From the IMG/VR virus record IMGVR_UViG_3300034152_000478, positions 86,883 through 150,882 of that record: a DNA stretch of 64,000 nucleotides. The stretch is one strand, 5' to 3'. The position numbers and the translations under genes are program-made. Shown here in pieces: positions 1-64,000 of this stretch (the first letter of the stretch is position 1; the number at the start of each line of letters is the position of its first letter). Source of the stretch: a virus. The notes beneath the pieces are model-generated. The model searched no databases. It saw only the letters and a program-made list of their open reading frames with translations, and was not told the DNA's origin.

Positions 1-9
1 GTGACTCAT
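1..9 (-). CDS. Start of a gene cut by the window edge
   Basis: An ATG at 9-7 on the minus strand follows an AGGAG site at a normal distance and lies 16 bases after the stop of the preceding gene. Only the first three codons (Met-Ser-His) are inside the window, so nothing can be said about function. Confidence 0.35.
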
Positions 10-24
10 AATACTCCTGGACTC

Positions 25-483
25 TCAAGAACGCTTTTGCCGCTTCTTCCTTCGTGTCGTATCTGAAGAAGATGATGTGCCTTGTGATTTGCTTGACTGT
101 AAATCCCATATGTTCTCCCCCTCATCATTGGGTATAGAAAAATCCTTGACTCTATCATCAAAGTTTTCCGCAAACTTTGGGTCCATTTCCGCCATTAGCT
201 CAAACTGCAAAAGCGTCATTGCACACCACAAAACAGACGACAAATGATGTTGTCCATCTGTAGCATCAAATCGATGTCCCACCTTCCATTTTTCAAGGTG
301 TCTTTGAAGTGCCGCTATAACACGACCAAACTTCATTCCTTTGCGCCAATTGTTGTCGTCGTACTTCTTGGCTCCAATGGTGTAGACTCTTGCCAGCTCA
401 TTCAGTGGCATGACTGGAATCAGGTCGTACCGCATTTTACCTTGATCGTACTTGACTCCTTCCTTCAACTTCTCCTTGCTCAT
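25..483 (-). CDS. dATP/dGTP diphosphohydrolase-like protein (DUF5664 type)
   Basis: 152 residues. The N-terminal half carries the pattern of the phage DUF5664 family: KYDQGKMRYDLIP near residues 11-23, then GAKKYDDNNW, a helical segment around RHLEKW, and DGQHHLSSVLWCAMT. The family is named after enzymes that cleave pyrophosphate from purine dNTPs and would act on the nucleotide pool. The C-terminal 30 residues are a Ser/Lys/Arg-rich tail. Start chosen at 483 because AGGGGG lies just upstream; a longer frame from 516 would overlap the primase gene. Last complete gene of the replication block. Activity is inferred from the family. Confidence 0.6.
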   Translation of the reverse strand: MSKEKLKEGVKYDQGKMRYDLIPVMPLNELARVYTIGAKKYDDNNWRKGMKFGRVIAALQRHLEKWKVGHRFDATDGQHHLSSVLWCAMTLLQFELMAEMDPKFAENFDDRVKDFSIPNDEGENIWDLQSSKSQGTSSSSDTTRRKKRQKRS

Positions 484-491
484 TCTACCCC

Positions 492-1478
492 CTAAATATC
501 CTCGGTTAACTGCCATTGATTTCTGCGCAAGCTGTATATGGGGATCTCTCCAATGTCGTTATACCTTGTACTCCATCTCATGCGCAGAACATTGTATTCA
601 TGATCGCGTAAAAGTTTGGCGGCCTTTCTTGCGCCACTTTCTCCTGCTTTATCGTTGTCGTATGCTATAATCACATTCTCTATCTTAAGATTGCCAAGCA
701 GCAATATCTGCTCCTGAGAAATGCTACTTCCCAATGTGGCCATGCTGTGGTGTATGTTGGCCGACTCAAAGCGCAAAACATCCAGCGGTCCTTCTACCAG
801 TATAATAGCGCCCTTTTTGGGTTTGACCGCATGTATGTTATACAGGTTGACATTAGACTTGAACCCGATTGGTAGGTGTAGCCACTTAGGTCCGCTATCG
901 CTTTCGATTACTTTACGCGCACTGAGACCGACTACCCTGCCATGGATATCGAATATCGGGACGCTGAATCGATGCAAGCCTGCTACGCTGTGTGTGCCCA
1001 CCAGATATTTTTGTTGTACATGTGCCGGTATGCCGCGAGAAGTTGCATACGAACTAAACATAACCTTCTGGGGGTCCATATCCAGCTTCTTTTGTGAGTT
1101 GTGTGTAGTCCGTTTGTAATTACGACGCATCTCTTGGCGTCTTTCGATTGCTACGTCTTTATTAGCTTCGACTATTTGATTAGCTATCTCACGAGCCTCT
1201 TCTCTTGTGCAATCCTCCATGGCCATAATGAAGGCCAATGCATCGTTACCATGAACATCATGACATCGATGAGAGAAACAATGCCACGTCAAGAATTGGC
1301 AACTCCACACAAATGCTGTCTTATTATCTCCTTTGTGCACTGGGCATGGGAGTCTAAGCTGCTGATCATCCCAGCGAAATGCATCGCCAGGACCATAACC
1401 ATAATATTGCAAAACTTCTGGGAAAAGCAACCCAATGCGCTTGTAGGCTTTAGGGCTGAGTGTCTTCTTGGTCGTCAT
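492..1478 (-). CDS. DnaG-type DNA primase
   Basis: 328 residues. The N-terminus has a zinc-finger pattern (Cys45, His48, Cys67, Cys72) like the CHC2 finger of bacterial primases. The middle has a TOPRIM domain with the conserved glutamate in ILVEGPLDV (Glu229) and the DxD motif in AYDNDKAG (Asp274, Asp276). It should lay RNA primers for lagging-strand synthesis with the helicase encoded directly upstream, whose gene it overlaps by 29 bases. It is shorter than cellular DnaG (about 600 residues) and has no C-terminal helicase-binding domain, as in many phage primases. Confidence 0.85.
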   Translation of the reverse strand: MTTKKTLSPKAYKRIGLLFPEVLQYYGYGPGDAFRWDDQQLRLPCPVHKGDNKTAFVWSCQFLTWHCFSHRCHDVHGNDALAFIMAMEDCTREEAREIANQIVEANKDVAIERRQEMRRNYKRTTHNSQKKLDMDPQKVMFSSYATSRGIPAHVQQKYLVGTHSVAGLHRFSVPIFDIHGRVVGLSARKVIESDSGPKWLHLPIGFKSNVNLYNIHAVKPKKGAIILVEGPLDVLRFESANIHHSMATLGSSISQEQILLLGNLKIENVIIAYDNDKAGESGARKAAKLLRDHEYNVLRMRWSTRYNDIGEIPIYSLRRNQWQLTEDI

Positions 1479-2820
1479 CGCTAAGTAATCTCCATACTCC
1501 CATGTCTCTGAAGTGTCCGCACGATTTGTCTGCTTCTACACTGACATATGAATTTGAACCAGCGCCCGCTCCATAGCGCGACTTTTCCACTACAAACATA
1601 TGATTTCCCTGATCTCTACCAAGATTCATTTCTTCTGGAGTTTTCATCAGGAATTTTACGGCAGCATCAGCCGGGTGTGTAATGCGATCGGTAATAGCGA
1701 AATCCATTTCTCGATTGAGCTGGCCGGTGACGATCATTGCAATGTTATACTTGGCAGCCAGATTGTGCAGTGCGTCTGCCTGTTTGCCAGCCGCCTCATA
1801 TTCCTTGGTTCCTCTCTCACTGTGTATTGCTTTGAAGTAGTCGTAGATAACCAGACTTCTTTTGTATTTGCCATCGTCATCAAAGCCAACTTCTTTGTTA
1901 ATAAAGCGGTGCACCAATCCAGTGATTTGCTCCACAGGCATATTACCGACGTAAGTCCAAAACAAAGGCAGCTTGGCCAGTTGCTCTTGTGCTTTCTTAT
2001 ATTTCCTGACTGAACTCTCTACGCGCTGCCAACGACCAGTTTCCAAATCTTCGAATCTGAGCTGAGTCATGGTGGCTATCATGCGTATTGTCTGTACTTC
2101 GTGAGGCAATTCTGTATCCAGATATAATACCGGAATACCTTTCATGGCATTATGGATAGCGGCGAACATGGACAGCAGGGATTTGCCAACGCCTGTACGC
2201 GCCCCCAGAAGCGTCACAGTGCCTCCTCGACAACCCCCACCCAAGAGCTTATCCAGGGAGGGGAAGCCCGTTGAGAGCCCTCTGACGGGCTCTGAAGCCA
2301 TGAGAGCCAGTACGTCTTCAACACACTGCCCCAGGTTGTACATAGTGTCGTCTTTGACTTTGCGGGAAACAAAGTCGTATATCATCTTCTCAACAGCATA
2401 CACCGAGGCCAGAGCGGTCGGGGCTTCTACCATGGCAGTTTTGGCTTTGCCGATAATATGGAGCAGCTCCCTCTTAAATGAATAATTCTTAATAATCCCA
2501 GCATAGACCAGGACATTCTCCTCATCCACTTCTTCCTTGCTCAGTTCAGTTGCAAGATTGATCGCGCTATTAGCGCCGACGCTTTTAGCATCCAGGTCGA
2601 AGCCGAGTTCTTGGCCTTTGGCTACCACACTGAGAGGTTCAACCTTGTGGTTGTTGTAGTGCAACTCTTTGATGATCTGGTAGATATCGCTATGGCACCC
2701 CGCATGGAAATCAGAATAATCCAAATAGATATTGTCTATCTCCGCGATTAACTCAGGATGCTGGATGAGAATAGCCAAAAGAGCATGCTCTACGCCAGTG
2801 TCGTGCAGGTCTTTCTTCAT
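1450..2820 (-). CDS. Replicative DNA helicase, DnaB family
   Basis: 456 residues with the two-domain layout of DnaB: an N-terminal helical domain (about residues 8-120) and a RecA-fold ATPase with Walker A GARTGVGKS (206-214), a Walker B strand LVIYDYF (323-329) and a TGQLNR segment (365-370) in the DNA-binding region. Length is normal for the family. It should unwind DNA at the fork as a hexamer. It overlaps the upstream gene by 4 bases (ATGA) and the primase gene by 29, so the two are almost certainly translated together. Confidence 0.92.
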   Translation of the reverse strand: MKKDLHDTGVEHALLAILIQHPELIAEIDNIYLDYSDFHAGCHSDIYQIIKELHYNNHKVEPLSVVAKGQELGFDLDAKSVGANSAINLATELSKEEVDEENVLVYAGIIKNYSFKRELLHIIGKAKTAMVEAPTALASVYAVEKMIYDFVSRKVKDDTMYNLGQCVEDVLALMASEPVRGLSTGFPSLDKLLGGGCRGGTVTLLGARTGVGKSLLSMFAAIHNAMKGIPVLYLDTELPHEVQTIRMIATMTQLRFEDLETGRWQRVESSVRKYKKAQEQLAKLPLFWTYVGNMPVEQITGLVHRFINKEVGFDDDGKYKRSLVIYDYFKAIHSERGTKEYEAAGKQADALHNLAAKYNIAMIVTGQLNREMDFAITDRITHPADAAVKFLMKTPEEMNLGRDQGNHMFVVEKSRYGAGAGSNSYVSVEADKSCGHFRDMGVWRLLSDDDQEDTQP

Positions 2821-3278
2821 CGGCGTTCACCTACCCTACGCTTTAGAATATCGCGCAGAATGCTGGCATGCATATTGATTGATACAGGCAAGCCCTCAAT
2901 GCGTTCAGCCTTCATTTGATATTCTTCCACCTTCTCTCGTAGGCCATTTAGCTCTTGATCTTTTTGACAGGCTACCAGAGCCCTCTCCTCTTTGCTTCTT
3001 CCTTCAATTTTGTGCGCCACAAACACCTTGGCCAGTCTGTCATTATATAGCATGTTGAAGTACTTGTAGCGTGACCTTGCCTTGTTGTACTCGTTTGTGA
3101 GGAACATTGAATAGCGAGACAGAACTAAAATAGCCTCTTCAAGTTCTGCAAGATCGATTGTTAGATAGGTCTTCTCCTCTCTGGCCATTATCTGATGTAC
3201 GTAAGTCGGATCGCCAGACACATAAACCAACGTGCGCTTAGTCCACGTCTTCAGTTCTTCACCTATTCGCTCAGACAT
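2817..3278 (-). CDS. Unknown helical protein in the replication operon
   Basis: 153 residues, rich in Lys, Arg and Glu and predicted mostly helical, with a likely coiled coil from about residue 90 to 140. No catalytic motif recognised. Start placed at the ATG at 3278, preceded by GGAGG; an upstream GTG would consume that ribosome site. It lies between a nuclease and DnaB, so a helicase loader or recombination accessory role is possible, but this is position only. Confidence 0.7.
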   Translation of the reverse strand: MSERIGEELKTWTKRTLVYVSGDPTYVHQIMAREEKTYLTIDLAELEEAILVLSRYSMFLTNEYNKARSRYKYFNMLYNDRLAKVFVAHKIEGRSKEERALVACQKDQELNGLREKVEEYQMKAERIEGLPVSINMHASILRDILKRRVGERR

Positions 3279-3678
3279 CGAAACCTCCACGAATTAATCC
3301 TATCACTGATGATACGTCACGCGCCTCTGCATCCTTGATCCGTATAAGCGTAAAATCATTAAGCTCACACAGGCTTTCTTTCTTGCCATCGTTGCGCTTG
3401 TATCTTCCAAAGATTGCAGCATTCTTGTGAAAGTGCTCTACGAATTCATCATGCTGCCTGCCATCCACTTCTATCGCAATATTCAACAGTGGTATTAGAA
3501 AGTCGAAATACACACCGTCGATGTAAACCTCTGCATATATGTCCACACACGGGAACAGTTGCTGCAGGGCTTTCAGTGTCAGCCGCTGCGGACGAGACAT
3601 ATTGATAGCGCGTCCAGTCTCTGCCGCTTTCACCAGGCTGATATTAACTAATCTCCCGCAAGTATCCTTAAACTTCAA
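3271..3678 (-). CDS. Predicted PD-(D/E)XK endonuclease
   Basis: 135 residues. The core reads DIYAEVYIDGVYFDFLIP followed by NIAIEVDGRQH, giving the acidic pair and the E-x-D strand of restriction-endonuclease-fold nucleases, with a later strand FTLIRI typical of DUF559/Vsr-like proteins. It overlaps the recA stop by 11 bases and the next gene by 8. The likely role is processing of branched or damaged DNA during phage recombination. The fold is well supported; the substrate is not known. Confidence 0.6.
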   Translation of the reverse strand: MKFKDTCGRLVNISLVKAAETGRAINMSRPQRLTLKALQQLFPCVDIYAEVYIDGVYFDFLIPLLNIAIEVDGRQHDEFVEHFHKNAAIFGRYKRNDGKKESLCELNDFTLIRIKDAEARDVSSVIGLIRGGFDV

Positions 3679-4669
3679 GATGCTCTTTCAGGTCTTTCAT
3701 AAACTGCTGATAAAGCTCTGCGTCTTGATACAGAGCATTAACAAACCTGGCTTCACCTTGGAACTTTTGGTCGGCATATTCATACCAGGCTCCCTTGGTT
3801 TTTACCAGGTTAAACTGCATAGCAAGATGCATCGCATCCCAACGACCATCAATACCACGTCCGTATATCAACGGAATTTCTGTCTCTTGAAACGGGGCTG
3901 CGTATCCTGTCTTCATTGTCTTTACGCGAATATAATGACCAACAGGCTTTCCACCTCCGCTTCCCTTGATTATCGTTCCACGTTTGAATCTGATTATATT
4001 ATCAGAATAGAATTTGATTGCCTCACCACCGGGGGCGCTTTCCGGGTCTCCATAGCTGACCATTTTCATGCGTATTTGATTCATGAGAATCAAAGCAACG
4101 TTGTTCTCCTCTAAGAATCCAGCTATCTTAGGCAGAAAGGTGCTGAACAGTTTTGGTATAGGTGCATAGAAATCTTTCTCTGTGCTTTCTTTTAGCTGTG
4201 CTGAACTAATACAAGCAGGAATTGAGTCAAGGACCACAATGCTATTTGGCGACTGCTTGACGATAATCTCAATCACATCGGCTGCTTGTTGTCCGTGCTC
4301 CGGGCGAAACACTTTCCCTTCCAGCTTGCTCACATCCAGGCCGTGTATCGTCTCCAGCAATGATCGTCTCAGCCTACGCTCTTGATCAACATAATAGCCG
4401 ACTATTCCTTTCTGTTGACCCTGTGCAATAATACTGAGGCCCATTGAGGTTTTACCTGCACCATGGCTACCGAATATCTGAGTCACCCCAGGTGCTATGC
4501 CGCCACCTATAATATGGTCCAGAGAAACACTCCCCGTGCTCACCATAAACGATGGCGCAAGAGCCTCAATCGAACGAGCAATGCGCTCGCCGCACTTTTG
4601 CTTTACCAGGTCTACGACAGCGATTGCTTCATCAATCTCGTCAGGCGTCTTCTTCCTTCGTCCCATCAC
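3668..4669 (-). CDS. recA: RecA-family recombinase
   Basis: 333 residues. Walker A GSHGAGKTS lies at 67-75, the catalytic glutamate in VDQE, a Walker B strand at IVVLDS, and the RecA signature region MNQIRMKMVSYGDPESAPGG, close to the loop L1/L2 area of bacterial RecA. It should form filaments on single-stranded DNA and drive strand exchange. Two adjacent Met codons (4669, 4666) can serve as start. The gene overlaps its upstream neighbour by 29 bases, in line with replication-coupled expression. Confidence 0.88.
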   Translation of the reverse strand: MMGRRKKTPDEIDEAIAVVDLVKQKCGERIARSIEALAPSFMVSTGSVSLDHIIGGGIAPGVTQIFGSHGAGKTSMGLSIIAQGQQKGIVGYYVDQERRLRRSLLETIHGLDVSKLEGKVFRPEHGQQAADVIEIIVKQSPNSIVVLDSIPACISSAQLKESTEKDFYAPIPKLFSTFLPKIAGFLEENNVALILMNQIRMKMVSYGDPESAPGGEAIKFYSDNIIRFKRGTIIKGSGGGKPVGHYIRVKTMKTGYAAPFQETEIPLIYGRGIDGRWDAMHLAMQFNLVKTKGAWYEYADQKFQGEARFVNALYQDAELYQQFMKDLKEHLEV

Positions 4670-5141
4670 CTTCTCCTAAGTGCTGTGTAGCTTGGAAGAC
4701 ATTGGCTGGCTTCTGCTTCGTAGTAAGCTCTATCAGGGCTTCTTCAGCGAACGTATCTCCATTCGCATTTTCTTCTTCTGCGTTTACCAGCACTTGTTCA
4801 ACTTCTTCTTCTTTGATTAGGCACTTGTATTGCTTCAATACTGGGATAATAAGTTGGAATGCAGTAATTCCTGGCTTACGTTTTATCATCCCAAACATCA
4901 TTTTCTTGATTGCCAAAAACTCATTGCGCAGACGCGACACTTTGGCCTTCTTTGTCCAGAAGTACGGCGGCACATTCTTAAATCCGTAGCGCTGCACTAT
5001 TATCCATTCCGCAATAGCATCCATAAGATACCATTCACGTTTGGGGGTTGTAATAGACCGCAGCTTTAGAGTTGTTCCGTCGCCAACTTGATTTTTAGGA
5101 GGTTCCCATCTTGGTCGCTTTGATCCCGATTTCACTTTCAT
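4641..5141 (-). CDS. Unknown protein upstream of recA
   Basis: 166 residues from the ATG at 5141, with a GAGAGGAG site about 12 bases upstream. The open frame extends to 5195, but starts there have no ribosome site and would overlap the upstream gene by 101 bases. The middle is basic and aromatic (YFWTKKAKVSRLRNEF), the C-terminus acidic. No domain recognised. The long overlaps on both sides indicate translational coupling with recA. Confidence 0.6.
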   Translation of the reverse strand: MKVKSGSKRPRWEPPKNQVGDGTTLKLRSITTPKREWYLMDAIAEWIIVQRYGFKNVPPYFWTKKAKVSRLRNEFLAIKKMMFGMIKRKPGITAFQLIIPVLKQYKCLIKEEEVEQVLVNAEEENANGDTFAEEALIELTTKQKPANVFQATQHLGEGDGTKEEDA

Positions 5142-5514
5142 AAAAAGGCTCTGCTCCTCTCTTGACTTCATTCTGTAGGAAGTGTCCATCATCACTAAAC
5201 CAAGTGCAATATGTTTTCGTCACGCCTTTTGGATGCCTGGCAGTCACCCCATAGCATTTGCGCATAGTCTGCTTGCCGGTTCTGAGTGAAGCTGCCACAT
5301 CATAAAAGACAAAGAAGTAGCATTGATTGTTTCGCTTGATTTGATGCGCTTCTCCATCTTGGGAATAGACTGTCATTTTACTAACAGTCAGGCCATGCTC
5401 TATGCAGTAATCACGCAACTCACGCCATGCGCTGATCTTGTTTTTCTCATAATGGACGCTGCCATCTGAAAGCGTGGTCTCAAAATGCACCGCTGGTACG
5501 CTGATGCTTGCCAT
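5095..5514 (-). CDS. Unknown phage protein
   Basis: 139 residues with a good GGGGGA site before the ATG at 5514. Composition is soluble and mixed, with aromatic strands such as CYFFVFYDV, suggesting a small alpha/beta fold. Not recognised. Located between phoH and the recA cluster. Confidence 0.65.
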   Translation of the reverse strand: MASISVPAVHFETTLSDGSVHYEKNKISAWRELRDYCIEHGLTVSKMTVYSQDGEAHQIKRNNQCYFFVFYDVAASLRTGKQTMRKCYGVTARHPKGVTKTYCTWFSDDGHFLQNEVKRGAEPFYESEIGIKATKMGTS

Positions 5515-5528
5515 ATATTCCCCCGTTG

Positions 5529-6209
5529 CTACTCAGTCTTTTTCCTGTATGCCAGGATAATCTCCCTTACTAATCCTGCTCGCATAATATCATCTTCTGT
5601 GAACTCTACGACGCCTACTTCTCTCAGATTACGCAGGCGATCTAATGCATCTGCCATACCATTGATGTGTTTACGAATGTCCGATTGATCAAGGTCTCCG
5701 CAGATTATTATCTTCGATCGATCATCCATTCTGGTTAATACACATTGCATCTGACTTGGCTGTGTATTTTGTGCTTCATCGACAATAACAAACGCGTTGC
5801 GGAATGTGACACCCCTCATGAAAGCGAGAGGCATGACATGGATGATGTCTTTGTTGATTAGCTCTTCGACTACTTCCTTAGGTAGCAATTGACAGAAGTT
5901 GTCATAGATCGGCCACATGTATGGGCTAATTTTCTCGGCGACATCTCCTGGTAGGCTCCCTAACTTTTCACCTGCGCATTCAACAGCAGGGCGAGTTACG
6001 ATGATCTGTTTGACGCCACCCTTGCCGTTTTTCAGAAAGTAGTAATCAAGCGCTTTACAAACTGCCAGAAAGGTCTTCCCCGTTCCAGCAGGCCCAAGTC
6101 CGAACACAATTCTATTCTTGTCTATTTCCTCCAGGTATGTTTGCTGTGTTTTTGTTCTCGCGTCATATTCATAGTTCGGTCTCTTTGGGGCCGACTTTTT
6201 TTTGCTCAT
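5529..6209 (-). CDS. phoH: PhoH-like ATPase
   Basis: 226 residues covering one PhoH domain: Walker A GPAGTGKT (39-46), the RPAVECAGEKLGSLPGD signature, Walker B with VDEAQ (143-147), and the C-terminal GDLDQSD segment. PhoH proteins are RNA/DNA-associated ATPases common in large phages. The exact role is unsettled; RNA metabolism or phosphate-stress response are usually proposed. The length matches the single-domain phage form. Confidence 0.9.
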   Translation of the reverse strand: MSKKKSAPKRPNYEYDARTKTQQTYLEEIDKNRIVFGLGPAGTGKTFLAVCKALDYYFLKNGKGGVKQIIVTRPAVECAGEKLGSLPGDVAEKISPYMWPIYDNFCQLLPKEVVEELINKDIIHVMPLAFMRGVTFRNAFVIVDEAQNTQPSQMQCVLTRMDDRSKIIICGDLDQSDIRKHINGMADALDRLRNLREVGVVEFTEDDIMRAGLVREIILAYRKKTE

Positions 6210-6272
6210 GCACGTACCTTCAGAATAGTACCCAATTCATGAACAGTAAACAACGAAAACAGCTTGCTTAGA

Positions 6273-6560
6273 TTAGATATCTTCTCGATATGTCTTAGTT
6301 ACGTTGTCTTTGTCCAGTGTCGACGCGCCCACTCGTGGGTACGTTGCTGTCACTTCGCGGCCATCCAGTTCGACGGTGTGATCATGTTCATTCTCATTCC
6401 ACACAACACCACTGGTTGGTAAAGCATCCGCTGGCCACTGCCCTGTTGGTTCAGGATCATATCCGTAGTCTTCGTCCTTGCTATGCACAGTCACATAGGC
6501 TGGCGTAGACACAGGATATTTGTAACTATTGTAGTCTCTACTTACCCATATCTGAGGCAT
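6273..6560 (-). CDS. Small unknown protein
   Basis: 95 residues, acidic, rich in Tyr, Asp and Thr, with no hydrophobic segment. Not recognised. It follows the deoxyribosyltransferase-like gene by 3 bases. The 63 bases between it and phoH hold no visible promoter or hairpin. Confidence 0.55.
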   Translation of the reverse strand: MPQIWVSRDYNSYKYPVSTPAYVTVHSKDEDYGYDPEPTGQWPADALPTSGVVWNENEHDHTVELDGREVTATYPRVGASTLDKDNVTKTYREDI

Positions 6561-6563
6561 TGT

Positions 6564-7055
6564 TCACTCCTTTGTCGTTGGTAGAGAGTTCCAAAAATCT
6601 TGAGTTTCTGCATAAATCTTGACGGCCTCCTTCAACTGTTCTGGGTTTCCACGGATAGCGTTGGGTTTTATAACAGCTTGGACCCAGATGTGAAGGTCTT
6701 CATCTTTAAGTACGTCATCTGCGAAGTATGCTACTACTGGTTTTCCACAGTAATGAGCAAAGGCAATCTCGGTTGACGTACCAAATCCAGTATGCTGATT
6801 CAATATTGCTAATAGCAAATCACAATCAGCGACCGCCCTAAGGTCTTGGCAGAGAACAGTTTTCGCCAACTCCTCCCAATCGTCATCGTAGCGTTTAGCC
6901 TCACTCAGGCTTTTGTATTGGCTGTTAATATCGAAGTCGCAGGGGTCTATTAGCTTTACTGGCAAGTCTGATAATACAGCCTTCACATTCTCCCTAATCG
7001 ACCTACCTCCATCCGGCGACTTCTCAATCGCACCGGCCAGGTAGACTTTAATCAT
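6564..7055 (-). CDS. Nucleoside 2-deoxyribosyltransferase-like protein
   Basis: 163 residues. The start IKVYLAGAIE, an internal acidic pair (VADCDLLLAIL) and the HTGFGTSTEIAFAHYCGKPVVAY segment match the nucleoside 2-deoxyribosyltransferase/NDT fold, which moves deoxyribose between bases or hydrolyses nucleotides. Start placed at ATG 7055, with GGAG at a 10-base distance; a GTG at 7064 is too close to it. A second member of this family lies at 12474-12965. Confidence 0.65.
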   Translation of the reverse strand: MIKVYLAGAIEKSPDGGRSIRENVKAVLSDLPVKLIDPCDFDINSQYKSLSEAKRYDDDWEELAKTVLCQDLRAVADCDLLLAILNQHTGFGTSTEIAFAHYCGKPVVAYFADDVLKDEDLHIWVQAVIKPNAIRGNPEQLKEAVKIYAETQDFWNSLPTTKE

Positions 7056-7734
7056 ATCGTTCACACTCCCTCAAATGTGGTCTAATGAATCCTCCGCAAA
7101 TTTCTATTAAGCCATGCTGCCAGTCAGGCATTGCCACATAGTCCTGGACCATCTTGCACAAGCAGCCACTCTCAGCCGCTGTAATCACCTTCTTGTTGCC
7201 GAGTGTCCTGTGTTTAATGGCAAGACGATGGCTGTGCCCTTGGACAGTAGAGACGCCGTAGCGACCCAAATTGTAGCTGCATGTGCTTTGCCCATACTTG
7301 ACACCATGGAAAACGAGTACATCCTGCTCATGGTAATACTCGCCATCTGCCACGATCTCCCAGTTCTTAGGGACTCTTAATAGTTCAGCGAAGGTGAATT
7401 CCATAAGGTCGGCAAATTCTGGGGCATTGCGCCATAGGTATTTCTGCAATCGCCGCTCGTGATTACCTTCCAAATAGACCACCTGGCAATGCTTGAGCCG
7501 CTTGGCGAACATGGCTATAAAATCCCTGGCTTTTGCTATCTCTTCCTTAAAAAGCACCCGCTTGCTGGGATGTTTAAGAAACCTACTAATAGCATTGAAA
7601 TCAACCAGGTCTCCAAGAAGTATTACCTTATAGGGACGCAATCTTGCCACAGTACGCAACGCCCACTCAACTGCTGCTGGGTCGTGGTCTGGGCAATGGG
7701 CATCACCCAGAACAATAGCTCTCTTGTTTGACAT
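7048..7734 (-). CDS. Calcineurin-like metallophosphoesterase
   Basis: 228 residues with all metal-binding blocks of the superfamily in order: GDAH (10-13), GDLVDF (41-46), GNHE (90-93), a His in VFHG (143) and GHSH (166-169). It should hydrolyse a phosphomonoester or diester, or act as a nuclease; the substrate cannot be told. It overlaps the next gene by 8 bases. Confidence 0.85.
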   Translation of the reverse strand: MSNKRAIVLGDAHCPDHDPAAVEWALRTVARLRPYKVILLGDLVDFNAISRFLKHPSKRVLFKEEIAKARDFIAMFAKRLKHCQVVYLEGNHERRLQKYLWRNAPEFADLMEFTFAELLRVPKNWEIVADGEYYHEQDVLVFHGVKYGQSTCSYNLGRYGVSTVQGHSHRLAIKHRTLGNKKVITAAESGCLCKMVQDYVAMPDWQHGLIEICGGFIRPHLRECERYD

Positions 7735-7748
7735 GTAGTGAACCTCTG

Positions 7749-8045
7749 TTAGTCTTGACCTTTTTCAATCGTCTTCACATCATCACGTCGTTTTACTGCG
7801 ATGTGAAACTTCTTGTTAGGCTTCATCTGGTCAGGCATTGGGCCAACATTCGGGTCCCATGTATCATTCCCCAGCTCTTCCTGGGTAGGCTTTTGGGGCT
7901 CTGCCTTATCTCCAGCAATCAGGGTCAAAATCGATCGCAATTCAGCTACTTCCTCTCTTAGGGTTGCTACTTCTTCTTCCAGTTCATCTAACTTTTTTAG
8001 TCTCTTTTGCACTGCGGTTGCACTGATAATGTTCCTCTTAGCCAT
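7749..8045 (-). CDS. Small coiled-coil protein
   Basis: 98 residues. Residues 12-42 form a clear heptad coiled coil (LDELEEEVATLREEVAELRS), followed by a Pro-rich linker and a basic C-terminus. Likely oligomeric. Its ATG shares a base with the stop region of the protease gene upstream. Function not recognised. Confidence 0.6.
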   Translation of the reverse strand: MAKRNIISATAVQKRLKKLDELEEEVATLREEVAELRSILTLIAGDKAEPQKPTQEELGNDTWDPNVGPMPDQMKPNKKFHIAVKRRDDVKTIEKGQD

Positions 8046-8875
8046 TAAGTTCCTCCGAGAATCTTCTTTCCTAACTCAACTTGCTTAAGCTCTTTAATTA
8101 TCGATGTTACAGGAATTACGCCTGCAACAAAATATCCTGGGTCCCATGTGATAACTGCGAGACCGATTAGTTTGCCAGTCTTCTTGTCGTATACTCCAGC
8201 TCCAGACACCCCACCAACCAAATCCATAGTGATCAATATGGTGTCTATATACTTTCCTATATGGCTGTCTTGATGTCGACAATTAAACCGGGCAACATTG
8301 CCTGACAAATATACTGGTGGGAGACCATAAGGACAACCAATACAGAATGTCTCTTCTCCCACTCTTATATTATCAAACTCTTTTACTGTAGCCAACTCAA
8401 TAGTCGGCATATTAAGCAAGAGCTTGGTTGGTTTCTTGACTGACAATTTCAGTATTGCCAGGTCGTTTTGCTCAAATCTCAGCCAGCCTTGACATTTGTA
8501 GTCTTCATGGCCCGTTCTTCTATCGCTTCGATCATACTGCCAGCAACACAGCTTCATTTCGACATTGCGAATATGTCTGTATTTCCCTACTTTGACTAAG
8601 CCCAGATCAACTACATCCTTCTGGCGTGTAATATGATCCGCCGTTAGGAAGTATAAGACTAATACCCCGTCTTTCGTAGTCTCTTTGTAAATACACGTTG
8701 CTGTACCACAATTGCCGGTTTGTATGTTGGTGGCCTTAACGACAGCTTGTAATACGAGCTGTGAATGTGGTCGAAAGTTAGGTTTCTGAGTTGTTACCTG
8801 CGGACATTCCTGACAACAGGACATAAGTAATAGAACCGGCACCACCAATCCAATGGCCAGGTGCTTGGCTATCAT
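8045..8875 (-). CDS. Secreted lipoprotein, trypsin-like serine protease
   Basis: 276 residues. The first 20 form a lipoprotein signal peptide ending in the lipobox LMSC (Cys20). The chymotrypsin-fold triad can be read as His81 (LTADHI), Asp138 (QNDLAIL) and Ser224 in GGVSGAG, which also gives the oxyanion-hole glycines. Family knowledge predicts a membrane-anchored protease facing the periplasm or outer surface. It sits downstream of another lipoprotein and a holin, so roles in lysis, envelope remodelling or blocking of superinfection are possible. Secreted serine proteases are unusual in phage genomes. Confidence 0.72.
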   Translation of the reverse strand: MIAKHLAIGLVVPVLLLMSCCQECPQVTTQKPNFRPHSQLVLQAVVKATNIQTGNCGTATCIYKETTKDGVLVLYFLTADHITRQKDVVDLGLVKVGKYRHIRNVEMKLCCWQYDRSDRRTGHEDYKCQGWLRFEQNDLAILKLSVKKPTKLLLNMPTIELATVKEFDNIRVGEETFCIGCPYGLPPVYLSGNVARFNCRHQDSHIGKYIDTILITMDLVGGVSGAGVYDKKTGKLIGLAVITWDPGYFVAGVIPVTSIIKELKQVELGKKILGGT

Positions 8876-9135
8876 TTAACTTCCTTTCGATAGGGACATT
8901 GTCGCACGTCACTAACTTTCCATGCGTTGTTTTTAGTGTACATGACATAGCAGGCGTGCTTTTTGTACGTACATTCATAGCCTTGATCGAAGCAGTGTTT
9001 CGGGCTATCTTTTAGCACCGCTCGTACTAAGTCTACGAGGGTGTGTAATAGCCCTATGTCTTCTGGATTAAGATGATTCTTGCGCTTCAAGAACAAGCGC
9101 AACAGATTGATCGCTACTGGTAACCACTGATGCAT
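8872..9135 (-). CDS. Small cysteine-containing protein
   Basis: 87 residues with four Cys in the C-terminal half (CFDQGYEC, HACYVM, RQCPYR) and an amphipathic N-terminus. GGAGGG precedes the ATG at 9135, supporting this start despite a 68-base overlap with the lipoprotein gene. It overlaps the protease gene by 4 bases. Not recognised. Confidence 0.5.
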   Translation of the reverse strand: MHQWLPVAINLLRLFLKRKNHLNPEDIGLLHTLVDLVRAVLKDSPKHCFDQGYECTYKKHACYVMYTKNNAWKVSDVRQCPYRKEVK

Positions 9136-9574
9136 CTTCCAGCCCTCCGAGAATCCAATCGCAACCTTCGATTATACCCTGGAAGAATGCCCTGATAAGA
9201 ATGACAGCCTCTGGGCTGAGTACGTCATCATCAAGAACCTTGTAACCGATAAGAATGTCAAATGCATCCTTTAGAAATGGTCTCAAAAACGGCGGGACTT
9301 TCGCAAACAGTAGATTCGCCGTCGAAGGATTCAACACAACTTCCTCGTTGTCTAAGAACGCGAGGACATTAGTGGAGATATCATCCTTCAGTAATCTGGC
9401 GATCCTCTGGCGGTCTTCCTCGCTGTCGAGCAATTCTGTGATGCACGCCATCGTACCAGTTCTTGCCGCTGCTTTGACAAGGATTTTACCTTGATGAACG
9501 TTAATTTGTTCGAATAGTGCACAACTGGGCAACAGCGCCAAGATTAATAGTAAACTGATAATACGAGTTCTCAT
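9068..9574 (-). CDS. Predicted lipoprotein
   Basis: 168 residues with a short signal peptide and lipobox LPSC (Cys18). The mature part is helical and hydrophobic in places (FLRPFLKDAFDILIGY). It lies directly downstream of the holin gene, the position where phages often carry outer-membrane lysis lipoproteins, but its length and sequence do not identify it as a spanin. Confidence 0.6.
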   Translation of the reverse strand: MRTRIISLLLILALLPSCALFEQINVHQGKILVKAAARTGTMACITELLDSEEDRQRIARLLKDDISTNVLAFLDNEEVVLNPSTANLLFAKVPPFLRPFLKDAFDILIGYKVLDDDVLSPEAVILIRAFFQGIIEGCDWILGGLEDASVVTSSDQSVALVLEAQESS

Positions 9575-9583
9575 TGTTCCCCC

Positions 9584-9922
9584 CTAAATCTGATACTGCA
9601 GCAAGGCCGCTTCCACACGAGCCTTTAATACTTCTGCTGCCATTTCGGTTAGACCAAGACGATTCATTTCATTCCTAATATATGATATTGCCTTAGCCAA
9701 CTTTTCACCGCTCTCAAGTCTCTGTGAGTGTTTGGTCTCTAATGTGCGAGCCAGTTTTTCTACAGAAGTAACTGCCGTAACCACCAGTCTATCAATCAGC
9801 TCCTCTTGGTTGATGTATTCTTCCAACTTGTACTTTTTGACAAGCTGCCTAACCACCCAACCAATAAGGGCAACCAGTACTGGAACGGCAATTTCAAGGA
9901 TAACAGGAAGTGCTCCCTCCAT
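9584..9922 (-). CDS. Phage holin, LLH family
   Basis: 112 residues: one N-terminal membrane segment (about residues 5-26), then a charged helical region beginning LVKKYKLEEYINQEELID, which is the pattern of LLH-type phage holins, continuing as a helix with a GEKLAKAI block. Holins open the inner membrane at the end of infection. No endolysin gene is visible nearby. Confidence 0.68.
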   Translation of the reverse strand: MEGALPVILEIAVPVLVALIGWVVRQLVKKYKLEEYINQEELIDRLVVTAVTSVEKLARTLETKHSQRLESGEKLAKAISYIRNEMNRLGLTEMAAEVLKARVEAALLQYQI

Positions 9923-9923
9923 T

Positions 9924-10640
9924 TTAGCCTCCTTTAAGCTTTTTCTTGTTCACTTTCTTGGTAAGAGTCTCGATTGCGTTGGCGGCTTCTTCCTCAGTGA
10001 GGACATCCACCTTGTCGATAGCCCTTCCTACTACTTTAGATACGTCATCCAGCGTAAATAGCCCATTATCTATGAATTTTACCTTAATATGTTGCTTCTG
10101 AATCGGCGTCAAAGGCCCTGTGCGATCCCTAACCTCCTCAAGGGTGCACATTTCAATCCCCAACGCACGCCGCAATGCTCGGCCGAGAGCCCGCGTTTCC
10201 GCCAATGCTGTTGTGTACCGATGAAATCCGTCTCTGGCATTGCCAAGCCGACAATCAGCAGCGCCGCACCAGCTTTGACCATTTCTGAAATAAACAGTCG
10301 CCACCACAGTAGCACTCCATTGATTTTCTTTCTGAGGTGATTGCACCACCTCAACGTCATAGCCATTCATTCCGGCATGCTCTCTTGCGATACGAACCAG
10401 GGCATTTACAGTAATGTAGTCGCTACCGTCGTCACCCTGCTGAATGTCATCATCCCGTAGGAATTCACTATAATCTACTCTGTTTTTTGGCTCTTTCTTA
10501 ATCTCTTTAGATCGAGCCTCAAAGTCATTTTTGATTTCTTCCAAGACGGCTTTTTGTTTGGCCGGGTCGAGTTGACTGAACTTCTCAAAGTTCACAGCAA
10601 TTGTTTCCAGCCGAAGGATCGGGTCGTCGCTTTTTTCCAT
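9924..10640 (-). CDS. Possible single-strand annealing protein
   Basis: 238 residues from the ATG at 10640, which has GAGGTG four bases upstream. The central part contains strands (WSATVVATVYF) and then a GNARDGFHRYTTALAETRALGRAL segment with the AETRAxxRALR motif seen in Rad52-like annealing proteins and related phage recombinases. If right, it would pair complementary strands alongside the RecA protein. The assignment rests on one motif and is tentative; the C-terminal 80 residues look like a separate helical domain. Confidence 0.42.
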   Translation of the reverse strand: MEKSDDPILRLETIAVNFEKFSQLDPAKQKAVLEEIKNDFEARSKEIKKEPKNRVDYSEFLRDDDIQQGDDGSDYITVNALVRIAREHAGMNGYDVEVVQSPQKENQWSATVVATVYFRNGQSWCGAADCRLGNARDGFHRYTTALAETRALGRALRRALGIEMCTLEEVRDRTGPLTPIQKQHIKVKFIDNGLFTLDDVSKVVGRAIDKVDVLTEEEAANAIETLTKKVNKKKLKGG

Positions 10641-10647
10641 TTTCACC

Positions 10648-11613
10648 TCACCGAGTAAAAGGTAATCCAAAAACTCCAGTTATCTCATCTGCAGTCAAAA
10701 CATAACTGCCCCTATGTCGCACAGTTCGCGAAGCAGCGTAGTTAGCATGTCGCATTGCATGATACATGCCAAGCCCATCTGCTTTATAACCACTGCGTGC
10801 TAAGGATAGCGCCAGAAATGATATTACTGTATCTCCAGCACCACAAGTATCTGCCACCTCTACTGTGTGTGCCTCTTGATGCTGTAGTAGTTCGCCTCTT
10901 TGGTATAGGTCCATACCGGCAGCCCCTTTTGTGTGTAGTAGGAATGTATCTTCCAGTTGTTCCGAGAGTTCATTGGGCTCCAGGATGGTCTTTTCCATCT
11001 CTGCCTGATTAGGGGTAACAATGGTCAAGCCCTTGATAGATCGATACGTAGGTCGCTTGGGATCAAGTATTGTGAGAACGCCGCGAGCATTGCACAAATC
11101 CACTACGGACTGTATAAAGTCATCGTCAAGAGTACCCTTGTTGTAGTCTGAAAGAATAACCAGGCGCACATTCCACTCAGTTAATAGATGGCCAATTGCT
11201 TCAATCCACTGATCACGCATTAGATCATCGACATTGATTTCATGCGGCTCCAGCTCTTTGTCGAGACGACAGACTTGCTGCCCTGCCCAAACGCGTATCT
11301 TAGTCGGAATAATGTAGTCTGGACAACCGAAGAGGCCACGATCGACAATATTTTGTTCGCGCAACATGAGGCTAAGCTGGGTTTCTTTTAGCGCCAAGTC
11401 GGGCGCTATGTGTCGTTCTTCATCCAGATATATAAAAACACACTGTTGGTCGCGGGCGATCTGGGCTGCGACATTGGCTGCTCCTCCAAGACTGTATTCG
11501 TCTTTGTTGAACAGGCAGACTGGTACCGGCGCTTCTGGACTAATGCGTGTGCTTTTGCAATCCCACTTAACGTCCAGCATGGCATCGCCGATTACCATAA
11601 TACTACTGTCCAT
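10648..11613 (-). CDS. PfkB-family sugar kinase, heptose-7-phosphate kinase type
   Basis: 321 residues from ATG 11613 (GGGGAG upstream). Ribokinase fold with the substrate motif GGAANVA (43-49) and the C-terminal signature ADTCGAGDTV (254-263) including the catalytic Asp261. The GGAANVA and DTCGAGD forms are those of the HldE/RfaE kinase domain, which makes heptose-1,7-bisphosphate on the way to ADP-heptose. The nucleotidyltransferase half, fused in most bacteria, is the next gene upstream (11 bp overlap). Substrate identity is inferred. Confidence 0.75.
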   Translation of the reverse strand: MDSSIMVIGDAMLDVKWDCKSTRISPEAPVPVCLFNKDEYSLGGAANVAAQIARDQQCVFIYLDEERHIAPDLALKETQLSLMLREQNIVDRGLFGCPDYIIPTKIRVWAGQQVCRLDKELEPHEINVDDLMRDQWIEAIGHLLTEWNVRLVILSDYNKGTLDDDFIQSVVDLCNARGVLTILDPKRPTYRSIKGLTIVTPNQAEMEKTILEPNELSEQLEDTFLLHTKGAAGMDLYQRGELLQHQEAHTVEVADTCGAGDTVISFLALSLARSGYKADGLGMYHAMRHANYAASRTVRHRGSYVLTADEITGVFGLPFTR

Positions 11614-12040
11614 CTTTACTCCCCTTGATTGCTCTAAACACATCGCTGACACTGGTGCCGTTCATGTTCTCAATCATCATGATTTCATCAGCGTATCCAG
11701 CACCGGGCAGATGCGCGACCTGCGTATGTTTAAGTTCGTGTGAGTGAAAAACAATAAGGGAGTTTTCCGAATCTTTAATGCAGCGCTCAAAGAAGTCTTC
11801 AGCGTATCGGTCGAGGTCTGGATCAGAAACAATCTTAACACTATCGACACAACCCAGCTCCAACAGTATCTCACGCCGCTCCATCGCGGTTAGCGGCAGA
11901 CATCCCTTTTTCTTGATGGTGTAGTCGTCGTCATTGATTAGGACGATAAGCGTGTCACAATGTTCCCTACAAACCTGAAGAGTCTTCACATGATGTGGCA
12001 TGAGTAGGGCAAAGCAGCCCATCTTGATTCCGTATCTCAT
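11603..12040 (-). CDS. Cytidylyltransferase-like protein, HldE C-terminal type
   Basis: 145 residues. Layout follows the HldE/RfaE nucleotidyltransferase: GCFALLMPHHVKTLQ at the start, then LIVLINDDDYTIKKKG, PLTAMERREILLELGCVD. It should activate a sugar phosphate with ATP or CTP. The HxGH motif is altered to Met-Pro-His-His, losing the first His and the Gly, so activity may be changed. Overlaps the kinase gene by 11 bases and the cupin gene by 4. Confidence 0.68.
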   Translation of the reverse strand: MRYGIKMGCFALLMPHHVKTLQVCREHCDTLIVLINDDDYTIKKKGCLPLTAMERREILLELGCVDSVKIVSDPDLDRYAEDFFERCIKDSENSLIVFHSHELKHTQVAHLPGAGYADEIMMIENMNGTSVSDVFRAIKGSKDGQ

Positions 12041-12477
12041 CTGTTGTCAGGACTCCTGCTTTTAGTGAAGCGGTAGCTATCTGCCGGATCGTCGTGGGTA
12101 GATGCTTCGATAAAAACATTCAACTGCCCAAGACCCGTAAAACGATGAGGAACAAGATGGTTAATATACACTGCAGCAGTGCCATATTTCTCATCTAAAA
12201 CAAGAATTTGATCGGGCTTTGTTAGATCAACTCCATGAGCCTCTGGAACCAGCAAACCCTCCTCATCGCGCAACCCTGGAGGACAGACTAATTCCTCCCA
12301 GAGTTCTATCATAATAACGCCTTTAGTGACAATGAACATCTCTTTCTTCACATGATGAAAATGCACACTACACTGAGCCCCTTGATCTACGCCCATTCTT
12401 TTAACACAAAATTCCTTGTTGCGTAGATGGCTCTCATAGCCCCATACTTTATCGACGTGTTTAGTTTCAGGCATCAT
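12037..12477 (-). CDS. Cupin, sugar-phosphate isomerase type
   Basis: 146 residues with the cupin strand motif VDKVWGYESHL and metal ligands in HFHHVKKEMFIVTKG (HxH...E) plus a later His in LVPHRF. This resembles the mannose-6-phosphate isomerase type II cupins. In this operon it would interconvert or epimerise the sugar fed to the kinase. GGAGG lies 10 bases before the paired start codons at 12477/12474. Confidence 0.65.
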   Translation of the reverse strand: MMPETKHVDKVWGYESHLRNKEFCVKRMGVDQGAQCSVHFHHVKKEMFIVTKGVIMIELWEELVCPPGLRDEEGLLVPEAHGVDLTKPDQILVLDEKYGTAAVYINHLVPHRFTGLGQLNVFIEASTHDDPADSYRFTKSRSPDNR

Positions 12478-12965
12478 ACAGGATAAACCTCCAGGAGGTA
12501 TTCCATGGCATCTTCAAGCGTAGGTACGACAAGCGAGGCCGCCTGCGTTACGAAGGCGTGGTCGTGGCAATTGCCCTTGTCTTCCATGATGACGAGACAT
12601 ATCTTGCCAAGCTTTTCGGCCCAGGCCAGCTCGAACATGGTTCCAATGCTGACAGTCTCAGCCTGAGCCAGATTGAAGATAACAATGTCAGCTCGCTCCA
12701 CATCACACTTATCTCGACGGTAGATAGCCTGGTCTGAGGAAATACCAAGTCGGTCACCGCCCGGCGTATTATCTTGCGGATGAGCCTTAAGCTTCCTCTT
12801 GCGACTTAGGAATTCTTTGCCACGCATGGGTGAGTATGCTTTGTAATGGCCGCTCTCTTCCAGCTCTTTCTTTACCTGCTGCCTCCAGCCAGTACAACCC
12901 TTATAGCTGAGTCCCGTAATAGGACCGGCCAGATACACCATCAATCTTGCTTCTCTATCCAGCAT
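12474..12965 (-). CDS. Nucleoside 2-deoxyribosyltransferase-like protein
   Basis: 163 residues from ATG 12965, preceded by AGGAGG. Same fold as the protein at 6564-7055: VYLAGPITG at the start, an Asp pair (CDVERADIVIFNL), and VSIGTMFELAWAEKLGK near the end with the catalytic-type glutamate. It may hydrolyse or transfer deoxyribose/ribose on a nucleotide. Both members suggest nucleotide recycling or base salvage by the phage. Confidence 0.62.
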   Translation of the reverse strand: MLDREARLMVYLAGPITGLSYKGCTGWRQQVKKELEESGHYKAYSPMRGKEFLSRKRKLKAHPQDNTPGGDRLGISSDQAIYRRDKCDVERADIVIFNLAQAETVSIGTMFELAWAEKLGKICLVIMEDKGNCHDHAFVTQAASLVVPTLEDAMEYLLEVYPV

Positions 12966-12976
12966 GTTAGCCTCCT

Positions 12977-13390
12977 TTAGACTATAAACAGTTTCTCTTT
13001 CCAATCTTTTGGATTAAGGTCTCTGAATTTTCGACAAGTGTAATTCGTACCTCCGCTGGCCTTGATATCAAATGGCAATACAGCACATGCTATTAAGATA
13101 TCGCAATAGGCCGCTATTTCATTGTTTCTCTCATAGTAGCGCTGAGGGCTCGGCTTATGATTACTTGGTGGAAATATGAGTTTCGGTATCCCATATTCAT
13201 CTGCGATTTGCTCAGCAAACTTGTCGCCTCCCTCAGGACAACCTCCGGAGCATATCCAATCACCTTCTTTGTAAAACTCCCAGAATTTCATTAGAATGCA
13301 AGTCAGATCCTTGCCTTCGTTACGTTTACGTGAACCAATGATGCCGATTACTTTACTTGCAGCATTCCTGGAGGAGATTAACAATATCAT
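12977..13390 (-). CDS. SLOG-superfamily nucleotide-binding protein
   Basis: 137 residues. Rossmann-like pattern VIGIIGSR, then SGGCPEGGDKFAEQIA, YYERNNEIAAYCDILIAC and GGTNYTCRKF, typical of DprA/YspA-type SLOG proteins that bind nucleotides or nucleotide-derived signals. Its exact ligand is unknown. It lies next to a deoxyribosyltransferase-like gene, a common pairing for nucleotide-handling proteins. Confidence 0.6.
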   Translation of the reverse strand: MILLISSRNAASKVIGIIGSRKRNEGKDLTCILMKFWEFYKEGDWICSGGCPEGGDKFAEQIADEYGIPKLIFPPSNHKPSPQRYYERNNEIAAYCDILIACAVLPFDIKASGGTNYTCRKFRDLNPKDWKEKLFIV

Positions 13391-13687
13391 TTAGCTATCG
13401 TCAGCAAAAATGCCAACGTCTCCGTTCTCTTCGATCTTCACATCTTCATAAGGGCCAGCCACCTTGCGGTAGACTTCCAGCTTGGCGCATTCCAGAACGC
13501 CTACAATCTGCTGAATGCGAGCATAGCGTACACCGGGAGTCAGGATCAGGCGGTGCACAATCTCAGTAATGACATAGTTCAGAACTCCGTCATACTGATC
13601 TTCAGGAATGGCTGTGGTGATTCTATTGACCAGCTCCTGGATCTCATCCTCTAAAACTGTTCGTTGGGTTTGTTTGATGTACGGCAT
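13391..13687 (-). CDS. Conserved DUF6899-like protein
   Basis: 98 residues beginning MPYI and ending in PYEDVKIEENGDVG, with GVLNYVITEI and IVGVLECAKLEVYR between. This is the pattern of a small protein found in many phages and bacteria and catalogued as DUF6899; I recall the name but could not check it. Helical, soluble, function unknown. Confidence 0.6.
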   Translation of the reverse strand: MPYIKQTQRTVLEDEIQELVNRITTAIPEDQYDGVLNYVITEIVHRLILTPGVRYARIQQIVGVLECAKLEVYRKVAGPYEDVKIEENGDVGIFADDS

Positions 13688-13690
13688 AAA

Positions 13691-14035
13691 CTACTCCTTT
13701 ACTGGCTTTTCTTCTCGTAACAAATCTCCTCTATGCTCTAAACAGGCTATTGTAAGAGCAGCTACTTTTACTAAGTCTTTAAGCACTTCTTCTTCATGAA
13801 CTATTTGAGCATTGGATGGATTTTCCTTGTAAGCATCTAATACGAGCCTTCCGCCAGCTCCTCCGAGAAACTTACTCTTAGCTCTATTAAGATAGGCTTC
13901 TATATAAAGAACCCATTGAGCTACATGGTTCAATTCGTCAAAAGACAGAGTATTTTCTGGTCTGTCACTATCATACATAGAATTTTGATAGGATCTTTCC
14001 TTATTGATTAATTCGAACACTTCTTCTCTTTTCAT
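13691..14035 (-). CDS. Small helical protein of unknown function
   Basis: 114 residues from ATG 14035 with AGGAG upstream. Four helices can be predicted, with acidic positions (INKERSYQ, DELNHVAQWVLYIEAY, LVKVAALTIACLEH) that recall all-alpha NTP pyrophosphatases of the MazG group, but the metal-binding pattern is not clear enough to name it. Confidence 0.55.
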   Translation of the reverse strand: MKREEVFELINKERSYQNSMYDSDRPENTLSFDELNHVAQWVLYIEAYLNRAKSKFLGGAGGRLVLDAYKENPSNAQIVHEEEVLKDLVKVAALTIACLEHRGDLLREEKPVKE

Positions 14036-14043
14036 GTTTTCTC

Positions 14044-14889
14044 CTAAAAGTTCTGACTGATAACTGTACCGAACGGTGCCGTACCCCATTTGCCTGCTCT
14101 ATTTCGTGCAACCACTGCTTCAATGTTCTTCAGCTTCTCCTCAAATATCTTGTGATTGCGAGCCGAGTTTCTTGCCATATTCATATGTGCTACACCATGC
14201 CAAAGATGAATGGCAGAAAAGTCTTCGTAGCAGGCTTTATAATCCTGGAGACCGACTTCACGCAAGGCATAAACCCACCAGTCCTCATCTCTCGCCCAGT
14301 TCTTTCCGGCGAAATCTTCATCGTATCCACCAGCTTCAATAGCCGCTTCTCTTGGGTAAGCTACGATCCAACCAGATTTTGGTGATCTTATTGGAATTTT
14401 GAATTGGTCGTACATTTCCAGGATGTTGGCTTCTCTGCATACTTTTTCGTGCAAAAGAAACTCATTCACTCTGGTCGGCTTGAATGCAGTGCTCTCTGAG
14501 GAATCCCACACCATGGCAAAGTTCAGGGCATTATCAACGCCCTCGCGGTATGGCTCCAAGGCATAGTATATAAAGTCTTCGCTGATCCAGTGATCGGCAT
14601 CAGTAGTGCAACACACTTCTCCGATGGCGTGACGAAGGCAGATGTTACGAGGCAAGCTTGGATTAGTCCATCCATTGAATGGCACGAAGATGTAGTGTAA
14701 TTTGAATGGCGCGGTGTTGAGATACCCCTCCATGAATTCCCTTGTTCCATCCGGGCTGTTGCCATCAAGCACGATACATTCAAAATCAATACCAGGATTG
14801 CGTATTTTGTTAAGCTCTAACCGAGCCAAGAATGCTTTTAGATGTGGTAGCCTATGATATGTCGTATGGATAATTGAAAGCTGTGTCAT
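14044..14889 (-). CDS. Family 2 glycosyltransferase
   Basis: 281 residues. GT-A fold: SIIHTTYHRLPHL at the start, VLDGNSPDGT, and the nucleotide-sugar-binding DADH (DxD type) around residue 97, then a WARDEDWWVY segment like the ED-region of inverting GT2 enzymes. It should transfer a sugar from a nucleotide donor. Overlaps thyX by 4 bases, so the sugar and nucleotide genes are one transcription unit. Confidence 0.75.
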   Translation of the reverse strand: MTQLSIIHTTYHRLPHLKAFLARLELNKIRNPGIDFECIVLDGNSPDGTREFMEGYLNTAPFKLHYIFVPFNGWTNPSLPRNICLRHAIGEVCCTTDADHWISEDFIYYALEPYREGVDNALNFAMVWDSSESTAFKPTRVNEFLLHEKVCREANILEMYDQFKIPIRSPKSGWIVAYPREAAIEAGGYDEDFAGKNWARDEDWWVYALREVGLQDYKACYEDFSAIHLWHGVAHMNMARNSARNHKIFEEKLKNIEAVVARNRAGKWGTAPFGTVISQNF

Positions 14890-15542
14890 TCAGGAAACTC
14901 CAAGTTGAGAGGCGGTTGAAGCACCAGCATCTCTGGATTAAAAACAGTTGGCACATGCGCGTGGAGTAGGCCGTAGATAAATTGCGCTATCTGACGTATT
15001 TCCCATTGCGCATGCTTGTCGAGACGAAGGCGCAAAAAATCCCACCAGCCCTGCAATGTGCCGCTTACCACCATTTGTGTTTTGCATGCATTTGGCAGCA
15101 CGAATCTGGCATCTTCTCTTTTGAATTTTTCTCTTAGCTCATTATAGAATTGCCAAAGCCTCAGCATACATCGGTGGAATAGCTCTGGCATAGCGCCCTT
15201 GTCAGTTCTTATACTATCAGGCAGAACATACTCTGGAAAGTCTTCTGCACACCAGCGCTGGCTGCGCTGAAGGTATCTAAGGTGGGCATGTCTGACAAGC
15301 TGATGGCTGCAGGCGCGACTAATGCCGCTAATCACGAAGGAACAGTGAGCATGGCTGAGAATGGAGAAATGACCTTCTCTAAGTCTGGCGGGAAGGAATC
15401 GCTTATACGAATCCTCGGTCATTTTGTGCAGCGTATTGTAACAGAAGCGAGCACAATATTCGAGGTGTCGCTCAACATCGGGGGTGAGCCCACGAATGCT
15501 CACAGATGGGTCCATGAGCTGTAGATATCCACTTGTCTCCAT
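14886..15542 (-). CDS. thyX: Flavin-dependent thymidylate synthase
   Basis: 218 residues, normal for ThyX. The signature region RHAHLRYLQRSQRW (84-97) aligns with the ThyX motif RHRxxSxxxxSxR, with HFSILSHAHCSFVISG before it and a C-terminal QIAQFIYGLL helix. It makes dTMP from dUMP using FAD and methylene-folate. The third Arg of RHR is Ala and the first motif Ser is Arg, while the last Ser and Arg are kept. Confidence 0.75.
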   Translation of the reverse strand: METSGYLQLMDPSVSIRGLTPDVERHLEYCARFCYNTLHKMTEDSYKRFLPARLREGHFSILSHAHCSFVISGISRACSHQLVRHAHLRYLQRSQRWCAEDFPEYVLPDSIRTDKGAMPELFHRCMLRLWQFYNELREKFKREDARFVLPNACKTQMVVSGTLQGWWDFLRLRLDKHAQWEIRQIAQFIYGLLHAHVPTVFNPEMLVLQPPLNLEFPE

Positions 15543-15565
15543 TTTCTATCCTTGCTGGCCGATTC

Positions 15566-16090
15566 TTACGGCTTTCGCCAGGTTATACATATCACCTTGG
15601 CTATAATGTCCTTCTTCTTGATCGGCCCATAGTCGCGTGAGTCCATGGACCTTTGACGATTATCCCCCATGACCCAGTATTCATTTGATCCCAGCGTATA
15701 AGTTCTCGATCGTACTTTTAGCGGCTTGTAGTCATAAAGGTATGGCTCCTCCAGAACCTTTTCTCGTCCTCGAATTGACTGAACGATAATACCACTCTTG
15801 TTGACCGTAACAGTTTCGCCAGGCAGCCCTATTACCCGCTTGATCACATCCACATCAGGACGATTGATCGTTATAATGTCTCCTCTATCCACATTGGTTG
15901 TGAGATAAGTGACACACATGTCCCCATGATTCAAAGCAGGAAACATCGAAAAGCCTGATACCTGACAAAGACGAATCTTACATAGTATGAATATGGCCAC
16001 GGAAAGCAGGATGGCCAATCTGATCCATTGTGTGATGTTAGTTTTTGCGCGGCAGCCTTTTGAGTTGGTCGAGGATTTTTCCTGCATCAT
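15566..16090 (-). CDS. lepB: Signal peptidase I
   Basis: 174 residues from ATG 16090 (GGGAGG eight bases upstream; an earlier TTG at 16117 is weaker). One membrane anchor (about residues 20-41), catalytic Ser48 in SGFSMFP, and the general base Lys84 in VIKRVIGLPGE, followed by the MGDNRQRSMDSRDYGP box of type I signal peptidases. It should cleave exported proteins on the outer face of the inner membrane. A full-length leader peptidase gene is rare in phages. Confidence 0.88.
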   Translation of the reverse strand: MMQEKSSTNSKGCRAKTNITQWIRLAILLSVAIFILCKIRLCQVSGFSMFPALNHGDMCVTYLTTNVDRGDIITINRPDVDVIKRVIGLPGETVTVNKSGIIVQSIRGREKVLEEPYLYDYKPLKVRSRTYTLGSNEYWVMGDNRQRSMDSRDYGPIKKKDIIAKVICITWRKP

Positions 16091-16814
16091 TTGCAAAGCC
16101 TCCCGTGTAACACGCAACTGAACAACGGTTTAAATCTGCACTCCAATAAGCTTCTATCAATTGCGGCTCATGAAACAGGATAATGTTGGGTACGTTGTAT
16201 ATGAATGCCGCGTAGCCGAGTAGTCCATCGGGCGCTATAACTAAGCTGGCTCCCAGTGTGTATCGCAATGCTTCCAGCAGGGAAGTCTTGCCACGATGGT
16301 CCTCTATAATACTATCGGTCCAATTTGCTGGTCGACTACCAACTTTTTTCCCTAAAAGCACAATTTTTTTGCCGATAAATTCAGCCAGCTCATTAATACA
16401 TTTGTTTGTGAGCCCCCTTGTGCCACCTCCGCCATCGGCCACCAGGGCCACGTAGTCGCCGCGTGATACTTCTACGATCGGCATGGGTACGTCAATACAT
16501 AGAGCGTCCACGCACGTTGTGAGGGCTGTAGCGACGTTCCAGACGCGCTTAGGAACCACACTCCAGAACTGGCCATTTGGATAGCTATTGACAGTGTATT
16601 GTAAACATACACCATAGCCACGAGCAGCCTGAGAGACCAGTTGCCAATATTCTCTCAATGGCTCTTCGTATGTGCTGGCCCTACGCTCAGCCTCGAAGTG
16701 GTCGTAATAGACTCGCTGCCCAGGAGGTACGGTGCGACGGATGATGTTTAGTAGCTTGCAGCTTAAGATGACACTATCACCCAAGCCTCCGCTACCTATG
16801 AATCTCGTCTGCAT
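16038..16814 (-). CDS. GT-B glycosyltransferase, heptosyltransferase-like (GT9)
   Basis: 258 residues. Start GSGGLGDSVILSCKLL matches the phosphate-binding loop of GT9 heptosyltransferases, and the C-terminal half has VLLGKKVG, SLLEALRYTLGASLVIAPDGLLGYAAFIYNVP, the usual acceptor/donor region with a GxxH-like ILFHEP. It would use ADP-heptose or a similar donor, which agrees with the heptose-type kinase and nucleotidyltransferase at 10.6-12 kb. It overlaps the signal peptidase gene by 53 bases. Confidence 0.6.
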   Translation of the reverse strand: MQTRFIGSGGLGDSVILSCKLLNIIRRTVPPGQRVYYDHFEAERRASTYEEPLREYWQLVSQAARGYGVCLQYTVNSYPNGQFWSVVPKRVWNVATALTTCVDALCIDVPMPIVEVSRGDYVALVADGGGGTRGLTNKCINELAEFIGKKIVLLGKKVGSRPANWTDSIIEDHRGKTSLLEALRYTLGASLVIAPDGLLGYAAFIYNVPNIILFHEPQLIEAYWSADLNRCSVACYTGGFANDAGKILDQLKRLPRKN

Positions 16815-17458
16815 TATTCAAAGTACTCCAACTGAGGAAAAAGCGTCGTCGGATCTTCGTGGTAATGATAATGTATCTTGCCAACCCAGTAGTGACGGAT
16901 CTCCCAAATGTGCCTGAAGCCTCTCTGTCCGTGTCCTTCCCACATGGCATTGAATACCGGATCTCGGAAAAGTTTCTGTTCAAACAGCTCTGCCATTCGC
17001 TGCAGAACGCTATATTGTGGTCGCTTTGCTATATGTAGTACGCCCTCTATCAGCCTACATAGATTCACATGGCCAAAATGTGGCTTGGCTGTCATGAATT
17101 CGAAGTCGCTACCAGGCAGCGCAAAGAAGCCTCGTTTGCATGTACGATTTATCTGCCTAATGGCCGCAGGTAGGTCTTCAATGTGCTCAAATGTGTGACT
17201 CGAATACATAAAGTCGAAGTAGTTGTCTGGATAATCACGCAGCACTGAGACTGCATCGCCCTCCAGCAACTCTCTATCTCCGACATTCAATCCACGTCTA
17301 TGTCTCTGGGCGTTCGTGTCCACCATGTCGATGATGTGCGTCGCCTTCGGATATGGCTTATCACCTCCACCAATATCCACAACACGATCATTAGGCCCAA
17401 TTCCGAAATCAATATGTAAAAGGCCAGCATATCGTCCGTCTCCTGTGAAGAGTTTCAT
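16814..17458 (-). CDS. SAM-dependent methyltransferase (class I)
   Basis: 214 residues. Motif I is VVDIGGGDKPYP (about 26-37), followed by an acidic motif II region (IIDMVDT), then YFDFMYSSHTFEHIEDLPAAI, the Methyltransf_11-type motif around a His-Glu-His. It should methylate a small molecule or sugar in the glycan pathway. Stop and start overlap the heptosyltransferase-like gene by one base. Confidence 0.7.
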   Translation of the reverse strand: MKLFTGDGRYAGLLHIDFGIGPNDRVVDIGGGDKPYPKATHIIDMVDTNAQRHRRGLNVGDRELLEGDAVSVLRDYPDNYFDFMYSSHTFEHIEDLPAAIRQINRTCKRGFFALPGSDFEFMTAKPHFGHVNLCRLIEGVLHIAKRPQYSVLQRMAELFEQKLFRDPVFNAMWEGHGQRGFRHIWEIRHYWVGKIHYHYHEDPTTLFPQLEYFE

Positions 17459-18324
17459 TTAACTCTCCTCGATAGAAAATCTGGCAGAGTAGGCGATTGA
17501 AAACCTGCGGCTCCTTTGTGACCTCCTCCACCTCTTGCCTTGCACATTTCTCCGCACTCAACATGCTCTTTGTTGCTATACAGTGACATTGTGTATTGGT
17601 TGCCATCAAAGACGAATGAAACGCAGAGATCATACTCGTCCAGAAGACCACCAAAAGCCAGAGAAGAAGCTCGACCGAGATTTATTGCAAACACACTGTA
17701 GTCTTCCAACTCAGTTTCAAATCCCCACGATTTCACATATTCCTTGTAAAACTGACTCTGGAATTTCTGTGCGATTTTCCCAGCTTCTATACAGTCTGTC
17801 ACTGCTTCCAGTGCTGCCTCTTGGCTGTAGTCAATAGCGAAAAGCTTGCTCCACACTTCCTCTTCGGGACCAGTTTCTCCCATCTCTATGCCCATTTTGA
17901 ATGGAATAGTATCTTCAATGGAATGAATCCAGCGATCCCAGTCATCAACGATTCTCAGCGCAAAAGGAATACTCACTTGCGGCATTATATATTGCCAGGT
18001 CAACAATGCGCCACATCCATCTTCGCTGCGTACACCAGGTAGACTGTGTTGTACGCCTTCTGGATCACCCTTAATAGCTGTCTTATGATGGTCAATCCAC
18101 GTTACATGTCGAGTTATAGCCAACAGCTTGTCCCAATCGCCGGGTTTTTGCAATGAGAAATCTATAATCCAAACTTCTTCGCCAGGCTCAATGTCATCAA
18201 ATGGCACTTCCCTATTGTAATCCATTTCCACAAACTTAATTGTGTACTCTTGGTGGCTTAAGCTTAGGCGAACCACGGCAGCAGCCGCACGTCCATCAAG
18301 ATCATTGTGATGTAGAACTATCAT
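17455..18324 (-). CDS. DHH/DHHA1 phosphoesterase
   Basis: 289 residues. HHNDLDGRAAAAVV at the start gives the DxD metal motif, WIIDFSL the next Asp, and TWIDHHKT the DHH motif; the C-terminus contains CKARGGGGHKGAAGF, the glycine-rich DHHA1 signature. Family members are nanoRNA or cyclic-dinucleotide phosphod­iesterases. It could degrade short oligonucleotides or a host signal nucleotide (the latter is speculation). Confidence 0.8.
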   Translation of the reverse strand: MIVLHHNDLDGRAAAAVVRLSLSHQEYTIKFVEMDYNREVPFDDIEPGEEVWIIDFSLQKPGDWDKLLAITRHVTWIDHHKTAIKGDPEGVQHSLPGVRSEDGCGALLTWQYIMPQVSIPFALRIVDDWDRWIHSIEDTIPFKMGIEMGETGPEEEVWSKLFAIDYSQEAALEAVTDCIEAGKIAQKFQSQFYKEYVKSWGFETELEDYSVFAINLGRASSLAFGGLLDEYDLCVSFVFDGNQYTMSLYSNKEHVECGEMCKARGGGGHKGAAGFQSPTLPDFLSRRVK

Positions 18325-18652
18325 CTTGTTCCTCTCTCAGATTGTTTAGTAGATCATCCAGAATCATCTTTACTTCTTGTCCAGGTCCTTCGTTGGCTAT
18401 TATCCAGTCCCGCTGTAGGACGATGGCTCGATCACTATGGTGTCGCTTCCAAAATGCGGCATCCATTTCGAAAGGCATCCAACCAAAGCAGCGTATGCGC
18501 AACAGCCTTCCCTCCTTGAAGAAGCCTGATGGTATATCTATTTTGCCATCCTCTGGAATCTCATCACAAAATATCAATTCGCTATTAACAGGCTTCTCAA
18601 AGTTAGGTTGCACGATAGCAATGATTGCACCCGGCAATGTTCGCACAATCAT
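18302..18652 (-). CDS. Unknown protein
   Basis: 116 residues, beta-rich N-terminal half (IIAIVQPNF, RLLRIRCFGW), acidic C-terminal tail. Overlaps the DHH gene by 23 bases and the APS kinase gene by 4. Not recognised. Confidence 0.6.
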   Translation of the reverse strand: MIVRTLPGAIIAIVQPNFEKPVNSELIFCDEIPEDGKIDIPSGFFKEGRLLRIRCFGWMPFEMDAAFWKRHHSDRAIVLQRDWIIANEGPGQEVKMILDDLLNNLREEQDDSSTSQ

Positions 18653-19383
18653 ATGATCTTCCTCTTTTTGAGATATTTAACAACTTGCTTTACGCACTGC
18701 TCAACAGTTTTCGATTCTGTATCTAATTTAAGCTCTGCTTCATAAGGTATTTCATATGGATCATCCACGCCAGTAAAACCCATTATTTCGCCACGTCTTG
18801 CTTTGGCGTACATACCTTTCACATCGCGACGCTCACATTCTTCAACTGAGCAATCAGCATAAACCTCAATGAAGTTGTACATGCGTTGGCGTAGTTCTTC
18901 ACGTGCCTCGCGGAAAGGCGATATGAAAGTACATATAGTAACTACTCCATTGCGAGCTAAGCGCTCAGCCACAAAACGAATGCGTTGCAAGTTCTCTGCT
19001 CGATCTTCTTTTGAAAAGCCCAGATCAGATGTCAAGTCTTCCCGTACAATATCTCCATCCAGACGTTCAACTTTGACACCAGCTTGTCTTAGTCGTTCGG
19101 CTGTGGCATCTCCAACGGTAGTTTTGCCAGAACAAGGCAGTCCCGTGAACCAAAGCACACAGCCAGTATCTGTCGTCACCGAGAATAGCTTATTGAAAAC
19201 GCAGTCGTATGCAAAGTATACTCCAGTTTTTGCTGTTTCCATTAAAAGACTAAACGTCACAGCCACATGAACGCTGCCAGTCAGGATGAATGACCCAATG
19301 AATTGGAATATCAGTGCAAATATTCTGTAGAGCCCAGCTTTAGTGAGTAGAATTCTGGGCTGAAGTTTTCTCCAATTCTTCAT
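18649..19383 (-). CDS. DUF2061-like membrane domain fused to adenylylsulfate kinase (CysC)
   Basis: 244 residues. Residues 14-65 hold two membrane helices with the DUF2061 pattern (KAGLYRIF, GSFILTGS, ETAKTGVYFAYD). Residues 75-240 are an APS kinase: Walker A GLPCSGKTT (81-89), LDGDIVRE, ISPFREAREELR and CSVEECERRDVKGMYAKAR. The kinase domain should make PAPS, the sulfate donor, from APS and would be held at the membrane. Usual CysC is about 200 residues; the extra length is the membrane part. The gene sits within sugar-modifying genes, suggesting sulfated glycans, though no sulfotransferase is recognised. Confidence 0.8.
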   Translation of the reverse strand: MKNWRKLQPRILLTKAGLYRIFALIFQFIGSFILTGSVHVAVTFSLLMETAKTGVYFAYDCVFNKLFSVTTDTGCVLWFTGLPCSGKTTVGDATAERLRQAGVKVERLDGDIVREDLTSDLGFSKEDRAENLQRIRFVAERLARNGVVTICTFISPFREAREELRQRMYNFIEVYADCSVEECERRDVKGMYAKARRGEIMGFTGVDDPYEIPYEAELKLDTESKTVEQCVKQVVKYLKKRKII

Positions 19384-19763
19384 ATGCTATCCTCCAACTC
19401 GTCAATGATTGCCTGTACTTCACGCGGCACCTCGCTGGACAAGCCAGCCCTGATCTCAGTGCCGGAAATACGCTTGACATCTTCGGGTGCTTCCACAATG
19501 TAGTATCCGACTTGTCTGCCTATAATCACACCATCTATGTCAGGTATGATAATCACCTTTAACAACCCAGACCGCAGCTCGTCTTCATAGCAAGCTTCTA
19601 TCATTCTCTTGCGTTGGAATGCTGACCATTTTTCATGGCCGTCTCTAACTGCCACACAAACTGGCTTTTTGTTCATCAGGAAAGTGTCGATAATGTGTTT
19701 ATGTCCACAGTGGAATGGACTCCATCTGCCAATGAATAGATTATACTTCACAAACTCCCCCAT
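19380..19763 (-). CDS. Nucleotidyltransferase (HxGH family)
   Basis: 127 residues with FIGRWSPFHCGHKHI (HxGH at 18-21), an internal QRKRMIEA block and ISGTEIR near the end, the two ATP-binding motifs of the cytidylyltransferase/NMN-adenylyltransferase superfamily. ISGTxxR is also seen in ATP sulfurylase, the enzyme preceding CysC, but this protein is far too small for that family. Overlaps the APS kinase gene by 4 bases. Substrate unknown. Confidence 0.6.
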   Translation of the reverse strand: MGEFVKYNLFIGRWSPFHCGHKHIIDTFLMNKKPVCVAVRDGHEKWSAFQRKRMIEACYEDELRSGLLKVIIIPDIDGVIIGRQVGYYIVEAPEDVKRISGTEIRAGLSSEVPREVQAIIDELEDSI

Positions 19764-20638
19764 ACGATCCCATTGTGTGCTAAATCAGGCACGTCTAAAA
19801 TCCTAATCTCGTGGCACTGATTCACTTTCTTGATTTCAGTTGTCCCAGTTACTCTTAGTTGATGGTTCAGCTCAGTGATGTGAATTGAATGGCTTCCTAC
19901 GCCTCTTACTACTCGTGGACAGTGCGTCGATGAGCCGACCAGTATTCTGTCCTTGCTAATAGCAAGTCCCCTTGTATATTTGCAATCCCCCTTATAGACC
20001 AACTCTTTGGCTCTTGCTCCACGTCGTTTCTGCATATTGTAGCGTCGTATCATAGACTTTGGCGAATGACAGAAGTACATAAAGTCGCCAACGATCGCCA
20101 CATTGTGCAATTGTGAGCCGACATGGACATTGTCAAGCACCTTAGTGAACCCAACATCGACACATTTAATGTTGCTTGGAAACTGGTAATTATGCTCGAC
20201 CACCCAGAAGTTTCCATCTTGTTTCCAGATTGAATTCAGGTGATTGTTCTTGTGGTTTTTATATCCTTTCTTGTCGTTCCATTTTCTGGCAAATCCCCAG
20301 GTGTATGGCTTAGCAAAAACGCCGCTTGTCCGCATGCGTTCTATGCGACCACGATACGTATTTACTATGTACAGCATTGAAGTTTCTGGATCATAGTAAG
20401 CCTGATGTACGCCATGGATCTTTGTCGGATATGTAGCTTCTACTTTGAATTTTTTGTTGAGTATAGCCACGGTGTCTGTTAGTTTTCTGTCACCGCTTCT
20501 TTGGCAGACGAACAAGAAATCTTCACTCCAAGATACACCAAAACAGCTATCCTTAAAAACCTTTTTGTACCTTCCTTTATGCACCAAAAATAGACCGCAG
20601 GGTGTTGCTACCAGGTATCTCAAATTTGAGGCTGCCAT
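19748..20638 (-). CDS. Beta-propeller-like protein, paralogue 3
   Basis: 296 residues from ATG 20638 (a GTG at 20659 is also possible). Repeating four-strand units suggest a beta-propeller. Marker motifs shared with the two proteins at 21279 and 22142: HQAYYD, VNTYRGRIE, HLNSIW, LHNVAIV, YTRGLA and a closing PDLAHNGIVW. No signal peptide. The blade pattern recalls DUF4915-type proteins of glycosylation loci. A sugar-binding or lyase role is possible but not shown. Confidence 0.6.
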   Translation of the reverse strand: MAASNLRYLVATPCGLFLVHKGRYKKVFKDSCFGVSWSEDFLFVCQRSGDRKLTDTVAILNKKFKVEATYPTKIHGVHQAYYDPETSMLYIVNTYRGRIERMRTSGVFAKPYTWGFARKWNDKKGYKNHKNNHLNSIWKQDGNFWVVEHNYQFPSNIKCVDVGFTKVLDNVHVGSQLHNVAIVGDFMYFCHSPKSMIRRYNMQKRRGARAKELVYKGDCKYTRGLAISKDRILVGSSTHCPRVVRGVGSHSIHITELNHQLRVTGTTEIKKVNQCHEIRILDVPDLAHNGIVWGSL

Positions 20639-21282
20639 ATCAATACACCTATTCCGCACCCTACTTTTCCATCAGGTCGCCTATGGCTGATTTCTCTTGT
20701 CTCAAACTGTCTCTTCACTCCCTCCCAGACTCTCCAGACGCGGAACTTCGGCCCGTGCTTATTCTTGATATCATGGAACACGATAATACCGCCAGGTCTG
20801 ACAAAACTTCGGTACATACACCAATCCTTGCGGCAGCCAGCTTCCGTATGATCACCATCTATAAACAACAAATCAAGCTGACGACACTTTAGTGCAGTCT
20901 CTACGGCATCTTGGCTCTCAATCTTATGAGAATCACCTATTATGATTTCATGTTTGAAAGTCGGCTTATGTCTCGGAATTGCTGACACAACACTTTGACC
21001 CGTGCCTTCCCACTGTTTGGGAGTCGGCATATCCATCCCAATACCAAAAACATTCTCGCTTTGCCAGCTCAACACATTGCCTATCAGCACAAAGTTGGCA
21101 CCATAGGCCAGCCCTATTTCCATGAAGTTAATCTGCTCAGTGCGATCTTTTAGATGGTTAGTGGCAAAATCCAGGAAGTCTACTATCTCCTTTTTGCGCT
21201 GCAATGAAGACTGAATCTTGCCTGTGACTTTCTTGAAATACTCAAGACGATCATATTCTGCAGCTATTAACTTCTTGTTCAC
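20620..21282 (-). CDS. Class I methyltransferase, CmcI/TylF-like, paralogue C
   Basis: 220 residues starting at GTG 21282, which overlaps the upstream stop (GTGA) and has GGAG eight bases before it. Motif I FMEIGLAYGANFVLIGN, then LLFIDGDHTEAGCRKDWCMYRSFVRPGG, the metal-binding Asp-Gly-Asp-His pattern of cephalosporin-hydroxylase/TylF-type O-methyltransferases. Closely related in layout to proteins at 23825 and 25991. Likely substrate is a sugar hydroxyl. Confidence 0.7.
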   Translation of the reverse strand: MNKKLIAAEYDRLEYFKKVTGKIQSSLQRKKEIVDFLDFATNHLKDRTEQINFMEIGLAYGANFVLIGNVLSWQSENVFGIGMDMPTPKQWEGTGQSVVSAIPRHKPTFKHEIIIGDSHKIESQDAVETALKCRQLDLLFIDGDHTEAGCRKDWCMYRSFVRPGGIIVFHDIKNKHGPKFRVWRVWEGVKRQFETREISHRRPDGKVGCGIGVLIWQPQI

Positions 21283-22145
21283 TTGTGTGCTCCGAACGGA
21301 ATGCCGTTGTGCGCCCAATCCAATTCCGAAATGAGTCGCAGACAGAATACCTGGTTCACTTGTGGTAATCTGATTACGTCTCTGATTTCCAGCGTCTCCT
21401 GGTCGACAATGGTCACATATCCAGCTCGATCATCTTTCCTCTCTTGTGGGGTGCCCCAGCATGATTGGCCTATCACGAAGAAGTCTGAGCCCACTGCGAA
21501 CCCACGAGGATAATCCTTGAAGTGTGGTTTGGGCAAATGAAACTCCTTGCGGCCGACTATTTGCTTGGTCGCCATGTCCATTTGAATCAGCGTGCGGTCC
21601 AATGACATTAGGCTGTACAGCATGCCGTCTCTAATGAAGATGTTGTGACCCTCGTTTTCAAGCTGGTAGGTATTGATTGGATGTTCAAGATCACTGTCAT
21701 AGAACTCTTGCACCCTGCAGTTGAAGTCACGCTTCCCATTCTGCTCACCGACATAGATACACTCGCCATATCTGTAGATCGAATTAATATGATTCCAGTT
21801 GTCGGATCGCCCGGTGTAGTTGAAGCTGGCAAATTCGTGCACCGCTGGGTCCCAAATCTCTACTCGGTTGCGGTCGGTATTAGTCATATAAAGTAGCTCG
21901 TGCTTGTCATCATACAGTGCTTGATGAACACGACACACGCTCTTTGCGGGCACTTTGTTAAGTAGCCGCAGACTGTGGTCAAACAGCCAAATTTCCGTAT
22001 GTAGCGTTGGATGTCGATGACAAACATACAGAGTGTATTCGTCCCAGCTAATGCCGTAGCAGGCTCCTCGCTGGACGAGGTGCACATTCTGACCGTCCAC
22101 GAAAAAGAGGCCGCGTGCTGTTGTTACCAGTAGTTTAATACTCAT
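21279..22145 (-). CDS. Beta-propeller-like protein, paralogue 2
   Basis: 288 residues. Shares with the neighbours the markers HQALYD, TNTDRNRVE, HINSIY, GHNIFI, YPRGFA and the terminal DWAHNGIPF. The start MSIKLLVTTARGLFFVDG corresponds to the openings of the other two (ATPCGLFLV, ATTPRGIFYID). Overlaps both neighbours by 4 bases. Function unknown, see paralogue 3. Confidence 0.62.
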   Translation of the reverse strand: MSIKLLVTTARGLFFVDGQNVHLVQRGACYGISWDEYTLYVCHRHPTLHTEIWLFDHSLRLLNKVPAKSVCRVHQALYDDKHELLYMTNTDRNRVEIWDPAVHEFASFNYTGRSDNWNHINSIYRYGECIYVGEQNGKRDFNCRVQEFYDSDLEHPINTYQLENEGHNIFIRDGMLYSLMSLDRTLIQMDMATKQIVGRKEFHLPKPHFKDYPRGFAVGSDFFVIGQSCWGTPQERKDDRAGYVTIVDQETLEIRDVIRLPQVNQVFCLRLISELDWAHNGIPFGAHK

Positions 22146-22987
22146 AGTACTATTCCGTTATGTGCCAGGTCAGGTTCTCCCAAGGCTCTCACTTCGTATA
22201 CTTGGTTGCCTTTGGGGATACAGACTGAGCCAATCTCTTTGAACTCTTCGTCCATCTTAATGATCCAGGCGTCAAATAGCTCCATGCGCTTCTCTCTGCC
22301 ACAGTGCATTGAAGCTCCCATTAGGAAGTAGCCGTCGCAGCGAGCAAGTCCCCTGGAATATGTACGCGGAAAGGCATCTTCAAAGCTTCTGTTTTGTACA
22401 ATACGATCTTCGACCATAGAGTACTTGGCTATCTCACTCGTCAATGATACGGTTGTATATATGAATTCGCCTTCAACGTACACATTGTGAATCTGACTTG
22501 CAACCACCCATGCTTGTGGACGACCCACTATCTCAGGAGGCATCTTAATTACCCTGGAAGGATGATGTTTCTTGTTGTGTTCACAGGACCACCAGCATTC
22601 GCCATCAAACCATACAGAGTTAATATGGTTGTAGTCGCAGCCTGCTACTGGGGTCCAGTTATTAACCAGTATCTTATTGCCAGCAATATCAAAAAAGTCA
22701 ACACGATTCTGGTGTGTGTTGGTTACGGCGATTGTCTTGGTTTTTGGATCATAGTGTGCTTGATGATTGTCTTTCACTTGTGGCAAATGCACTTCATCCA
22801 TCACGCCGAAATCTTCAGGGTGCAAGGAGACCATTTTAGTTTGAGTATTTTGATTTATCCGCTGAAAAGCAAAGATTCGAGTCTTGCTCCAGGTTAATCC
22901 GTAGACATGTCCCTCATAGACCAACTCACAGTCTCTACCATCTATGTAAAAGATGCCCCTTGGTGTCGTGGCTAAGCAGCGCATCAT
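22142..22987 (-). CDS. Beta-propeller-like protein, paralogue 1
   Basis: 281 residues from ATG 22987, which overlaps the upstream stop (ATGA) and follows GGAGGGAG. Markers: HQAHYD, TNTHQNRVD, HINSVW, IHNVYV, YSRGLA and a closing PDLAHNGIVL. Together with the next two genes it shows a local expansion of one family. No membrane segment or signal peptide. Confidence 0.62.
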   Translation of the reverse strand: MMRCLATTPRGIFYIDGRDCELVYEGHVYGLTWSKTRIFAFQRINQNTQTKMVSLHPEDFGVMDEVHLPQVKDNHQAHYDPKTKTIAVTNTHQNRVDFFDIAGNKILVNNWTPVAGCDYNHINSVWFDGECWWSCEHNKKHHPSRVIKMPPEIVGRPQAWVVASQIHNVYVEGEFIYTTVSLTSEIAKYSMVEDRIVQNRSFEDAFPRTYSRGLARCDGYFLMGASMHCGREKRMELFDAWIIKMDEEFKEIGSVCIPKGNQVYEVRALGEPDLAHNGIVL

Positions 22988-23823
22988 ATTAAATACTCCC
23001 TCCAGTTGTCTCTGATTTCCGGCAACCAATCATCTGTAAAGTCCACAAGTTCGTTGGGTAGTGCGACAGGCTGATTTCTCAACGGCTCTGTTTGTCCTTC
23101 AGCAAATCCATCTATTGTATTGCCCTGTGATGGCCAGCGTAAGAATCTCTCGTTGTACCATTTCGTTAGGCTTGGTCTATCAAACGTGAGCACTTTATCT
23201 CTTATAAGCCGGGGATGTTTTACCCAGCACAAGTGAGTCATTTGCGAACGCTTCCTTGACAGCGAGACACGCCTATCCTTTATGACATCTTTACCATCAA
23301 CCAGAAAATGATTAGACGCAGTATAACGCCCGCCTTTCTGAAAGCGGATAAACCGTCCCAGGTGCGACGCAGGGAACCACCAGCGAAGATTGTAGGCATA
23401 CTGATATTCTCCAATCTGTACGTGTTGAACCTCGTCATACATGCGGAAAATGCGCAAGATATCCCAGAGTCCCTCGCCCCCATAGAATTCGTCAGTGTCC
23501 ATAAGATGAATCACATCACCAGGCTCTATGTCTGAAAATTCCAGCAGGTAGTTCTTGTTAATGCCATGTTGAGCCTCTCTACTGTGCCCACGCATTCTTT
23601 CTATGGGAATAGGCGGTGCTATAAATATCTGATCAGGATACTTGGCCTCCATTTCCTTCAGTACAGCCATGGTGTTGTCGGTTGAGCGTTCTGGAAGATT
23701 CCGGTTGATAGCAAGCGATCCTTCTGCAATCAGAATTCTGTCGATATGCTCTATCCGATTCTCTATTACTCGTCTTGCCAGGTCTTCTTCATTGTAGACT
23801 TCCATTAAGCCTATAACACGCAT
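22984..23823 (-). CDS. Glycosyltransferase, GT17/GT2-like
   Basis: 279 residues from ATG 23823 with GGAGG upstream. Start RVIGLMEVYNEEDLARRVIENRIEHIDRILIAEGS, then a DxD-type MDTDEFYG motif, and a C-terminal half rich in Arg/Trp. The combination of an early NEE segment and IxxxDEFxxP-type acidic motif is typical of GT2 and GT17 enzymes. It would add a sugar in the pathway encoded around it. Confidence 0.65.
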   Translation of the reverse strand: MRVIGLMEVYNEEDLARRVIENRIEHIDRILIAEGSLAINRNLPERSTDNTMAVLKEMEAKYPDQIFIAPPIPIERMRGHSREAQHGINKNYLLEFSDIEPGDVIHLMDTDEFYGGEGLWDILRIFRMYDEVQHVQIGEYQYAYNLRWWFPASHLGRFIRFQKGGRYTASNHFLVDGKDVIKDRRVSLSRKRSQMTHLCWVKHPRLIRDKVLTFDRPSLTKWYNERFLRWPSQGNTIDGFAEGQTEPLRNQPVALPNELVDFTDDWLPEIRDNWREYLI

Positions 23824-23824
23824 A

Positions 23825-24427
23825 TTATCCTCCAACGTACACTACACCAAAACCATGAAAGCCAGTGGTATGCTTACAGCGCTTACGGATTTTCTCCCAG
23901 GCTTTTTTCGGCTTGTTGTTAACATCATCGAACACTATCAGTCCACCCTTTCGGACCAATGGCCTATACATGGTATAATCTTCCAGACAGCCCTCAACAC
24001 TGTGATTACCGTCTATGAACAGGAGATCAATCCCACGACCCTGTAGATCATCCTTGAGTTTATTTAGCGTTTTCTTTTCGTGTGAGTCGCCCTCAATAAT
24101 TCCCCATAGGAACTGTGGATTTAAGGCTGCGACTGCTTGGTCTGGGGGTAGCGTAGTGTGCTTATCATATGTCATATTGAAGATATCTATGCCAATTGCC
24201 ACTACTGTTTTGCCAGCTTGCAATAGACAGTTTCCAATCAACACAAAGCTGCCACCCATGTGAACGCCTATCTCTACAAAGACAACTTCTTTCTGTTCCT
24301 TGAAGTGCTGTAAGATAAAATCAACCAGCCTGCAGGCACCATGCTGTGTTTGCATAATGACTTCTCGGCGATCCTTACGCCCCTTGAGCAGTCGATTGAG
24401 TTCTTCCCTGATTTCTTTCTCGTTCAT
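23825..24427 (-). CDS. Class I methyltransferase, CmcI/TylF-like, paralogue B
   Basis: 200 residues. Motif I FVEIGVHMGGSFVLIGNCLL, LLFIDGNHSVEGCLEDYTMYRPLVRKGG and VFDDVNNK. The layout is the same as the proteins at 20620 and 25991, including the phrase xFVLIGN/MGN. Overlaps the FkbM gene by 4 bases. Probably O-methylation of a sugar. Confidence 0.7.
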   Translation of the reverse strand: MNEKEIREELNRLLKGRKDRREVIMQTQHGACRLVDFILQHFKEQKEVVFVEIGVHMGGSFVLIGNCLLQAGKTVVAIGIDIFNMTYDKHTTLPPDQAVAALNPQFLWGIIEGDSHEKKTLNKLKDDLQGRGIDLLFIDGNHSVEGCLEDYTMYRPLVRKGGLIVFDDVNNKPKKAWEKIRKRCKHTTGFHGFGVVYVGG

Positions 24428-25056
24428 GGCTTACTAAAGAAAGTGTCTCCCTGACATTTGCCCGTTGCTTTATAGCCGTATGGGCGCAGCAGGGCTAAGG
24501 CTTCTTCAGCCCCCACCTGATGGGTTTCGATGCAGAATACTCGCGGCAAGACCGGACAGTCCTGAATACCACGAAGCGCTGCCAGCTCATTGCCTTCGAT
24601 ATCCAAAACAAACAAGTCGACTTCTGTTATTCCATGTCTTTCTATTAGTGTCTTGTAGGTTATCGTGTTTACTTTATGGCGTTCTAATCGAAGCTCACCC
24701 CTCTTAAGTGTGTCCCATATCTCCCACTTGTGCTTGAAGACAATCGACCCTCGTCCTGTCATTTTGTTTTTGTTGTCTGATTCATTCAGAGGCAGCATGA
24801 ATTCTACTTCTTCGTCGTCAGCATCACTCAGCGCATACTTAAGATTGAGACAGTTAGGCCGGTTCTTTTTCAGAGCACTGAAGCAATAGGGATTACATTC
24901 AATATTAATGCCGTGCCACTCGTTCTTCGCCTCAAACCAGCGACAGGTGCTGATAAACTTTCCATCATTGGCACCACACTCTATGAAAGTGCCACCTTTA
25001 TGCTTGCGTAGCCAAGGGAATCTCTTCAAAAGGGCTTCAGTCAGCTTTGTTTTCAT
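24424..25056 (-). CDS. FkbM-family methyltransferase
   Basis: 210 residues. Motif I GGTFIECGANDGKFIS, INIECNPYCFSALKKN, and the FkbM-type VDLFVLDIEGNELAALRG with the DIEGxE signature. It should methylate a sugar hydroxyl. Overlaps the dehydrogenase gene by 20 bases and the next gene by 4. Confidence 0.78.
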   Translation of the reverse strand: MKTKLTEALLKRFPWLRKHKGGTFIECGANDGKFISTCRWFEAKNEWHGINIECNPYCFSALKKNRPNCLNLKYALSDADDEEVEFMLPLNESDNKNKMTGRGSIVFKHKWEIWDTLKRGELRLERHKVNTITYKTLIERHGITEVDLFVLDIEGNELAALRGIQDCPVLPRVFCIETHQVGAEEALALLRPYGYKATGKCQGDTFFSKP

Positions 25057-25987
25057 TGCGATAGCGATTCTTTACCCAGTCTTGTTCTGGTCGATAGAAT
25101 GTGTTCAAAGCCTGGACCACCTGTAAGATGGCAGGGTCAAGCCCCAGCTCTTGACAACATGCCTCCAGCGCCCCAATGTCTTTCATGAAGCAGCTCCCAC
25201 CGGCACCACGCAGGCCGTCTGGTCCTGGCACGTAGGTGTGCGAAGGACCAATGCGATCATCGAGAGCAATGCCTCGCCGCACTACATCGTAATTACATCC
25301 AAGCATGCCAGCGATATCGTAATAGAAGTTGAAGAGCATTAGCTTGGTAAACAATGTGACATTAGATCCATATTTGATTAGCTCGGCCGCCGTGTTAATG
25401 CAAAGAATCAGGCGATCATCAAAATTACAGACATGTGGATTGGTGTTGATTCTGCGTAGGACATCCACCAGTCTCGTGTCATGCGCTTCATCGCTCCCAA
25501 TTACAACCCTTGTGGCATCCATTAGTGTTCCAACAGGATCAGCTTCGGTCAAGAATTCCGGGCTGAAGTGTAAATGTAGGCCACGAAATTGTGTAGCAAA
25601 TTTACTTGTTGTGCCTGGTGGCACCGTAGACTTGATGCACACAGGTAGGCGTCCATTCGCTTCTATCGCGTGCAGAATGTTCAGCTTATTGAGAACATCC
25701 TTGACAATAGATAGATTGGCTTTCTCACATCGTCCATCTTCACAGTAAGCCAGTGGCGGAGTTGGCACACATACCAGTACGATATCTGCACGTTCTACTA
25801 AATGATTCAGCGAAGGAACCGATAAAGGCAAATTCCATCCTGGAAATCTGCGTCCAAAATTAGGCTCTATATCATAGATAATGACGTTATGATATCCTCG
25901 ATTTCTTAATGCCACATAGTGGGCAGCTCCCACAAAACCGCCACCAACAATTCCAATAACTGGCCCAGGGAAATCTTCGCAGCCCAT
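25037..25987 (-). CDS. UDP-glucose/GDP-mannose dehydrogenase-like protein, short form
   Basis: 316 residues. NAD-binding loop IVGGGFVGAAH (12-22), CVPTPP, STVPPGTT (120-127), FSPEFLTEAD, the central-domain AELIKYGSN with Lys205, and the catalytic Cys266 in GGSCFMKD. These are the landmarks of nucleotide-sugar 6-dehydrogenases that make uronic acids. The family is normally 390-450 residues; the C-terminal sugar-nucleotide-binding domain is missing here, so substrate binding must differ or the protein acts as a variant. Confidence 0.75.
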   Translation of the reverse strand: MGCEDFPGPVIGIVGGGFVGAAHYVALRNRGYHNVIIYDIEPNFGRRFPGWNLPLSVPSLNHLVERADIVLVCVPTPPLAYCEDGRCEKANLSIVKDVLNKLNILHAIEANGRLPVCIKSTVPPGTTSKFATQFRGLHLHFSPEFLTEADPVGTLMDATRVVIGSDEAHDTRLVDVLRRINTNPHVCNFDDRLILCINTAAELIKYGSNVTLFTKLMLFNFYYDIAGMLGCNYDVVRRGIALDDRIGPSHTYVPGPDGLRGAGGSCFMKDIGALEACCQELGLDPAILQVVQALNTFYRPEQDWVKNRYRNENKAD

Positions 25988-25990
25988 AGT

Positions 25991-26731
25991 TCACCTCACC
26001 ATAATGCGATCAAAGCGTACAACACCTACGCCACGGTCATGTCCGTTGCCAAATACCCAGTGTTTATAGAAATGTGAAATGCGGTTCCACAACATTACGC
26101 CTTTATTAACATAGCAGCCAGTAACATCATGAACAGCCACAAGGCCACCACTTTTAACCATGCCTGTATAGTAGTCCCAATCGTGATTGCAAGTTGGGCA
26201 ATCGTGTCCGCCATCAATGTAAAGCAAGTCAAGTCTCCGCCCTCCTCTAAGCGCTGCGATCTGTGCACCGTGTATGGTTTCCTTCTTGGTAGAATCACCC
26301 TTGACAAAATCCCAGGTGAACTTAGGCCCAAGATTCTTAATGCACTCATCAGCCCCCATCAGTTTCTGGTAGGCCCAGCCACGTCCAGGTCGCTCTGGAG
26401 TCGGTATCTCTGGCATGTCGACGGCAATCCCGTGCACCTTGCCAAAGGCTTTCATTAACATATTGCCCATCAAAACAAAGTTGCCGCCACGATTAGTACC
26501 TATCTCCATAAAGACAATCTCGGAAGGATACTGATGGCGAAAGTAATCTATCATGAATTGCGTGCATGCCAGGGCTTCTCCTTTGCGCTGCATAATACAG
26601 TCAGCAGGAGGACATTTGTTACCCGTGAACTTCACGATCCGTTCATACTCAGCGGTAATATCCGGGATCATGCTTCCTTTGTTGATAATGCGCTTGATCA
26701 GCGCGTCACTTTGCTCTCTGGTGAAGTCCAT
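25991..26731 (-). CDS. Class I methyltransferase, CmcI/TylF-like, paralogue A
   Basis: 246 residues. Motif I FMEIGTNRGGNFVLMGNMLM, later LLYIDGGHDCPTCNHDWDYYTGMVKSGG and VAVHDVTG. Longest of the three paralogues. First gene of the sugar cassette in transcription order, directly after a zinc-ribbon gene. Confidence 0.7.
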   Translation of the reverse strand: MDFTREQSDALIKRIINKGSMIPDITAEYERIVKFTGNKCPPADCIMQRKGEALACTQFMIDYFRHQYPSEIVFMEIGTNRGGNFVLMGNMLMKAFGKVHGIAVDMPEIPTPERPGRGWAYQKLMGADECIKNLGPKFTWDFVKGDSTKKETIHGAQIAALRGGRRLDLLYIDGGHDCPTCNHDWDYYTGMVKSGGLVAVHDVTGCYVNKGVMLWNRISHFYKHWVFGNGHDRGVGVVRFDRIMVR

Positions 26732-27109
26732 CTATTCCCCCTTGACTCCTTTAGCTAATGCCTGTCTGTATTTGTCGACTTTGTCAGGATGTCTCTTCTT
26801 GTATTCCTGAAAGCTTTTCTTCCCCTTGCGGCGCTCGGCAAGAACTTCGTTGCTATTCTCTTGCTCTTGCTTTTTTTCTTCTGTGCGCTTTTCATGCGCC
26901 TCGATATCTCCAGGATGCTCGCCAGTTTTCTCGATCCGTATGTCTTTACCAGGCCAGCCCTCGCCTTTGAAGACTACATTGGTACTAAAAATACGGTTCA
27001 TTTGCGTTTGACATTCTTCACAAATCATTTCCTCAGGCGGACCTACATCTATTGGTGCTGAGAAAGATTGCGTGTTGCCGCAATTGGCGCATTTCCATTC
27101 GTATATCAT
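26732..27109 (-). CDS. FmdB-like zinc-ribbon protein
   Basis: 125 residues from ATG 27109, preceded by GGAGG and overlapping the upstream stop (ATGA). MIYEWKCANCGNTQSF, then CEECQTQMNRIFS gives two CxxC knuckles in the FmdB arrangement, ending with FKGEGWPGKD. The rest is a charged helical tail. Regulatory or RNA/DNA-binding role is typical for such proteins but unproven. Confidence 0.7.
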   Translation of the reverse strand: MIYEWKCANCGNTQSFSAPIDVGPPEEMICEECQTQMNRIFSTNVVFKGEGWPGKDIRIEKTGEHPGDIEAHEKRTEEKKQEQENSNEVLAERRKGKKSFQEYKKRHPDKVDKYRQALAKGVKGE

Positions 27110-27582
27110 TTTTCCTCCGGGTCCCATTGGCTCCAGCCATATGCGCCTTTGTGTGGACCTTCATATTCTTCAATGAGTATACCTGCTTCTGTCATTATTT
27201 CAGTCGACAAATCATATTTTGAATCTGGACGATCCGGTTTCTCCAGGTACACGAGCCGTTTAATGCCAGCTTGTATTAAGTCAGTAGCGCAACGCACACA
27301 AGGATAAAGAGTCAAGTAAAGAGTCCAGCCTTCCAAGTCTTCCTTGGCGTTTAGCAGCGCATTATCTTCAGCATGTATTACAAGATCGTACTTGTGTGGC
27401 CGCTTCCATCTTTCAACAGTATCTTTGACGCCTGCGGGAAATCCATTGTAGCCAACATAAACCTTCCGATTATCAGGACTGACAACAACTGAACCAACTT
27501 GTGTGTCTGGGTCTTTCGATCGCTCTTTGATAACCAGAGCAACATTCATCCAAACCATATCCCAATCCCAAGGTTCTCTCAT
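27106..27582 (-). CDS. Deoxycytidylate deaminase
   Basis: 158 residues, the usual size. Zinc ligands in HAE (70-72) and PCVRC (94-98), with GYNGFPAGVKD as in dCMP deaminases. It converts dCMP to dUMP, the substrate of the ThyX enzyme encoded at 14886-15542. Overlaps the HD-domain gene upstream by 4 bases. Confidence 0.9.
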   Translation of the reverse strand: MREPWDWDMVWMNVALVIKERSKDPDTQVGSVVVSPDNRKVYVGYNGFPAGVKDTVERWKRPHKYDLVIHAEDNALLNAKEDLEGWTLYLTLYPCVRCATDLIQAGIKRLVYLEKPDRPDSKYDLSTEIMTEAGILIEEYEGPHKGAYGWSQWDPEEK

Positions 27583-28523
27583 TCGTCCGCCTTTCTATAC
27601 ACCCTTGTCCCTAAGAAATAGTTGGCCGACTTGCTCATGGTACCAGGCTCCAGCTCGCTAATAGCAGCGTCCATAATCCCAATGCGACTGTCTGCCATGT
27701 CGGCAATATGTAGTAGTTGTGCCTCTGGTGTCGCAGGCTCAACCGGAGAGCCCCATTCCATTTTACCATGATGCGCCAGCATACAGTGAGCCAACTGAAT
27801 GAATTCCTCTTTTGTTAGTGTCAGATTGTTTTCTTCTATGCATTTGATTAACAGTTCATAGCCAATAACAATATGGTTGACGAGGCTCCCAATCAGCGTG
27901 TAGTCGATAGAAAACTGATCCACTGTATAGGTGGGTACTTTACCTATGTCATGTAATAGTGCAGCAGTTAATAGCAGGCTACGATTGACATGGTTGCCAT
28001 ATACGTCTGCCATTTTATCGCACAGCATAGCAACGTGAACAGTGTGTTTCAGAAGACCACCAAGACAAGCCTCGTGCACCTTTGCAGCGGCCGGTGTGCG
28101 ACATAGATCCTCGCCATACTTCTTAAGCATAGCAATTAGAACCGCCTTATAGCGCTCGTTCTTGATCTTGCGCATAAGCGCTCCCATCTCTTTTTTGTAT
28201 TCAGCAATTTCTGCTGTGTCAAGAGAGAGTAGCATGTCTTCCATTAGCTCGGGAGACGGCTTTTCTATTCTGGTGACACGACTGGTATTGAGGCTTTTGT
28301 TGTTTTTGAATTCGTTCACAGTCCCCGTAATAGAAACCACATCTTTGTGCTTCACACCACAGCGTTCAAGATCCGTATCCCACATGAAGCAACGGACACT
28401 CTTGCCGCCAGCAGATACCAGAAGCTCAACGTATGTCTTCTGGGTTTTGGTTTTCTTTTCTTGGATGCTGTCAACAAACCCCTCGATAGTAACAACTTCG
28501 CCTGCATTCTTCTCAGATAACAT
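27579..28523 (-). CDS. HD-domain 3'-5' exoribonuclease, YhaM-like
   Basis: 314 residues. N-terminal OB-fold (about 8-86) and C-terminal HD hydrolase with KHTVHVA, LLHDIGK (191-195) and MLAHHGKMEWGSPVEPATPEAQLLHIADMAD, the layout of YhaM. It should degrade RNA or single-stranded DNA from the 3' end. Located between dCMP deaminase and the IMP dehydrogenase-like gene. Confidence 0.82.
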   Translation of the reverse strand: MLSEKNAGEVVTIEGFVDSIQEKKTKTQKTYVELLVSAGGKSVRCFMWDTDLERCGVKHKDVVSITGTVNEFKNNKSLNTSRVTRIEKPSPELMEDMLLSLDTAEIAEYKKEMGALMRKIKNERYKAVLIAMLKKYGEDLCRTPAAAKVHEACLGGLLKHTVHVAMLCDKMADVYGNHVNRSLLLTAALLHDIGKVPTYTVDQFSIDYTLIGSLVNHIVIGYELLIKCIEENNLTLTKEEFIQLAHCMLAHHGKMEWGSPVEPATPEAQLLHIADMADSRIGIMDAAISELEPGTMSKSANYFLGTRVYRKADE

Positions 28524-28525
28524 TT

Positions 28526-29560
28526 CTACGCCTTCCTCTTCATAAACTTCGCGTTTTTCTTAAGCTCGAACAAGTTTGTAGCGCCGACTAAGGATAGGCC
28601 AGACTTAATCTCGCCAGCCAGACGCCTGATAATAATTTCGCTTTTCTCCTTTACTGGGAGAATCTTGCTGCCTCCCTCTGGCGCTGTGCCAGGCTTGACC
28701 CCGCCTTTGCGTAGCTTTTGAGCCTGCTCAGAAGCCATGCCATAATACAGCGCTTTCAGCTCCCCGTTAATGACAGTGAATCCCTCGGGTGGACACCAGC
28801 TTGAACCCGCCAGGAGACCACCTATCATGACTGCATCAGCTCCCAAGGCTAAAGCTTTGGTCATTGATCCACCAGCGACATGACTGCCGTCAGCTATAAC
28901 AGTGACTATCCTGTCGCCAGTTTCTGCTATGCGTGCGCCATCTACACATTCCGCCAATGAGGTTGCAGTAGGAACACCTACGCCTGTTACTTTCAGCGTC
29001 CAGCATACAGAGCCTCCCCCATTGGTTGCTCTAATGCAATCAGCGCCAGCTTCAGCCAGGTCTTTTGCTCCCTCGTAGGTAGAAACATTGCCAGCTATTA
29101 TCTGTAGCTTGGAGTAGTGTTTCTTGATGTATTTGATCATAGTGATGACGCGTGTGTAGTGCCCTATGTTGACATCAATACACACAATGCCAGCCAGTGA
29201 AGCCAGGGCTTTGAGTACTTCTTTACCCTCAGCTCCCAGCCCGATAGCAAATGCTGCATATTTTTTGGGAACTCCACCTTTGCGGATCGCCTTCATTTCT
29301 GATACAAGAGTTTGGGTGTCGGCCCAGCGATGAAGGATGCCAAGGGCTCCGATCTTATACATTCGGATGCACATTTTGGAGCCACAAACAGTGGGCATGG
29401 GGGCAGCTATAATGGGGATCTTCAGCGTAACGCCAGGTAGAATCTCGCTGTAAAGCTTGACGTGGCTACGCGAAACCACTTTTGATAGGCGGGGACGAAC
29501 CGTCAGCTCGTCGTATGTGTATCCCCTTTGTAATCCCTCTAACTTGTCTCTTGCTCCCAT
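28526..29560 (-). CDS. IMP dehydrogenase / GMP reductase family protein
   Basis: 344 residues, TIM-barrel without the CBS insertion. PIIAAPMPTVCG, the catalytic loop NGGGSVCWTLKVTGVGVPT with Cys186, phosphate-binding IADGSHVAGG and GADAVMIGGLLAG. These enzymes act on IMP/XMP/GMP; the C-terminus YYGMASEQAQK agrees with IMPDH/GuaC. With other nucleotide genes it would shift the purine pool during infection. GuaB or GuaC cannot be separated by eye. Confidence 0.83.
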   Translation of the reverse strand: MGARDKLEGLQRGYTYDELTVRPRLSKVVSRSHVKLYSEILPGVTLKIPIIAAPMPTVCGSKMCIRMYKIGALGILHRWADTQTLVSEMKAIRKGGVPKKYAAFAIGLGAEGKEVLKALASLAGIVCIDVNIGHYTRVITMIKYIKKHYSKLQIIAGNVSTYEGAKDLAEAGADCIRATNGGGSVCWTLKVTGVGVPTATSLAECVDGARIAETGDRIVTVIADGSHVAGGSMTKALALGADAVMIGGLLAGSSWCPPEGFTVINGELKALYYGMASEQAQKLRKGGVKPGTAPEGGSKILPVKEKSEIIIRRLAGEIKSGLSLVGATNLFELKKNAKFMKRKA

Positions 29561-29563
29561 AGG

Positions 29564-30238
29564 CTATCCTATTGCATCGATTAGATTGTATGCATGCTTG
29601 AAGATTTTTAGATAATCTTCCCGGCTTAATCCACCTCTCAATATATACGACGGATGGTATGTGGCAAAAACCATATACTCATAGCCGGTATAACCAGCTT
29701 GTATCCCAAACAGGCGAGCTTGTCTCAGCTCTCTGTAAGACATTTCCTTCACTTCATCAGTGATAGCGAATCGCTGGAAAAACTCACAGGCCGTAGCTCC
29801 CAACGCAACAATAGTAGCTGGATTAGTGACAGTAATCTCATTCCACAGATAGCCATTACACCTGGCAATCTCTGTAAAGTTGGGTTTCCTATTACCTGGC
29901 GGCCTACACTTTACCACATTTGTAATAGCATAACTTTGAAAGCCTGCCTCCTCCATGGTTGCTCTCAGCAATTGGCCAGCTTTGCCGACAAATGGTATTC
30001 CTTGTTCATCTTCATCCGCGCCAGGAGCTTCGCCTACAAACATAACCACTTTGTTACGGATACCCATTCGTATTTCGCTTTCAAGATCCGAGCAGCCAAC
30101 AAATCTGTAATCTATACCGACTACCTGTTTGCAGTGTGTGCAAAGATCGCAACAGTTACAATGGGCTATCTTAAAGTACATGGGATAATCTTGATTTTCC
30201 TCTTTCGGTGCAGACGCGTCTGTTCGTATAGTCGTCAC
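29564..30238 (-). CDS. Uracil-DNA glycosylase, family 4/5 type
   Basis: Up to 224 residues. GEAPGADEDEQGIPFVGKAGQLL (69-91) is the family 4 active-site block and HPSYIL the C-terminal motif. Cys in the N-terminal CDLCTHC and in VKCRPP and IARCNGY can bind an iron-sulfur cluster. It removes uracil from DNA. The start is uncertain: the longest frame (GTG 30238) overlaps the upstream gene by 68 bases; Met20 at 30181 is an alternative. Confidence 0.82.
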   Translation of the reverse strand: MTTIRTDASAPKEENQDYPMYFKIAHCNCCDLCTHCKQVVGIDYRFVGCSDLESEIRMGIRNKVVMFVGEAPGADEDEQGIPFVGKAGQLLRATMEEAGFQSYAITNVVKCRPPGNRKPNFTEIARCNGYLWNEITVTNPATIVALGATACEFFQRFAITDEVKEMSYRELRQARLFGIQAGYTGYEYMVFATYHPSYILRGGLSREDYLKIFKHAYNLIDAIG

Positions 30239-31301
30239 CGTTCTTATTGAGAATGCGAGCCTCGATCATCTTGTGCAGCGTTCGCTTCAGTCGAGTCGTA
30301 GTGGTCATATAACCATGATCCTCGCAATGATTAGCAACCTGCGCAAAGGATGCTCTGTTGCCATTGGTTTCAATGAACTGATACACGTGCCGCTCAATCG
30401 GAGCCATTACGAGAAACTTGGCCGGGTTGCAATGCACAGTTTTGTCGACCAGATCCTTGGCGACAGCGAGCAAAGCATCGTCACCAAGCAGATCAGACAC
30501 GTTACACAGACGCTTGAGAAACGTCAGGATATCTATTACGTCATTCGCCTGTCGATAGAGAGCCTTGCCCGGCTCCAAATTCTCAGCCGCCTTCTTCAGG
30601 AATAGTTGCTTGGCGTACTCAGTCTCATCATCAGTGAGATTGTGGTCACACACAGAAAGCATGGCGTCCTGTAGTGCGTGCCACTCTTCCTGGGTCGGCT
30701 TCTGTCTGGTATCTGCAGTCGAGAAGAATGCCTCGTCGCTATCGTGCTGAGCCTCAATGTAACACAGTGTGAATCTCTCCAGCATGGCGACGATATGATC
30801 ATTCAGAGCCTTCTTAAAAGGTATTCCGTTGGTGGCTCCCAGCAAAACACCCGTGAACGGAATCGAGCTGGTGTTGCCATGCTTCAACCGGGACAGCGCA
30901 CCAGAGGCGATCTGCTTCAGGATGTTAATGTGCATAGCGGTATCTGCATCCAACTCATCTACAACTATTACGGCATCGTGATGTTCGACCAGCAACTCAA
31001 ACAGTCCAGGACCAGTAGATATACCAGACGGCACCCAGATTCCAAGCTGGTTGCCATACTGATCGACCTTGTGCAACTCCAGACCGTAGTAAATGCTCTT
31101 CAGGGTGCTCGTCTTGCCGCCGCCACCCTGGCCGACAGCCAGCACACCCTTGAATCCATTCTCAAACGACCTGCCGATACGAGGCGCATTGAATACACCT
31201 TGCAGTGTCAAATTGTATTCTATGCGGGCACGCAATGCTTTCAGAATAGACAATGCGAACTCGAAGTTTTCAGTCTTCCTGATAATTTCCAGAATGTTCA
31301 T
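30171..31301 (-). CDS. AAA-type ATPase with C-terminal winged helix
   Basis: 376 residues. Walker A GQGGGGKTS (57-65), Walker B VIVVDELD (111-118), sensor-1-like LLGATNG and an arginine-rich segment, then a C-terminal HTH/winged-helix region (from about 310) like Cdc6/ORC-type and phage initiator proteins. Could act in replication initiation or as a motor; not assigned further. GGTG lies before the ATG. Confidence 0.68.
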   Translation of the reverse strand: MNILEIIRKTENFEFALSILKALRARIEYNLTLQGVFNAPRIGRSFENGFKGVLAVGQGGGGKTSTLKSIYYGLELHKVDQYGNQLGIWVPSGISTGPGLFELLVEHHDAVIVVDELDADTAMHINILKQIASGALSRLKHGNTSSIPFTGVLLGATNGIPFKKALNDHIVAMLERFTLCYIEAQHDSDEAFFSTADTRQKPTQEEWHALQDAMLSVCDHNLTDDETEYAKQLFLKKAAENLEPGKALYRQANDVIDILTFLKRLCNVSDLLGDDALLAVAKDLVDKTVHCNPAKFLVMAPIERHVYQFIETNGNRASFAQVANHCEDHGYMTTTTRLKRTLHKMIEARILNKNGDDYTNRRVCTERGKSRLSHVL

Positions 31302-31314
31302 GGCATCACACCTT

Positions 31315-32094
31315 TCAGATGTGCAACTCCTGCAGTCGCAGGCTAAAACCTCTGTCCGTCCAGAACTTCATGTGCATCATGGTAGCATACAAACAATAGG
31401 CTGCATGCTCGTGTGCCAACTCATGCCGCACGACTCCTGGCGTAATATATATCTCCTCCATGCTAAGGCGCTCAAGAGGACGGTGCCCGTTTACCAGGCG
31501 AGCCTTCAAGTCCTTAGAATGGATGGCGACAAATGCATCGTACATTCTCTTTAATAACTTCTGTATTACCTCCTGCTTTAATGGCTCACGTCCAGAATGC
31601 ACCGACAGGACTCGCTTAAACTCTCGCAGATCCATCGTTCCTCGAAACGCATGGAAGATCCTGCTTATGTCTAATGTCAAAGGAAAAACTATGTTGTGAG
31701 ACTTGTCAGTTTTCACTACAGGACCGAGCCCGTGCATCTTATCTGGCACCACATGATCGTAAAGATGAAAACAAAAGTAACCAGTCAGATAACCTCGCAG
31801 TGCCTTGGTGTCAACGAGCAGTTTAGATACAAGCTTTTTACCGAACCAGTATTTGTATGTTTGTACGACCTGACCACCATCCTCTGCATTATCCAGCAGC
31901 CACTTGTCGGCAGCTTCGTGCTTGCCTATTTGTGGTATTCCTAAGTAGGACGCCGGGTGTTCACAGCTATTAAGATACTCGCTCCACAGCATACAGTGGC
32001 GCATTAAGTCTCGATAGTTAGGATCATTCTTCGCATGAACCCGCACGTGACTCATTGCATCAAGTAAAGCTATGCACCTATCGGTGTCTTCCAT
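31315..32094 (-). CDS. Unknown protein
   Basis: 259 residues from the ATG at 32094, one base after the stop of the upstream gene; a longer frame to 32133 has no ribosome site either. Mixed alpha/beta, many His in the C-terminal part (RHELAHEHAAY), which resembles a metal site but lacks a clear HExxH. Not recognised. Confidence 0.62.
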   Translation of the reverse strand: MEDTDRCIALLDAMSHVRVHAKNDPNYRDLMRHCMLWSEYLNSCEHPASYLGIPQIGKHEAADKWLLDNAEDGGQVVQTYKYWFGKKLVSKLLVDTKALRGYLTGYFCFHLYDHVVPDKMHGLGPVVKTDKSHNIVFPLTLDISRIFHAFRGTMDLREFKRVLSVHSGREPLKQEVIQKLLKRMYDAFVAIHSKDLKARLVNGHRPLERLSMEEIYITPGVVRHELAHEHAAYCLYATMMHMKFWTDRGFSLRLQELHI

Positions 32095-32095
32095 T

Positions 32096-32671
32096 TTAGG
32101 AAGGATGGTGATGAAGGGTCCTATGCTCCCCATTGAAAAACTTGAATGCCCTTATAGCTTGCGCGGGTCCAAGTGTGTTGTCATCAATCGTGATACCCGC
32201 ATATGGTTTTATGGTCTCAGTCCAAATCTTGAAACGCTTAAGTCCGTACTTGTCGAGCAGTTTTTGTAGCTGCTTCTTATGCCATGCAGCTTCACATTGC
32301 CCGCCGACAGTCATAGGGTCAAGACGACATGTCCAAACGTATATCTCGTACTCTTCTGGTAGCTGTAATAGCCAGTTGATCAGCGGCCAATTCAATTTGC
32401 CGAACCAGGGATACTCATTGACAGCCAGTGTATCGTCCATATCGACAAAGACACGCTTTTTACCCACCTCATAAAATTCATCAGGATAGACTGCATAATC
32501 ATGAGAATTGATGTCATTGTGATCGTACAGGCTGGTTTCGTCGGAATCTTCTGAGCTTTCTATGCTAATGTTGCCACACTTACACGTCCAGTCTGATGGA
32601 TAATGCGTGGCTTCTTTGCAACGCAGGCATTTAATAACACCATGACCTTCAAGAAGAGAAGTTTCTATCAT
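32096..32671 (-). CDS. HAD-superfamily phosphatase with N-terminal zinc finger
   Basis: 191 residues. Residues 15-32 hold a CxxC...CxC zinc knuckle, 74-83 the HAD motif VFVDMDDTLA with nucleophile Asp77, and IYVWTCR the second motif, ending in ITIDDN. Similar to 5'-nucleotidase/NagD-like HAD enzymes. It likely dephosphorylates a nucleotide or sugar. ATGA overlap with the next gene. Confidence 0.7.
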   Translation of the reverse strand: MIETSLLEGHGVIKCLRCKEATHYPSDWTCKCGNISIESSEDSDETSLYDHNDINSHDYAVYPDEFYEVGKKRVFVDMDDTLAVNEYPWFGKLNWPLINWLLQLPEEYEIYVWTCRLDPMTVGGQCEAAWHKKQLQKLLDKYGLKRFKIWTETIKPYAGITIDDNTLGPAQAIRAFKFFNGEHRTLHHHPS

Positions 32672-32865
32672 TGCAAATCTACTCCGAAGCAGGCAAACGC
32701 ATCGTTCTCGCCTTCGTGGAATTTGCGCCTTGACTTCTTAGCCAGCTTAGCCCAGGTTCGCATTTCCAAATCAGCGCTATGAATCCTTGCGTAACAATCC
32801 AAGCATACATCTTCGCGTATGTCTTCGATCTCTACTTGATTGCCACAGTGCGGACACTGAATCAT
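32668..32865 (-). CDS. Small zinc-ribbon protein
   Basis: 65 residues with two knuckles CPHCGNQ and CLDCYAR in the first 30 residues and a basic tail. Four-base overlaps on both sides. One of many tiny zinc-ribbon proteins in this genome; partner unknown. Confidence 0.6.
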   Translation of the reverse strand: MIQCPHCGNQVEIEDIREDVCLDCYARIHSADLEMRTWAKLAKKSRRKFHEGENDAFACFGVDLQ

Positions 32866-33014
32866 TCGACTTGCTCTTTCGGTTGTGTTAAAATATACAG
32901 CTCCAAGCCAGCCGCGCTCACAGTCTCATATGCACCGTGTATCATCGCAGCCAGCCTGGCGGAACATTCCACCAGCATTCCAGCCTTAAACCAAAGCAGA
33001 TAAGTATTATTCAC
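32862..33014 (-). CDS. Small unknown protein
   Basis: About 50 residues if it starts at GTG 33014 (GGAG 12 bases upstream); a TTG one codon earlier fits the ribosome site better. The open frame reaches 33122 but would then overlap its neighbour by 116 bases. Contains a hydrophobic stretch around CSARLAAMIHGAYE. Not recognised. Confidence 0.42.
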   Translation of the reverse strand: MNNTYLLWFKAGMLVECSARLAAMIHGAYETVSAAGLELYILTQPKEQVE

Positions 33015-33396
33015 CAAACGGTAAATCTCCAAAGTCCAATCCGTCGAACGGGCTCCCATGTTGTCCGTAAGACTGCAGGTTGGTGCCACCCTCCTCCGGG
33101 CTAAATCGCAAACAAATATCAATGTTCGGTGATGTCAATACCTGACGAGGTATCTTTCCGATACAAGCCAGCAAGGTAGTAATGTGCTCCATGCTTTGTT
33201 GTACCGTCGAGTTAATTGCTGCTTCACCTCCAGCTCCCTCACTGAGAGTGTTTCTCAATAGCTCGCACAGCATTCTGCTGATATGCGCCTGTCCGTTTTT
33301 CACACCCACTGCAAGTGACAGCAGGTTATAGACTGTGTAGAAAACTTTCAGCGGTATGTGGAGTGTTAGTTCGGTCTTGTAGTTTTCACCTTCCAC
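33007..33396 (-). CDS. Unknown protein
   Basis: 129 residues starting at GTG 33396 behind an AGAGG site. Helical N-terminal half, glycine-rich C-terminus. Not recognised. Overlaps the upstream gene by 11 bases. Confidence 0.55.
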   Translation of the reverse strand: MEGENYKTELTLHIPLKVFYTVYNLLSLAVGVKNGQAHISRMLCELLRNTLSEGAGGEAAINSTVQQSMEHITTLLACIGKIPRQVLTSPNIDICLRFSPEEGGTNLQSYGQHGSPFDGLDFGDLPFGE

Positions 33397-33595
33397 ACCA
33401 AACCTCTATCATAGTTCTGTCGTAGCCGCGCCCTTGTCCCAACTCCGTTCTATGTCGACGAATGAAGTAAGTGTGGTTCTTGATGCGCTCAACCACCTCG
33501 GCATACCAACGCATCCAAAAGTCTGTGCCTTTATACCCTTCCGCCTTTAGTAGTGTCGCTGTTCTGAAAGTACCGATCCAAGTGCGCTCGGACAT
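33386..33595 (-). CDS. Small basic protein
   Basis: 69 residues from ATG 33595 with GAGG six bases before. Rich in Arg and aromatic residues (FWMRWYAEVVERIK). First clear gene after the promoter at 33685-33713. Unknown function. Confidence 0.55.
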   Translation of the reverse strand: MSERTWIGTFRTATLLKAEGYKGTDFWMRWYAEVVERIKNHTYFIRRHRTELGQGRGYDRTMIEVWCGR

Positions 33596-33674
33596 GACGT
33601 ACCTCTTTGAGAATGTCGCCAAGTCTGAAAAGACAAAGTGTCAATATAAAGACAGTAAGGACGCCAATAGGCAT
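33531..33674 (-). CDS. Possible small membrane protein
   Basis: 47 residues from ATG 33674 with one hydrophobic helix (VLTVFILTLCLF) and a basic tail. The ATG would lie only a few bases from the predicted transcript start of the adjacent promoter, so translation would be nearly leaderless, and the frame overlaps the next gene by 65 bases. Kept as a weak call. Confidence 0.3.
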   Translation of the reverse strand: MPIGVLTVFILTLCLFRLGDILKEVRHVRAHLDRYFQNSDTTKGGRV

Positions 33675-33684
33675 CACCCAACCA

Positions 33685-33713
33685 AGTATATCACGCACTT
33701 CGTTTGTTGTCAA
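33685..33713 (-). promoter_or_regulatory. Sigma70-type promoter
   Basis: On the minus strand TTGACA (33713-33708), a 17-base spacer and TATACT (33690-33685). Near-consensus. It lies in the gap after the gene ending at 33720 and is the last such promoter before the promoter-poor left block. Confidence 0.75.
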
Positions 33714-33719
33714 GTGATT

Positions 33720-34079
33720 TTATTCCTCTCGCGGATTAAATTGCTCTAAGATATCATCATAGGTGGCTTCTTCAACTTCGTCTTCGCCACAGCAAGAAGG
33801 ATCGACAGCAACCTCTTCGTCAATAGCAGGGCCGTCAGGATCAACAGCAGGAACGTCGAGCACTGGTTCACCAGTGTCGGTAGCTCGGACTCCAGCGACT
33901 TCAGGAGCCTCAGGGGCGGGGGACGCCCCCACTTTCTTTTTGGGCGTTCGAGGGGCGCGTGTCTCACGCACGTTGTTTTCTCGATTGGCACGATAGAGAC
34001 CCCAACAGCCTTCGCAGTCTGTGCGTGGCTTACGTAGTCCTTTATAAGTTGGGTGCTCAGAACACTTTACTTCACTCAT
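33720..34079 (-). CDS. Pro/Ala/Glu-rich protein with N-terminal zinc-finger pattern
   Basis: 119 residues. The first 30 hold Cys6, His8, Cys22 and Cys25 (CSEHPTYKG, DCEGCWGLY), a likely zinc site; the rest is a low-complexity acidic linker with a Cys-Cys pair. Transcribed from the promoter at 34184-34212. Confidence 0.6.
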   Translation of the reverse strand: MSEVKCSEHPTYKGLRKPRTDCEGCWGLYRANRENNVRETRAPRTPKKKVGASPAPEAPEVAGVRATDTGEPVLDVPAVDPDGPAIDEEVAVDPSCCGEDEVEEATYDDILEQFNPREE

Positions 34080-34136
34080 TTCAATCCCTCCTTACAGTTG
34101 GATGTGTACACATAGGCAAAATGTCCTCTATTATAA

Positions 34137-34154
34137 TATCGGTCCGATTTGCCA
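34137..34154. promoter_or_regulatory. Copy 1 of an 18 bp intergenic motif
   Basis: The + strand reads TATCGGTCCGATTTGCCA. A near-identical copy (TATCGGTCCAATTTTCCA, 16 of 18 bases) lies at 38937-38954. Both are in short gaps next to an AT-rich -10-like run, so a repressor or activator site is likely. The first ten bases include the palindrome-like ATCGGTCCGAT. Confidence 0.45.
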
Positions 34155-34183
34155 CTTGACTTTAATCTTTTTCCCTTTTTAAT

Positions 34184-34212
34184 ATTATACCATCTTTTCC
34201 CAGATTTGTCAA
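34184..34212 (-). promoter_or_regulatory. Sigma70-type promoter, consensus match
   Basis: TTGACA (34212-34207), 17-base spacer, TATAAT (34189-34184), with TGG just before the -10 (extended -10). It starts a new transcript just after the tRNA-Gly terminator and reads into the gene at 34079. Confidence 0.85.
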
Positions 34213-34298
34213 ATGTATGGTTTTCAGACACCGTTCGTAGAAAGCTGTCAGATCGTCTGTATTGGCTTGTAATCGCACCCTACTCAGAACATTCGGGG

Positions 34299-34334
34299 AA
34301 AAACGAGAGCCCCCAGGGGCTGCCTGAGGGCTCT
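34299..34334 (-). terminator. Rho-independent terminator after tRNA-Gly
   Basis: Minus-strand hairpin with arms AGAGCCC and GGGCTCT (34334-34328 and 34312-34306), the inner loop pairing further (CAGG/CCTG), followed after two bases by TTTTT (34303-34299). It ends transcription just downstream of the tRNA. Confidence 0.8.
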
Positions 34335-34374
34335 TGGCTGGAGGACTGCGGCCCTCGGACTTCTCATTGTGTAA

Positions 34375-34449
34375 TGGAGCGGCCAGCGGGACTCGAACCC
34401 GCATTGTCGACTTGGCAAGCCGATGCACTACCAGTTGTACTATGGCCGC
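34375..34449 (-). tRNA. tRNA-Gly, anticodon GCC, CCA encoded
   Basis: Minus strand. Acceptor GCGGCCA pairs with TGGCCGC, D-arm GTAC/GTGC with GGTA in the loop, anticodon stem TCGGC/GTCGA around loop TTGCCAA, and T-arm GCGGG/CCCGC around TTCGAGT. The discriminator T is followed by an encoded CCA. All arms close, so it should be functional. It may support translation of Gly-rich phage proteins or replace a cleaved host tRNA. Confidence 0.93.
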
Positions 34450-34503
34450 CTTATTATCTGTAATACGTCACAGAACCAGTCCGGCTATTACTGACCCTGC
34501 TAA

Positions 34504-35082
34504 TTACTCAGACATATCCAGACTGATTAGTACCTTCCCAACGCGCAGCGGCTGGTCGCTGATATGCACGATCTGGCCACCACTAATATAGTGCTTGTGG
34601 AATGTGCCCTGCGGCGTCTTCCAGTACAGATACCTGATTGAGCTACCATAGGTGCCATCGTCCTGGATTACCTCGGTCGTGCGACGCATCTGTCCGCTGA
34701 TCTCCACCGGGATACCACGAAGCTCATAGCTACAACTCTGATTGTCCTGCGCTGCAACGCTGTAAGGCTTCAGTCGCTTCCCGGAAGATGTCACCTTGCC
34801 ATCAACAGCCGAGTAGAGAATGACATCGCCACTAAAGGCAGAGATAACATACAGGTGCTTAATAGAGCCCGGCCTGTTGTCTTCCCTCAAGCGATGAACG
34901 ATGTTGCGCTGTTCAGCCGTCATGCCCTTGGCATCAGTCTTAACAATGTCGTTGGTGACTGAAACCTGACGCACGCCAGACTCAGTAGTGGGCTTACTTT
35001 CCTCTCCACTGGGACAACCAGTCAGAGTAAGCAGCACGATTACTGCCGCAAGAATAGCAAAAACAAACCAAACGTTTCTCAT
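34504..35082 (-). CDS. Predicted lipoprotein
   Basis: 192 residues: hydrophobic signal segment (about 5-21) ending in lipobox LTGC, then a soluble beta-rich domain. GGAGG precedes the ATG. It ends 54 bases before the tRNA. Probably anchored in an envelope membrane; function unknown. Confidence 0.65.
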   Translation of the reverse strand: MRNVWFVFAILAAVIVLLTLTGCPSGEESKPTTESGVRQVSVTNDIVKTDAKGMTAEQRNIVHRLREDNRPGSIKHLYVISAFSGDVILYSAVDGKVTSSGKRLKPYSVAAQDNQSCSYELRGIPVEISGQMRRTTEVIQDDGTYGSSIRYLYWKTPQGTFHKHYISGGQIVHISDQPLRVGKVLISLDMSE

Positions 35083-35094
35083 AAGTGACCTCCT

Positions 35095-35565
35095 TTATCG
35101 AGTAAGGTAAGTAGCAAACTTGCGAGGCAAAGGCTCCAGGTTAGCCGGTAGACCTGCAGGCATCTGTCCAGCATTACAAAATGCATAGTTGAACTTGGCC
35201 ATTTGTGCATTGTAGTCGGCTGCCAGGTTGTTGAATTGTGACTTGACCGCGACAGTTTCTGCTCGACTCATAGCGTAATCCTGTCTCACATCTCGTGGCC
35301 AATCTTTGCGGTCCTCACCATAGTTATCCACAAAAGACTTGACGTTCTCTTCAAAGACAGCGATCTTGGATCTCATACTGTCCAAAGCAGCAGCCTGATC
35401 CTTGAACCACTCGTACTTCTGGAGCAGCCTGGTCGGGCTAAACTCTTTCTTTGCTACGTTAATAGCATCCTTTGCGAACCAGCCGACAAGGCTGGCAACG
35501 CAACCGCCCGCCACCAGAATGACCACACACATTGTGATGCCTAAACCTAAAGCGACTTTCTTCAT
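35095..35565 (-). CDS. Membrane-anchored helical protein, LemA-like
   Basis: 156 residues: one N-terminal membrane helix (about 4-30), then long helices with the LemA-like pattern of an antiparallel bundle (DSMRSKIAVFEENVK, SQFNNLAADYNAQM). GGAGG upstream. Together with the lipoprotein after it, an early envelope-directed pair. Confidence 0.55.
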   Translation of the reverse strand: MKKVALGLGITMCVVILVAGGCVASLVGWFAKDAINVAKKEFSPTRLLQKYEWFKDQAAALDSMRSKIAVFEENVKSFVDNYGEDRKDWPRDVRQDYAMSRAETVAVKSQFNNLAADYNAQMAKFNYAFCNAGQMPAGLPANLEPLPRKFATYLTR

Positions 35566-35592
35566 GAAACTACCTCCGTAAAAGTGAAACTA

Positions 35593-35931
35593 CTACTCTT
35601 CTTTGAAAAAGGGATGTCGTTTACAAAAGAAGTCTGGCGGCGAGTGTCGATCATGCATTTGCATACCAGGCTCGTGACAGCAGCCAAGCCCAGCTTCTTC
35701 ACGTGATATGTGTCGCTCTCCCCTGTCGTCCCAAATTGTACCAAAGTGTTCCCAATACTCACAGGTGCGACAGCAAACGTCCTCGCCAAGAGTAAGCTGT
35801 TTGCCTTCGGCAGCTTTGACTATTAATCCGTAGAACTGGTCTGTAGCCCTCTTAAGCTTATACAAAGCTGGCAGATTTTCTTCTACCTCTTTCAGCAGCT
35901 TGACCATTGCGTCGAGGTCTTCTTGCTTCAT
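35593..35931 (-). CDS. Cysteine/histidine-rich zinc-binding protein
   Basis: 112 residues from ATG 35931 (AGGAG upstream). The C-terminal half has CCRTCEYWEH, GLGCCHEPG and FFCKRH, enough ligands for one or two zinc ions; the N-terminus is a helix. Unknown function. Confidence 0.6.
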   Translation of the reverse strand: MKQEDLDAMVKLLKEVEENLPALYKLKRATDQFYGLIVKAAEGKQLTLGEDVCCRTCEYWEHFGTIWDDRGERHISREEAGLGCCHEPGMQMHDRHSPPDFFCKRHPFFKEE

Positions 35932-35939
35932 GACCACTC

Positions 35940-36188
35940 CTAATCAGGTGGCAGCCAAGTCTCAATAAGTTTCGGCTTCGGTCCAGACAGATCGTATTCG
36001 CAACATTCGTTTTCTTCTGGCACGGTATCAAACAGGGCGCACACCCCGATACCGCACAAACATCGAAGTGTCAGGTGATTCAATCTGCTTGATATGTCCC
36101 AGGTTTGCTGCCCTTTATACCAACGTGGTTCGACAGTAAATACATCATAGTCGTCCCATTCTTTATTGTATGTCAACCAAACTATCAT
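35940..36188 (-). CDS. Small unknown protein
   Basis: 82 residues, aromatic and acidic, with five Cys between residues 43 and 64 (LRCLCGIGVC, ENECCEYD). Not recognised. Confidence 0.55.
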   Translation of the reverse strand: MIVWLTYNKEWDDYDVFTVEPRWYKGQQTWDISSRLNHLTLRCLCGIGVCALFDTVPEENECCEYDLSGPKPKLIETWLPPD

Positions 36189-36191
36189 GGC

Positions 36192-36620
36192 CTATTCCTC
36201 GTCAAATGTCACAACGAAGCTAATCGAATTAGACTGGTCAGATTCAAGCCCGTTGCGGAAGTGTGTAGCGTACAGGTCGTATGTGCCTGCTGCCAGATTG
36301 TACTGTTCACGCAAGTCTTTGAATGGTACTCGTGTCGTGCCAGGCTCTACCTCCAGTGTGAATCCGTTTGAGAAGTATAAGTAGGTACCATCGATGTTGG
36401 TATCGCCCTCGTCCCAGGCAATCACACCGTGCCAAATAGATGCTCGCGTCGTTGCCACGATCTCCCCGGCCTTGTACACGTGCATGGTATAGACTAAATG
36501 GCCGTATTCTTCTGGTGTATCTACAATGGTGCCATGGGTCGCACTGCCACCCACCACGATCCTTTCACCCTGCTTGACAACAAACGAATAGAGTAGCGGA
36601 CTATGCCCATTCCAGGACAC
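36192..36620 (-). CDS. Unknown beta-rich protein
   Basis: 142 residues if it starts at GTG 36620, where the ribosome site is weak. Alternating strands (LVYTMHVYKAGEIVATTRAS, YLYFSNGFTLEVEPG) suggest an Ig-like or jelly-roll fold. It overlaps the previous gene by 100 bases in another frame, so a later start or a frameshift product is possible. Confidence 0.45.
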   Translation of the reverse strand: MSWNGHSPLLYSFVVKQGERIVVGGSATHGTIVDTPEEYGHLVYTMHVYKAGEIVATTRASIWHGVIAWDEGDTNIDGTYLYFSNGFTLEVEPGTTRVPFKDLREQYNLAAGTYDLYATHFRNGLESDQSNSISFVVTFDEE

Positions 36621-36847
36621 TTCAATTCGCCTTCGGGCGTCAGAATAAAATCACACTCCTTGTTCTCATTGTATTCTTCACGGTATTCCTCTGCACTATC
36701 GTGGAACTCCATGTATTCCATGGGTGGCTGGTCTTCGCCACCGCAGTTTTCCATATAAGGCAGGAGAGCCTTGCGGACAGCCTCTTGCAGACCCAGCTCG
36801 TTTACCTTTTCGTTGGAAAGCTTAACCAGAACAGTAAAGTGTGACAT
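36521..36847 (-). CDS. MSHFTVLV-type phage protein, short
   Basis: 108 residues. The opening MSHFTVLVKL is a recurring start of a phage protein family of unknown role, and EYMEFHDSAEEYREEY follows as in that family. Family members I know of are often longer, so the C-terminus here may be cut or altered by a frameshift near 36600. Confidence 0.5.
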   Translation of the reverse strand: MSHFTVLVKLSNEKVNELGLQEAVRKALLPYMENCGGEDQPPMEYMEFHDSAEEYREEYNENKECDFILTPEGELKCPGMGIVRYSIRLLSSRVKGSWWVAVRPMAPL

Positions 36848-36856
36848 GATTGCTCC

Positions 36857-37138
36857 TCAAGTTTTTCTTCTTGGCCTCTTACATTTCAAAAACGTCGGGC
36901 ATTTTTTTGGTATTACAAACGCTGTGAATCTTTCGCCCAAGCCCGCTTCCGGTTGATTCTTAACTGCCTCCGCCAGATCGCTATTGGCAAACCCCAGCGG
37001 GATAGCGTAGTCTCCCCAGTAGCAGGCATACAACTCGTCATCCAGATATTTTCCTCCGACTTTGCCGCATGAACACCATCTAATCTCCTGCGCCATTTTT
37101 ATTACGTCGGAGCACTTCGCGCATAGCAGTAACTTCAT
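36857..37138 (-). CDS. Zinc-ribbon phage protein
   Basis: 93 residues. CAKC near the start and CSCGKVGGKYLDDELYACYWGDYAIPLGFAN form the pattern of a small conserved phage protein with a CxxC...CxC knuckle. Start at 37138 gives a 59-base overlap with the upstream gene. Confidence 0.6.
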   Translation of the reverse strand: MKLLLCAKCSDVIKMAQEIRWCSCGKVGGKYLDDELYACYWGDYAIPLGFANSDLAEAVKNQPEAGLGERFTAFVIPKKCPTFLKCKRPRRKT

Positions 37139-37394
37139 CTTCTTCTATCTCCATTTCGCAAATCTCATGTATAAACACGAGCTTTGCCCGTGACAAATCT
37201 CTCTCTTGCAACAGTCTACTCGTGGTTTTAGTTTTGACATCCTGGCTTACTTCAAGTGAAGCAACTTTGGCTTTGAGTTTCTTTTCTTTCTTCTGTGCCA
37301 GCAATAAGCTAATACCGAGTAGTATGTCGCATACAATCGCAACAATACCAGCACCAATAATGATGCCGAATATTCCTTCAGGTAGTGTTATCAT
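37080..37394 (-). CDS. Membrane protein with coiled coil
   Basis: 104 residues: membrane segment about 8-33 (IIIGAGIVAIVCDILLGISL), then a charged coiled coil. Shares one base with the next upstream gene. Unknown function. Confidence 0.5.
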   Translation of the reverse strand: MITLPEGIFGIIIGAGIVAIVCDILLGISLLLAQKKEKKLKAKVASLEVSQDVKTKTTSRLLQERDLSRAKLVFIHEICEMEIEEDEVTAMREVLRRNKNGAGD

Positions 37395-37609
37395 TATCTC
37401 ACTCCATCGAATCCGTCTTTATAACCCATGAAGTATGTCAAAGCATCATGGGCATTGGCGAACTTTCTTTCCTGACCATATCTTACGAAGATCAGCACCA
37501 CACTGAAGTCTCCGTCACTTATTTCCGAGTGCACTTCCTCCAGTAACGGCACTCGTTCGTTGAATGCACTCAGCACTTCCTTTAGCGTTTGAATCGTGCT
37601 CTCACTCAT
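37394..37609 (-). CDS. Small unknown protein
   Basis: 71 residues, acidic, helix then strands (FSVVLIFVRYGQE) and a short helix. Not recognised. Good ribosome site region and single-base overlap with its neighbour. Confidence 0.55.
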   Translation of the reverse strand: MSESTIQTLKEVLSAFNERVPLLEEVHSEISDGDFSVVLIFVRYGQERKFANAHDALTYFMGYKDGFDGVR

Positions 37610-37619
37610 GGCTGCCTCC

Positions 37620-38303
37620 TCACGTAATATTGAGATCGCTTTTACTTAGGCTAATCAATTTGTGATAGCGCCGCCAGTAGACTTTATCTGTCATGCCAGC
37701 GCCCTTTAGTTTGCCGTCCACTTGATTTTCAAGAATATAGCCTCGACCCAAACACTGCATAACGAGCTTACGGATTGCAGGCAAGTCCAAGCCCAATCGC
37801 TCTGCTTGTTTGTGTGCCCATTCCCATGCTTTCAATTCATGGTACAGGGTATAGTTGTCGTAGTTGAGTTTCGTGCCGAGATCAGTGACAATGTGTCCCG
37901 CCTCGTGCAGTGTCAATCCATATACCTGGTCCCGTGGTAGTGTGCCGGTGAAAGCCATTACTATCTGGCTGTTGAAAATCTCGATCCCCTCGAACGGCTT
38001 CCGCACTATGTCAATGTCTTCCTGTGCCAACTCCATCAGCATCATTGCAATCGGTGGATGTCCTTCGACGGCAATGAAGCACCAGCCGAAATTCTTGAAA
38101 AACTCCAGTATGGAAATTCCTATGTCGTTAAGGAAGTAATCAAGGTAGCTGCCGTGCCGGTAGATTATGATTGCGAAGAGGTTGTCCAGCTTCGCTCTTT
38201 CCAGCATGGCATCAAACAGGGCGTCGTCGTGATGCCCGTATACCTTGTCGCTTTCTTTGGAATCCCACTCCTGGAAATAATAGGCTATCTTGTACCTTTT
38301 CAT
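37620..38303 (-). CDS. Putative zinc metallopeptidase-like protein
   Basis: 227 residues. LTLHEAGHIV contains HExxH, the zinc-binding and catalytic motif of many metallopeptidases, in the middle of the protein, followed by HELKAWEWAHKQAE, which could give the third ligand. It may be an early protease against host proteins. The rest of the protein is not recognised. Confidence 0.5.
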   Translation of the reverse strand: MKRYKIAYYFQEWDSKESDKVYGHHDDALFDAMLERAKLDNLFAIIIYRHGSYLDYFLNDIGISILEFFKNFGWCFIAVEGHPPIAMMLMELAQEDIDIVRKPFEGIEIFNSQIVMAFTGTLPRDQVYGLTLHEAGHIVTDLGTKLNYDNYTLYHELKAWEWAHKQAERLGLDLPAIRKLVMQCLGRGYILENQVDGKLKGAGMTDKVYWRRYHKLISLSKSDLNIT

Positions 38304-38476
38304 CTAATCTCGATTGGCTGTAGGTTCCGGTTAAAGTAGCCATGATTATCACAGCGCCAAACCATTCTCCCTCGCCCGCCTCGAATGCACAGACGCACGA
38401 TCGGCATCTTGGCACTACACTTGGGACAGGGCTTTTCGACTCTCTGAATTGGTGTGCCAGCTTGTTTCTTAGCCAT
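38300..38476 (-). CDS. Small zinc-ribbon protein
   Basis: 58 residues from ATG 38476. CPKCSAKMP and a later Cys/His (WRCDNHGY) form a probable zinc ribbon; tail basic. Overlaps neighbours by 4 and 8 bases. Confidence 0.55.
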   Translation of the reverse strand: MAKKQAGTPIQRVEKPCPKCSAKMPIVRLCIRGGRGRMVWRCDNHGYFNRNLQPIEIR

Positions 38477-38681
38477 TCTTAAACCCGCAGACAATAGCCG
38501 CGATGAAAATCACATTGATGAACAGTAGTCCTATCACACCCATCATGATCGGGTCTATGTAGTCCGATAGAGTTTTGCCTTTAGAACGCTCTTCCTTAAT
38601 GATGCCTACCAACATCTTAATCATGAAGAAGTTGGCTGCTACCACCAGTATAATTAATGCAATCACTACGATGATCTGCAC
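38469..38681 (-). CDS. Small two-helix membrane protein
   Basis: 70 residues with hydrophobic segments at about 3-24 and 47-66 joined by a charged loop, typical of a small inner-membrane protein. Function unknown. Confidence 0.55.
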   Translation of the reverse strand: MQIIVVIALIILVVAANFFMIKMLVGIIKEERSKGKTLSDYIDPIMMGVIGLLFINVIFIAAIVCGFKNG

Positions 38682-38682
38682 C

Positions 38683-38922
38683 TTACTTCTCCTCGTGATG
38701 GACTATCTTGTGACAGTTAGCACAGAGAACTATACACTTCTTCATTTCTTTCATAGCCGCCGTAAAAGACTGACGAGCCAGGACAGCTACGTTTGCTTTC
38801 TTCGTGTTTCCATCCACGTGATGATATTCGTGTGTCCTCCAGTCTCTATTGCCGCAACGTGAGCACACCTGCTGTATGCGCCAGTTGTGGAATTTTATCA
38901 GAGCTTTTCTGCGATTCGACAT
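38683..38922 (-). CDS. HNH-type endonuclease-like small protein
   Basis: 79 residues. CSRCGN, EYHHVDGNTK and CIVLCANCHKIVHH place two zinc-binding Cys pairs around an HH-N-H nuclease core. Could be a stand-alone homing or nicking enzyme. Preceded by the motif at 38937-38954. Confidence 0.65.
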   Translation of the reverse strand: MSNRRKALIKFHNWRIQQVCSRCGNRDWRTHEYHHVDGNTKKANVAVLARQSFTAAMKEMKKCIVLCANCHKIVHHEEK

Positions 38923-38936
38923 CTTGTCTATCCTAT

Positions 38937-38954
38937 TATCGGTCCAATTTTCCA
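38937..38954. promoter_or_regulatory. Copy 2 of the 18 bp intergenic motif
   Basis: TATCGGTCCAATTTTCCA on the + strand, 16 of 18 identical to 34137-34154. On the minus strand it reads GGACCGATAATAGG, whose end resembles a -10 box, but no good -35 is present. Confidence 0.45.
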
Positions 38955-38975
38955 GTAGACTACGTTAATTTCCTT

Positions 38976-39182
38976 TCACCTTTCACTTTCTACCAGTTTG
39001 GCTTCTGCCAGCGCCTCGAACAGCTCCCTGTAAACTGCCTGTATTATGTCCAGTGGGTTCTTGTCTGCCCCGCTGTCGATAGTGCTCATAGCGGATTCGA
39101 CCGCTGCCTTCAGGATAATAGCGGTACGTTCTCCTTTACGCCTCTTCATTCCTTGTGTGAATGAGTATGCTTCACTTGCCAT
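38976..39182 (-). CDS. Small helical protein
   Basis: 68 residues, nearly all helix, charged ends. Not recognised. Overlaps the next upstream gene by one base. Confidence 0.5.
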   Translation of the reverse strand: MASEAYSFTQGMKRRKGERTAIILKAAVESAMSTIDSGADKNPLDIIQAVYRELFEALAEAKLVESER

Positions 39183-39529
39183 TAGTCTATCTCTTCATCG
39201 TCCTCGGCCCACGGCTGCCTTTCCTGGAGAAAGACCACCTTCACCTCTGCTACCTCGCCGTTCTCAGTCCGGCGAATATAGACAGGATAGCTCCCATCAC
39301 CCATGCCGGTTCGCACGGTAACGCCAAGTCCAGGGTGCCCCTTCTGGTAGCTGAACTGCTGATGCCCCCTCTTGAAGAAGCCACCAGCGTGCAGAATGCT
39401 GCAGAACTCTTTCCAGTCTTTCGCTGGATGTTCATCGGCATCCGGCGTGACACAGTAACAGGGATCACCGACCCAGCAAAGCCCAGCGTCTACTCCGATT
39501 CGTCCGACTTCTTCCCAGTCGTAACACAT
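39182..39529 (-). CDS. Conserved phage protein with GVTVRTGMGDG motif
   Basis: 115 residues from ATG 39529 (GGAGG ten bases upstream). AGLCWVGDPCYC and GVTVRTGMGDGSYPVYI form a beta-rich pattern seen in a small conserved family of phage and bacterial proteins whose function is unknown. Confidence 0.6.
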   Translation of the reverse strand: MCYDWEEVGRIGVDAGLCWVGDPCYCVTPDADEHPAKDWKEFCSILHAGGFFKRGHQQFSYQKGHPGLGVTVRTGMGDGSYPVYIRRTENGEVAEVKVVFLQERQPWAEDDEEID

Positions 39530-39741
39530 CCTGGTATTGCCTCCATGTGAAAGGTGTGATATCTGTAGTCTACCCGCCACTCGTGGCCGTATTGACAACG
39601 CATTTGCAGGCGGATCTCGTTACCTCCCTTGGGCGGCGGAACCTTCCAACCAATACTCATTAGCGTAGTCCCAGTCGTGCCACAGCGAGGGCAAACTGTA
39701 CCATTACTCCACTCGCACTGCTCCTCATACACCGTTGGCAT
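39490..39741 (-). CDS. Small zinc-ribbon protein
   Basis: 83 residues. Knuckles CPRCGTTG and, 25 residues later, CQYGH...; a Cys near the end may be free. Overlaps the next gene by 40 bases. Confidence 0.58.
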   Translation of the reverse strand: MPTVYEEQCEWSNGTVCPRCGTTGTTLMSIGWKVPPPKGGNEIRLQMRCQYGHEWRVDYRYHTFHMEAIPGCVTTGKKSDESE

Positions 39742-39991
39742 ATCCTTGACCCTCCTCTTCTTCAGGACAGTCGGCTATCTCCAGCCATATTTCACCCTTG
39801 TCAACGCCGATCTGGATCGGCCCCTCAGCCTCCACAAACTCTCTCAGGGCTGCCAGGTTCTCTATTTCCAGCTCCCATCCATTGGCTGGTTGTCCTGCCT
39901 GGTTTTTGTTAGTGCGCTCAGCTCCGTAGCATGGGGCTTGCCATGCCCGCCTGGTTGTGTGCTGACTGCGCCGCGAGATTTCAAACTTCAC
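39725..39991 (-). CDS. Small unknown protein
   Basis: 88 residues starting at GTG 39991, seven bases after GGAG. Basic N-terminus, acidic C-terminus (EEEEGQG). Not recognised. Confidence 0.5.
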   Translation of the reverse strand: MKFEISRRSQHTTRRAWQAPCYGAERTNKNQAGQPANGWELEIENLAALREFVEAEGPIQIGVDKGEIWLEIADCPEEEEGQGYANGV

Positions 39992-39992
39992 T

Positions 39993-40379
39993 CTACTTCT
40001 CCTTGGTGCGCTTCTCAATGATCGCAGGATTAACCGGCAGATCGATCATTCCTGCTCCCCACAATTTCTCCAACCTCTCCAGCAGAAGAGTACACAATGC
40101 GTCTTCTATCGGTGTCTTCCAGCCGAAGCGTTTGATTATTAGCTCGTACAGCGTTATGACAGGAAGAATCTCATCAGAATACTCATCGCATTTCTGATGT
40201 TTGACATACACCATATATGCATCTTGTGGTTTTATCCGGTAGGTCCCAGTGTTTGGTTCTCTTTCGCTATTTTTAATAGCCGCCTCCCAGGAAGCTTTCA
40301 AGTCCTCGTCGTGTTTTGCCAATTCATCAAGGTACCGATAAAACTCATAAATCCTCTGCCGCATTCTGGTCAGTCTCAT
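39993..40379 (-). CDS. Helical unknown protein
   Basis: 128 residues from ATG 40379 (GAGG six bases upstream). Predicted helical, basic N-terminus (MRLTRMRQRIYEFYRYLDEL). Not recognised. Confidence 0.55.
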   Translation of the reverse strand: MRLTRMRQRIYEFYRYLDELAKHDEDLKASWEAAIKNSEREPNTGTYRIKPQDAYMVYVKHQKCDEYSDEILPVITLYELIIKRFGWKTPIEDALCTLLLERLEKLWGAGMIDLPVNPAIIEKRTKEK

Positions 40380-40380
40380 A

Positions 40381-40758
40381 TTACACCTCGTCCGGCGGAT
40401 CGCTTTCAACGTAGTCTACTTCGTCCTGTAGGGCCTCAGCCAGCAGCTCGAACGCAGCCCGGTCTCTTAGCTCCTCTGAGTCAGCTCGCAGGATCTTATT
40501 GTCCACCTCTATCTCGGTAATGATTCGCTCACTGTCGCCTTCCTCCTCATGACAGCGCTCAGGCGGACCGTGTATCTTCGCAGGCAAATACCACCACTGC
40601 ACATCAAACTGCACTACCACCTCCACAGTGTCGCCCATGAAGTAGTGCTGCAGCAGCTCCCAGTCTTCCTCGGACAGCTCAGTATCGCCGATCATGGCCC
40701 GTCCTTTAGCCCATGTTACTTCCAAGGGTACGCTGTCCTGATAGAAACCGCTTGACAT
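40381..40758 (-). CDS. Acidic unknown protein
   Basis: 125 residues from ATG 40758 with GGAGAG upstream. Strongly acidic in the second half. DNA-mimic proteins look like this, but many other acidic proteins do too. Not recognised. Confidence 0.55.
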   Translation of the reverse strand: MSSGFYQDSVPLEVTWAKGRAMIGDTELSEEDWELLQHYFMGDTVEVVVQFDVQWWYLPAKIHGPPERCHEEEGDSERIITEIEVDNKILRADSEELRDRAAFELLAEALQDEVDYVESDPPDEV

Positions 40759-40786
40759 AACTCTCTCCACAGTAGGAAAATTAGTG

Positions 40787-40829
40787 GCGGGGTGGGCGGC
40801 GGCCAATTTTGGCGGCGGCCACACCCCGC
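40787..40829 (-). promoter_or_regulatory. GC-rich hairpin in the DUF932 - downstream gene gap
   Basis: Arms GCGGGGTG (40787-40794) and CACCCCGC (40822-40829) with a direct repeat of GGCGGCGGCCA inside, which can pair again around AATT. On the minus strand it is followed by only a short T-run (ATTTT), so it may be an attenuator or weak terminator. Confidence 0.4.
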
Positions 40830-40848
40830 ATTCCGAATGAAGGTGCAA

Positions 40849-41823
40849 TCAGTTTGTAGGAGTCTTCGCCAGCTCCCCGGTCGTGAGAAGCTTGAACGCC
40901 TTCTCTTTGAACTGCTCGCCCGAACCGAAGGTCAGGGCCATGGCGCGGCGCTGCGCTCGCTCCAAGCCTTCCGTCTTCCCTTCCCGGTAACGCTTCTCAT
41001 GGTCAGCGTACTCGGTGGCGGCATTGTAGAGCCCGTAGAAGGTGCCCCGAACGCCGGGAATGTCAGTGCCACGTCCACCCTCGATTAACTGGTGGAGACG
41101 AGACTTGTTAGCCTCCCAGGTGCGAATCCGCCCTTCCTGCTTCGTTTCAGGTTTGGGGAGCATCTTGTCGACGAAGATCGTAGAAATATTGGTGTTGGCG
41201 ACACGCTCAGTCAGACCCTTCAGAGCCTCGCCAAACATATTGTAGTACTTCTGTGACCACAGGACAGCGTCACGAGCCTGCGTCAGTCGATCCTCGTAGT
41301 TGACGGTATGGCGAATCGTGAAGAGATTGCGGGTCCGTCCTACGATACCGGCGATCTGGTTTGTACAGACGAAACGGTGGGCCATAGGAAGACCGAGAGC
41401 CGAAGAGCCACCGTCGAATCCGTTGAGAAACAACATGTAGAGGGCGACGCGATCACCCTGGATAACTTCCATGTCTTCGCTCATGCGAGCCAGCAGCCAC
41501 ACGCGACGGTTGCCGTCCAGCGTACCGCATGCCTCATACTCGCAGTGCCCCTGCTCAACAGCCGGGTCCAGGAAAGAGAAGACTTCGCGGTTCTGAATGA
41601 TAGTGTAGCCAGCTCCCACGGCTCGCCTGGAAAGCTTTTCTCGGCCACCCTCTTCCAGATCGCGCACGATAGCCCAGGAGTCACCGTCCTGAGCACCATC
41701 CTCGAAGAATAGGGGAAGCTTGTAGGCTTCAAAATTCAAACCGGCCTGGGTCAGGATCTCCTCGGCAGGAGCCTTGCTGTCCTCAACTCTCTGGCCAGTT
41801 TCCAGCAACGTTTCGACACTCAT
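40849..41823 (-). CDS. DUF932 / phage-plasmid-like protein
   Basis: 324 residues. VGAGYTIIQNREVFSFLDP, FLNGFDGGSSALGLPMAHRFVCTNQI and IRHTVNYEDRL match the DUF932 (TIGR03299-like) family found on phages and plasmids, of unknown function. It has its own promoter gap upstream (41824-41906) and is probably one of the most highly expressed early genes. Confidence 0.85.
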   Translation of the reverse strand: MSVETLLETGQRVEDSKAPAEEILTQAGLNFEAYKLPLFFEDGAQDGDSWAIVRDLEEGGREKLSRRAVGAGYTIIQNREVFSFLDPAVEQGHCEYEACGTLDGNRRVWLLARMSEDMEVIQGDRVALYMLFLNGFDGGSSALGLPMAHRFVCTNQIAGIVGRTRNLFTIRHTVNYEDRLTQARDAVLWSQKYYNMFGEALKGLTERVANTNISTIFVDKMLPKPETKQEGRIRTWEANKSRLHQLIEGGRGTDIPGVRGTFYGLYNAATEYADHEKRYREGKTEGLERAQRRAMALTFGSGEQFKEKAFKLLTTGELAKTPTN

Positions 41824-41877
41824 AAGTTACCTCCGTAGTTTTGGGTGTAGTAAAACTTTTAATTACCTCTCTATTCT

Positions 41878-41905
41878 ACTATACCATATTCTGGGGAAAA
41901 GTCAA
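41878..41905 (-). promoter_or_regulatory. Sigma70-type promoter for the DUF932 gene
   Basis: TTGACT (41905-41900), 16-base spacer, TATAGT (41883-41878). The upstream gene stops two bases before the -35 box; the DUF932 start codon is 55 bases downstream. Confidence 0.75.
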
Positions 41906-41906
41906 A

Positions 41907-42308
41907 TTAATTCTCTTTCATGAGCTGGCCAAGTACCATTAGTCCAGCCAGCATGTCCAGTTTGCGCTTTTCGGCCTTTTCTTTGGCCTTCTTCTTTTTC
42001 TTCTTGTCCTCCTCGTTCTCTCGCGTCGTCAGGGCCACGAGGTAGTTGCGCAGATCCTGGTCCGCGAGCCTATCAGCGAGACTCTCAAAGAACTTCCAGG
42101 CCCAGCCAGGAATGTTACCATGAATATTGATGTAACGATCTGAGAGAGACCGTACTGCCCTCGGCACCTTCGTCTTGAACCGCTCTGCAGCGTCTTTTAG
42201 CGCAGCTTCCAGCGTCTCTACGTCCTCGTGAGACAGGTGAGCCCGCGAATGGCGAAAGAAGACATAATCGAACGGGTTTGAAACGCAGGAATCCTTCAGC
42301 CTTTTCAT
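41907..42308 (-). CDS. Basic unknown protein with Lys-rich tail
   Basis: 133 residues from ATG 42308 with GAGGAG upstream. The last third is a Lys/Glu tract (EDKKKKKKAKEKAEKRK). The frame stays open upstream to 42368, but that part runs through the hairpin region and has no ribosome site. Not recognised; nucleic-acid binding is plausible. Confidence 0.6.
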   Translation of the reverse strand: MKRLKDSCVSNPFDYVFFRHSRAHLSHEDVETLEAALKDAAERFKTKVPRAVRSLSDRYINIHGNIPGWAWKFFESLADRLADQDLRNYLVALTTRENEEDKKKKKKAKEKAEKRKLDMLAGLMVLGQLMKEN

Positions 42309-42330
42309 TGCTCTCCTCGTTGAAAGGGGT

Positions 42331-42392
42331 GGCGGAGCCAGGCTAACGCCCAGCCCCGCCTGGGTCAAATCCCGTAGGGTGGAGCCCCTACG
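42331..42392 (-). ncRNA. Structured leader with a perfect 13 bp hairpin
   Basis: 42331-42360 forms a 13-pair stem (one G-T run) closed by a four-base GTTA loop on the minus strand. 42373-42392 forms a second stem CGTAGGG/CCCTACG with a six-base loop; part of it can instead pair as GGAGCC/GGCTCC with the flank. It lies in the 124 bp gap just before the ATG at 42308, so it may control that gene or be an RNA end. Not a tRNA: the ends do not pair. Confidence 0.5.
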
Positions 42393-42432
42393 CCGAGGCT
42401 CCTACTAACACCATGCCCCGCAGGACTAATGC

Positions 42433-42780
42433 TTAGGCTATTTCAAATGTAATGCCAACTTCTGCCAGCTTAGCGCTGATACGCTGCGCCTCAGTCTTCT
42501 CCAGGTTTTTAATTAGTGCTCGCGGCATAAGGCTCTCAACAAAATCTTTTGCCTGCTTGAGACCCATAGATGTGACTGATCGCACGGCCTTGATGGCTTT
42601 GATCTTGTCGCCGCTATAGCCAGTCATGTACAAGGTGACTCCCTGTAGCTGATCCATCATAGCCTCCAAACTGTCGGCGATGGCACGCAGATGCAAAACT
42701 GCTTCTGGAAGATCAGTAATCACCAGATCGATGACACCTTCACTGAACTCTCTTCGCAGACTCAGCTTCAAACTACTCAT
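42433..42780 (-). CDS. Ribosomal protein L7/L12 C-terminal-domain-like protein
   Basis: 115 residues. Residues 57-115 (GDKIKAIKAVRSVTSMGLKQAKDFVE...EAQRISAKLAEVG) follow the L7/L12 C-terminal domain: KIxxIKxVR, LGLKEAK-like GLKQAKDFVE, and EAxxxxxxLxxxG. In the ribosome that domain recruits translation factors. The N-terminal 50 residues differ from L7/L12. It could be an early protein that interferes with, or borrows, translation-factor binding. Confidence 0.65.
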   Translation of the reverse strand: MSSLKLSLRREFSEGVIDLVITDLPEAVLHLRAIADSLEAMMDQLQGVTLYMTGYSGDKIKAIKAVRSVTSMGLKQAKDFVESLMPRALIKNLEKTEAQRISAKLAEVGITFEIA

Positions 42781-43085
42781 GATTGTCTCCTTATTTTCTC
42801 AGTAATGGCCTCGCGGATATCCTCGTCCTGAGGGTTCAGTCCAGCCTTCAAGGCGGCAGCACCAGCGCCCATGACAAACATGTTCGTATCTACACTCTTG
42901 CTTCCGAACGGCCCTGACTCAGCAGCCAGCTCAGCAAGAAACTCCTCCTTAGTCTTCGGCTCAGAGCCAATCACGATGCCGTACATTTCAGCGTGTGCTT
43001 TGTTGCGACACACACGTCTCCGACACGCACCACGCCACTCGTCGATCGCCCGAACTTCTTTGTCGCAGTACTTGCACTGAGCCAT
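42777..43085 (-). CDS. Zinc-finger protein
   Basis: 102 residues. CKYCDKE and CRRRVC near the start give four zinc ligands; the middle has a hydrophobic helix (GAGAAALKAGL). Overlaps the L7/L12-like gene by 4 bases. Unknown function. Confidence 0.58.
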   Translation of the reverse strand: MAQCKYCDKEVRAIDEWRGACRRRVCRNKAHAEMYGIVIGSEPKTKEEFLAELAAESGPFGSKSVDTNMFVMGAGAAALKAGLNPQDEDIREAITEKIRRQS

Positions 43086-43106
43086 TTCAATCTCCTCGTT
43101 ATCGTT

Positions 43107-43841
43107 CTACCCTATTATATCACATGAAACCTGGGTTGTCAAGAGCAATTCTGGAAAATTTAATCTTCGCTGTAAGTTGTGTAGTATTACGTAGTTATCG
43201 TAGGCCCTGGCTGCGTCCCCCTCGGCAGCGAACATGCCGATATACTGGATTTTCCCAGCGTGACGTATCCTGGCCTCCCACCTACTCCTGCTGCCTCGCC
43301 ATGTGACGCCTATGAAAGACGATTTACCGCGTCCGCTGAAGTACCGTGCCCTGGCTTCTTTCTCCTCGGCTATGATCTTACAACGCTTCTCAAGGCGGAG
43401 ATCAGGGAAATTTATCTCTTGTACCATGCAGTCGTAATGCAGTGCCGCCCGCTCAGCAGTGAACCATGGTCCTGCGTGTTGGGTATAGCCATCTTCTTGA
43501 ATCCAGAATGAGAAATACACCAGATAGAAAGACTTTACCCCTACATAATTTCTCGAATCGTACTGACGCATTGTGTAGATGTTCACAGAGCCCGGCGCGA
43601 TTCTCAAGTTCTCTTTCCTGTTGTCCAGGCCATTCCCATTCAGGTGTTGTATCTGTCGAGGATCGCCTCGTGTCAGTCCCATTATCATTCTGTGCATGCT
43701 GGTACCGAGAGCAGTCATGGCGTACTCACGCGCCCCTTGTCGCTGCACATACCACTTGCGCTGAGACACAAGCTCATGGTCTTCGTCGTCGACCAGGGCA
43801 TGTTGATCGCCAGGTGACTCAGTAACCTTGACAGCCTTCAC
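43107..43841 (-). CDS. HNH homing endonuclease with AP2 DNA-binding domain
   Basis: 244 residues. HRMIMGL...IQHLNGNGLDNRKENLRI is the HNH core; the C-terminal SSFIGVTWRGSRSRWEARI...YIGMFAAEGDAARAYD is an AP2/ERF-type DNA-binding domain. Typical phage homing endonuclease. Its 3' end contains the promoter at 43114-43142, so the gene may be a recent insertion. Confidence 0.82.
   Translation of the reverse strand: MKAVKVTESPGDQHALVDDEDHELVSQRKWYVQRQGAREYAMTALGTSMHRMIMGLTRGDPRQIQHLNGNGLDNRKENLRIAPGSVNIYTMRQYDSRNYVGVKSFYLVYFSFWIQEDGYTQHAGPWFTAERAALHYDCMVQEINFPDLRLEKRCKIIAEEKEARARYFSGRGKSSFIGVTWRGSRSRWEARIRHAGKIQYIGMFAAEGDAARAYDNYVILHNLQRRLNFPELLLTTQVSCDIIG
43114..43142 (-). promoter_or_regulatory. 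Consensus sigma70 promoter
   Basis: TTGACA (43142-43137), exactly 17 bases, TATAAT (43119-43114): a perfect match at both boxes. It lies in the last codons of the HNH gene and drives the zinc-finger and L7/L12-like genes. Confidence 0.88.
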
Positions 43842-44251
43842 TGTATTCGCCTCCGGTCCTTCGGTGTTTCGTCGTAGTTGATCCAGTATTCAGCACCATT
43901 ATCTTGTGGACAGTAGCAGATCCACCGCAGTGCTGCGCCATGCACGAACGGAAAGACAACATAGGCCCGCTGCATTTCCATAACACGCCCGCCCATTGCC
44001 TCGATCTCTTTTATATATCCATGCATGGCAGTTATCTTGTTGTTCAAATCACCTTGTGCCGCACTGACTTGCTCTTTGACTATCTCTTGCTCTTCCGGCG
44101 TCAAGTCTTTCGTCGCTGTCTTTTCCAGGTTAGTAAGCACATTGCGCAGGCGAACGACATTAGCCCAGCACTCTATAATGCTGTTGCATATCCTATCGAT
44201 CAGGGGAACTCGCCTGTTAAATTCTTCGACCGTAATAGCCTCTTGTTTCAT
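43838..44251 (-). CDS. DUF2203-like protein
   Basis: 137 residues from ATG 44251 (GGAGG upstream). EFNRRVPLIDRICNSI, LNNKITAMHGYIKEIEAMGGRV, VVFPFVHGAALRWICY and a terminal NYDETPKDRRRI follow the DUF2203 pattern. Function unknown. TAATG overlap with the upstream gene. Confidence 0.58.
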   Translation of the reverse strand: MKQEAITVEEFNRRVPLIDRICNSIIECWANVVRLRNVLTNLEKTATKDLTPEEQEIVKEQVSAAQGDLNNKITAMHGYIKEIEAMGGRVMEMQRAYVVFPFVHGAALRWICYCPQDNGAEYWINYDETPKDRRRIQ

Positions 44252-44574
44252 TAGAACCTCCGCAACATAAAGGAGGGTTTCAGTGGTCCAGCCAATTCTT
44301 CTTCTGCACACCAGTGAGAAATGTCAGGCTGGATATTGTATAACTCTGCTAACTGTTCTCTCTCCATGGCAAACAAAGTATCGTAGTACTCTCGATCGTC
44401 AGCTTGTATCTCTCCAATTAGTTTTTGGAAGTAGCCTATTAAATTCTCGAAGCTTCTTATCCATCCTGTCCTGTCCCAATAGCCATCGTAGACAAGATAG
44501 CCATTGTCTTTCAGGTAGATAAATAGAAAGGTGTCGAGAATCCTTAGTTGCCCCTCAGTGATGCCGGTATTCAC
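44251..44574 (-). CDS. Unknown protein
   Basis: 107 residues, helical, aromatic, one internal Cys. Overlaps the sigma-like gene by 4 bases. Not recognised. Confidence 0.55.
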   Translation of the reverse strand: MNTGITEGQLRILDTFLFIYLKDNGYLVYDGYWDRTGWIRSFENLIGYFQKLIGEIQADDREYYDTLFAMEREQLAELYNIQPDISHWCAEEELAGPLKPSFMLRRF

Positions 44575-45161
44575 GAAGCCTCCTTTTGCGAGTAGCGAAC
44601 TTCCGGCAGTATTCCTTGACTGGTAAGAACTATCTGGAACTTCTCTCGCAACTTGCGAAACAGGTAATAGGTGCGCCGCACCGTTTCCCCGATTGCCTCT
44701 GCGATCTGCGGCACGCTCATACCATTGTAGTACATGAACATCATGCCGCGCTCGTCGTGTTTCTCGATCAGCATTTGCAAGTCCATGCGCAGGTTAAGTT
44801 GATAATCCATGAGGGTGGATTGACTGTTGCTGCCTGATGGCTTTGCCTGCACTGGAGTATCTTCTTCGTCGGCATTCAGGAAGTTAGAAGCCTTCTTGTA
44901 GTTAATAGGATGGATGGTTTGTGCCAGCAGATTAGCGAGCCTGAGTTTCATGTCCTGCTTCATGAAGTACTCGACCGCATCGAGACTGGTAACGTCGTCA
45001 CGATCCAGCATATTGTTGTAGGTCATGAGAATCTGTAGACACATTTCCTGCCGCATGTCTTCCTTTCGACAAATTGGACTGCCAGGCAGAGCATAGATTT
45101 TCTTCTCGATCCAATCAGCCAGGTTTGCCAGGAAGGTTTCAACTGGCGGAAGGTTCTTCAT
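44571..45161 (-). CDS. Sigma-factor-like protein
   Basis: 196 residues. EDMRQEMCLQILMTY resembles the region 2 helix of sigma70-family factors; the C-terminal part, MMFMYYNGMSVPQIAEAIGETVRRTYYLFRKLREKF, reads as a region 4 helix-turn-helix. If it is a sigma factor it could redirect RNA polymerase to the middle or late genes, which lack sigma70 boxes here. The assignment is tentative; a plain HTH regulator is the alternative. Confidence 0.5.
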   Translation of the reverse strand: MKNLPPVETFLANLADWIEKKIYALPGSPICRKEDMRQEMCLQILMTYNNMLDRDDVTSLDAVEYFMKQDMKLRLANLLAQTIHPINYKKASNFLNADEEDTPVQAKPSGSNSQSTLMDYQLNLRMDLQMLIEKHDERGMMFMYYNGMSVPQIAEAIGETVRRTYYLFRKLREKFQIVLTSQGILPEVRYSQKEAS

Positions 45162-45414
45162 GTTGATTCTCCGTTGGTGGATTAATTTGTTTTTCGATAC
45201 GTCTAATAGCTACACGCAGGCTTATCTTTTCGTTCGTCCAGTAGTCGTGACCTCGTACTCTCTGTTGGTTTTTTTTGTCAAGGCTTTTTGTTAGACTAAA
45301 TAGTGCTGCTGCAACTACTCCAACAGCGATCCAGCTAAGTCCAAGCTGCGGATTCCAGAACAACACAACAGCAAAGCAGACACATGACAGGCCCAGATAA
45401 ACATAGGCGAACAT
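45139..45414 (-). CDS. Small membrane protein
   Basis: 91 residues with two hydrophobic segments (about 3-19 and 25-41) and a basic soluble tail. Overlaps the sigma-like gene by 23 bases. Unknown function. Confidence 0.5.
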   Translation of the reverse strand: MFAYVYLGLSCVCFAVVLFWNPQLGLSWIAVGVVAAALFSLTKSLDKKNQQRVRGHDYWTNEKISLRVAIRRIEKQINPPTENQHEEPSAS

Positions 45415-45641
45415 CAGTCAGCCTCGATTGTCCCTTCAAGGTTGATGCAGATTTCCGTTTCGCCCTCCTCGAACATCTCTCGAAGCTGGCTATGAAATTC
45501 CTTGCCGAACATGTCCAGCATATCCCCGTGGATTGTGAAGCAAAGATACTTACTGACGAAAGACGCGGCAGTGCTTCTTTGCTTACTGTATACATGGAAC
45601 ATTTCAAAGTCGTACTTGTCTCGTTCGATCCAGACGGTCAT
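45414..45641 (-). CDS. Small unknown protein
   Basis: 75 residues from ATG 45641 with AGGAG seven bases upstream. Beta-strand-rich with an acidic end. Not recognised. Confidence 0.55.
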   Translation of the reverse strand: MTVWIERDKYDFEMFHVYSKQRSTAASFVSKYLCFTIHGDMLDMFGKEFHSQLREMFEEGETEICINLEGTIEAD

Positions 45642-45663
45642 GTTAGTTCTCCTGTACAATTGA

Positions 45664-45960
45664 TTAGACATATGGAAGGGAGACCTTGTCTTTCCAGATC
45701 CAGTCGCTGCCTTCCAGAATCTCCTCGTAGATTTGACAGGCGATCTCGCACGATGCCTCGTTTCTAAGATCGTACTGTCGGTCCTTATACGCCAGGGCCA
45801 TGTTGACTGCTAACTGCAGGAAGATCCCGAACAGAGTTTGCTGCAGCGTGCGGTGATGCTGTGATAGCCACATTGCCAGCTTAGCTTTGTCGAGCCCCAT
45901 CACATTGACTGCGTCTGTAATCTTCTGCGCAACTACGTACTCGTGCTCGTCTCTACTCAT
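45664..45960 (-). CDS. Unknown helical protein
   Basis: 98 residues from ATG 45960 (AGGAG upstream). All-helical prediction. Overlaps the next gene by 8 bases. Not recognised. Confidence 0.55.
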   Translation of the reverse strand: MSRDEHEYVVAQKITDAVNVMGLDKAKLAMWLSQHHRTLQQTLFGIFLQLAVNMALAYKDRQYDLRNEASCEIACQIYEEILEGSDWIWKDKVSLPYV

Positions 45961-46183
45961 TACTCGATTCTCCTGCTTTACCTGACATAGGGAAGTTGCC
46001 CTGGATCTTGCCGCAGTCGAGACAGTAGTAGAACTCGATATAGTCACCGCCGCCTATGCCGATGTCTTCCGGCACGTAGCCGTCGTGTTCCTGCCCGTTC
46101 GGGTACCCGACAAAACACAGATCGCTCGTCTTTCCAGAGACGTGGGCAATCATAACAGATTCACAGTGTTTGCTGTCACACAT
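45953..46183 (-). CDS. Small zinc-binding protein
   Basis: 76 residues. Cys2/Cys7 near the start and YYCLDCGKIQGNFP at the end. The C-terminal CxxCGKIQG phrase recurs in small phage proteins. Unknown function. Confidence 0.58.
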   Translation of the reverse strand: MCDSKHCESVMIAHVSGKTSDLCFVGYPNGQEHDGYVPEDIGIGGGDYIEFYYCLDCGKIQGNFPMSGKAGESSNE

Positions 46184-46335
46184 TAGTCATCTTCTCCCAC
46201 TGCAATGTCGGCCAGGTGGCGAATGGCCTTCTCCAAATAGTCGTCGACCAAAGCATTGAAGTCGCCTGCACCATAACAGCCTCGTTCGATTAGCTTGTCG
46301 CGGATTCGATTGCGTAGTATTTCGAGAAGGTCCAT
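46183..46335 (-). CDS. Small helical protein, 50 residues
   Basis: MDLLEILRNRIRDKLIERG then an acidic helix. GAGG lies seven bases before the ATG at 46335, and stop/start overlap (TAATG) links it to both neighbours. Too short to recognise, but well placed as a gene. Confidence 0.55.
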   Translation of the reverse strand: MDLLEILRNRIRDKLIERGCYGAGDFNALVDDYLEKAIRHLADIAVGEDD

Positions 46336-46466
46336 TACTCTGCCTCTGTCATTCTCTCAATCGCCTGCCGGATACCTCGTGAAGCAGGTGACTCTTGTTT
46401 GCTCAGGTAGTATGCACCTATTAACAGTATAGCACACAAACCGAGGATTGTCAAGAGCCTAACCAT
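46335..46466 (-). CDS. Tiny membrane protein, 43 residues
   Basis: Starts MVRLLTILGLCAILLIGAYY, a single membrane helix, then a charged tail ending in TEAE. Its stop overlaps the next ATG (TAATG). The DNA for the helix also contains a near-perfect promoter (46426-46454), so either signal, or both, may be real. Confidence 0.45.
   Translation of the reverse strand: MVRLLTILGLCAILLIGAYYLSKQESPASRGIRQAIERMTEAE
46426..46454 (-). promoter_or_regulatory. Sigma70-type promoter inside a small gene
   Basis: TTGACA (46454-46449), 17-base spacer, TATACT (46431-46426). It would make a transcript starting near 46419, just upstream of the 50-residue gene. Confidence 0.7.
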
Positions 46467-46467
46467 A

Positions 46468-46683
46468 TTAGTCCTCTTTGATGATGCCACGCAGCTCGTC
46501 TACGTACTCAATCAGCATATCAAGTAGATCATCGGTTTGCATTTCGTCATAGCCATGCCGATTGACAAACTTGCCCAACGCTTTGCGCATGTCCAGCTCA
46601 CGCTGGGCTTCTATTGCAGCAGCTTCGTCGACATAGTGGCGACCGTCGCTGGTCTGCCACATTTCAACTTTTTTAATAGCCAT
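46468..46683 (-). CDS. Small unknown protein
   Basis: 71 residues; start AIKKVEMWQTSDGRHYVDEAAA followed by helices, a pattern common in small phage proteins. Acidic end. Function unknown. Confidence 0.58.
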   Translation of the reverse strand: MAIKKVEMWQTSDGRHYVDEAAAIEAQRELDMRKALGKFVNRHGYDEMQTDDLLDMLIEYVDELRGIIKED

Positions 46684-46685
46684 GA

Positions 46686-46946
46686 TTATTCCTTGATTCT
46701 CGCTCTTATCTCAACGCCAGTATGTTGTCCCTTTACAACAAAGAAGCTTTTTGGAGGCATGACTTGCCCTCTTGAATCCTGCCCTTTCCAATTTCCCTGC
46801 TGAGTAGCGTAGTGGTGTAGCTCCACATAGCCATCGTTCATTATATCGCCGATCTCAAGATTGACATCAGTCTCAGTAATCGGACCTTTTACTACCACGG
46901 TGCCGACTGCATCCTTCTTAATGAAAAGCCAGAATAGATTCTCCAT
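46686..46946 (-). CDS. 86-residue protein, tandem paralogue 1
   Basis: Shares with the next upstream gene the layout MExLxWxFIKKxx..., MNDGYVELHHYA, GxxxxGQ.MPPKSFFVVKG and a final beta strand. Small beta-rich fold. Function unknown. Confidence 0.58.
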   Translation of the reverse strand: MENLFWLFIKKDAVGTVVVKGPITETDVNLEIGDIMNDGYVELHHYATQQGNWKGQDSRGQVMPPKSFFVVKGQHTGVEIRARIKE

Positions 46947-46954
46947 GTTTCACC

Positions 46955-47215
46955 TCAAACAGGAAGGATATTCACCTCTACCATTCCGCCCGACAGCACA
47001 AAGAAAGACTTGGGCGGCATGTTCTGTCCTTCGTCGTTCTGTCCGTTCCACCCACATTCCTTTATGATCGAATGAGCATACAGCTCAACGTAGCCGTCAT
47101 GTAAAAGGTGAGACACCTTCTGCGAGACAACTGGCAGACTGCGCGGTCCATACACACAAACGCTTTCGCTCTCCTCATGCCGAATGAAAATCCAGCATAG
47201 TTTTTCCGGTAGCAT
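46955..47215 (-). CDS. 86-residue protein, tandem paralogue 2
   Basis: From ATG 47215 with GGAG six bases upstream. LCWIFIRHEES, LHDGYVELYAHS and NEGQ-type GQNMPPKSFFVLSGG match paralogue 1 closely in order and spacing, showing a tandem gene duplication. Function unknown. Confidence 0.6.
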   Translation of the reverse strand: MLPEKLCWIFIRHEESESVCVYGPRSLPVVSQKVSHLLHDGYVELYAHSIIKECGWNGQNDEGQNMPPKSFFVLSGGMVEVNILPV

Positions 47216-47229
47216 TTTACGCTCCAAGG

Positions 47230-47751
47230 TTAATTGTCGAACCAGAAGATGATGCGGGTGGCGTACCCCATCTTTTCCAGCGCTGCCATGGCAGCAATCG
47301 TCGCCTTCAGCCCGGCGTGCTTCCACTTCACGCGAAGATTGACCTTGCGTAACTCGGTTAGTGTCATCCAGGAAGCGCTGTGCCAATCGGGATGGGTAAT
47401 CAAGTCGTCTTTGTGGACCGATCTTCCTTTAGTGTCTCGGATCTTGGAGTATCCTCGGTCGACATATTTCTGAGCCTCTTTGATAGTGATAAAGCCTGGC
47501 TCCCTGTCCTTTGCATATTCATTGTTTGCACGCAGATAATAGTGCCGGATCGCACCGCCACCGAGATTAGTTGGCACGCCTCGTCTTGCAACAACAGGTC
47601 TAACATCATCATAGTTGCGCACACCAGCCATGATTGCGAACAGATCGTAGCAACGCTCCCAGTTGAGCCCTTGATAGGCCAGCGTTTGCCACCAGATACT
47701 GTCTTCTCGCTTGTCTGCAAACTCAAGGTGGACGTGAATGTCGCAGCCCAT
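47230..47751 (-). CDS. MGCDIHVHLE-type conserved phage protein
   Basis: 173 residues. MGCDIHVHLEF, then YDLFAIMAGVRNY and ARRGVPTNLGGG, form the pattern of a well-spread phage and bacterial family without known function; the DIHxH opening may bind metal. Confidence 0.65.
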   Translation of the reverse strand: MGCDIHVHLEFADKREDSIWWQTLAYQGLNWERCYDLFAIMAGVRNYDDVRPVVARRGVPTNLGGGAIRHYYLRANNEYAKDREPGFITIKEAQKYVDRGYSKIRDTKGRSVHKDDLITHPDWHSASWMTLTELRKVNLRVKWKHAGLKATIAAMAALEKMGYATRIIFWFDN

Positions 47752-47752
47752 G

Positions 47753-47935
47753 TTATCCTCCTGTTATTTCCCAGCCCGGCTGGACGCCCTTCAGATTAAA
47801 GTAAGCTTCCATCTCAGCTCCCGGCTCAGCGTCCGGCGCACCGCTCTGAGAAGCCTCCACCATTATGATCTTGTTGTTTTCCAGCTTCCAGGTTTGTACC
47901 TTGCGGTCACTAATGTGAACCAGCTTGGCTCGCAT
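47753..47935 (-). CDS. Small unknown protein
   Basis: 60 residues with AGGAG before the ATG at 47935. Short beta strands and a Pro-rich middle. Overlaps its upstream neighbour by 26 bases. Confidence 0.5.
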   Translation of the reverse strand: MRAKLVHISDRKVQTWKLENNKIIMVEASQSGAPDAEPGAEMEAYFNLKGVQPGWEITGG

Positions 47936-48317
47936 GATTAGGCTCCTCTGCGATGACTTCTGTCGGCTCGAACCATTCCAGTGCTACTGTGCCGTCTGGC
48001 CACTCTGCTCTATCTGACAGGCTGAGTTTTCCACTATCCGCCCATGCTTGTACAATCAGCCTGGACGTAAATGCGCCGCCTGTAAATGCTCTCCACTTTG
48101 GAAGTCTGCGCTTTTTACCTATCCCTTTTATAAGGGTATGTCCTGAAGTCATCCATCTGCGGGCTTCCTGCTCGGTATTGAATGCCAAAATGCCACCAAC
48201 AGTAGGATAAGATCGCATCCCACACTCATATCCGATAGCCAACGGACTGACTGGGTCGTTGCACGACCGCATGCTCCCACCTGCCATGCGCGTTACTACT
48301 TTCCAGTATGTGCCCAT
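47910..48317 (-). CDS. Unknown protein
   Basis: 135 residues, basic in the middle (IKGIGKKRRLPKWRAF). Not recognised. Shares one base with the next upstream gene. Confidence 0.55.
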   Translation of the reverse strand: MGTYWKVVTRMAGGSMRSCNDPVSPLAIGYECGMRSYPTVGGILAFNTEQEARRWMTSGHTLIKGIGKKRRLPKWRAFTGGAFTSRLIVQAWADSGKLSLSDRAEWPDGTVALEWFEPTEVIAEEPNHASQAGSH

Positions 48318-48565
48318 TAGTCAATCTCGAAAACGTCGCCCAGCTTTTCCTCGGCCTCTGTGAGCACCTCAGCGTGTCTGTGCAGCGTCGTGGGTCCACG
48401 CTTACCGTCACTGTACTCAGGCCAGTCATCAGGATAGATCCAGCGAGGATCTCGCAGCTCAGGCAGAGCCCGTGATTCAACAACTCCCATAGCCTGAACA
48501 ATAGCAGCCCAGACGCTCCAGCCTTCACCATCTCTACCGTCCATGTGTACGAAAACAAACCGCAT
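48317..48565 (-). CDS. Small unknown protein
   Basis: 82 residues from ATG 48565. MRFVFVHMDGRDGEGW then helices. The frame extends to 48664, but that part overlaps the zinc-ribbon gene in another frame. Not recognised. Confidence 0.55.
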   Translation of the reverse strand: MRFVFVHMDGRDGEGWSVWAAIVQAMGVVESRALPELRDPRWIYPDDWPEYSDGKRGPTTLHRHAEVLTEAEEKLGDVFEID

Positions 48566-48687
48566 TAGTCGACACCTACGTCGTAGCCTTTGCAGCGCGG
48601 ACACTTCACCTCGAACGTGCGCGGACCGAGAGTCCGTTTGAACTGCTTGCCGCACTCGTAACACTTCAACTGTACTTTCGACTTCAT
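48565..48687 (-). CDS. Tiny zinc-ribbon protein, 40 residues
   Basis: CYECGKQF and CPRCKGYD give a complete four-Cys zinc ribbon. GGAGGTGAGC precedes the ATG at 48687 and the gene follows a consensus-like promoter directly, so it is very likely real despite its size. Confidence 0.65.
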   Translation of the reverse strand: MKSKVQLKCYECGKQFKRTLGPRTFEVKCPRCKGYDVGVD

Positions 48688-48713
48688 GCTCACCTCCGCT
48701 TCGGTTCTACTCT

Positions 48714-48741
48714 ATTATACCACACCGAATGGAAAAGTCAA
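48714..48741 (-). promoter_or_regulatory. Sigma70-type promoter
   Basis: TTGACT (48741-48736), 16 bases, TATAAT (48719-48714), with TGG before the -10. Confidence 0.8.
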
Positions 48742-48753
48742 ATTAAAATCTCT

Positions 48754-49242
48754 TCACTTATTGATTTCATGCAGGATCGCAACCTGTCCACCACAACCCA
48801 CGTGATGGGCGCTGCGCTTAGCTATGCTCCGGGCCTTGCGCTTCGTTACCTTGAACTCCTGCAGGCAAGTCAAACAGGTAGCCGTCTCGCTTCGTGGCTG
48901 CCTTCGATTGCGCTGTACGTTAAAACCATGACAACGCCTTCCGTCGCCGCCGATCGCCAAGCAGATCGCCCGCCACACCCTGCCATGGCCGTGTCCTTTA
49001 CCTACAAGCAGATGGGCAATCTCGTGCCGCACCGTCCTGTCCAGACCATAAAAGTTAGCAGGATCAGAGAAGATCGCTTCCGACAACTCAACCAATTGCG
49101 TACTGTACGTTGCCCTCCCCGCGCACGTGTGCATTCTGGTATTGAGACAGAAAGTCATGCCCCACAGCTTGTCCTTCCACTGCGGAAACTGCTTAGCCAA
49201 CTCGTCTCTGATTCGCCTGGCTTCCTCGATAATCTTTGACAT
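48754..49242 (-). CDS. SprT-like zinc protein
   Basis: 162 residues. TVRHEIAHLLVGKGHGHGRVWRAIC contains HExxH (73-77) and the third His seven to nine residues later, as in SprT/Spartan-type metalloproteases; a C-terminal zinc ribbon follows (CLTCLQEF, HHVGCGG). Family members cleave proteins bound to DNA. Here it is an early gene under its own promoter at 49269-49296. Confidence 0.75.
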   Translation of the reverse strand: MSKIIEEARRIRDELAKQFPQWKDKLWGMTFCLNTRMHTCAGRATYSTQLVELSEAIFSDPANFYGLDRTVRHEIAHLLVGKGHGHGRVWRAICLAIGGDGRRCHGFNVQRNRRQPRSETATCLTCLQEFKVTKRKARSIAKRSAHHVGCGGQVAILHEINK

Positions 49243-49268
49243 GCTTTTCTCCGTTGTGGTTCTATTCT

Positions 49269-49296
49269 ATTATAACATGCCCAGCGAGAAAGTCAA
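49269..49296 (-). promoter_or_regulatory. Sigma70-type promoter
   Basis: TTGACT (49296-49291), 16 bases, TATAAT (49274-49269). The -35 box overlaps the stop of the gene at 49293. Confidence 0.8.
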
Positions 49297-49505
49297 GTTA
49301 AAAGTTGTTCACTGACACAGCGCTCACAGTAATACGCCTGAAATGATCCGCCATCCAGATCAGCGTACATGCGATACATGCTACCTTGCGACAGCAGTTC
49401 GACCCGCCTCCCACACTTGCAGCATGTCAGAATGAAACTGCGTATGGCAGCCTCACGACCGTACAGCCGTGGCGTGCGAGGAGGCAAGACGGGCTGCAGA
49501 TTCAC
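49293..49505 (-). CDS. Small zinc-ribbon protein
   Basis: 70 residues starting at GTG 49505, six bases after GGGAG; the GTG overlaps the upstream stop (GTGA). CCKCGRR and YYCERCVSE make the ribbon. A longer frame upstream would run through the previous gene out of frame. Confidence 0.58.
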   Translation of the reverse strand: MNLQPVLPPRTPRLYGREAAIRSFILTCCKCGRRVELLSQGSMYRMYADLDGGSFQAYYCERCVSEQLLT

Positions 49506-49780
49506 CAAGTTCTCCCGGCCCAGGTGGCACTGATAACACGCGTCAGGGGAATAGTTCTGAACGCCTGCTTCTCGAAGTCGTAGACGCGCATCAGACCGTT
49601 CTTCTTGTCCTGCGCATGGAATCGACCGGGGTCTTTCACACCCTTCGTGACGCCAATGCGGCCCACGAGACGCCGCGTAGAGCCATCCTTCTTGATAAAG
49701 GTGACGGAGAAAATCTCTCCCCGCGTGTCCCGAAAAAACTGTCCCCACAAAAGAGCCTGGTTTGCTTCGCCAAGTGTCAT
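49502..49780 (-). CDS. SH3-barrel-like conserved phage protein
   Basis: 92 residues from ATG 49780 (AGGAG upstream). FSVTFIKKDGSTRRLVGRIGV, then DKKNGLMRVYDFEKQAFRTIPL, is the pattern of a small SH3-fold protein found in many phages; role unknown. Confidence 0.68.
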   Translation of the reverse strand: MTLGEANQALLWGQFFRDTRGEIFSVTFIKKDGSTRRLVGRIGVTKGVKDPGRFHAQDKKNGLMRVYDFEKQAFRTIPLTRVISATWAGRTW

Positions 49781-49781
49781 G

Positions 49782-50018
49782 TTACTCTCCTTTGAAAACG
49801 CTTCGCCAGTAATTCGGATTCGCACAGAGGATCAGCTCAGCCCCCTCCTGGACGAGCCCGGCGTGCCGCACCTCTCGATCAGCGTCGTCCTTTAGTCGCC
49901 GACCGAGACAGTACAGCTCCTCTCGGTGCTTGGCCAGCCACTCTTCCTCCAGGGCATGAGTATCCCAGCCATATGCCCGCAGTAGCTTCTCCATGGAATC
50001 CGGCATCATTTCCCGCAT
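49782..50018 (-). CDS. Small unknown protein
   Basis: 78 residues, helical, acidic and basic clusters. Follows its neighbour with a 13-base overlap. Not recognised. Confidence 0.55.
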   Translation of the reverse strand: MREMMPDSMEKLLRAYGWDTHALEEEWLAKHREELYCLGRRLKDDADREVRHAGLVQEGAELILCANPNYWRSVFKGE

Positions 50019-50197
50019 GGTTTCCTCTTGAAAAGAATAGCCTTGTTCTCTTCATCTTCAAGCAGTAGCACAACAAGCCAGCCTTGCGCGTGCCTTACTC
50101 TCTCAGTCGGGACACCCTTATCGGCAGCATAGCAGGCTGACACCATAAGGGACATTTTCTGAGGATCGTCGACTTCGTAGGTCGCAACAAGGTTCAT
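50006..50197 (-). CDS. Small unknown protein
   Basis: 63 residues, mixed alpha/beta (MSLMVSACYAADKGV, GWLVVLLLEDE). Not recognised. Confidence 0.52.
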   Translation of the reverse strand: MNLVATYEVDDPQKMSLMVSACYAADKGVPTERVRHAQGWLVVLLLEDEENKAILFKRKPCGK

Positions 50198-50199
50198 GT

Positions 50200-50376
50200 T
50201 TAGATATCCACCAGCAGCTCATCGCACGAGTCACAAACCTGCAGGTACATGTCATTCTTTGCGGTGCTGTCATGAATTTCGCCAAGGTCATCGGCAACCA
50301 AGTCGGGGTCAGCGTCTACACAATGTACACAGTAAACCATTCTGCCGTCACAGTAGCCAACAACCTTGTCTTCCAT
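50200..50376 (-). CDS. Small zinc-ribbon protein, 58 residues
   Basis: YCDGRMVYCVHCVDAD and, near the end, VCDSCDELL supply four Cys ligands. GGAG-rich sequence precedes the ATG at 50376, next to a promoter. One base short of the usual gene-size cutoffs, but its placement and composition fit its neighbours. Confidence 0.6.
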   Translation of the reverse strand: MEDKVVGYCDGRMVYCVHCVDADPDLVADDLGEIHDSTAKNDMYLQVCDSCDELLVDI

Positions 50377-50406
50377 GTTTTAACTCCTTATCTCCTGCTC
50401 TACTCC

Positions 50407-50434
50407 AGTATACCATCTTTTCAGGAGAAGTCAA
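50407..50434 (-). promoter_or_regulatory. Sigma70-type promoter
   Basis: TTGACT (50434-50429), 16 bases, TATACT (50412-50407), with TGG before the -10. Confidence 0.78.
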
Positions 50435-50442
50435 ATGAAAAG

Positions 50443-50616
50443 CTATTCATAATTGGATAGCTGCCTTTTGGGGTCGTGTAGGCCGACTACGACCCATTCA
50501 TCATCGATATTCTTTTCCGCCCACTCAGAAGCCTCTTCTGCTTCCTTGAACGGTTCATAGAAGACGAGCCCGTCCGCTATGTTTCCTACTGCCAGTGCAC
50601 ATTTCAGGTGGTTTAT
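50443..50616 (-). CDS. 57-residue protein with apparent ATA start
   Basis: The sequence after the start (KCALAVGNIADGLVFYEPFKEAEE...) looks like a normal small phage protein. GGAG lies eight bases before the codon at 50616-50614, which overlaps the upstream stop as in TAATG junctions, yet reads ATA. Either ATA is used, or an ATG has mutated and the gene is silent. Confidence 0.4.
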   Translation of the reverse strand: MNHLKCALAVGNIADGLVFYEPFKEAEEASEWAEKNIDDEWVVVGLHDPKRQLSNYE

Positions 50617-50825
50617 TACTTGTTCTCCAGTAGTTTTATTAGTTCGAGCAGAGCCTTCGAGGCATCGGCTTTCGTTCTATGAAAATTGGATGTTGCGTTG
50701 TCACCAGAGTAATACTGACCCTATATAAGCACAATGGGACCAGCATAGTAGCTGCAAGGATAACAAGGCGTTTTCAATACGCCAAGCAATTGACCGTCTT
50801 TGGTTTTATGCTTTGTTAATACCAT
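50616..50825 (-). pseudogene. Small gene interrupted by an in-frame TAG
   Basis: From ATG 50825 the frame runs 34 codons to TAG (50721-50723) and then continues in the same frame for 34 more codons to TAA at 50616-50618, with sensible composition on both sides (QLLGVLKTPCYPCSYYAGP; KADASKALLELIKLLENK). The simplest reading is a nonsense mutation. Confidence 0.45.
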
Positions 50826-50827
50826 TA

Positions 50828-51034
50828 CTACTCGCAGCTCCCATCTCGAAACGGACAATCGAACACCGGCTTCAGGTACTTAATAGCTTCGTAGCGCTGA
50901 AGCGGTGCGTTGGCACAGTATTTGCATGTATAGTACACGTGGAATGTGTTTGGTTGTGGTTCGAGGAACGGGCAGCGCTCCTCTTCCTTCATGCCAGTGG
51001 CACACGTAGGTGAACCGTCAGGAGTCTTCAGCAT
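50828..51034 (-). CDS. Small Cys-rich protein
   Basis: 68 residues with CPFLEP, YYTCKYCANAP and a final DCPFRDGSC: up to seven Cys, a probable zinc or disulfide fold. Unknown function. Confidence 0.55.
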   Translation of the reverse strand: MLKTPDGSPTCATGMKEEERCPFLEPQPNTFHVYYTCKYCANAPLQRYEAIKYLKPVFDCPFRDGSCE

Positions 51035-51037
51035 GTC

Positions 51038-51322
51038 TTACCCCACAGAATGGTCCGTAAAAGCCTTAGCAATCTCTCTCTTTGTCACCTTAATGCCGCG
51101 CTCCCTTGCCCAGGTCCACACGTGATCGATGCATTCCTTCTTCGTGTTGTACGCGTGGTGAGTAGACAGACAGTGCTCCTCATCTTCGTACCATTGCTCC
51201 TGCTGTTGTTTAGTTAGTAGTCCCCTCGGGAAAAAGTAATAGGTGGTCCATACGTAGGGGAATTCATCCCAGTCGATAGAATGCCGATAGCAGCCTTCGA
51301 GAATCGCCTGTGCAGCTCCCAT
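51038..51322 (-). CDS. Small unknown protein
   Basis: 94 residues from ATG 51322 (GGGAG seven bases upstream, TAATG junction). Aromatic and His-rich middle. Not recognised. Confidence 0.55.
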   Translation of the reverse strand: MGAAQAILEGCYRHSIDWDEFPYVWTTYYFFPRGLLTKQQQEQWYEDEEHCLSTHHAYNTKKECIDHVWTWARERGIKVTKREIAKAFTDHSVG

Positions 51323-51528
51323 TATGATGCTCCCATGTCCCAGCCTAAACCAGTTGCGAAGCAGTAGCCCATAAAGATAAGCATAGCCTCGCCGACAACA
51401 AAACAAAGGATACTGAAACCCTTGAGCCCTTCATCCAGACTTCTCCAACACTCAAAACAAGACCTGAATAACACAACGCTACCGATCAGTGTTGTTATGA
51501 TAGCGAATATCAGCCTATCTGTATACAT
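51322..51528 (-). CDS. Small membrane protein
   Basis: 68 residues with membrane segments at about 6-22 and 37-57. Shares single-base overlaps with both neighbours. Function unknown. Confidence 0.52.
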   Translation of the reverse strand: MYTDRLIFAIITTLIGSVVLFRSCFECWRSLDEGLKGFSILCFVVGEAMLIFMGYCFATGLGWDMGAS

Positions 51529-51911
51529 TACCCTTTCCTCCCCTCGGCAGTGGCTACCAGCTCGTCAAAGTTGCTGGTGTCGACGTTGTAGGACTCAAGG
51601 TGTTGTCTCAGGTCCGCCAGCTCCTGCTCTTCAATCTCACGATGGTGGTCGCTGGGTGCCTCATTCTCGATACCCCACAGGCCACCAGACTGCAGCTCTT
51701 CCAGTCTACGGTCTCCGTTGCCAGCGTCGGTGCTGGTCGTGGCTACAGCATGGCAGCCTTCATGCCAGCATTCTCCACGGTGGTAGCGGGCGAGGGAATC
51801 CGCATTTTCCTCCTCGTAGTCAGGATTCGCCCCCGGCTCCAAGTAGGAAAGGTCAGGGTAATTGTCATACTCCCAGACGATCCTGATTGCCTCCAGTCTC
51901 GGCTTTGTCAT
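51528..51911 (-). CDS. Conserved phage protein
   Basis: 127 residues; YDNYPDLSYLEPG, LARYHRGECWHEGCHAVA and SGGLWGIENEA form a pattern met in several phages, function unknown. Strongly acidic. Overlaps the next gene by 4 bases. Confidence 0.6.
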   Translation of the reverse strand: MTKPRLEAIRIVWEYDNYPDLSYLEPGANPDYEEENADSLARYHRGECWHEGCHAVATTSTDAGNGDRRLEELQSGGLWGIENEAPSDHHREIEEQELADLRQHLESYNVDTSNFDELVATAEGRKG

Positions 51912-52759
51912 TCTGCCACCTCCTCGACAATCTCAGCCTTACGGGGACGCTTGAAGAAACCAAAGTGCTCGTCACGGTCAGACTTTTCGACGTTCGCCTT
52001 GAAGGACACGCGCCGCCCTCGGAGGGTACAATCGCGCACCTGCTCCCAGAGACACTCGGGCACGCTACCCCACACGAGAAAGCCTCGGTCGTCCTTGACG
52101 GTCATCTTCCAGACGACGCTGTTGTAGCCGAAGCCAGGCTTCTCTTTGACGCTTATGATCTCACCGCTGATATCGATGCCCCTGCCCTCAACTACTGGCG
52201 TGGCGTTCTTACGATCCTCCTCCTGCTGCTGGGCACGCTCCCTGGTCTCGCGGGCGATCTTGCGCACAAGGTTAATCTGGGCGTCAGAAATGCTACCCCA
52301 ACGGACCAGCCTGCGCTTGATGTTCTGGATAATGTGGTGCCCCACCTCGATGTCGTCGGCGAGCCCGTGCTCCTCCACGAATGCCTCGTAGCGCTCCTGC
52401 TGAGCCAGACTCTGACGGATACCGGCCACCTGACGCTTCACCTTCTTGTACTCGAAGTCGCGCCGATCGCTGCAGCCGAACGCCTTGTCGGCGCAAATGT
52501 GGCCGACGCAGACATACTCGCCAGAGGGATCGTGCTTGTACACTTCGCCGTAGTTGAAATGCGCACCGCAGTGGTCGCAGGTGGAACGATCGAAGTGATT
52601 GCCGTGGAAGGGATTAGAATGGAGGGTTGCCCTAATCTTCTGCATGTAGGGCGTGCGATTGTAGAGCAGGTCGGCGATATTGCCGCCCTGATAGTAGGAG
52701 CCGACCCAGGTGTAGGCAGCCGGGTCAAAGTTCCGGGGGGCGTGCGCGTCGTTTCTCAT
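51908..52759 (-). CDS. Zinc-finger protein with C-terminal beta domain
   Basis: 283 residues. CDHCGAHFNYGEVYKHDPSGEYVCVGHIC forms a zinc site (CxxC...CxxxxC); a Lys/Arg-rich helical linker follows (about 100-190) and an OB-like C-terminal part (GRGIDISGEIISVKEK... FLVWGSVPE). Conserved in phages as an early protein; a nucleic-acid-binding role is likely. Its own promoter is at 52790-52818. Confidence 0.65.
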   Translation of the reverse strand: MRNDAHAPRNFDPAAYTWVGSYYQGGNIADLLYNRTPYMQKIRATLHSNPFHGNHFDRSTCDHCGAHFNYGEVYKHDPSGEYVCVGHICADKAFGCSDRRDFEYKKVKRQVAGIRQSLAQQERYEAFVEEHGLADDIEVGHHIIQNIKRRLVRWGSISDAQINLVRKIARETRERAQQQEEDRKNATPVVEGRGIDISGEIISVKEKPGFGYNSVVWKMTVKDDRGFLVWGSVPECLWEQVRDCTLRGRRVSFKANVEKSDRDEHFGFFKRPRKAEIVEEVAE

Positions 52760-52789
52760 GTCTGCCTCCTATGCTTCGTGTTCATAGGA

Positions 52790-52818
52790 AGTATAGCACG
52801 GGATTGTGTAGTTGTCCA
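52790..52818 (-). promoter_or_regulatory. Sigma70-type promoter
   Basis: TGGACA (52818-52813), 17 bases, TATACT (52795-52790), 31 bases before the gene start at 52759. Confidence 0.7.
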
Positions 52819-52861
52819 GAAGTTTTTTGAAAAAAGTCAGAAGTAGTTTGGCCAGTGGTAG

Positions 52862-53215
52862 TTAGAATTCAGTTGATGGTAGGTCAGATAGGTCGTCTTC
52901 GGTGAACCTGCGGAAGGTGTTACTGTATACCGCTGTCCCACGGTCGACAACGCGAATAGTATCGTTCGCGCAATCCACCTCGACAACACGCCATACGTCG
53001 CCATGCTGCGAGCTACTGATGCCGTAGCCCGTTTCGTCACCCTGGTCGTCTCCGACCATCACGTCAAAGATGATTCGAGCCAGGTACTCAGGATCATCCC
53101 AGCGCCAGTGCTTCTGGATGGCTTCTTGCACCAGCTTAGGAAGCTTGTAGGCATCCCAGTGTGTATACAGATAGACTCCCTCATCCTTGATGTGAACTTG
53201 TGCTCTGTCACCCAT
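52862..53215 (-). CDS. Conserved phage protein
   Basis: 117 residues from ATG 53215 (GGAG six bases upstream). RAQVHIKDEGVYLYTHWDAYKLPKLVQEAI is the opening of a phage family of unknown role; the rest is acidic. The transcript enters past the hairpin at 53241-53287. Confidence 0.62.
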   Translation of the reverse strand: MGDRAQVHIKDEGVYLYTHWDAYKLPKLVQEAIQKHWRWDDPEYLARIIFDVMVGDDQGDETGYGISSSQHGDVWRVVEVDCANDTIRVVDRGTAVYSNTFRRFTEDDLSDLPSTEF

Positions 53216-53240
53216 GATTTTCTCCAAGTACAAGTGAAAT

Positions 53241-53287
53241 AAAAACTTACACTGGCACACTTATCGTGCTCGCGAAGGTACCAGTGT
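53241..53287 (-). terminator. Rho-independent terminator or attenuator
   Basis: Arms ACACTGG and CCAGTGT (53287-53281 and 53255-53249) with a partly paired loop, followed two bases later by TTTTT (53245-53241). It separates the 52-residue gene from the gene at 53215; partial read-through is needed to express the latter unless it has another promoter. Confidence 0.6.
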
Positions 53288-53289
53288 GA

Positions 53290-53448
53290 CTATACAGAAA
53301 GGGCCTCCTGTTTGATCGCGCCTGCAAGACGGATCACCTCGTTCATATCACTGACCGCTTCATGCGGCCGAATATTGTCGCCTTTGAAGTCCTCATGAAA
53401 GTTTTTTACCAGCTCCAGCAAACCATCAACGTAGTCATCTAAGCTCAT
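53290..53448 (-). CDS. Small helical protein, 52 residues
   Basis: MSLDDYVDGLLELVKNFHED then a second helix. AGGAG lies eight bases before the ATG at 53448. First gene after the long leader at 53449-53678. Function unknown. Confidence 0.55.
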   Translation of the reverse strand: MSLDDYVDGLLELVKNFHEDFKGDNIRPHEAVSDMNEVIRLAGAIKQEALSV

Positions 53449-53678
53449 GTCTCTCGCTCCTGTTTGGTTATTAAAATCGCGGCCTCCGTTTCAGTGATAG
53501 TGGCCTTCTACCACCTATTGCTCGCTACACCCACGGAGGCAACAGGTGCAGCCCGCCTCGTCAGACGGCACGACTGTGCTGCGGTTAAGATCCCCGCCCT
53601 AACATCCTCACTGCAGTCTATCGCAGCTACTCACCACTCCGGATGGTCTTTCTCCATCCGACACAGCACACTATAGCA
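53449..53678 (-). ncRNA. About 220-base structured 5' leader
   Basis: Between the promoter at 53679-53707 and the ATG at 53448. It contains a 7 bp hairpin CGGATGG/CCATCCG (53640-53660), a GCAGC/GCTGC stem, and a long-range CCTCCGT/ACGGAGG pair shortly before the ribosome site. Only short broken frames are seen (an 8-codon frame MEKDHPEW stops at TGA). It may be a cis-regulatory RNA; no known riboswitch class was recognised. Confidence 0.4.
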
Positions 53679-53707
53679 AGTCTAACACAAAGTCCAGTGG
53701 TTGTCAA
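53679..53707 (-). promoter_or_regulatory. Sigma70-type promoter
   Basis: TTGACA (53707-53702), 17 bases, TAGACT (53684-53679). A second -10-like box TATAGT lies a little downstream. Confidence 0.6.
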
Positions 53708-53734
53708 GTGAAATGTTTTTCATAATTGAGGAGG

Positions 53735-54010
53735 GCACTGCCGTTAATTCGGTCACTTCGCTACCCCTTGCCACCCCTTACGGAGCCGGGGAGCACACCC
53801 AGTAAACTGGGGCCGGTTTCCGGTGCGGTCTGCCCCTTGCTGCTCGCCTACGCACCCATCGGCTCGTTCGTCCGACACTGGTCTTCGACGGCGGACAACT
53901 CAGGACACCTCAGCACCCACCTCGCCAGGGCATCAAGCAATTGCCGTGCCAGTCGTAAGTCGTTTAGAATCGTCAGGGAAAAGCTCGTTTACCCGCTTTG
54001 TACCTACCAC
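53735..54010. other. GC-rich block, candidate structured RNA
   Basis: About 275 bases clearly richer in G+C than both flanks. Many short inverted repeats: GTCCG/CGGAC (53870-53896), CCCAG-TAAA-CTGGG (53798-53811), CCGG-TTT-CCGG (53813-53823), and a GGCAC...GTGCC pairing of the ends. On the minus strand all frames are broken into pieces of less than 50 codons, some protein-like (LNDLRLARQLLDALARWVLR) but without a start codon. A decayed gene or non-coding RNA are both possible. Confidence 0.35.
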
Positions 54011-54611
54011 TTTTTGGGACAGTCTGTAAAAAAACCACACAATTATTAGCAGCTCTGTACTATGATGTAGCTGTCAGTCGCTTCGCTCCTTCCAGCTACC
54101 TTACTTATATACATATTCCCTTTGTATTTACAGAAAATCCCCATCCCCTATAGGATGATAGGGTCAAAAAAAAGAAAGCAGGAAACCCCAGCTCACGCTT
54201 ATTACCGGATTGAACATCCACCTACCGTCCGGCTTTTCACGGGCCACGTCAAATGTCAAACCGTCCCGGCTTGCGCAAGTGATTATTAAACGCTTTTCAC
54301 AATAGGATCTGCGCCGCCGTTTCATCCATGGACAGTCAAATATAACCAGCCTTTCCTATCCCCTGTATACCTGCTCAGTCTCGACTGGTCATCCCGGCTT
54401 CCATGCCAGAACCCGTCAGAAGCTCTCAGTCGCCGCGTGGTCTGCTCTGTGCGTCAGGCGCGGTTCAGAGTATGCTTTGTCTCACGGTCGATTGTGGGGC
54501 CTCACAGACGCTCTCATGCAATTTCCATATGGACGCTTTCGCATTCCCGGAAGATGGCCCCGGCGCGAGTAGTGTATTAGATTCAAACATGTATAAGATC
54601 AGGTTATTTTC
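54011..54611. other. Stretch without a gene
   Basis: About 600 bases. I see a 7 bp hairpin GTAGCTG/CAGCTAC (54067-54099), a 6 bp hairpin CCCTAT/ATAGGG near 54150 followed by an A-run, and no frame with a ribosome site on either strand. Probably non-coding. Confidence 0.4.
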
Positions 54612-54693
54612 ACCGGAAGAAAAGTACCGGAAGAAACCGTTAAAAAGTAGCGTTTCGTGAGTAAAACCGGAAAACATCTGAGTCGACCGGAAA
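54612..54693. repeat. Four ACCGGAA repeats (iteron-like)
   Basis: ACCGGAA followed by A/G and A-rich sequence starts at 54612, 54626, 54666 and 54686, all in the same direction, with spacings 14, 40 and 20. The flanks are AT-rich. Clustered direct repeats in a long non-coding region are typical of replication origins or regulator-binding sites; which one cannot be told. Confidence 0.45.
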
Positions 54694-54830
54694 AGAAAAT
54701 CGCTTACATCATAACCAAAACTTATACCCAAACAACCCATCATCAATAAACAAGAAACCACCCTAAGTATACAGAAAGAATAGAGATTATAGGTGAAGTG
54801 ATAATAAAGGGCTGATGTTGTGTGGAGGTG

Positions 54831-54869
54831 GCTCAGTTAAAAGGTCGATAAACTCAATAATAACTGAGC
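54831..54869. repeat. 9 bp inverted repeat
   Basis: GCTCAGTTA (54831-54839) and TAACTGAGC (54861-54869), perfect, 21-base loop, in AT-rich non-coding DNA. Could be a protein-binding site, hairpin or transcript end; there is no T-run to support a terminator. Confidence 0.5.
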
Positions 54870-54879
54870 TATTACTTAA

Positions 54880-55092
54880 CTAATAAACCACCGTCCGGCT
54901 GCTTGTTGTTGTTGTTGTGTCTAAATGCATGAATTTCAACGTTTTTGAACTATAAAAGCCTTTTTTTCCTATTAAATCTGTCGAATCTCGTGCTACTACA
55001 GGCACTATATAGTCTATACGGATTGTAGACATTACCTTATTGCCGTATGTATTAATGGGTGCGGGCACGGCTGGAAAGCCTCGATTATCCAC
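54880..55092 (-). CDS. Possible small protein
   Basis: Up to 70 residues from GTG 55092, or 51 from an inner ATG (MSTIRIDYIVPVVARDST...). A five-Thr tract lies near the end. Ribosome sites are poor for both starts. Listed because it is the only plausible frame in this non-coding region. Confidence 0.25.
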   Translation of the reverse strand: MDNRGFPAVPAPINTYGNKVMSTIRIDYIVPVVARDSTDLIGKKGFYSSKTLKFMHLDTTTTTSSRTVVY

Positions 55093-55484
55093 CCTACCAA
55101 AAAACCGAATCTCTATTCTCCCGAATTAATCCGGCTTGCTTGACAATCCTCAAATCCTGCCCGCGCCTTCTATTCCTACAGTTATTATAGAGTATAAGCT
55201 TGTTTTGGGAGAAGTGTATAGGAAACGTGTACACAAGGGGCCATGCCAGGAGTTTAGGGTGCTCCCGTTTTTGGCCCAAAAAGGGCAATTTGTACGGTTT
55301 CGGAACAAGGGGATACACGAAAAAGAAGTGTACACAAAATGTGCCACTCTGGGGAAGGGCTCCCATAGAGGAGAAAGGGCGGGCTTGCGAATTGCTATTC
55401 GCCTCATGGTGTCTTAGGACTGGCCAGCGTCCACCTTCACCCGCCTCTATACTATCGGGCGAAATTGCCACAAGATTACATTAA
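55093..55484. other. Stretch without a supported gene
   Basis: About 390 bases. It holds two copies of GTGTACACAA (near 55227 and 55330, a palindromic GTGTACAC core) and GCCC-AAAAA-GGGC. Two long opposite frames overlap here, but neither has a ribosome site or protein-like composition. Confidence 0.35.
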
Positions 55485-55715
55485 TTAAGATTTTTTCAGA
55501 ATCCTTCTCTTCTCCTGCTCCTGACGGTACACAGAGCACTGATCCAGGTACTTGCCCTCAGCGCCCGGCAGCGCCTGCGACGCCTCGTATGCGTCTCGCC
55601 TCGCGTATGCCAGCTCATCGTCTGTCATGCCCGCTGCCAGCTCCCTGGTGCGCTCCCACCATCCGGGATTCGGCCAGTGGTAGTACTCTTCTCTCGCAAT
55701 CGTTCTGGTCGCCAT
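55485..55715 (-). CDS. Small conserved phage protein
   Basis: 76 residues with AGGAG before the ATG at 55715. WWERTRELAAGMTDDELAYARRDAYEA and EGKYLDQCSVYRQEQEKR are patterns met in small phage proteins. Codon use is GC-rich, unlike the AT-rich insert just upstream. Function unknown. Confidence 0.6.
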   Translation of the reverse strand: MATRTIAREEYYHWPNPGWWERTRELAAGMTDDELAYARRDAYEASQALPGAEGKYLDQCSVYRQEQEKRRILKKS

Positions 55716-55852
55716 GGTTTATCTCCTTCTAAACTAAGTTCTCCGCCGACCCGTAAAATCCGCTCCCATCCTACCCTTCGCCGACTATGGTCTGGTGTAC
55801 CAGGTCCGCAATTGCCTCGGCTGGCACGCAATTTGCCCAGATAACGTCCTTT

Positions 55853-56470
55853 CTAAATTCCATTAGATTCGTCAGGCTCATTTTCAGCTTTATTTTTCTT
55901 CTTTCTACCACCTCTTGCTCCATAATATCTTGCCGAATAACAGGTGAGAATTTTCATAATATCCTCTGCTAATTCTTCTTCATATTTCTTTTCTTTTGTC
56001 TCAACCACTTCAACGGTTATTTCAAGATTCTTGAAAATAGCATCAAGATATTCATAGCCAAATCGAGCCAGTCTATCTTTGTATTCAATCAACACTCGTT
56101 CAACTTTTCCTTCAAAACACATCCTGATTAACTTATGTATGCCGTTTCGCTTTTCGTTTATTCCGCTGGCAATCTCGTCAATCAGAACGTACTTGTAGCC
56201 ATTGGTTTCTGCATATTTTCTCAATCTATCTTTTTGCCGTTCAAGATTTTCTTTTTGTTTGGCCGTGCTACATCTCGCATAAATCACAGTCAACTTTTCT
56301 TGCTTCTCTTTCTCAACTCCCATGTAAGCATCTAAATCTTCCTGACGAAAACGTCTATGCTCGCCAGTAGTCTTGAAAGATTTTATCTTTCCGTTGTTGG
56401 CAAGCGTTTTGAGCGTGTTTATCGACACCCCAAGATACTCGCTTGCTTCTGTGATTTTATAGATTTTCAT
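55853..56470 (-). CDS. tnpA: IS607-type serine recombinase (TnpA-like)
   Basis: 205 residues. N-terminal MerR-like helix-turn-helix (ITEASEYLGVSINTL, then TGEHRRFRQEDLDAYMG) joined to a serine-recombinase domain with YARCST (catalytic Ser68, Arg66), EIASGINEKRNG and YKDRLARFGYEYL. Both length and order match IS607 TnpA, which joins and cuts DNA without terminal repeats. No tnpB follows; the gene overlaps the methyltransferase gene by 14 bases. AT-rich compared with neighbours. Confidence 0.85.
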   Translation of the reverse strand: MKIYKITEASEYLGVSINTLKTLANNGKIKSFKTTGEHRRFRQEDLDAYMGVEKEKQEKLTVIYARCSTAKQKENLERQKDRLRKYAETNGYKYVLIDEIASGINEKRNGIHKLIRMCFEGKVERVLIEYKDRLARFGYEYLDAIFKNLEITVEVVETKEKKYEEELAEDIMKILTCYSARYYGARGGRKKKNKAENEPDESNGI

Positions 56471-57479
56471 TCAATAAACCTTTGAAAATGTGTGCTATTA
56501 CATCAACTGTCCATCCATTACCAAGCATTTTTATTGCCTGTGTGTCATTTACAGCAGAAGTGTAGCCATCAGGTACGGTTTGTAATCTCTCACACTCTAA
56601 TCTTGTTAGTTTTCTAATCATACCTTCAATTTCATACAATCCAGTTTTACCACCAATTCCATCGCTATTAGCATTTAGTGTTGCTGATTTACCATCACTT
56701 GAATAAACTCTATTTCCTTGCGAAAAATTACGTTGTAATAACTTTCCATTATCAAGCCACAGTTTATGTGTTGGTTTCATTACACCACCCAAACAAACTA
56801 ATCCAAGGTTTGAAGAATGTTTATCCACTGGTATAAATAGTAAAGTATCTTTTGAAACGGTTGTCATTGCATTGCTTTTTTCAGTTCCGTTCAATTCATA
56901 TTTTTGAATTACCTTTCCGTTTTCATCGTATCTACCTCGTTGGGCTAACCCTAAACTTTGTAACCCATCTTCTGTAATATCTTTTAGTAGAATACCTTTA
57001 TCGTTTGGTAATCCTTTTACTGGTATGTTTGTCCAATAATATCTCACTCTATTTTGTGCTGATACTAAATTTGAGTTTATCATAATTGGTTCAACGCCTA
57101 AATAACTTGAAATTATATCTTGGTATTCTTTTTTCATTTTCACATTTTCAAGTAAAAAGTATTTAGGGTTTAATTCATTCTTCAACCTAACAAATTCAAA
57201 AAACAGTTTACTTCTTGGGTCATCAAAGTTCAATTGTCTTCCTGCCAATGAAAATCCTTGGCAGGGACTACCACCAATCAATAAATCAATATTCGGCAAG
57301 TTAGCACCTTTTATTTGCGTTACATCACCTATATGCTTTGTATTGGGGTAGTTATTTTGCGTTACAGCTATTGCGTGTTTGTCAATTTCAGAAGCAAAGT
57401 AATTTTCATACTTTATTCCAACTTTGTTGAGTGCTATTTGTCCACAACTCATCCCGTCAAATAGGCTTAATACATTCAT
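56457..57479 (-). CDS. DNA cytosine-C5 methyltransferase
   Basis: 340 residues. SLFDGMSCGQIAL (motif I), GGSPCQGFSLAG with the catalytic Cys73 (motif IV), FLLENVKM (motif VI), and KLTRLECERLQTVPDGY...IKMLGNGWTVDVIAHI (motifs IX-X). It would methylate cytosine in a short target, set by the variable region around 180-260. It may protect the phage or the mobile element from restriction. No matching restriction enzyme is visible. Strongly AT-rich. Confidence 0.88.
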   Translation of the reverse strand: MNVLSLFDGMSCGQIALNKVGIKYENYFASEIDKHAIAVTQNNYPNTKHIGDVTQIKGANLPNIDLLIGGSPCQGFSLAGRQLNFDDPRSKLFFEFVRLKNELNPKYFLLENVKMKKEYQDIISSYLGVEPIMINSNLVSAQNRVRYYWTNIPVKGLPNDKGILLKDITEDGLQSLGLAQRGRYDENGKVIQKYELNGTEKSNAMTTVSKDTLLFIPVDKHSSNLGLVCLGGVMKPTHKLWLDNGKLLQRNFSQGNRVYSSDGKSATLNANSDGIGGKTGLYEIEGMIRKLTRLECERLQTVPDGYTSAVNDTQAIKMLGNGWTVDVIAHIFKGLLNENL

Positions 57480-57631
57480 TTATTGTCTTTCAACCCCTTG
57501 ACTAATTTTTCGTTTGCGTCCACAATCTTCTGCATATCTTCAACAGAGATTTCTTTTTCCAAAGGCTCGAAGAAATAAACCTTTTCATCCTCTGTCTGAA
57601 AATACTCTTTGGTAACTTTGATTACTTTCAT
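57476..57631 (-). CDS. 51-residue protein, first gene of the methyltransferase operon
   Basis: MKVIKVTKEYFQTEDEKVYF then an acidic helix and EKLVKGLKDNK. GAGGAG precedes the ATG at 57631 and the stop overlaps the methyltransferase start (ATGA). It could be a regulator or partner of the enzyme; not recognised. Confidence 0.6.
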   Translation of the reverse strand: MKVIKVTKEYFQTEDEKVYFFEPLEKEISVEDMQKIVDANEKLVKGLKDNK

Positions 57632-57644
57632 TTTTCACTCCTCA

Positions 57645-57673
57645 AATATACTACATTTCGGGTTAAATAGCAA
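57645..57673 (-). promoter_or_regulatory. Promoter of the methyltransferase-recombinase operon
   Basis: TTGCTA (57673-57668), 17 bases, TATATT (57650-57645). It gives the AT-rich insert its own transcription start. Confidence 0.6.
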
Positions 57674-57688
57674 GTGATTTTAACCGAT

Positions 57689-57934
57689 TTATCTTGTTTT
57701 TGTTGGATTTTCATAAGCAGTTATAACCTCATCCACCAGCTCGGCATCTTGCCAGTCATCGGTGTTTTCCCAGTCGATCCGTTGCCAGAATGCCACCGTG
57801 CCGTCTGGCCGGACCGTGATGCCGTGGTCGCCGAATAACGCGTGATCCCCGCCAGGATAGCCCACTTGGGTCAGGTTCGGGTACAGTTCGAGGGCAGCCA
57901 ATTCCCTCAGAATGGCGTTGTAGCGGCTTCTCAT
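57689..57934 (-). CDS. Small unknown protein
   Basis: 81 residues with GGAGG before the ATG at 57934. Contains GYPGGDHALFGDHGITVRPDGTVAFWQR, a beta-rich part, and an acidic tail. Composition is like the phage, not the insert, so it marks the far edge of the AT-rich element. Not recognised. Confidence 0.6.
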   Translation of the reverse strand: MRSRYNAILRELAALELYPNLTQVGYPGGDHALFGDHGITVRPDGTVAFWQRIDWENTDDWQDAELVDEVITAYENPTKTR

Positions 57935-58202
57935 AAAGACCTCCGTTTAAGAGTTTAGAAACTACCGGATTGCCAAATAGTCAATTTCTTGACAAGGGCT
58001 CCGCCGACCGTTTCTGGCGGCTCCCTACATTTTCGCTCCATGCGTCCATAAGCACAGATTATAATCGAGAATTTTGTCCACTTTTGGTACAATTGTGGTT
58101 TAATAGTTTATAAACTGACGATCCACTATTTGCCTTCTGACGGTCCCGATTTTCCTACGTCCCATCCTATCGGTTTTCGGCTGTCGTCTATTGTGTGCCG
58201 TT
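57935..58202. other. Intergenic stretch
   Basis: About 270 bases. It holds CTCCGCCGACC (57999-58009), also present at 55741-55751 on the other side of the insert, a GC-rich imperfect hairpin around it, and a weak TTGACT box. No gene seen. Confidence 0.4.
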
Positions 58203-58388
58203 TCACGCGTTCCTACGGATTGCGTGTTTCTTCATTACTCTATGTTTCGCCGATGCGCGGCCGATCCGATGCGCGGTCGGATGTCCATAGTGCCATACGA
58301 TGATGTGGCCGATGCTATGGTTCGTGTTTTCATCGTCGGCAATGGCGAGACACCATGCGGTCAGTTTAGCTTTTCCACAAACACACAT
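58203..58388 (-). CDS. Small His-rich protein
   Basis: 61 residues with GGAGG seven bases before the ATG at 58388. CVCGKAK near the start and many His (HSIGHIIVWHYGHP). The DNA contains a tandem repeat of about 17 bases (CCGATGCGCGG...). Unknown function. Confidence 0.5.
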   Translation of the reverse strand: MCVCGKAKLTAWCLAIADDENTNHSIGHIIVWHYGHPTAHRIGRASAKHRVMKKHAIRRNA

Positions 58389-58415
58389 CGAAAATCCTCC
58401 TATACTCTACAGACC

Positions 58416-59264
58416 CTATAGACTTTTGGTGGTTTCCCGCGTTTCCGTCGTTTCCCTAATTCCCGTTTCTGGATTGCGCGATGTTTCGTGACAGAGACCG
58501 CACGATGTACACTTTCCGGTTTGACAGCATACTACCCTATCCTGATAGACATTGGCGGTTTTCTGGGTCAATTTCAAGTAGGATGCGTGATTCGTGCGGT
58601 ACGTTTTTAGACCGTCTATCGTGTTACCATGGTATAGGGTAATGATGTCGGACACATCGGCAAGATGCGCATCGTCTTCCGATAGCATAACGCATCGTAT
58701 CCTATACTTCCCAGGATCTGAAAACCTAAGCTTGATAGCTTCCATTATGTCTGTCGACCCTACCGAGTCTATAGACAATTGGATGCGGTCCAAAAGATCG
58801 GACAATCGTTCGATGGTGCTATATTGTTTTGTAATTGCGTGAAGGTTAAAATATTGGCGCATCGTTGCAAGGATAGGACGCCAAAAGGATACCGTTTCCC
58901 GTTCCACATCGGATAATGCGAAAACCCGAATTGAAAACCTATTAAAACCATAGACTTTCAGGATTTTCTTCAATTCCCTACAAAACCTATGGACAATGTC
59001 AAGATCGACGGCGCAATCTTGGAAAACCTTACCCATGAAAAAGCCGGTTTTCCCATAGAGCTTATAGAGATTCGCTTTGTAGCAGTAGGCGCATGGTTTT
59101 CCCTCTTTTTCCTTAGGGCAATGGTTCGATGCGTCAAGGGAAACCAGGGTTTTCCTATTGTACCGGACAAAACCTATACCTTTTTTGTTGTATCGGCCAC
59201 AGAGATTCTTGACCTTACGATGAAGGTTTTCTTCACGTTTTTTTGTCAAATGTTTGTACATCAT
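58416..59264 (-). CDS. GP88-like cysteine-cluster protein
   Basis: 282 residues with GGAGG upstream. CPKEKEGKPCAYCYKANLYK (Cys49, 58, 61) resembles the iron-sulfur-like cluster of the GP88 family of phage and plasmid proteins, distantly like radical SAM enzymes; the C-terminus adds CCQTGKCTSCGLCHE. The middle has beta/alpha units (FSIRVFALSDV, YRIRCVMLSED). It might be a redox or SAM-using enzyme; function unproven. Confidence 0.55.
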   Translation of the reverse strand: MMYKHLTKKREENLHRKVKNLCGRYNKKGIGFVRYNRKTLVSLDASNHCPKEKEGKPCAYCYKANLYKLYGKTGFFMGKVFQDCAVDLDIVHRFCRELKKILKVYGFNRFSIRVFALSDVERETVSFWRPILATMRQYFNLHAITKQYSTIERLSDLLDRIQLSIDSVGSTDIMEAIKLRFSDPGKYRIRCVMLSEDDAHLADVSDIITLYHGNTIDGLKTYRTNHASYLKLTQKTANVYQDRVVCCQTGKCTSCGLCHETSRNPETGIRETTETRETTKSL

Positions 59265-59386
59265 CTTCTGCCTCCAGTAATGCGGAAAAGATGTCCAGGA
59301 AGTGGACGCTTTGCCACGATGTAAAAGAAGTAGTCAATTCCCATTGTCAAGATAATGGACAAAAGACCGACACAAAGATAGCCCAT
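59261..59386 (-). CDS. Tiny membrane protein, 41 residues
   Basis: AGGAG six bases before the ATG at 59386. Hydrophobic helix (LCVGLLSIILTMGIDYFFYI) and a basic tail; stop overlaps the start of the GP88-like gene (ATGATG). Likely a real micro-gene. Confidence 0.52.
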   Translation of the reverse strand: MGYLCVGLLSIILTMGIDYFFYIVAKRPLPGHLFRITGGRR

Positions 59387-59453
59387 GGTTTACTCCTATC
59401 GTAAATGTTTTGGCGGGAAGGTTTTAGGTGATTCCCAGCACCATAATGGTTAA

Positions 59454-59549
59454 TTACTGAGGAAGGATAGCAACGATTTCGGAAAGGATTTTCACAACGA
59501 CGATAACCGCGATCGTACCGAAAACCAATGCACTTTTGTAGTTTCTCAT
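59454..59549 (-). CDS. Tiny membrane peptide, 31 residues
   Basis: MRNYKSALVFGTIAVIVVVK then ILSEIVAILPQ: one membrane helix with a basic N-terminus. AAAGG lies before the ATG at 59549, and a promoter is 50 bases upstream. Small size keeps the call modest. Confidence 0.45.
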   Translation of the reverse strand: MRNYKSALVFGTIAVIVVVKILSEIVAILPQ

Positions 59550-59599
59550 TGTTTTGCCTTTCTGTTGTGGTTGCCGTTTCTGTTTTCCATTCTATATAG

Positions 59600-59627
59600 A
59601 GTATACACCATAATCAGGAATTGTAAA
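59600..59627 (-). promoter_or_regulatory. Sigma70-type promoter
   Basis: TTTACA (59627-59622), 16 bases, TATACT (59605-59600). It reads toward the tiny membrane proteins and the GP88-like gene. Confidence 0.58.
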
Positions 59628-60239
59628 ACGCGTCAAGAAAAATAAGTCTATACAGGATAATAACTTAGAGTCTATTACAAAAGATTAATCTTGGGATTTC
59701 CCGGTTTTTCCTCTGGATTGCTATAAGTAGTTATTAGCTATTAACTTAGGACAATGAGTTATGGGAGGGGACTGTAAGTATAGAAAAGATAATAACTTAC
59801 AACCACATAGATACATCATCACAGACTATCGGTAGGATGTCGCATGGTATACTATATAGAATATATATTAAGACAAATAGCGTGCCCAGGAATCGATTGT
59901 GAAAAAGATTTAATAAAACCCTGCTTGGTCCGCAATATGCATCAAGACAAATAGCATACCATACAATGCATAGTAGAATAGTAGGGAATGGATTGACTAT
60001 AGGATCGGTAGGAATTGTAGGGATCGGGGAGTCTATAAAAAATATTATCTATGTATACTCTACAGGAATAGTAGACTTTAATCGATACACCATCCGAATC
60101 TCTACTAAGTATATAGACTCTATTTTCCCCACAGAATCTGGAATGTCTATAGGGGGGGTAGGGTTTTTCGACGGTTTAGCGTCTGCTAAACTGAGGGGGG
60201 GGTGGGGGTACCCACAACGATACCGGCCCCTCTCTCCGT
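59628..60239. other. Non-coding region with repeats; possible origin
   Basis: About 610 bases, AT-rich on the left and G-tract-rich on the right, no gene with a ribosome site. Repeats: AAGACAAATAGC at 59870-59881 and 59944-59955, GATAATAACTTA near 59656 and 59792, and many GTCTATA/GTAGG words. Such a layout fits an origin of replication or a control region. Confidence 0.45.
60152..60208. repeat. Hairpin flanked by G-tracts
   Basis: A 9 bp stem CGGTTTAGC/GCTAAACTG with loop GTCT (60172-60193) stands between GGGGGGG (60152-60158) with GGG (60161-60163) and GGGGGGGG (60195-60202) with GGGGG (60204-60208) on the + strand. The four G-runs could form a quadruplex. Confidence 0.6.
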
Positions 60240-60277
60240 AAAACCACCACCTACATAGTTAAGCCCTGTGTTGGTGG
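60240..60277 (-). terminator. Probable terminator after the gene at 60282
   Basis: Arms CCACCA and TGGTGG (60277-60272 and 60249-60244) followed at once by TTTT on the minus strand. The loop is 22 bases, so it is a weak candidate. Confidence 0.38.
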
Positions 60278-60281
60278 GGGT

Positions 60282-60551
60282 TTAGGAGAAAGAATTTTTC
60301 GCTGCGCTGGCCTTTATATCGCCTATTAACTCAGTCACCCGTGTACAAAGACCGTTTGCGTCAAGGTTCCACGCCTTGTAATCCTCAACGGCTGCCAGGA
60401 GGCTCGTAGCGGCGTCTGAGGCGTCTTCCTGTAGCTGCTTGAGCTGACATTCGGGACACGTCCAGGAGTCGTCCTCGACCAGCTTATCGCCGACACACAT
60501 GGCTGCTTCCCAGCGGTTGGTTTTGCATACCTTGCAAGTGTAAATTATCAC
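60282..60551 (-). CDS. Small zinc-ribbon protein
   Basis: 89 residues from GTG 60551 with GGAG eight bases before. CKVCKTNR and CPECQLKQ form the ribbon, followed by two helices. Function unknown. Confidence 0.58.
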   Translation of the reverse strand: MIIYTCKVCKTNRWEAAMCVGDKLVEDDSWTCPECQLKQLQEDASDAATSLLAAVEDYKAWNLDANGLCTRVTELIGDIKASAAKNSFS

Positions 60552-60562
60552 CGCGAAATCTC

Positions 60563-60739
60563 CTAACGGGCAACGAGACCAATGATGGCTAATATGAGGA
60601 CTGTGATTATACCAACGGTTAATAGCTTGAACCAGGCTGGTATGCTTGTCTGATGGTCCCAGCGGACACTGTTGTCGCCCCAGAGGTCTCCACCGGAGCT
60701 TACTTTCCAGAAGTCTTTTTTGTTTGGGTCTTTATTCAT
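60563..60739 (-). CDS. Small tail-anchored membrane protein
   Basis: 58 residues from ATG 60739 (AGGA upstream): soluble N-terminus and one C-terminal membrane helix (LLTVGIITVLILAIIGLV). Likely inserted with the N-terminus in the cytoplasm. Function unknown. Confidence 0.55.
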   Translation of the reverse strand: MNKDPNKKDFWKVSSGGDLWGDNSVRWDHQTSIPAWFKLLTVGIITVLILAIIGLVAR

Positions 60740-60749
60740 GGCGGAATTC

Positions 60750-60944
60750 CTAATGTCGCCAAAATCGTGTGGCGTTTTTCCAACGGATTGCTCCGCGTTC
60801 CATAATGGGTGCATCGTGGCCAATTACCTGACTCTTACAGCGTGGACAGCATGTTTGGTCATCACATATTGCGACTCTGCAGCATTCGGTAAAAAACGTG
60901 CTGTTGGTGCCCCTTGGTTGGAGAGGTATTATTTGAACAGCCAT
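60750..60944 (-). CDS. Small zinc-ribbon protein
   Basis: 64 residues from ATG 60944 (GAGGAG upstream). CCRVAICDDQTCCPRCK gives four or five Cys. Function unknown. Confidence 0.55.
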   Translation of the reverse strand: MAVQIIPLQPRGTNSTFFTECCRVAICDDQTCCPRCKSQVIGHDAPIMERGAIRWKNATRFWRH

Positions 60945-60957
60945 GGCACAAATCTCC

Positions 60958-61116
60958 TCAGTCCATCGGGTTAGAAAACGGACCGAACTCTTCTTCGAAC
61001 TCGCGTGATCGCCGGATGGCGTCTTCCTCGTTGCGCCTGCGGTTGTTCTCTTCGGTGCCGTAGTCGCAGCGTCCACACATACATGGGTTGCAATCACAGA
61101 AACGACAATACACCAT
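60958..61116 (-). CDS. Small Cys-rich protein
   Basis: 52 residues from ATG 61116 with GAGGAG upstream. MVYCRFCDCNPCMCGRCDYG has six Cys in 17 residues, then an acidic-basic helix. Probably binds zinc. Confidence 0.55.
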   Translation of the reverse strand: MVYCRFCDCNPCMCGRCDYGTEENNRRRNEEDAIRRSREFEEEFGPFSNPMD

Positions 61117-61118
61117 AG

Positions 61119-61286
61119 CTACTGCTCCTCTCCTAAAAGCTCGCGATAAGATGTCATAAGCTCTCGGCACTCTGCGCACACAGCTACTACTGTCATGAAA
61201 TATTGTCGATGTCTAAGCCAGCGGTCTACTACTGCCTTTTCTTCTTCGCAAAAATCGCATTGTCCAACATATGTCTTTTCTGGCAT
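61119..61286 (-). CDS. Small zinc-ribbon protein, 55 residues
   Basis: CDFCEEE and CAECRELM form the ribbon. The stop lies two bases before the next start. It overlaps the gene at 61213-61356 by 74 bases in another frame; both have protein-like composition. Confidence 0.5.
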   Translation of the reverse strand: MPEKTYVGQCDFCEEEKAVVDRWLRHRQYFMTVVAVCAECRELMTSYRELLGEEQ

Positions 61287-61356
61287 GATTTGCTAATCTC
61301 CAATCGACAGCGCAGGTTTCAATATATAGCAGGAGGGAACGTTCTTCTCTGGTCAT
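61213..61356 (-). CDS. Small phage protein, 47 residues
   Basis: Opens MTREERSLLLYIETCAVDW, a start seen in small phage proteins that normally continue longer; here it ends in a basic run (RFLRRRKGSSR). It may be a truncated version overlapping the zinc-ribbon gene. Confidence 0.4.
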   Translation of the reverse strand: MTREERSLLLYIETCAVDWRLANHARKDICWTMRFLRRRKGSSRPLA

Positions 61357-61361
61357 GGCTA

Positions 61362-61712
61362 TTAACCCTTTTCTGTATGAGTTAGTGGTCCGTATACTTG
61401 GTGTCCACACTTGACACAGAAGAAGCCCTGCTTAGTGTAGCGGCTCGTGTCGTGAAAGCATATGGCGCACAGCTTTATTTCCTCTTCGTATCTACACGAT
61501 AGCGTTAAGAGCTGACCAGCCAAGTTGACAGCCTTTTCGACAAGTTGATTGTGGGCTGCTACAATCTGATCTAAAAACTCTCGTTCTGGCAGATGGAAGT
61601 AGGCAATCGGCTCCTTAGTTTTGGTACAGCGAATTGCGAAGACTTCTGTGTCTTCAGCAGGACCAAAGCGGTCTGCTGGCTCTATTCGAGTAAACACTTC
61701 CCACTTGTTCAT
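61362..61712 (-). CDS. Unknown protein with C-terminal zinc ribbon
   Basis: 116 residues. N-terminal strands (VFAIRCTKTKEPIAYFHL), a helix, then CAICFHDTSR and CVKCGHQVYGP as the ribbon. Overlaps the radical SAM gene by 4 bases. Function unknown. Confidence 0.58.
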   Translation of the reverse strand: MNKWEVFTRIEPADRFGPAEDTEVFAIRCTKTKEPIAYFHLPEREFLDQIVAAHNQLVEKAVNLAGQLLTLSCRYEEEIKLCAICFHDTSRYTKQGFFCVKCGHQVYGPLTHTEKG

Positions 61713-63175
61713 GGTTCGAGTCTCTTTAATGTTTCCAGGTGCGGGCGAGTTTCTTCAGTCAGGTTTCTAACTTGGCGGCGACCGAATGCACGGATGAAGC
61801 GGCCAAGAATCGAATCTTCTGTGTCGCTATAAAAATCCTTGAATGCCTGGATAATACCTTCCTGCAGTTCGACCGGCGTCATATGCTTGGGTTGTATGAT
61901 TGCGTGCTGGCCGTCATACAGGTGCCAGTCGTGCGTCAGGACGCGTCCCTCGGCTTCGAGACGTGCTGCTAAGGGTGTGCCTGGTAGCGGCGTCAGGGCC
62001 AGAAATTGGGCCGTACCGAGCTTCATTTCTTTGGCAAAAGCGACTGTCTCTCTGATGGTTTCTGGCGTGTCTACATCTGAGCCCAGAACGAATGTGCCAT
62101 GGAGGAAGATGCCCTTTGCATGGAAGCGCTCGATAGCCTCGCGGTTCTTCTCCAGGGTAGATCCCTTTCGCCACTGGCGCAATGCTTCGTTGCTGATAGA
62201 CTCAAATCCTATTATCACAGTCTCCATCTTGGTTTTCTTCATGAGATCCAGTAGGTCGTCATCGAATGCTGCCTCTATACGCGACTGACAAACCCAGCGA
62301 GGAAATTCCAGTCCTTCGGACAGGCAGCGGCTGAGGATCGCCTTGGCTCGATCTGGATTAGCGGTGAAGTTGTCATCGGCAAAAAAGACAGGCGCATTAG
62401 TACGCTTCAAATGATGTCGTATTAGCTCGATTGAACGGTCGATTGAAAGACAACGATACCGGCTGCCGAAGTTCTGGATGATAGAACAGTACTCGCAATT
62501 GTGCGGACATCCGCGTGAGGTTATAATGGTCTGATGAGTTATGTAGTCGAGCACGTTCTGAGGTAGGTTTGGGAACGGTAGGGCATTTAGCCCTTCATTG
62601 GTTAGGAATTCACGTGGCGGATTAACAACGACCTCTTTCTCTTGCTTATAGGCAATTCCCTTAATGTCACTTAAGAATGGTCTTTCGACATATTCGTTTA
62701 GTCGATATAAAAGCTCGATCAGCGTGTAGTCTCCCTCCTGCATGACCACGATATCGCCATGTTGAAGTGCCTCTTTTGGGAAGGCAGACACATGAGGGCC
62801 GCCAAAGATGATCTTAACACGAGGGTTGACTGACCGTATGAAATCCGCTAACTGATAAGAAGGAGATGCGGTTCGCGTGATAACTGAAATGCCAATCACA
62901 TCCGACTTGCAAAAGCGATCCCAGTCGGCGGATCTCAACAGTCGGCCACTTCGATTAACTACAGGCGTCATGGCAACTGTGTCAGAGAAGCCGCTTGTTT
63001 GTGCTATCGCAGCCAAATGATCAACGCAGCGGGCAGGAAGACGATAGAGTGAATAGAAATCTGTAGACAGATCGCCCGATAGCTGCCCGTTTGACAGCGC
63101 TGGCAATTCAACAAAAGTGATAATGAGATTCTTTTCCACTTTTCTGCTCAAAATGTTGCGCCACACTCGCCACAA
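61709..63175 (-). CDS. Radical SAM protein with B12-binding-type domain
   Basis: 488 residues. The first third has the cobalamin-type fold pattern (DVIGISVITRT, FGGPHVSAFP), the middle the iron-sulfur motif CPHNCEYC (Cys223, 227, 230), and then a TIM-barrel with VIIGFES, typical of BchE/ELP3-like methylthiolation or methyl-transfer enzymes. The substrate is unknown. The start is uncertain within about 63175-63139 because it overlaps the upstream gene. Confidence 0.78.
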   Translation of the reverse strand: MWRVWRNILSRKVEKNLIITFVELPALSNGQLSGDLSTDFYSLYRLPARCVDHLAAIAQTSGFSDTVAMTPVVNRSGRLLRSADWDRFCKSDVIGISVITRTASPSYQLADFIRSVNPRVKIIFGGPHVSAFPKEALQHGDIVVMQEGDYTLIELLYRLNEYVERPFLSDIKGIAYKQEKEVVVNPPREFLTNEGLNALPFPNLPQNVLDYITHQTIITSRGCPHNCEYCSIIQNFGSRYRCLSIDRSIELIRHHLKRTNAPVFFADDNFTANPDRAKAILSRCLSEGLEFPRWVCQSRIEAAFDDDLLDLMKKTKMETVIIGFESISNEALRQWRKGSTLEKNREAIERFHAKGIFLHGTFVLGSDVDTPETIRETVAFAKEMKLGTAQFLALTPLPGTPLAARLEAEGRVLTHDWHLYDGQHAIIQPKHMTPVELQEGIIQAFKDFYSDTEDSILGRFIRAFGRRQVRNLTEETRPHLETLKRLEP

Positions 63176-63417
63176 GCATCGCCCTCTCCAGTGTCAACGT
63201 GTAATGTTCCACTGCAACATGGGCAAACCTTACACATTACTTTCAGGTAGTTGCGCTTCCGCCACAAGAAAGCAACAAACAGAGAGGCTGTCATAGGTAT
63301 TGCGGGCCATCCTACTCCCATATGGTATGAGGCAAATCCAACAAACCCAAACATAAAGGCCCATATGGCAACAAGAAAAGTACTCATTAATAGATCGAAA
63401 CTAATTATTCTGTACAT
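63148..63417 (-). CDS. Membrane protein with C-terminal zinc ribbon
   Basis: 89 residues: two hydrophobic segments (about 10-31 and 38-50), then CKVCPCCSG and CGECGATF. GGAG six bases before the ATG at 63417. Function unknown. Confidence 0.58.
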   Translation of the reverse strand: MYRIISFDLLMSTFLVAIWAFMFGFVGFASYHMGVGWPAIPMTASLFVAFLWRKRNYLKVMCKVCPCCSGTLHVDTGEGDACGECGATF

Positions 63418-63574
63418 TGCTTTCTCCTAAGTGTTGTTTGCATGGTTGGTTTTTGTGTACCAGCGTTTTCTTTAATCGACAATATATAGCTTGAAATGTT
63501 CTGCAGCTCCCACTGCCATCTGATCCTTCTTTGGGCCATGTGGCATACTGGCAACGCATATCGCAAAATTGCAT
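63401..63574 (-). CDS. Small Cys-rich protein, 57 residues
   Basis: Starts MQFCDMRCQYATWPKEG; six Cys in total. The ATG follows directly on the upstream stop (TAA-ATG) with GTGGGG before it, and the end overlaps the next gene by 17 bases. This frame is more convincing than the alternative frame of similar length in the same place. Confidence 0.52.
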   Translation of the reverse strand: MQFCDMRCQYATWPKEGSDGSGSCRTFQAIYCRLKKTLVHKNQPCKQHLGESNVQNN

Positions 63575-63889
63575 TTAGTTGCCCCACTTGTCCAGTGCTT
63601 TTTTAGCTATCTCAGCCATGGTGTGCATGGCAACTGTAGCGGGACCGACATCGATTAACTCAGGACAGTTAGCAGTTAGATTCTCACACTCTTTATACTT
63701 AGATAGAATGTCCTTAAGCGCCTGTAGAAGTTCTCCTATTGCTTCGTGAGTGTCGCAGGCGTCGCATATGCTTTCTGAGCGTTCTGCTGCCAGTCTTTCT
63801 TCGCGTTCACGGAGGCTCCTCAGAGCGTGTTCTCGTGCTTCTTTCCGTGTGATTTTGCGACCTGGCTTTTCATCCATGATTTTCTTCAT
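63575..63889 (-). CDS. Unknown helical protein
   Basis: 104 residues, N-terminus strongly basic (RKITRKEAREHALRSLREREE), centre with CDACDTHE, C-terminus helical. AGGA upstream. Not recognised. Confidence 0.52.
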   Translation of the reverse strand: MKKIMDEKPGRKITRKEAREHALRSLREREERLAAERSESICDACDTHEAIGELLQALKDILSKYKECENLTANCPELIDVGPATVAMHTMAEIAKKALDKWGN

Positions 63890-63906
63890 GGCGATATGTC
63901 CTTTGT

Positions 63907-64000
63907 CTATTTTGGTGGCAAGTTGCCGCTGGGGATCGCAAAGCCGTGTGATTCAATCTTATAGAGCCAACCTCCGTCTCGTAGAAGACCCTTTCTGCCC
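63907..64000 (-). CDS. C-terminal end of a gene cut by the window edge
   Basis: Open frame entering from the right edge and ending at TAG 63907-63909; the last residues include GGWLYKIESHGFAIPSG. The start lies outside the window, so no function can be given. Confidence 0.4.
   Translation of the reverse strand, partial: GRKGLLRDGGWLYKIESHGFAIPSGNLPPK

Follow-up and report, generated by a model that had tools for sequence, protein, structure and literature searches.

An IS607-type phage transposon without tnpB and with an exchangeable gene, most often for a DNA-modifying enzyme

Insertion sequences of the IS607 family, such as IS607, IS1535, ISC1904 and ISC1926, encode TnpA, a serine recombinase with an N-terminal HTH, and insert without target duplication, leaving an identical dinucleotide at both junctions. 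The tnpB partner gene is usual in this family, although TnpB is dispensable for movement (PMC4058570, PMC6188088). IS607 prefers (G)GG as target, with no further pattern reported. Transposons with methyltransferase genes are also known from viruses. In algal giant viruses, Mariner-type transposons carry a methyltransferase and an endonuclease or Fanzor, and the methyltransferase stands where a TnpB-like protein (Fanzor) stands in a relative (Bao and Jurka 2013, PMC3627910). These are the nearest published parallel found, but they belong to a different transposase superfamily and to different hosts, and no exchangeable slot was found described for them. Integron-type gene cassettes are likewise interchangeable mobile units that carry DNA methyltransferases in phage genomes (PMC9892861). 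They use attC sites and arrays, whereas the element analysed here is a transposon with one internal slot. Compared with the IS607 family, it has no tnpB, an extra conserved 51-aa gene, exchangeable DNA-modification cargo, a GA rather than a GG core and, as a family, a strong preference for GGAGG. No description of such a family was found in the papers searched, which did not include preprints or most subscription journals.

The analysed window corresponds to the last 64 kb (64,000 nucleotides) of the 150,882-base viral contig IMGVR_UViG_3300034152_000478 from IMG/VR. Its assignment to a phage rests on the IMG/VR classification and on phage-type replication genes in the window (DnaB-like helicase, UvsX-like recombinase). 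A preliminary description, made from the sequence alone, reported an AT-rich operon at 55741-58009 in which a C5-methyltransferase gene upstream of an IS607-type tnpA takes the place of tnpB, and suggested that it may be a mobile protective methylase unit. The gene content was confirmed, but the element covers positions 55847 to 57730 (minus strand, 1884 bp counting both copies of the GA core). Its GC content is 0.31-0.40 along its length (about 34%), against about 0.49 in the flanks. The left end (57632-57730) is a conserved non-coding region that bears AAATC-like short repeats, seen by eye, which are possible TnpA sites; AAATTCC/AGATTC repeats were seen by eye at the right end. The left end also contains a sigma-70-like promoter (57645-57673), with a -10 box TATATT at 57650-57645 and a -35-like TTGCTA at 57673-57668, separated by a 17-bp spacer, although this is a consensus match only. 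A potential leader peptide at the left end, overlapping the 51-aa gene, has its frame broken in many relatives. No Rfam family was found between positions 50000 and 62000, and the only tRNA gene of the window is a tRNA-Gly(gcc) at 34375-34449 on the minus strand.

Three genes follow on the minus strand, with overlaps of 4 bp (57476-57479) and 14 bp (56457-56470). The ORF at 57476-57631 encodes a 51-aa protein of unknown function that is conserved in most relatives. It is predicted to form three strands and a helix (AlphaFold2 pLDDT 92), and fold searches with this model gave nothing significant. The cargo gene (56457-57479) encodes a 340-aa C5 cytosine DNA methyltransferase (PF00145, 164.6 bits; TIGR00675 dcm) in which the motifs FDG, GGSPCQGFS, ENVK, QNRVRYYW and GNGW are intact. 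The tnpA gene (55853-56470) encodes a 205-aa IS607-type serine transposase, with an N-terminal MerR-like HTH (HTH_17) followed by a resolvase catalytic domain (PF00239). It scored 190.3 bits against the NCBIfam IS607 transposase model NF033518 (cut-off 110), contains the motifs YARCSTAKQ and KDRLARFG, and its PDB relatives are ISC1926 and IS1535 TnpA. It is the single tnpA match in this contig. No TnpB domain (PF07282) was found in the whole contig, and no cognate restriction endonuclease gene lies within the element. Beyond the element, the long ORFs at 58416-59264 and 61709-63175 have no PHROG match (the first also no Pfam match), and both look radical-SAM-like by eye.

A scan with TnpA returned 71 loci (designated here by L numbers, as are those from later searches), most of them 70-95% identical; about 70 IMG/VR contigs carry relatives. 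DNA comparison showed two conserved blocks, the left end with the 51-aa gene and tnpA with the right end, whereas most middles and the flanks were not conserved. Because these contigs were found by tnpA or by the small gene, elements that lost both are missed. Alignment of the ends placed the boundaries at an identical GA dinucleotide in nearly all complete elements, without target duplication. In the window, the left core is at 57729-57730 (junction GAT|GA|GGTT) and the right core at 55847-55848 (junction AAAG|GA|CGTT). In relatives, TnpB matches lie outside the element, in L007 and L038.

Joining the flanks through one GA restored an N6/N4 methyltransferase gene in L030 and a MazG-like gene in L034, each with family matches running across the junction. 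In the window, the 5' part (57731-57934, annotated as 57689-57934 by running into the left end) and the 3' part (55771-55846) of an interrupted minus-strand ORF give a 93-aa ORF when joined. As no homologue of this ORF is known, this is weak evidence on its own. The longest-ORF test on joined flanks was not significant overall (8 of 32 at 40 codons or more, against 22% for mismatched pairs), and only the cases supported by homology were therefore used. Searches for uninserted relatives with the joined ORF of the window, the gene downstream of L033 and a nearby gene of L022 gave none useful. No related phage carrying the methyltransferase alone at the site of the window was seen, no relative of that site having been found at all.

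The genes located between the 51-aa gene and tnpA were then extracted. Representatives were identified as MT-A70, N6_N4_Mtase, MethyltransfD12, Dam, Mom and PAPS_reduct, plus two PHROG DNA methyltransferase families and phrog_424. Of 68 distinct elements with a readable slot, 46 hold a DNA methyltransferase or Mom gene (seven types, the window being counted as C5) and 9 a PAPS-reductase-like gene (L010, L017, L018, L036, L052, L154, L156, L267 and L290), against a background of 12 of 226 flanking ORFs in the same loci (Fisher p 7.6e-26 without and 4.7e-35 with the PAPS genes). These classes were assigned by BLAST to representatives checked with Pfam or PHROGs, and the labels were not each verified. 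The remaining 13 slots include a weak D12 methyltransferase match in L285 and divergent members with small unknown ORFs. On a tnpA tree of 41 rows, the cargo label needs 26 changes, against a mean of 27.6 in shuffles, so cargo type follows the transposase phylogeny no better than chance.

Some elements deviate from this structure. Four elements (L267, L286, L290 and L321) have the left end, small gene and right end but no detectable tnpA; they are candidate non-autonomous derivatives and might be moved in trans. In L061 (5902-6687), the TnpA HTH domain is fused to a DPPY-type methyltransferase in place of the catalytic domain. In L255-L257 (about 4001-4871), the small gene is directly followed by an N6/N4 methyltransferase, downstream of what looks like a sigma-factor gene, with no recognisable ends or tnpA, and this is possibly a settled derivative. 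A NUMOD3-containing ORF, probably a homing-type endonuclease, lies between methyltransferase cargo and tnpA in several elements (L044:5409-5999, L047:5409-5999, L058:5457-5999 and L153:5457-5999). Moreover, LAGLIDADG-type endonuclease ORFs lie in or directly behind the 3' part of tnpA in several distinct elements (L028:6588-7499, L112:7526-8581, L233:4575-5606 and L223:4557-5387), as if tnpA were itself a homing target. The latter are supported by a Pfam match for L112 and L233, while L028 and L223 were read by eye.

The insertion sites were also compared. Forty of 59 distinct right junctions are followed by GG, that is GGA|GG, against 6% of GGA trinucleotides in the same loci, the control including all GGA on one strand of the loci, elements included. 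In addition, 23 of 59 have a start codon with an open frame 5-13 bases on, against 2.1%, and 39 of 51 left junctions are preceded by G. Since right junctions were located with a mismatch-tolerant motif, a few of the 59 may be false, which would dilute the GG signal rather than create it. Insertions thus favour GGA|GG, often the ribosome-binding site of the next gene. Because the element begins with GA-GG and ends with G-GA, insertion in GGAGG rebuilds GGAGG on both sides. The insertion in the window, at TGA|CG inside an ORF, is an exception to this preference.

Mean dN/dS is about 0.04 for TnpA and 0.08 for the 51-aa protein, indicating purifying selection on both genes. Element GC is 0.366 (SD 0.026), while the flanks span 0.27-0.68. 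A scan of one genome per species gave 6 loci, all in metagenome-assembled genomes. In isolated phages, the listed TnpA hits are below 40% identity, the five annotated ones that were inspected are followed by TnpB, and the 51-aa gene has no match there. A sister lineage of IS607-type phage elements, found through L112 (around L112, L226, L228 and L230-L232), has a related small gene and a TnpA 33-38% identical to that of the window, with methyltransferase cargo in several. Most of these elements keep tnpB, and the cargo often sits between tnpA and tnpB instead of before tnpA. Methyltransferases are found between tnpA and tnpB in L226, L228 and L235, or before tnpA in L112, L251 and L254. The simplest history is loss of tnpB in the lineage of the window, although this is inferred without a rooted tree.

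Taken together, these features support with good confidence the view that this locus is one member of a virus-borne family of IS607-type transposons that lacks tnpB and has one exchangeable slot between a conserved 51-aa gene and tnpA, mostly filled with a DNA-modification gene, here a C5 methyltransferase. The preliminary description was supported as to the IS607-type tnpA, the methyltransferase without tnpB and the mobility, but it missed that the methyltransferase is one of many interchangeable cargo genes, that the 51-aa gene is a conserved part of the family, and that sister elements keep tnpB. Movement is inferred from sequence: TnpA would excise and insert the element by recombination at the matched GA dinucleotide, as in IS607 (PMC4058570, PMC6188088). 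It is likewise inferred that insertion at ribosome-binding sites leaves the neighbours translated, and that cargo is exchanged by recombination between the conserved flanks when two elements meet. The cargo may modify phage DNA and protect it from host restriction, which would repay the phage for keeping the element. This protective function remains an inference from the probable activities of these enzyme families elsewhere and from the shared theme of the slot.

Other explanations appear unlikely. The modification genes could serve the transposon rather than the phage, methylation of the ends or of the excised form controlling transposition or protecting the transposing DNA. Indeed, the cargo sits in one operon with tnpA, and protection of transposing DNA by methylases has been discussed for transposons (PMC3627910). 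However, the slot holds chemically different enzymes (C5, MT-A70, N6/N4, D12, Mom, PAPS-like) while the ends stay the same, so one specific mark on the ends is unlikely, and elements with other slot genes persist. It is also possible, though doubtful, that the cargo theme mostly reflects opportunity, since phages carry many methyltransferase genes and the slot might pick up whatever is common nearby without a shared function under selection. The methyltransferase-like ORFs in the flanks, the elements that lie in or next to such genes (e.g. L030), and the peptidase-like and unknown genes carried by sister elements would agree with this view, but the enrichment over the local background is large and spans unrelated enzyme families, including Mom and PAPS-like genes. 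An accidental neighbourhood of a resident phage methyltransferase and an inert tnpA remnant is very improbable. Although there is a single tnpA match in this contig and some relatives carry a broken tnpA, this reading is largely refuted by the same ends at unrelated sites, the restored interrupted genes, the intact catalytic motifs, the low dN/dS and the constant element GC.

A broader hypothesis, which seems slightly more likely than not, is that phages share a dedicated family of transposons that circulates anti-restriction genes as interchangeable modules, in which tnpB is replaced by cargo that repays the phage and insertion at Shine-Dalgarno sites makes the element nearly harmless. It would explain how phages acquire and swap orphan DNA methyltransferases and Mom-like enzymes across very different genomes, and gives an IS607 lineage that has probably dropped its RNA-guided nuclease gene for genes of likely use to the carrier. 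Under this hypothesis, the slot could also be used to find new DNA-modification enzymes by guilt by association, beginning with the PAPS-reductase-like cargo and the unknown slot genes. The PAPS-reductase-like phage genes (phrog_424), filed by PHROGs under moron/auxiliary metabolic genes, occupy the same slot as the DNA methyltransferases and become candidates for DNA modification.
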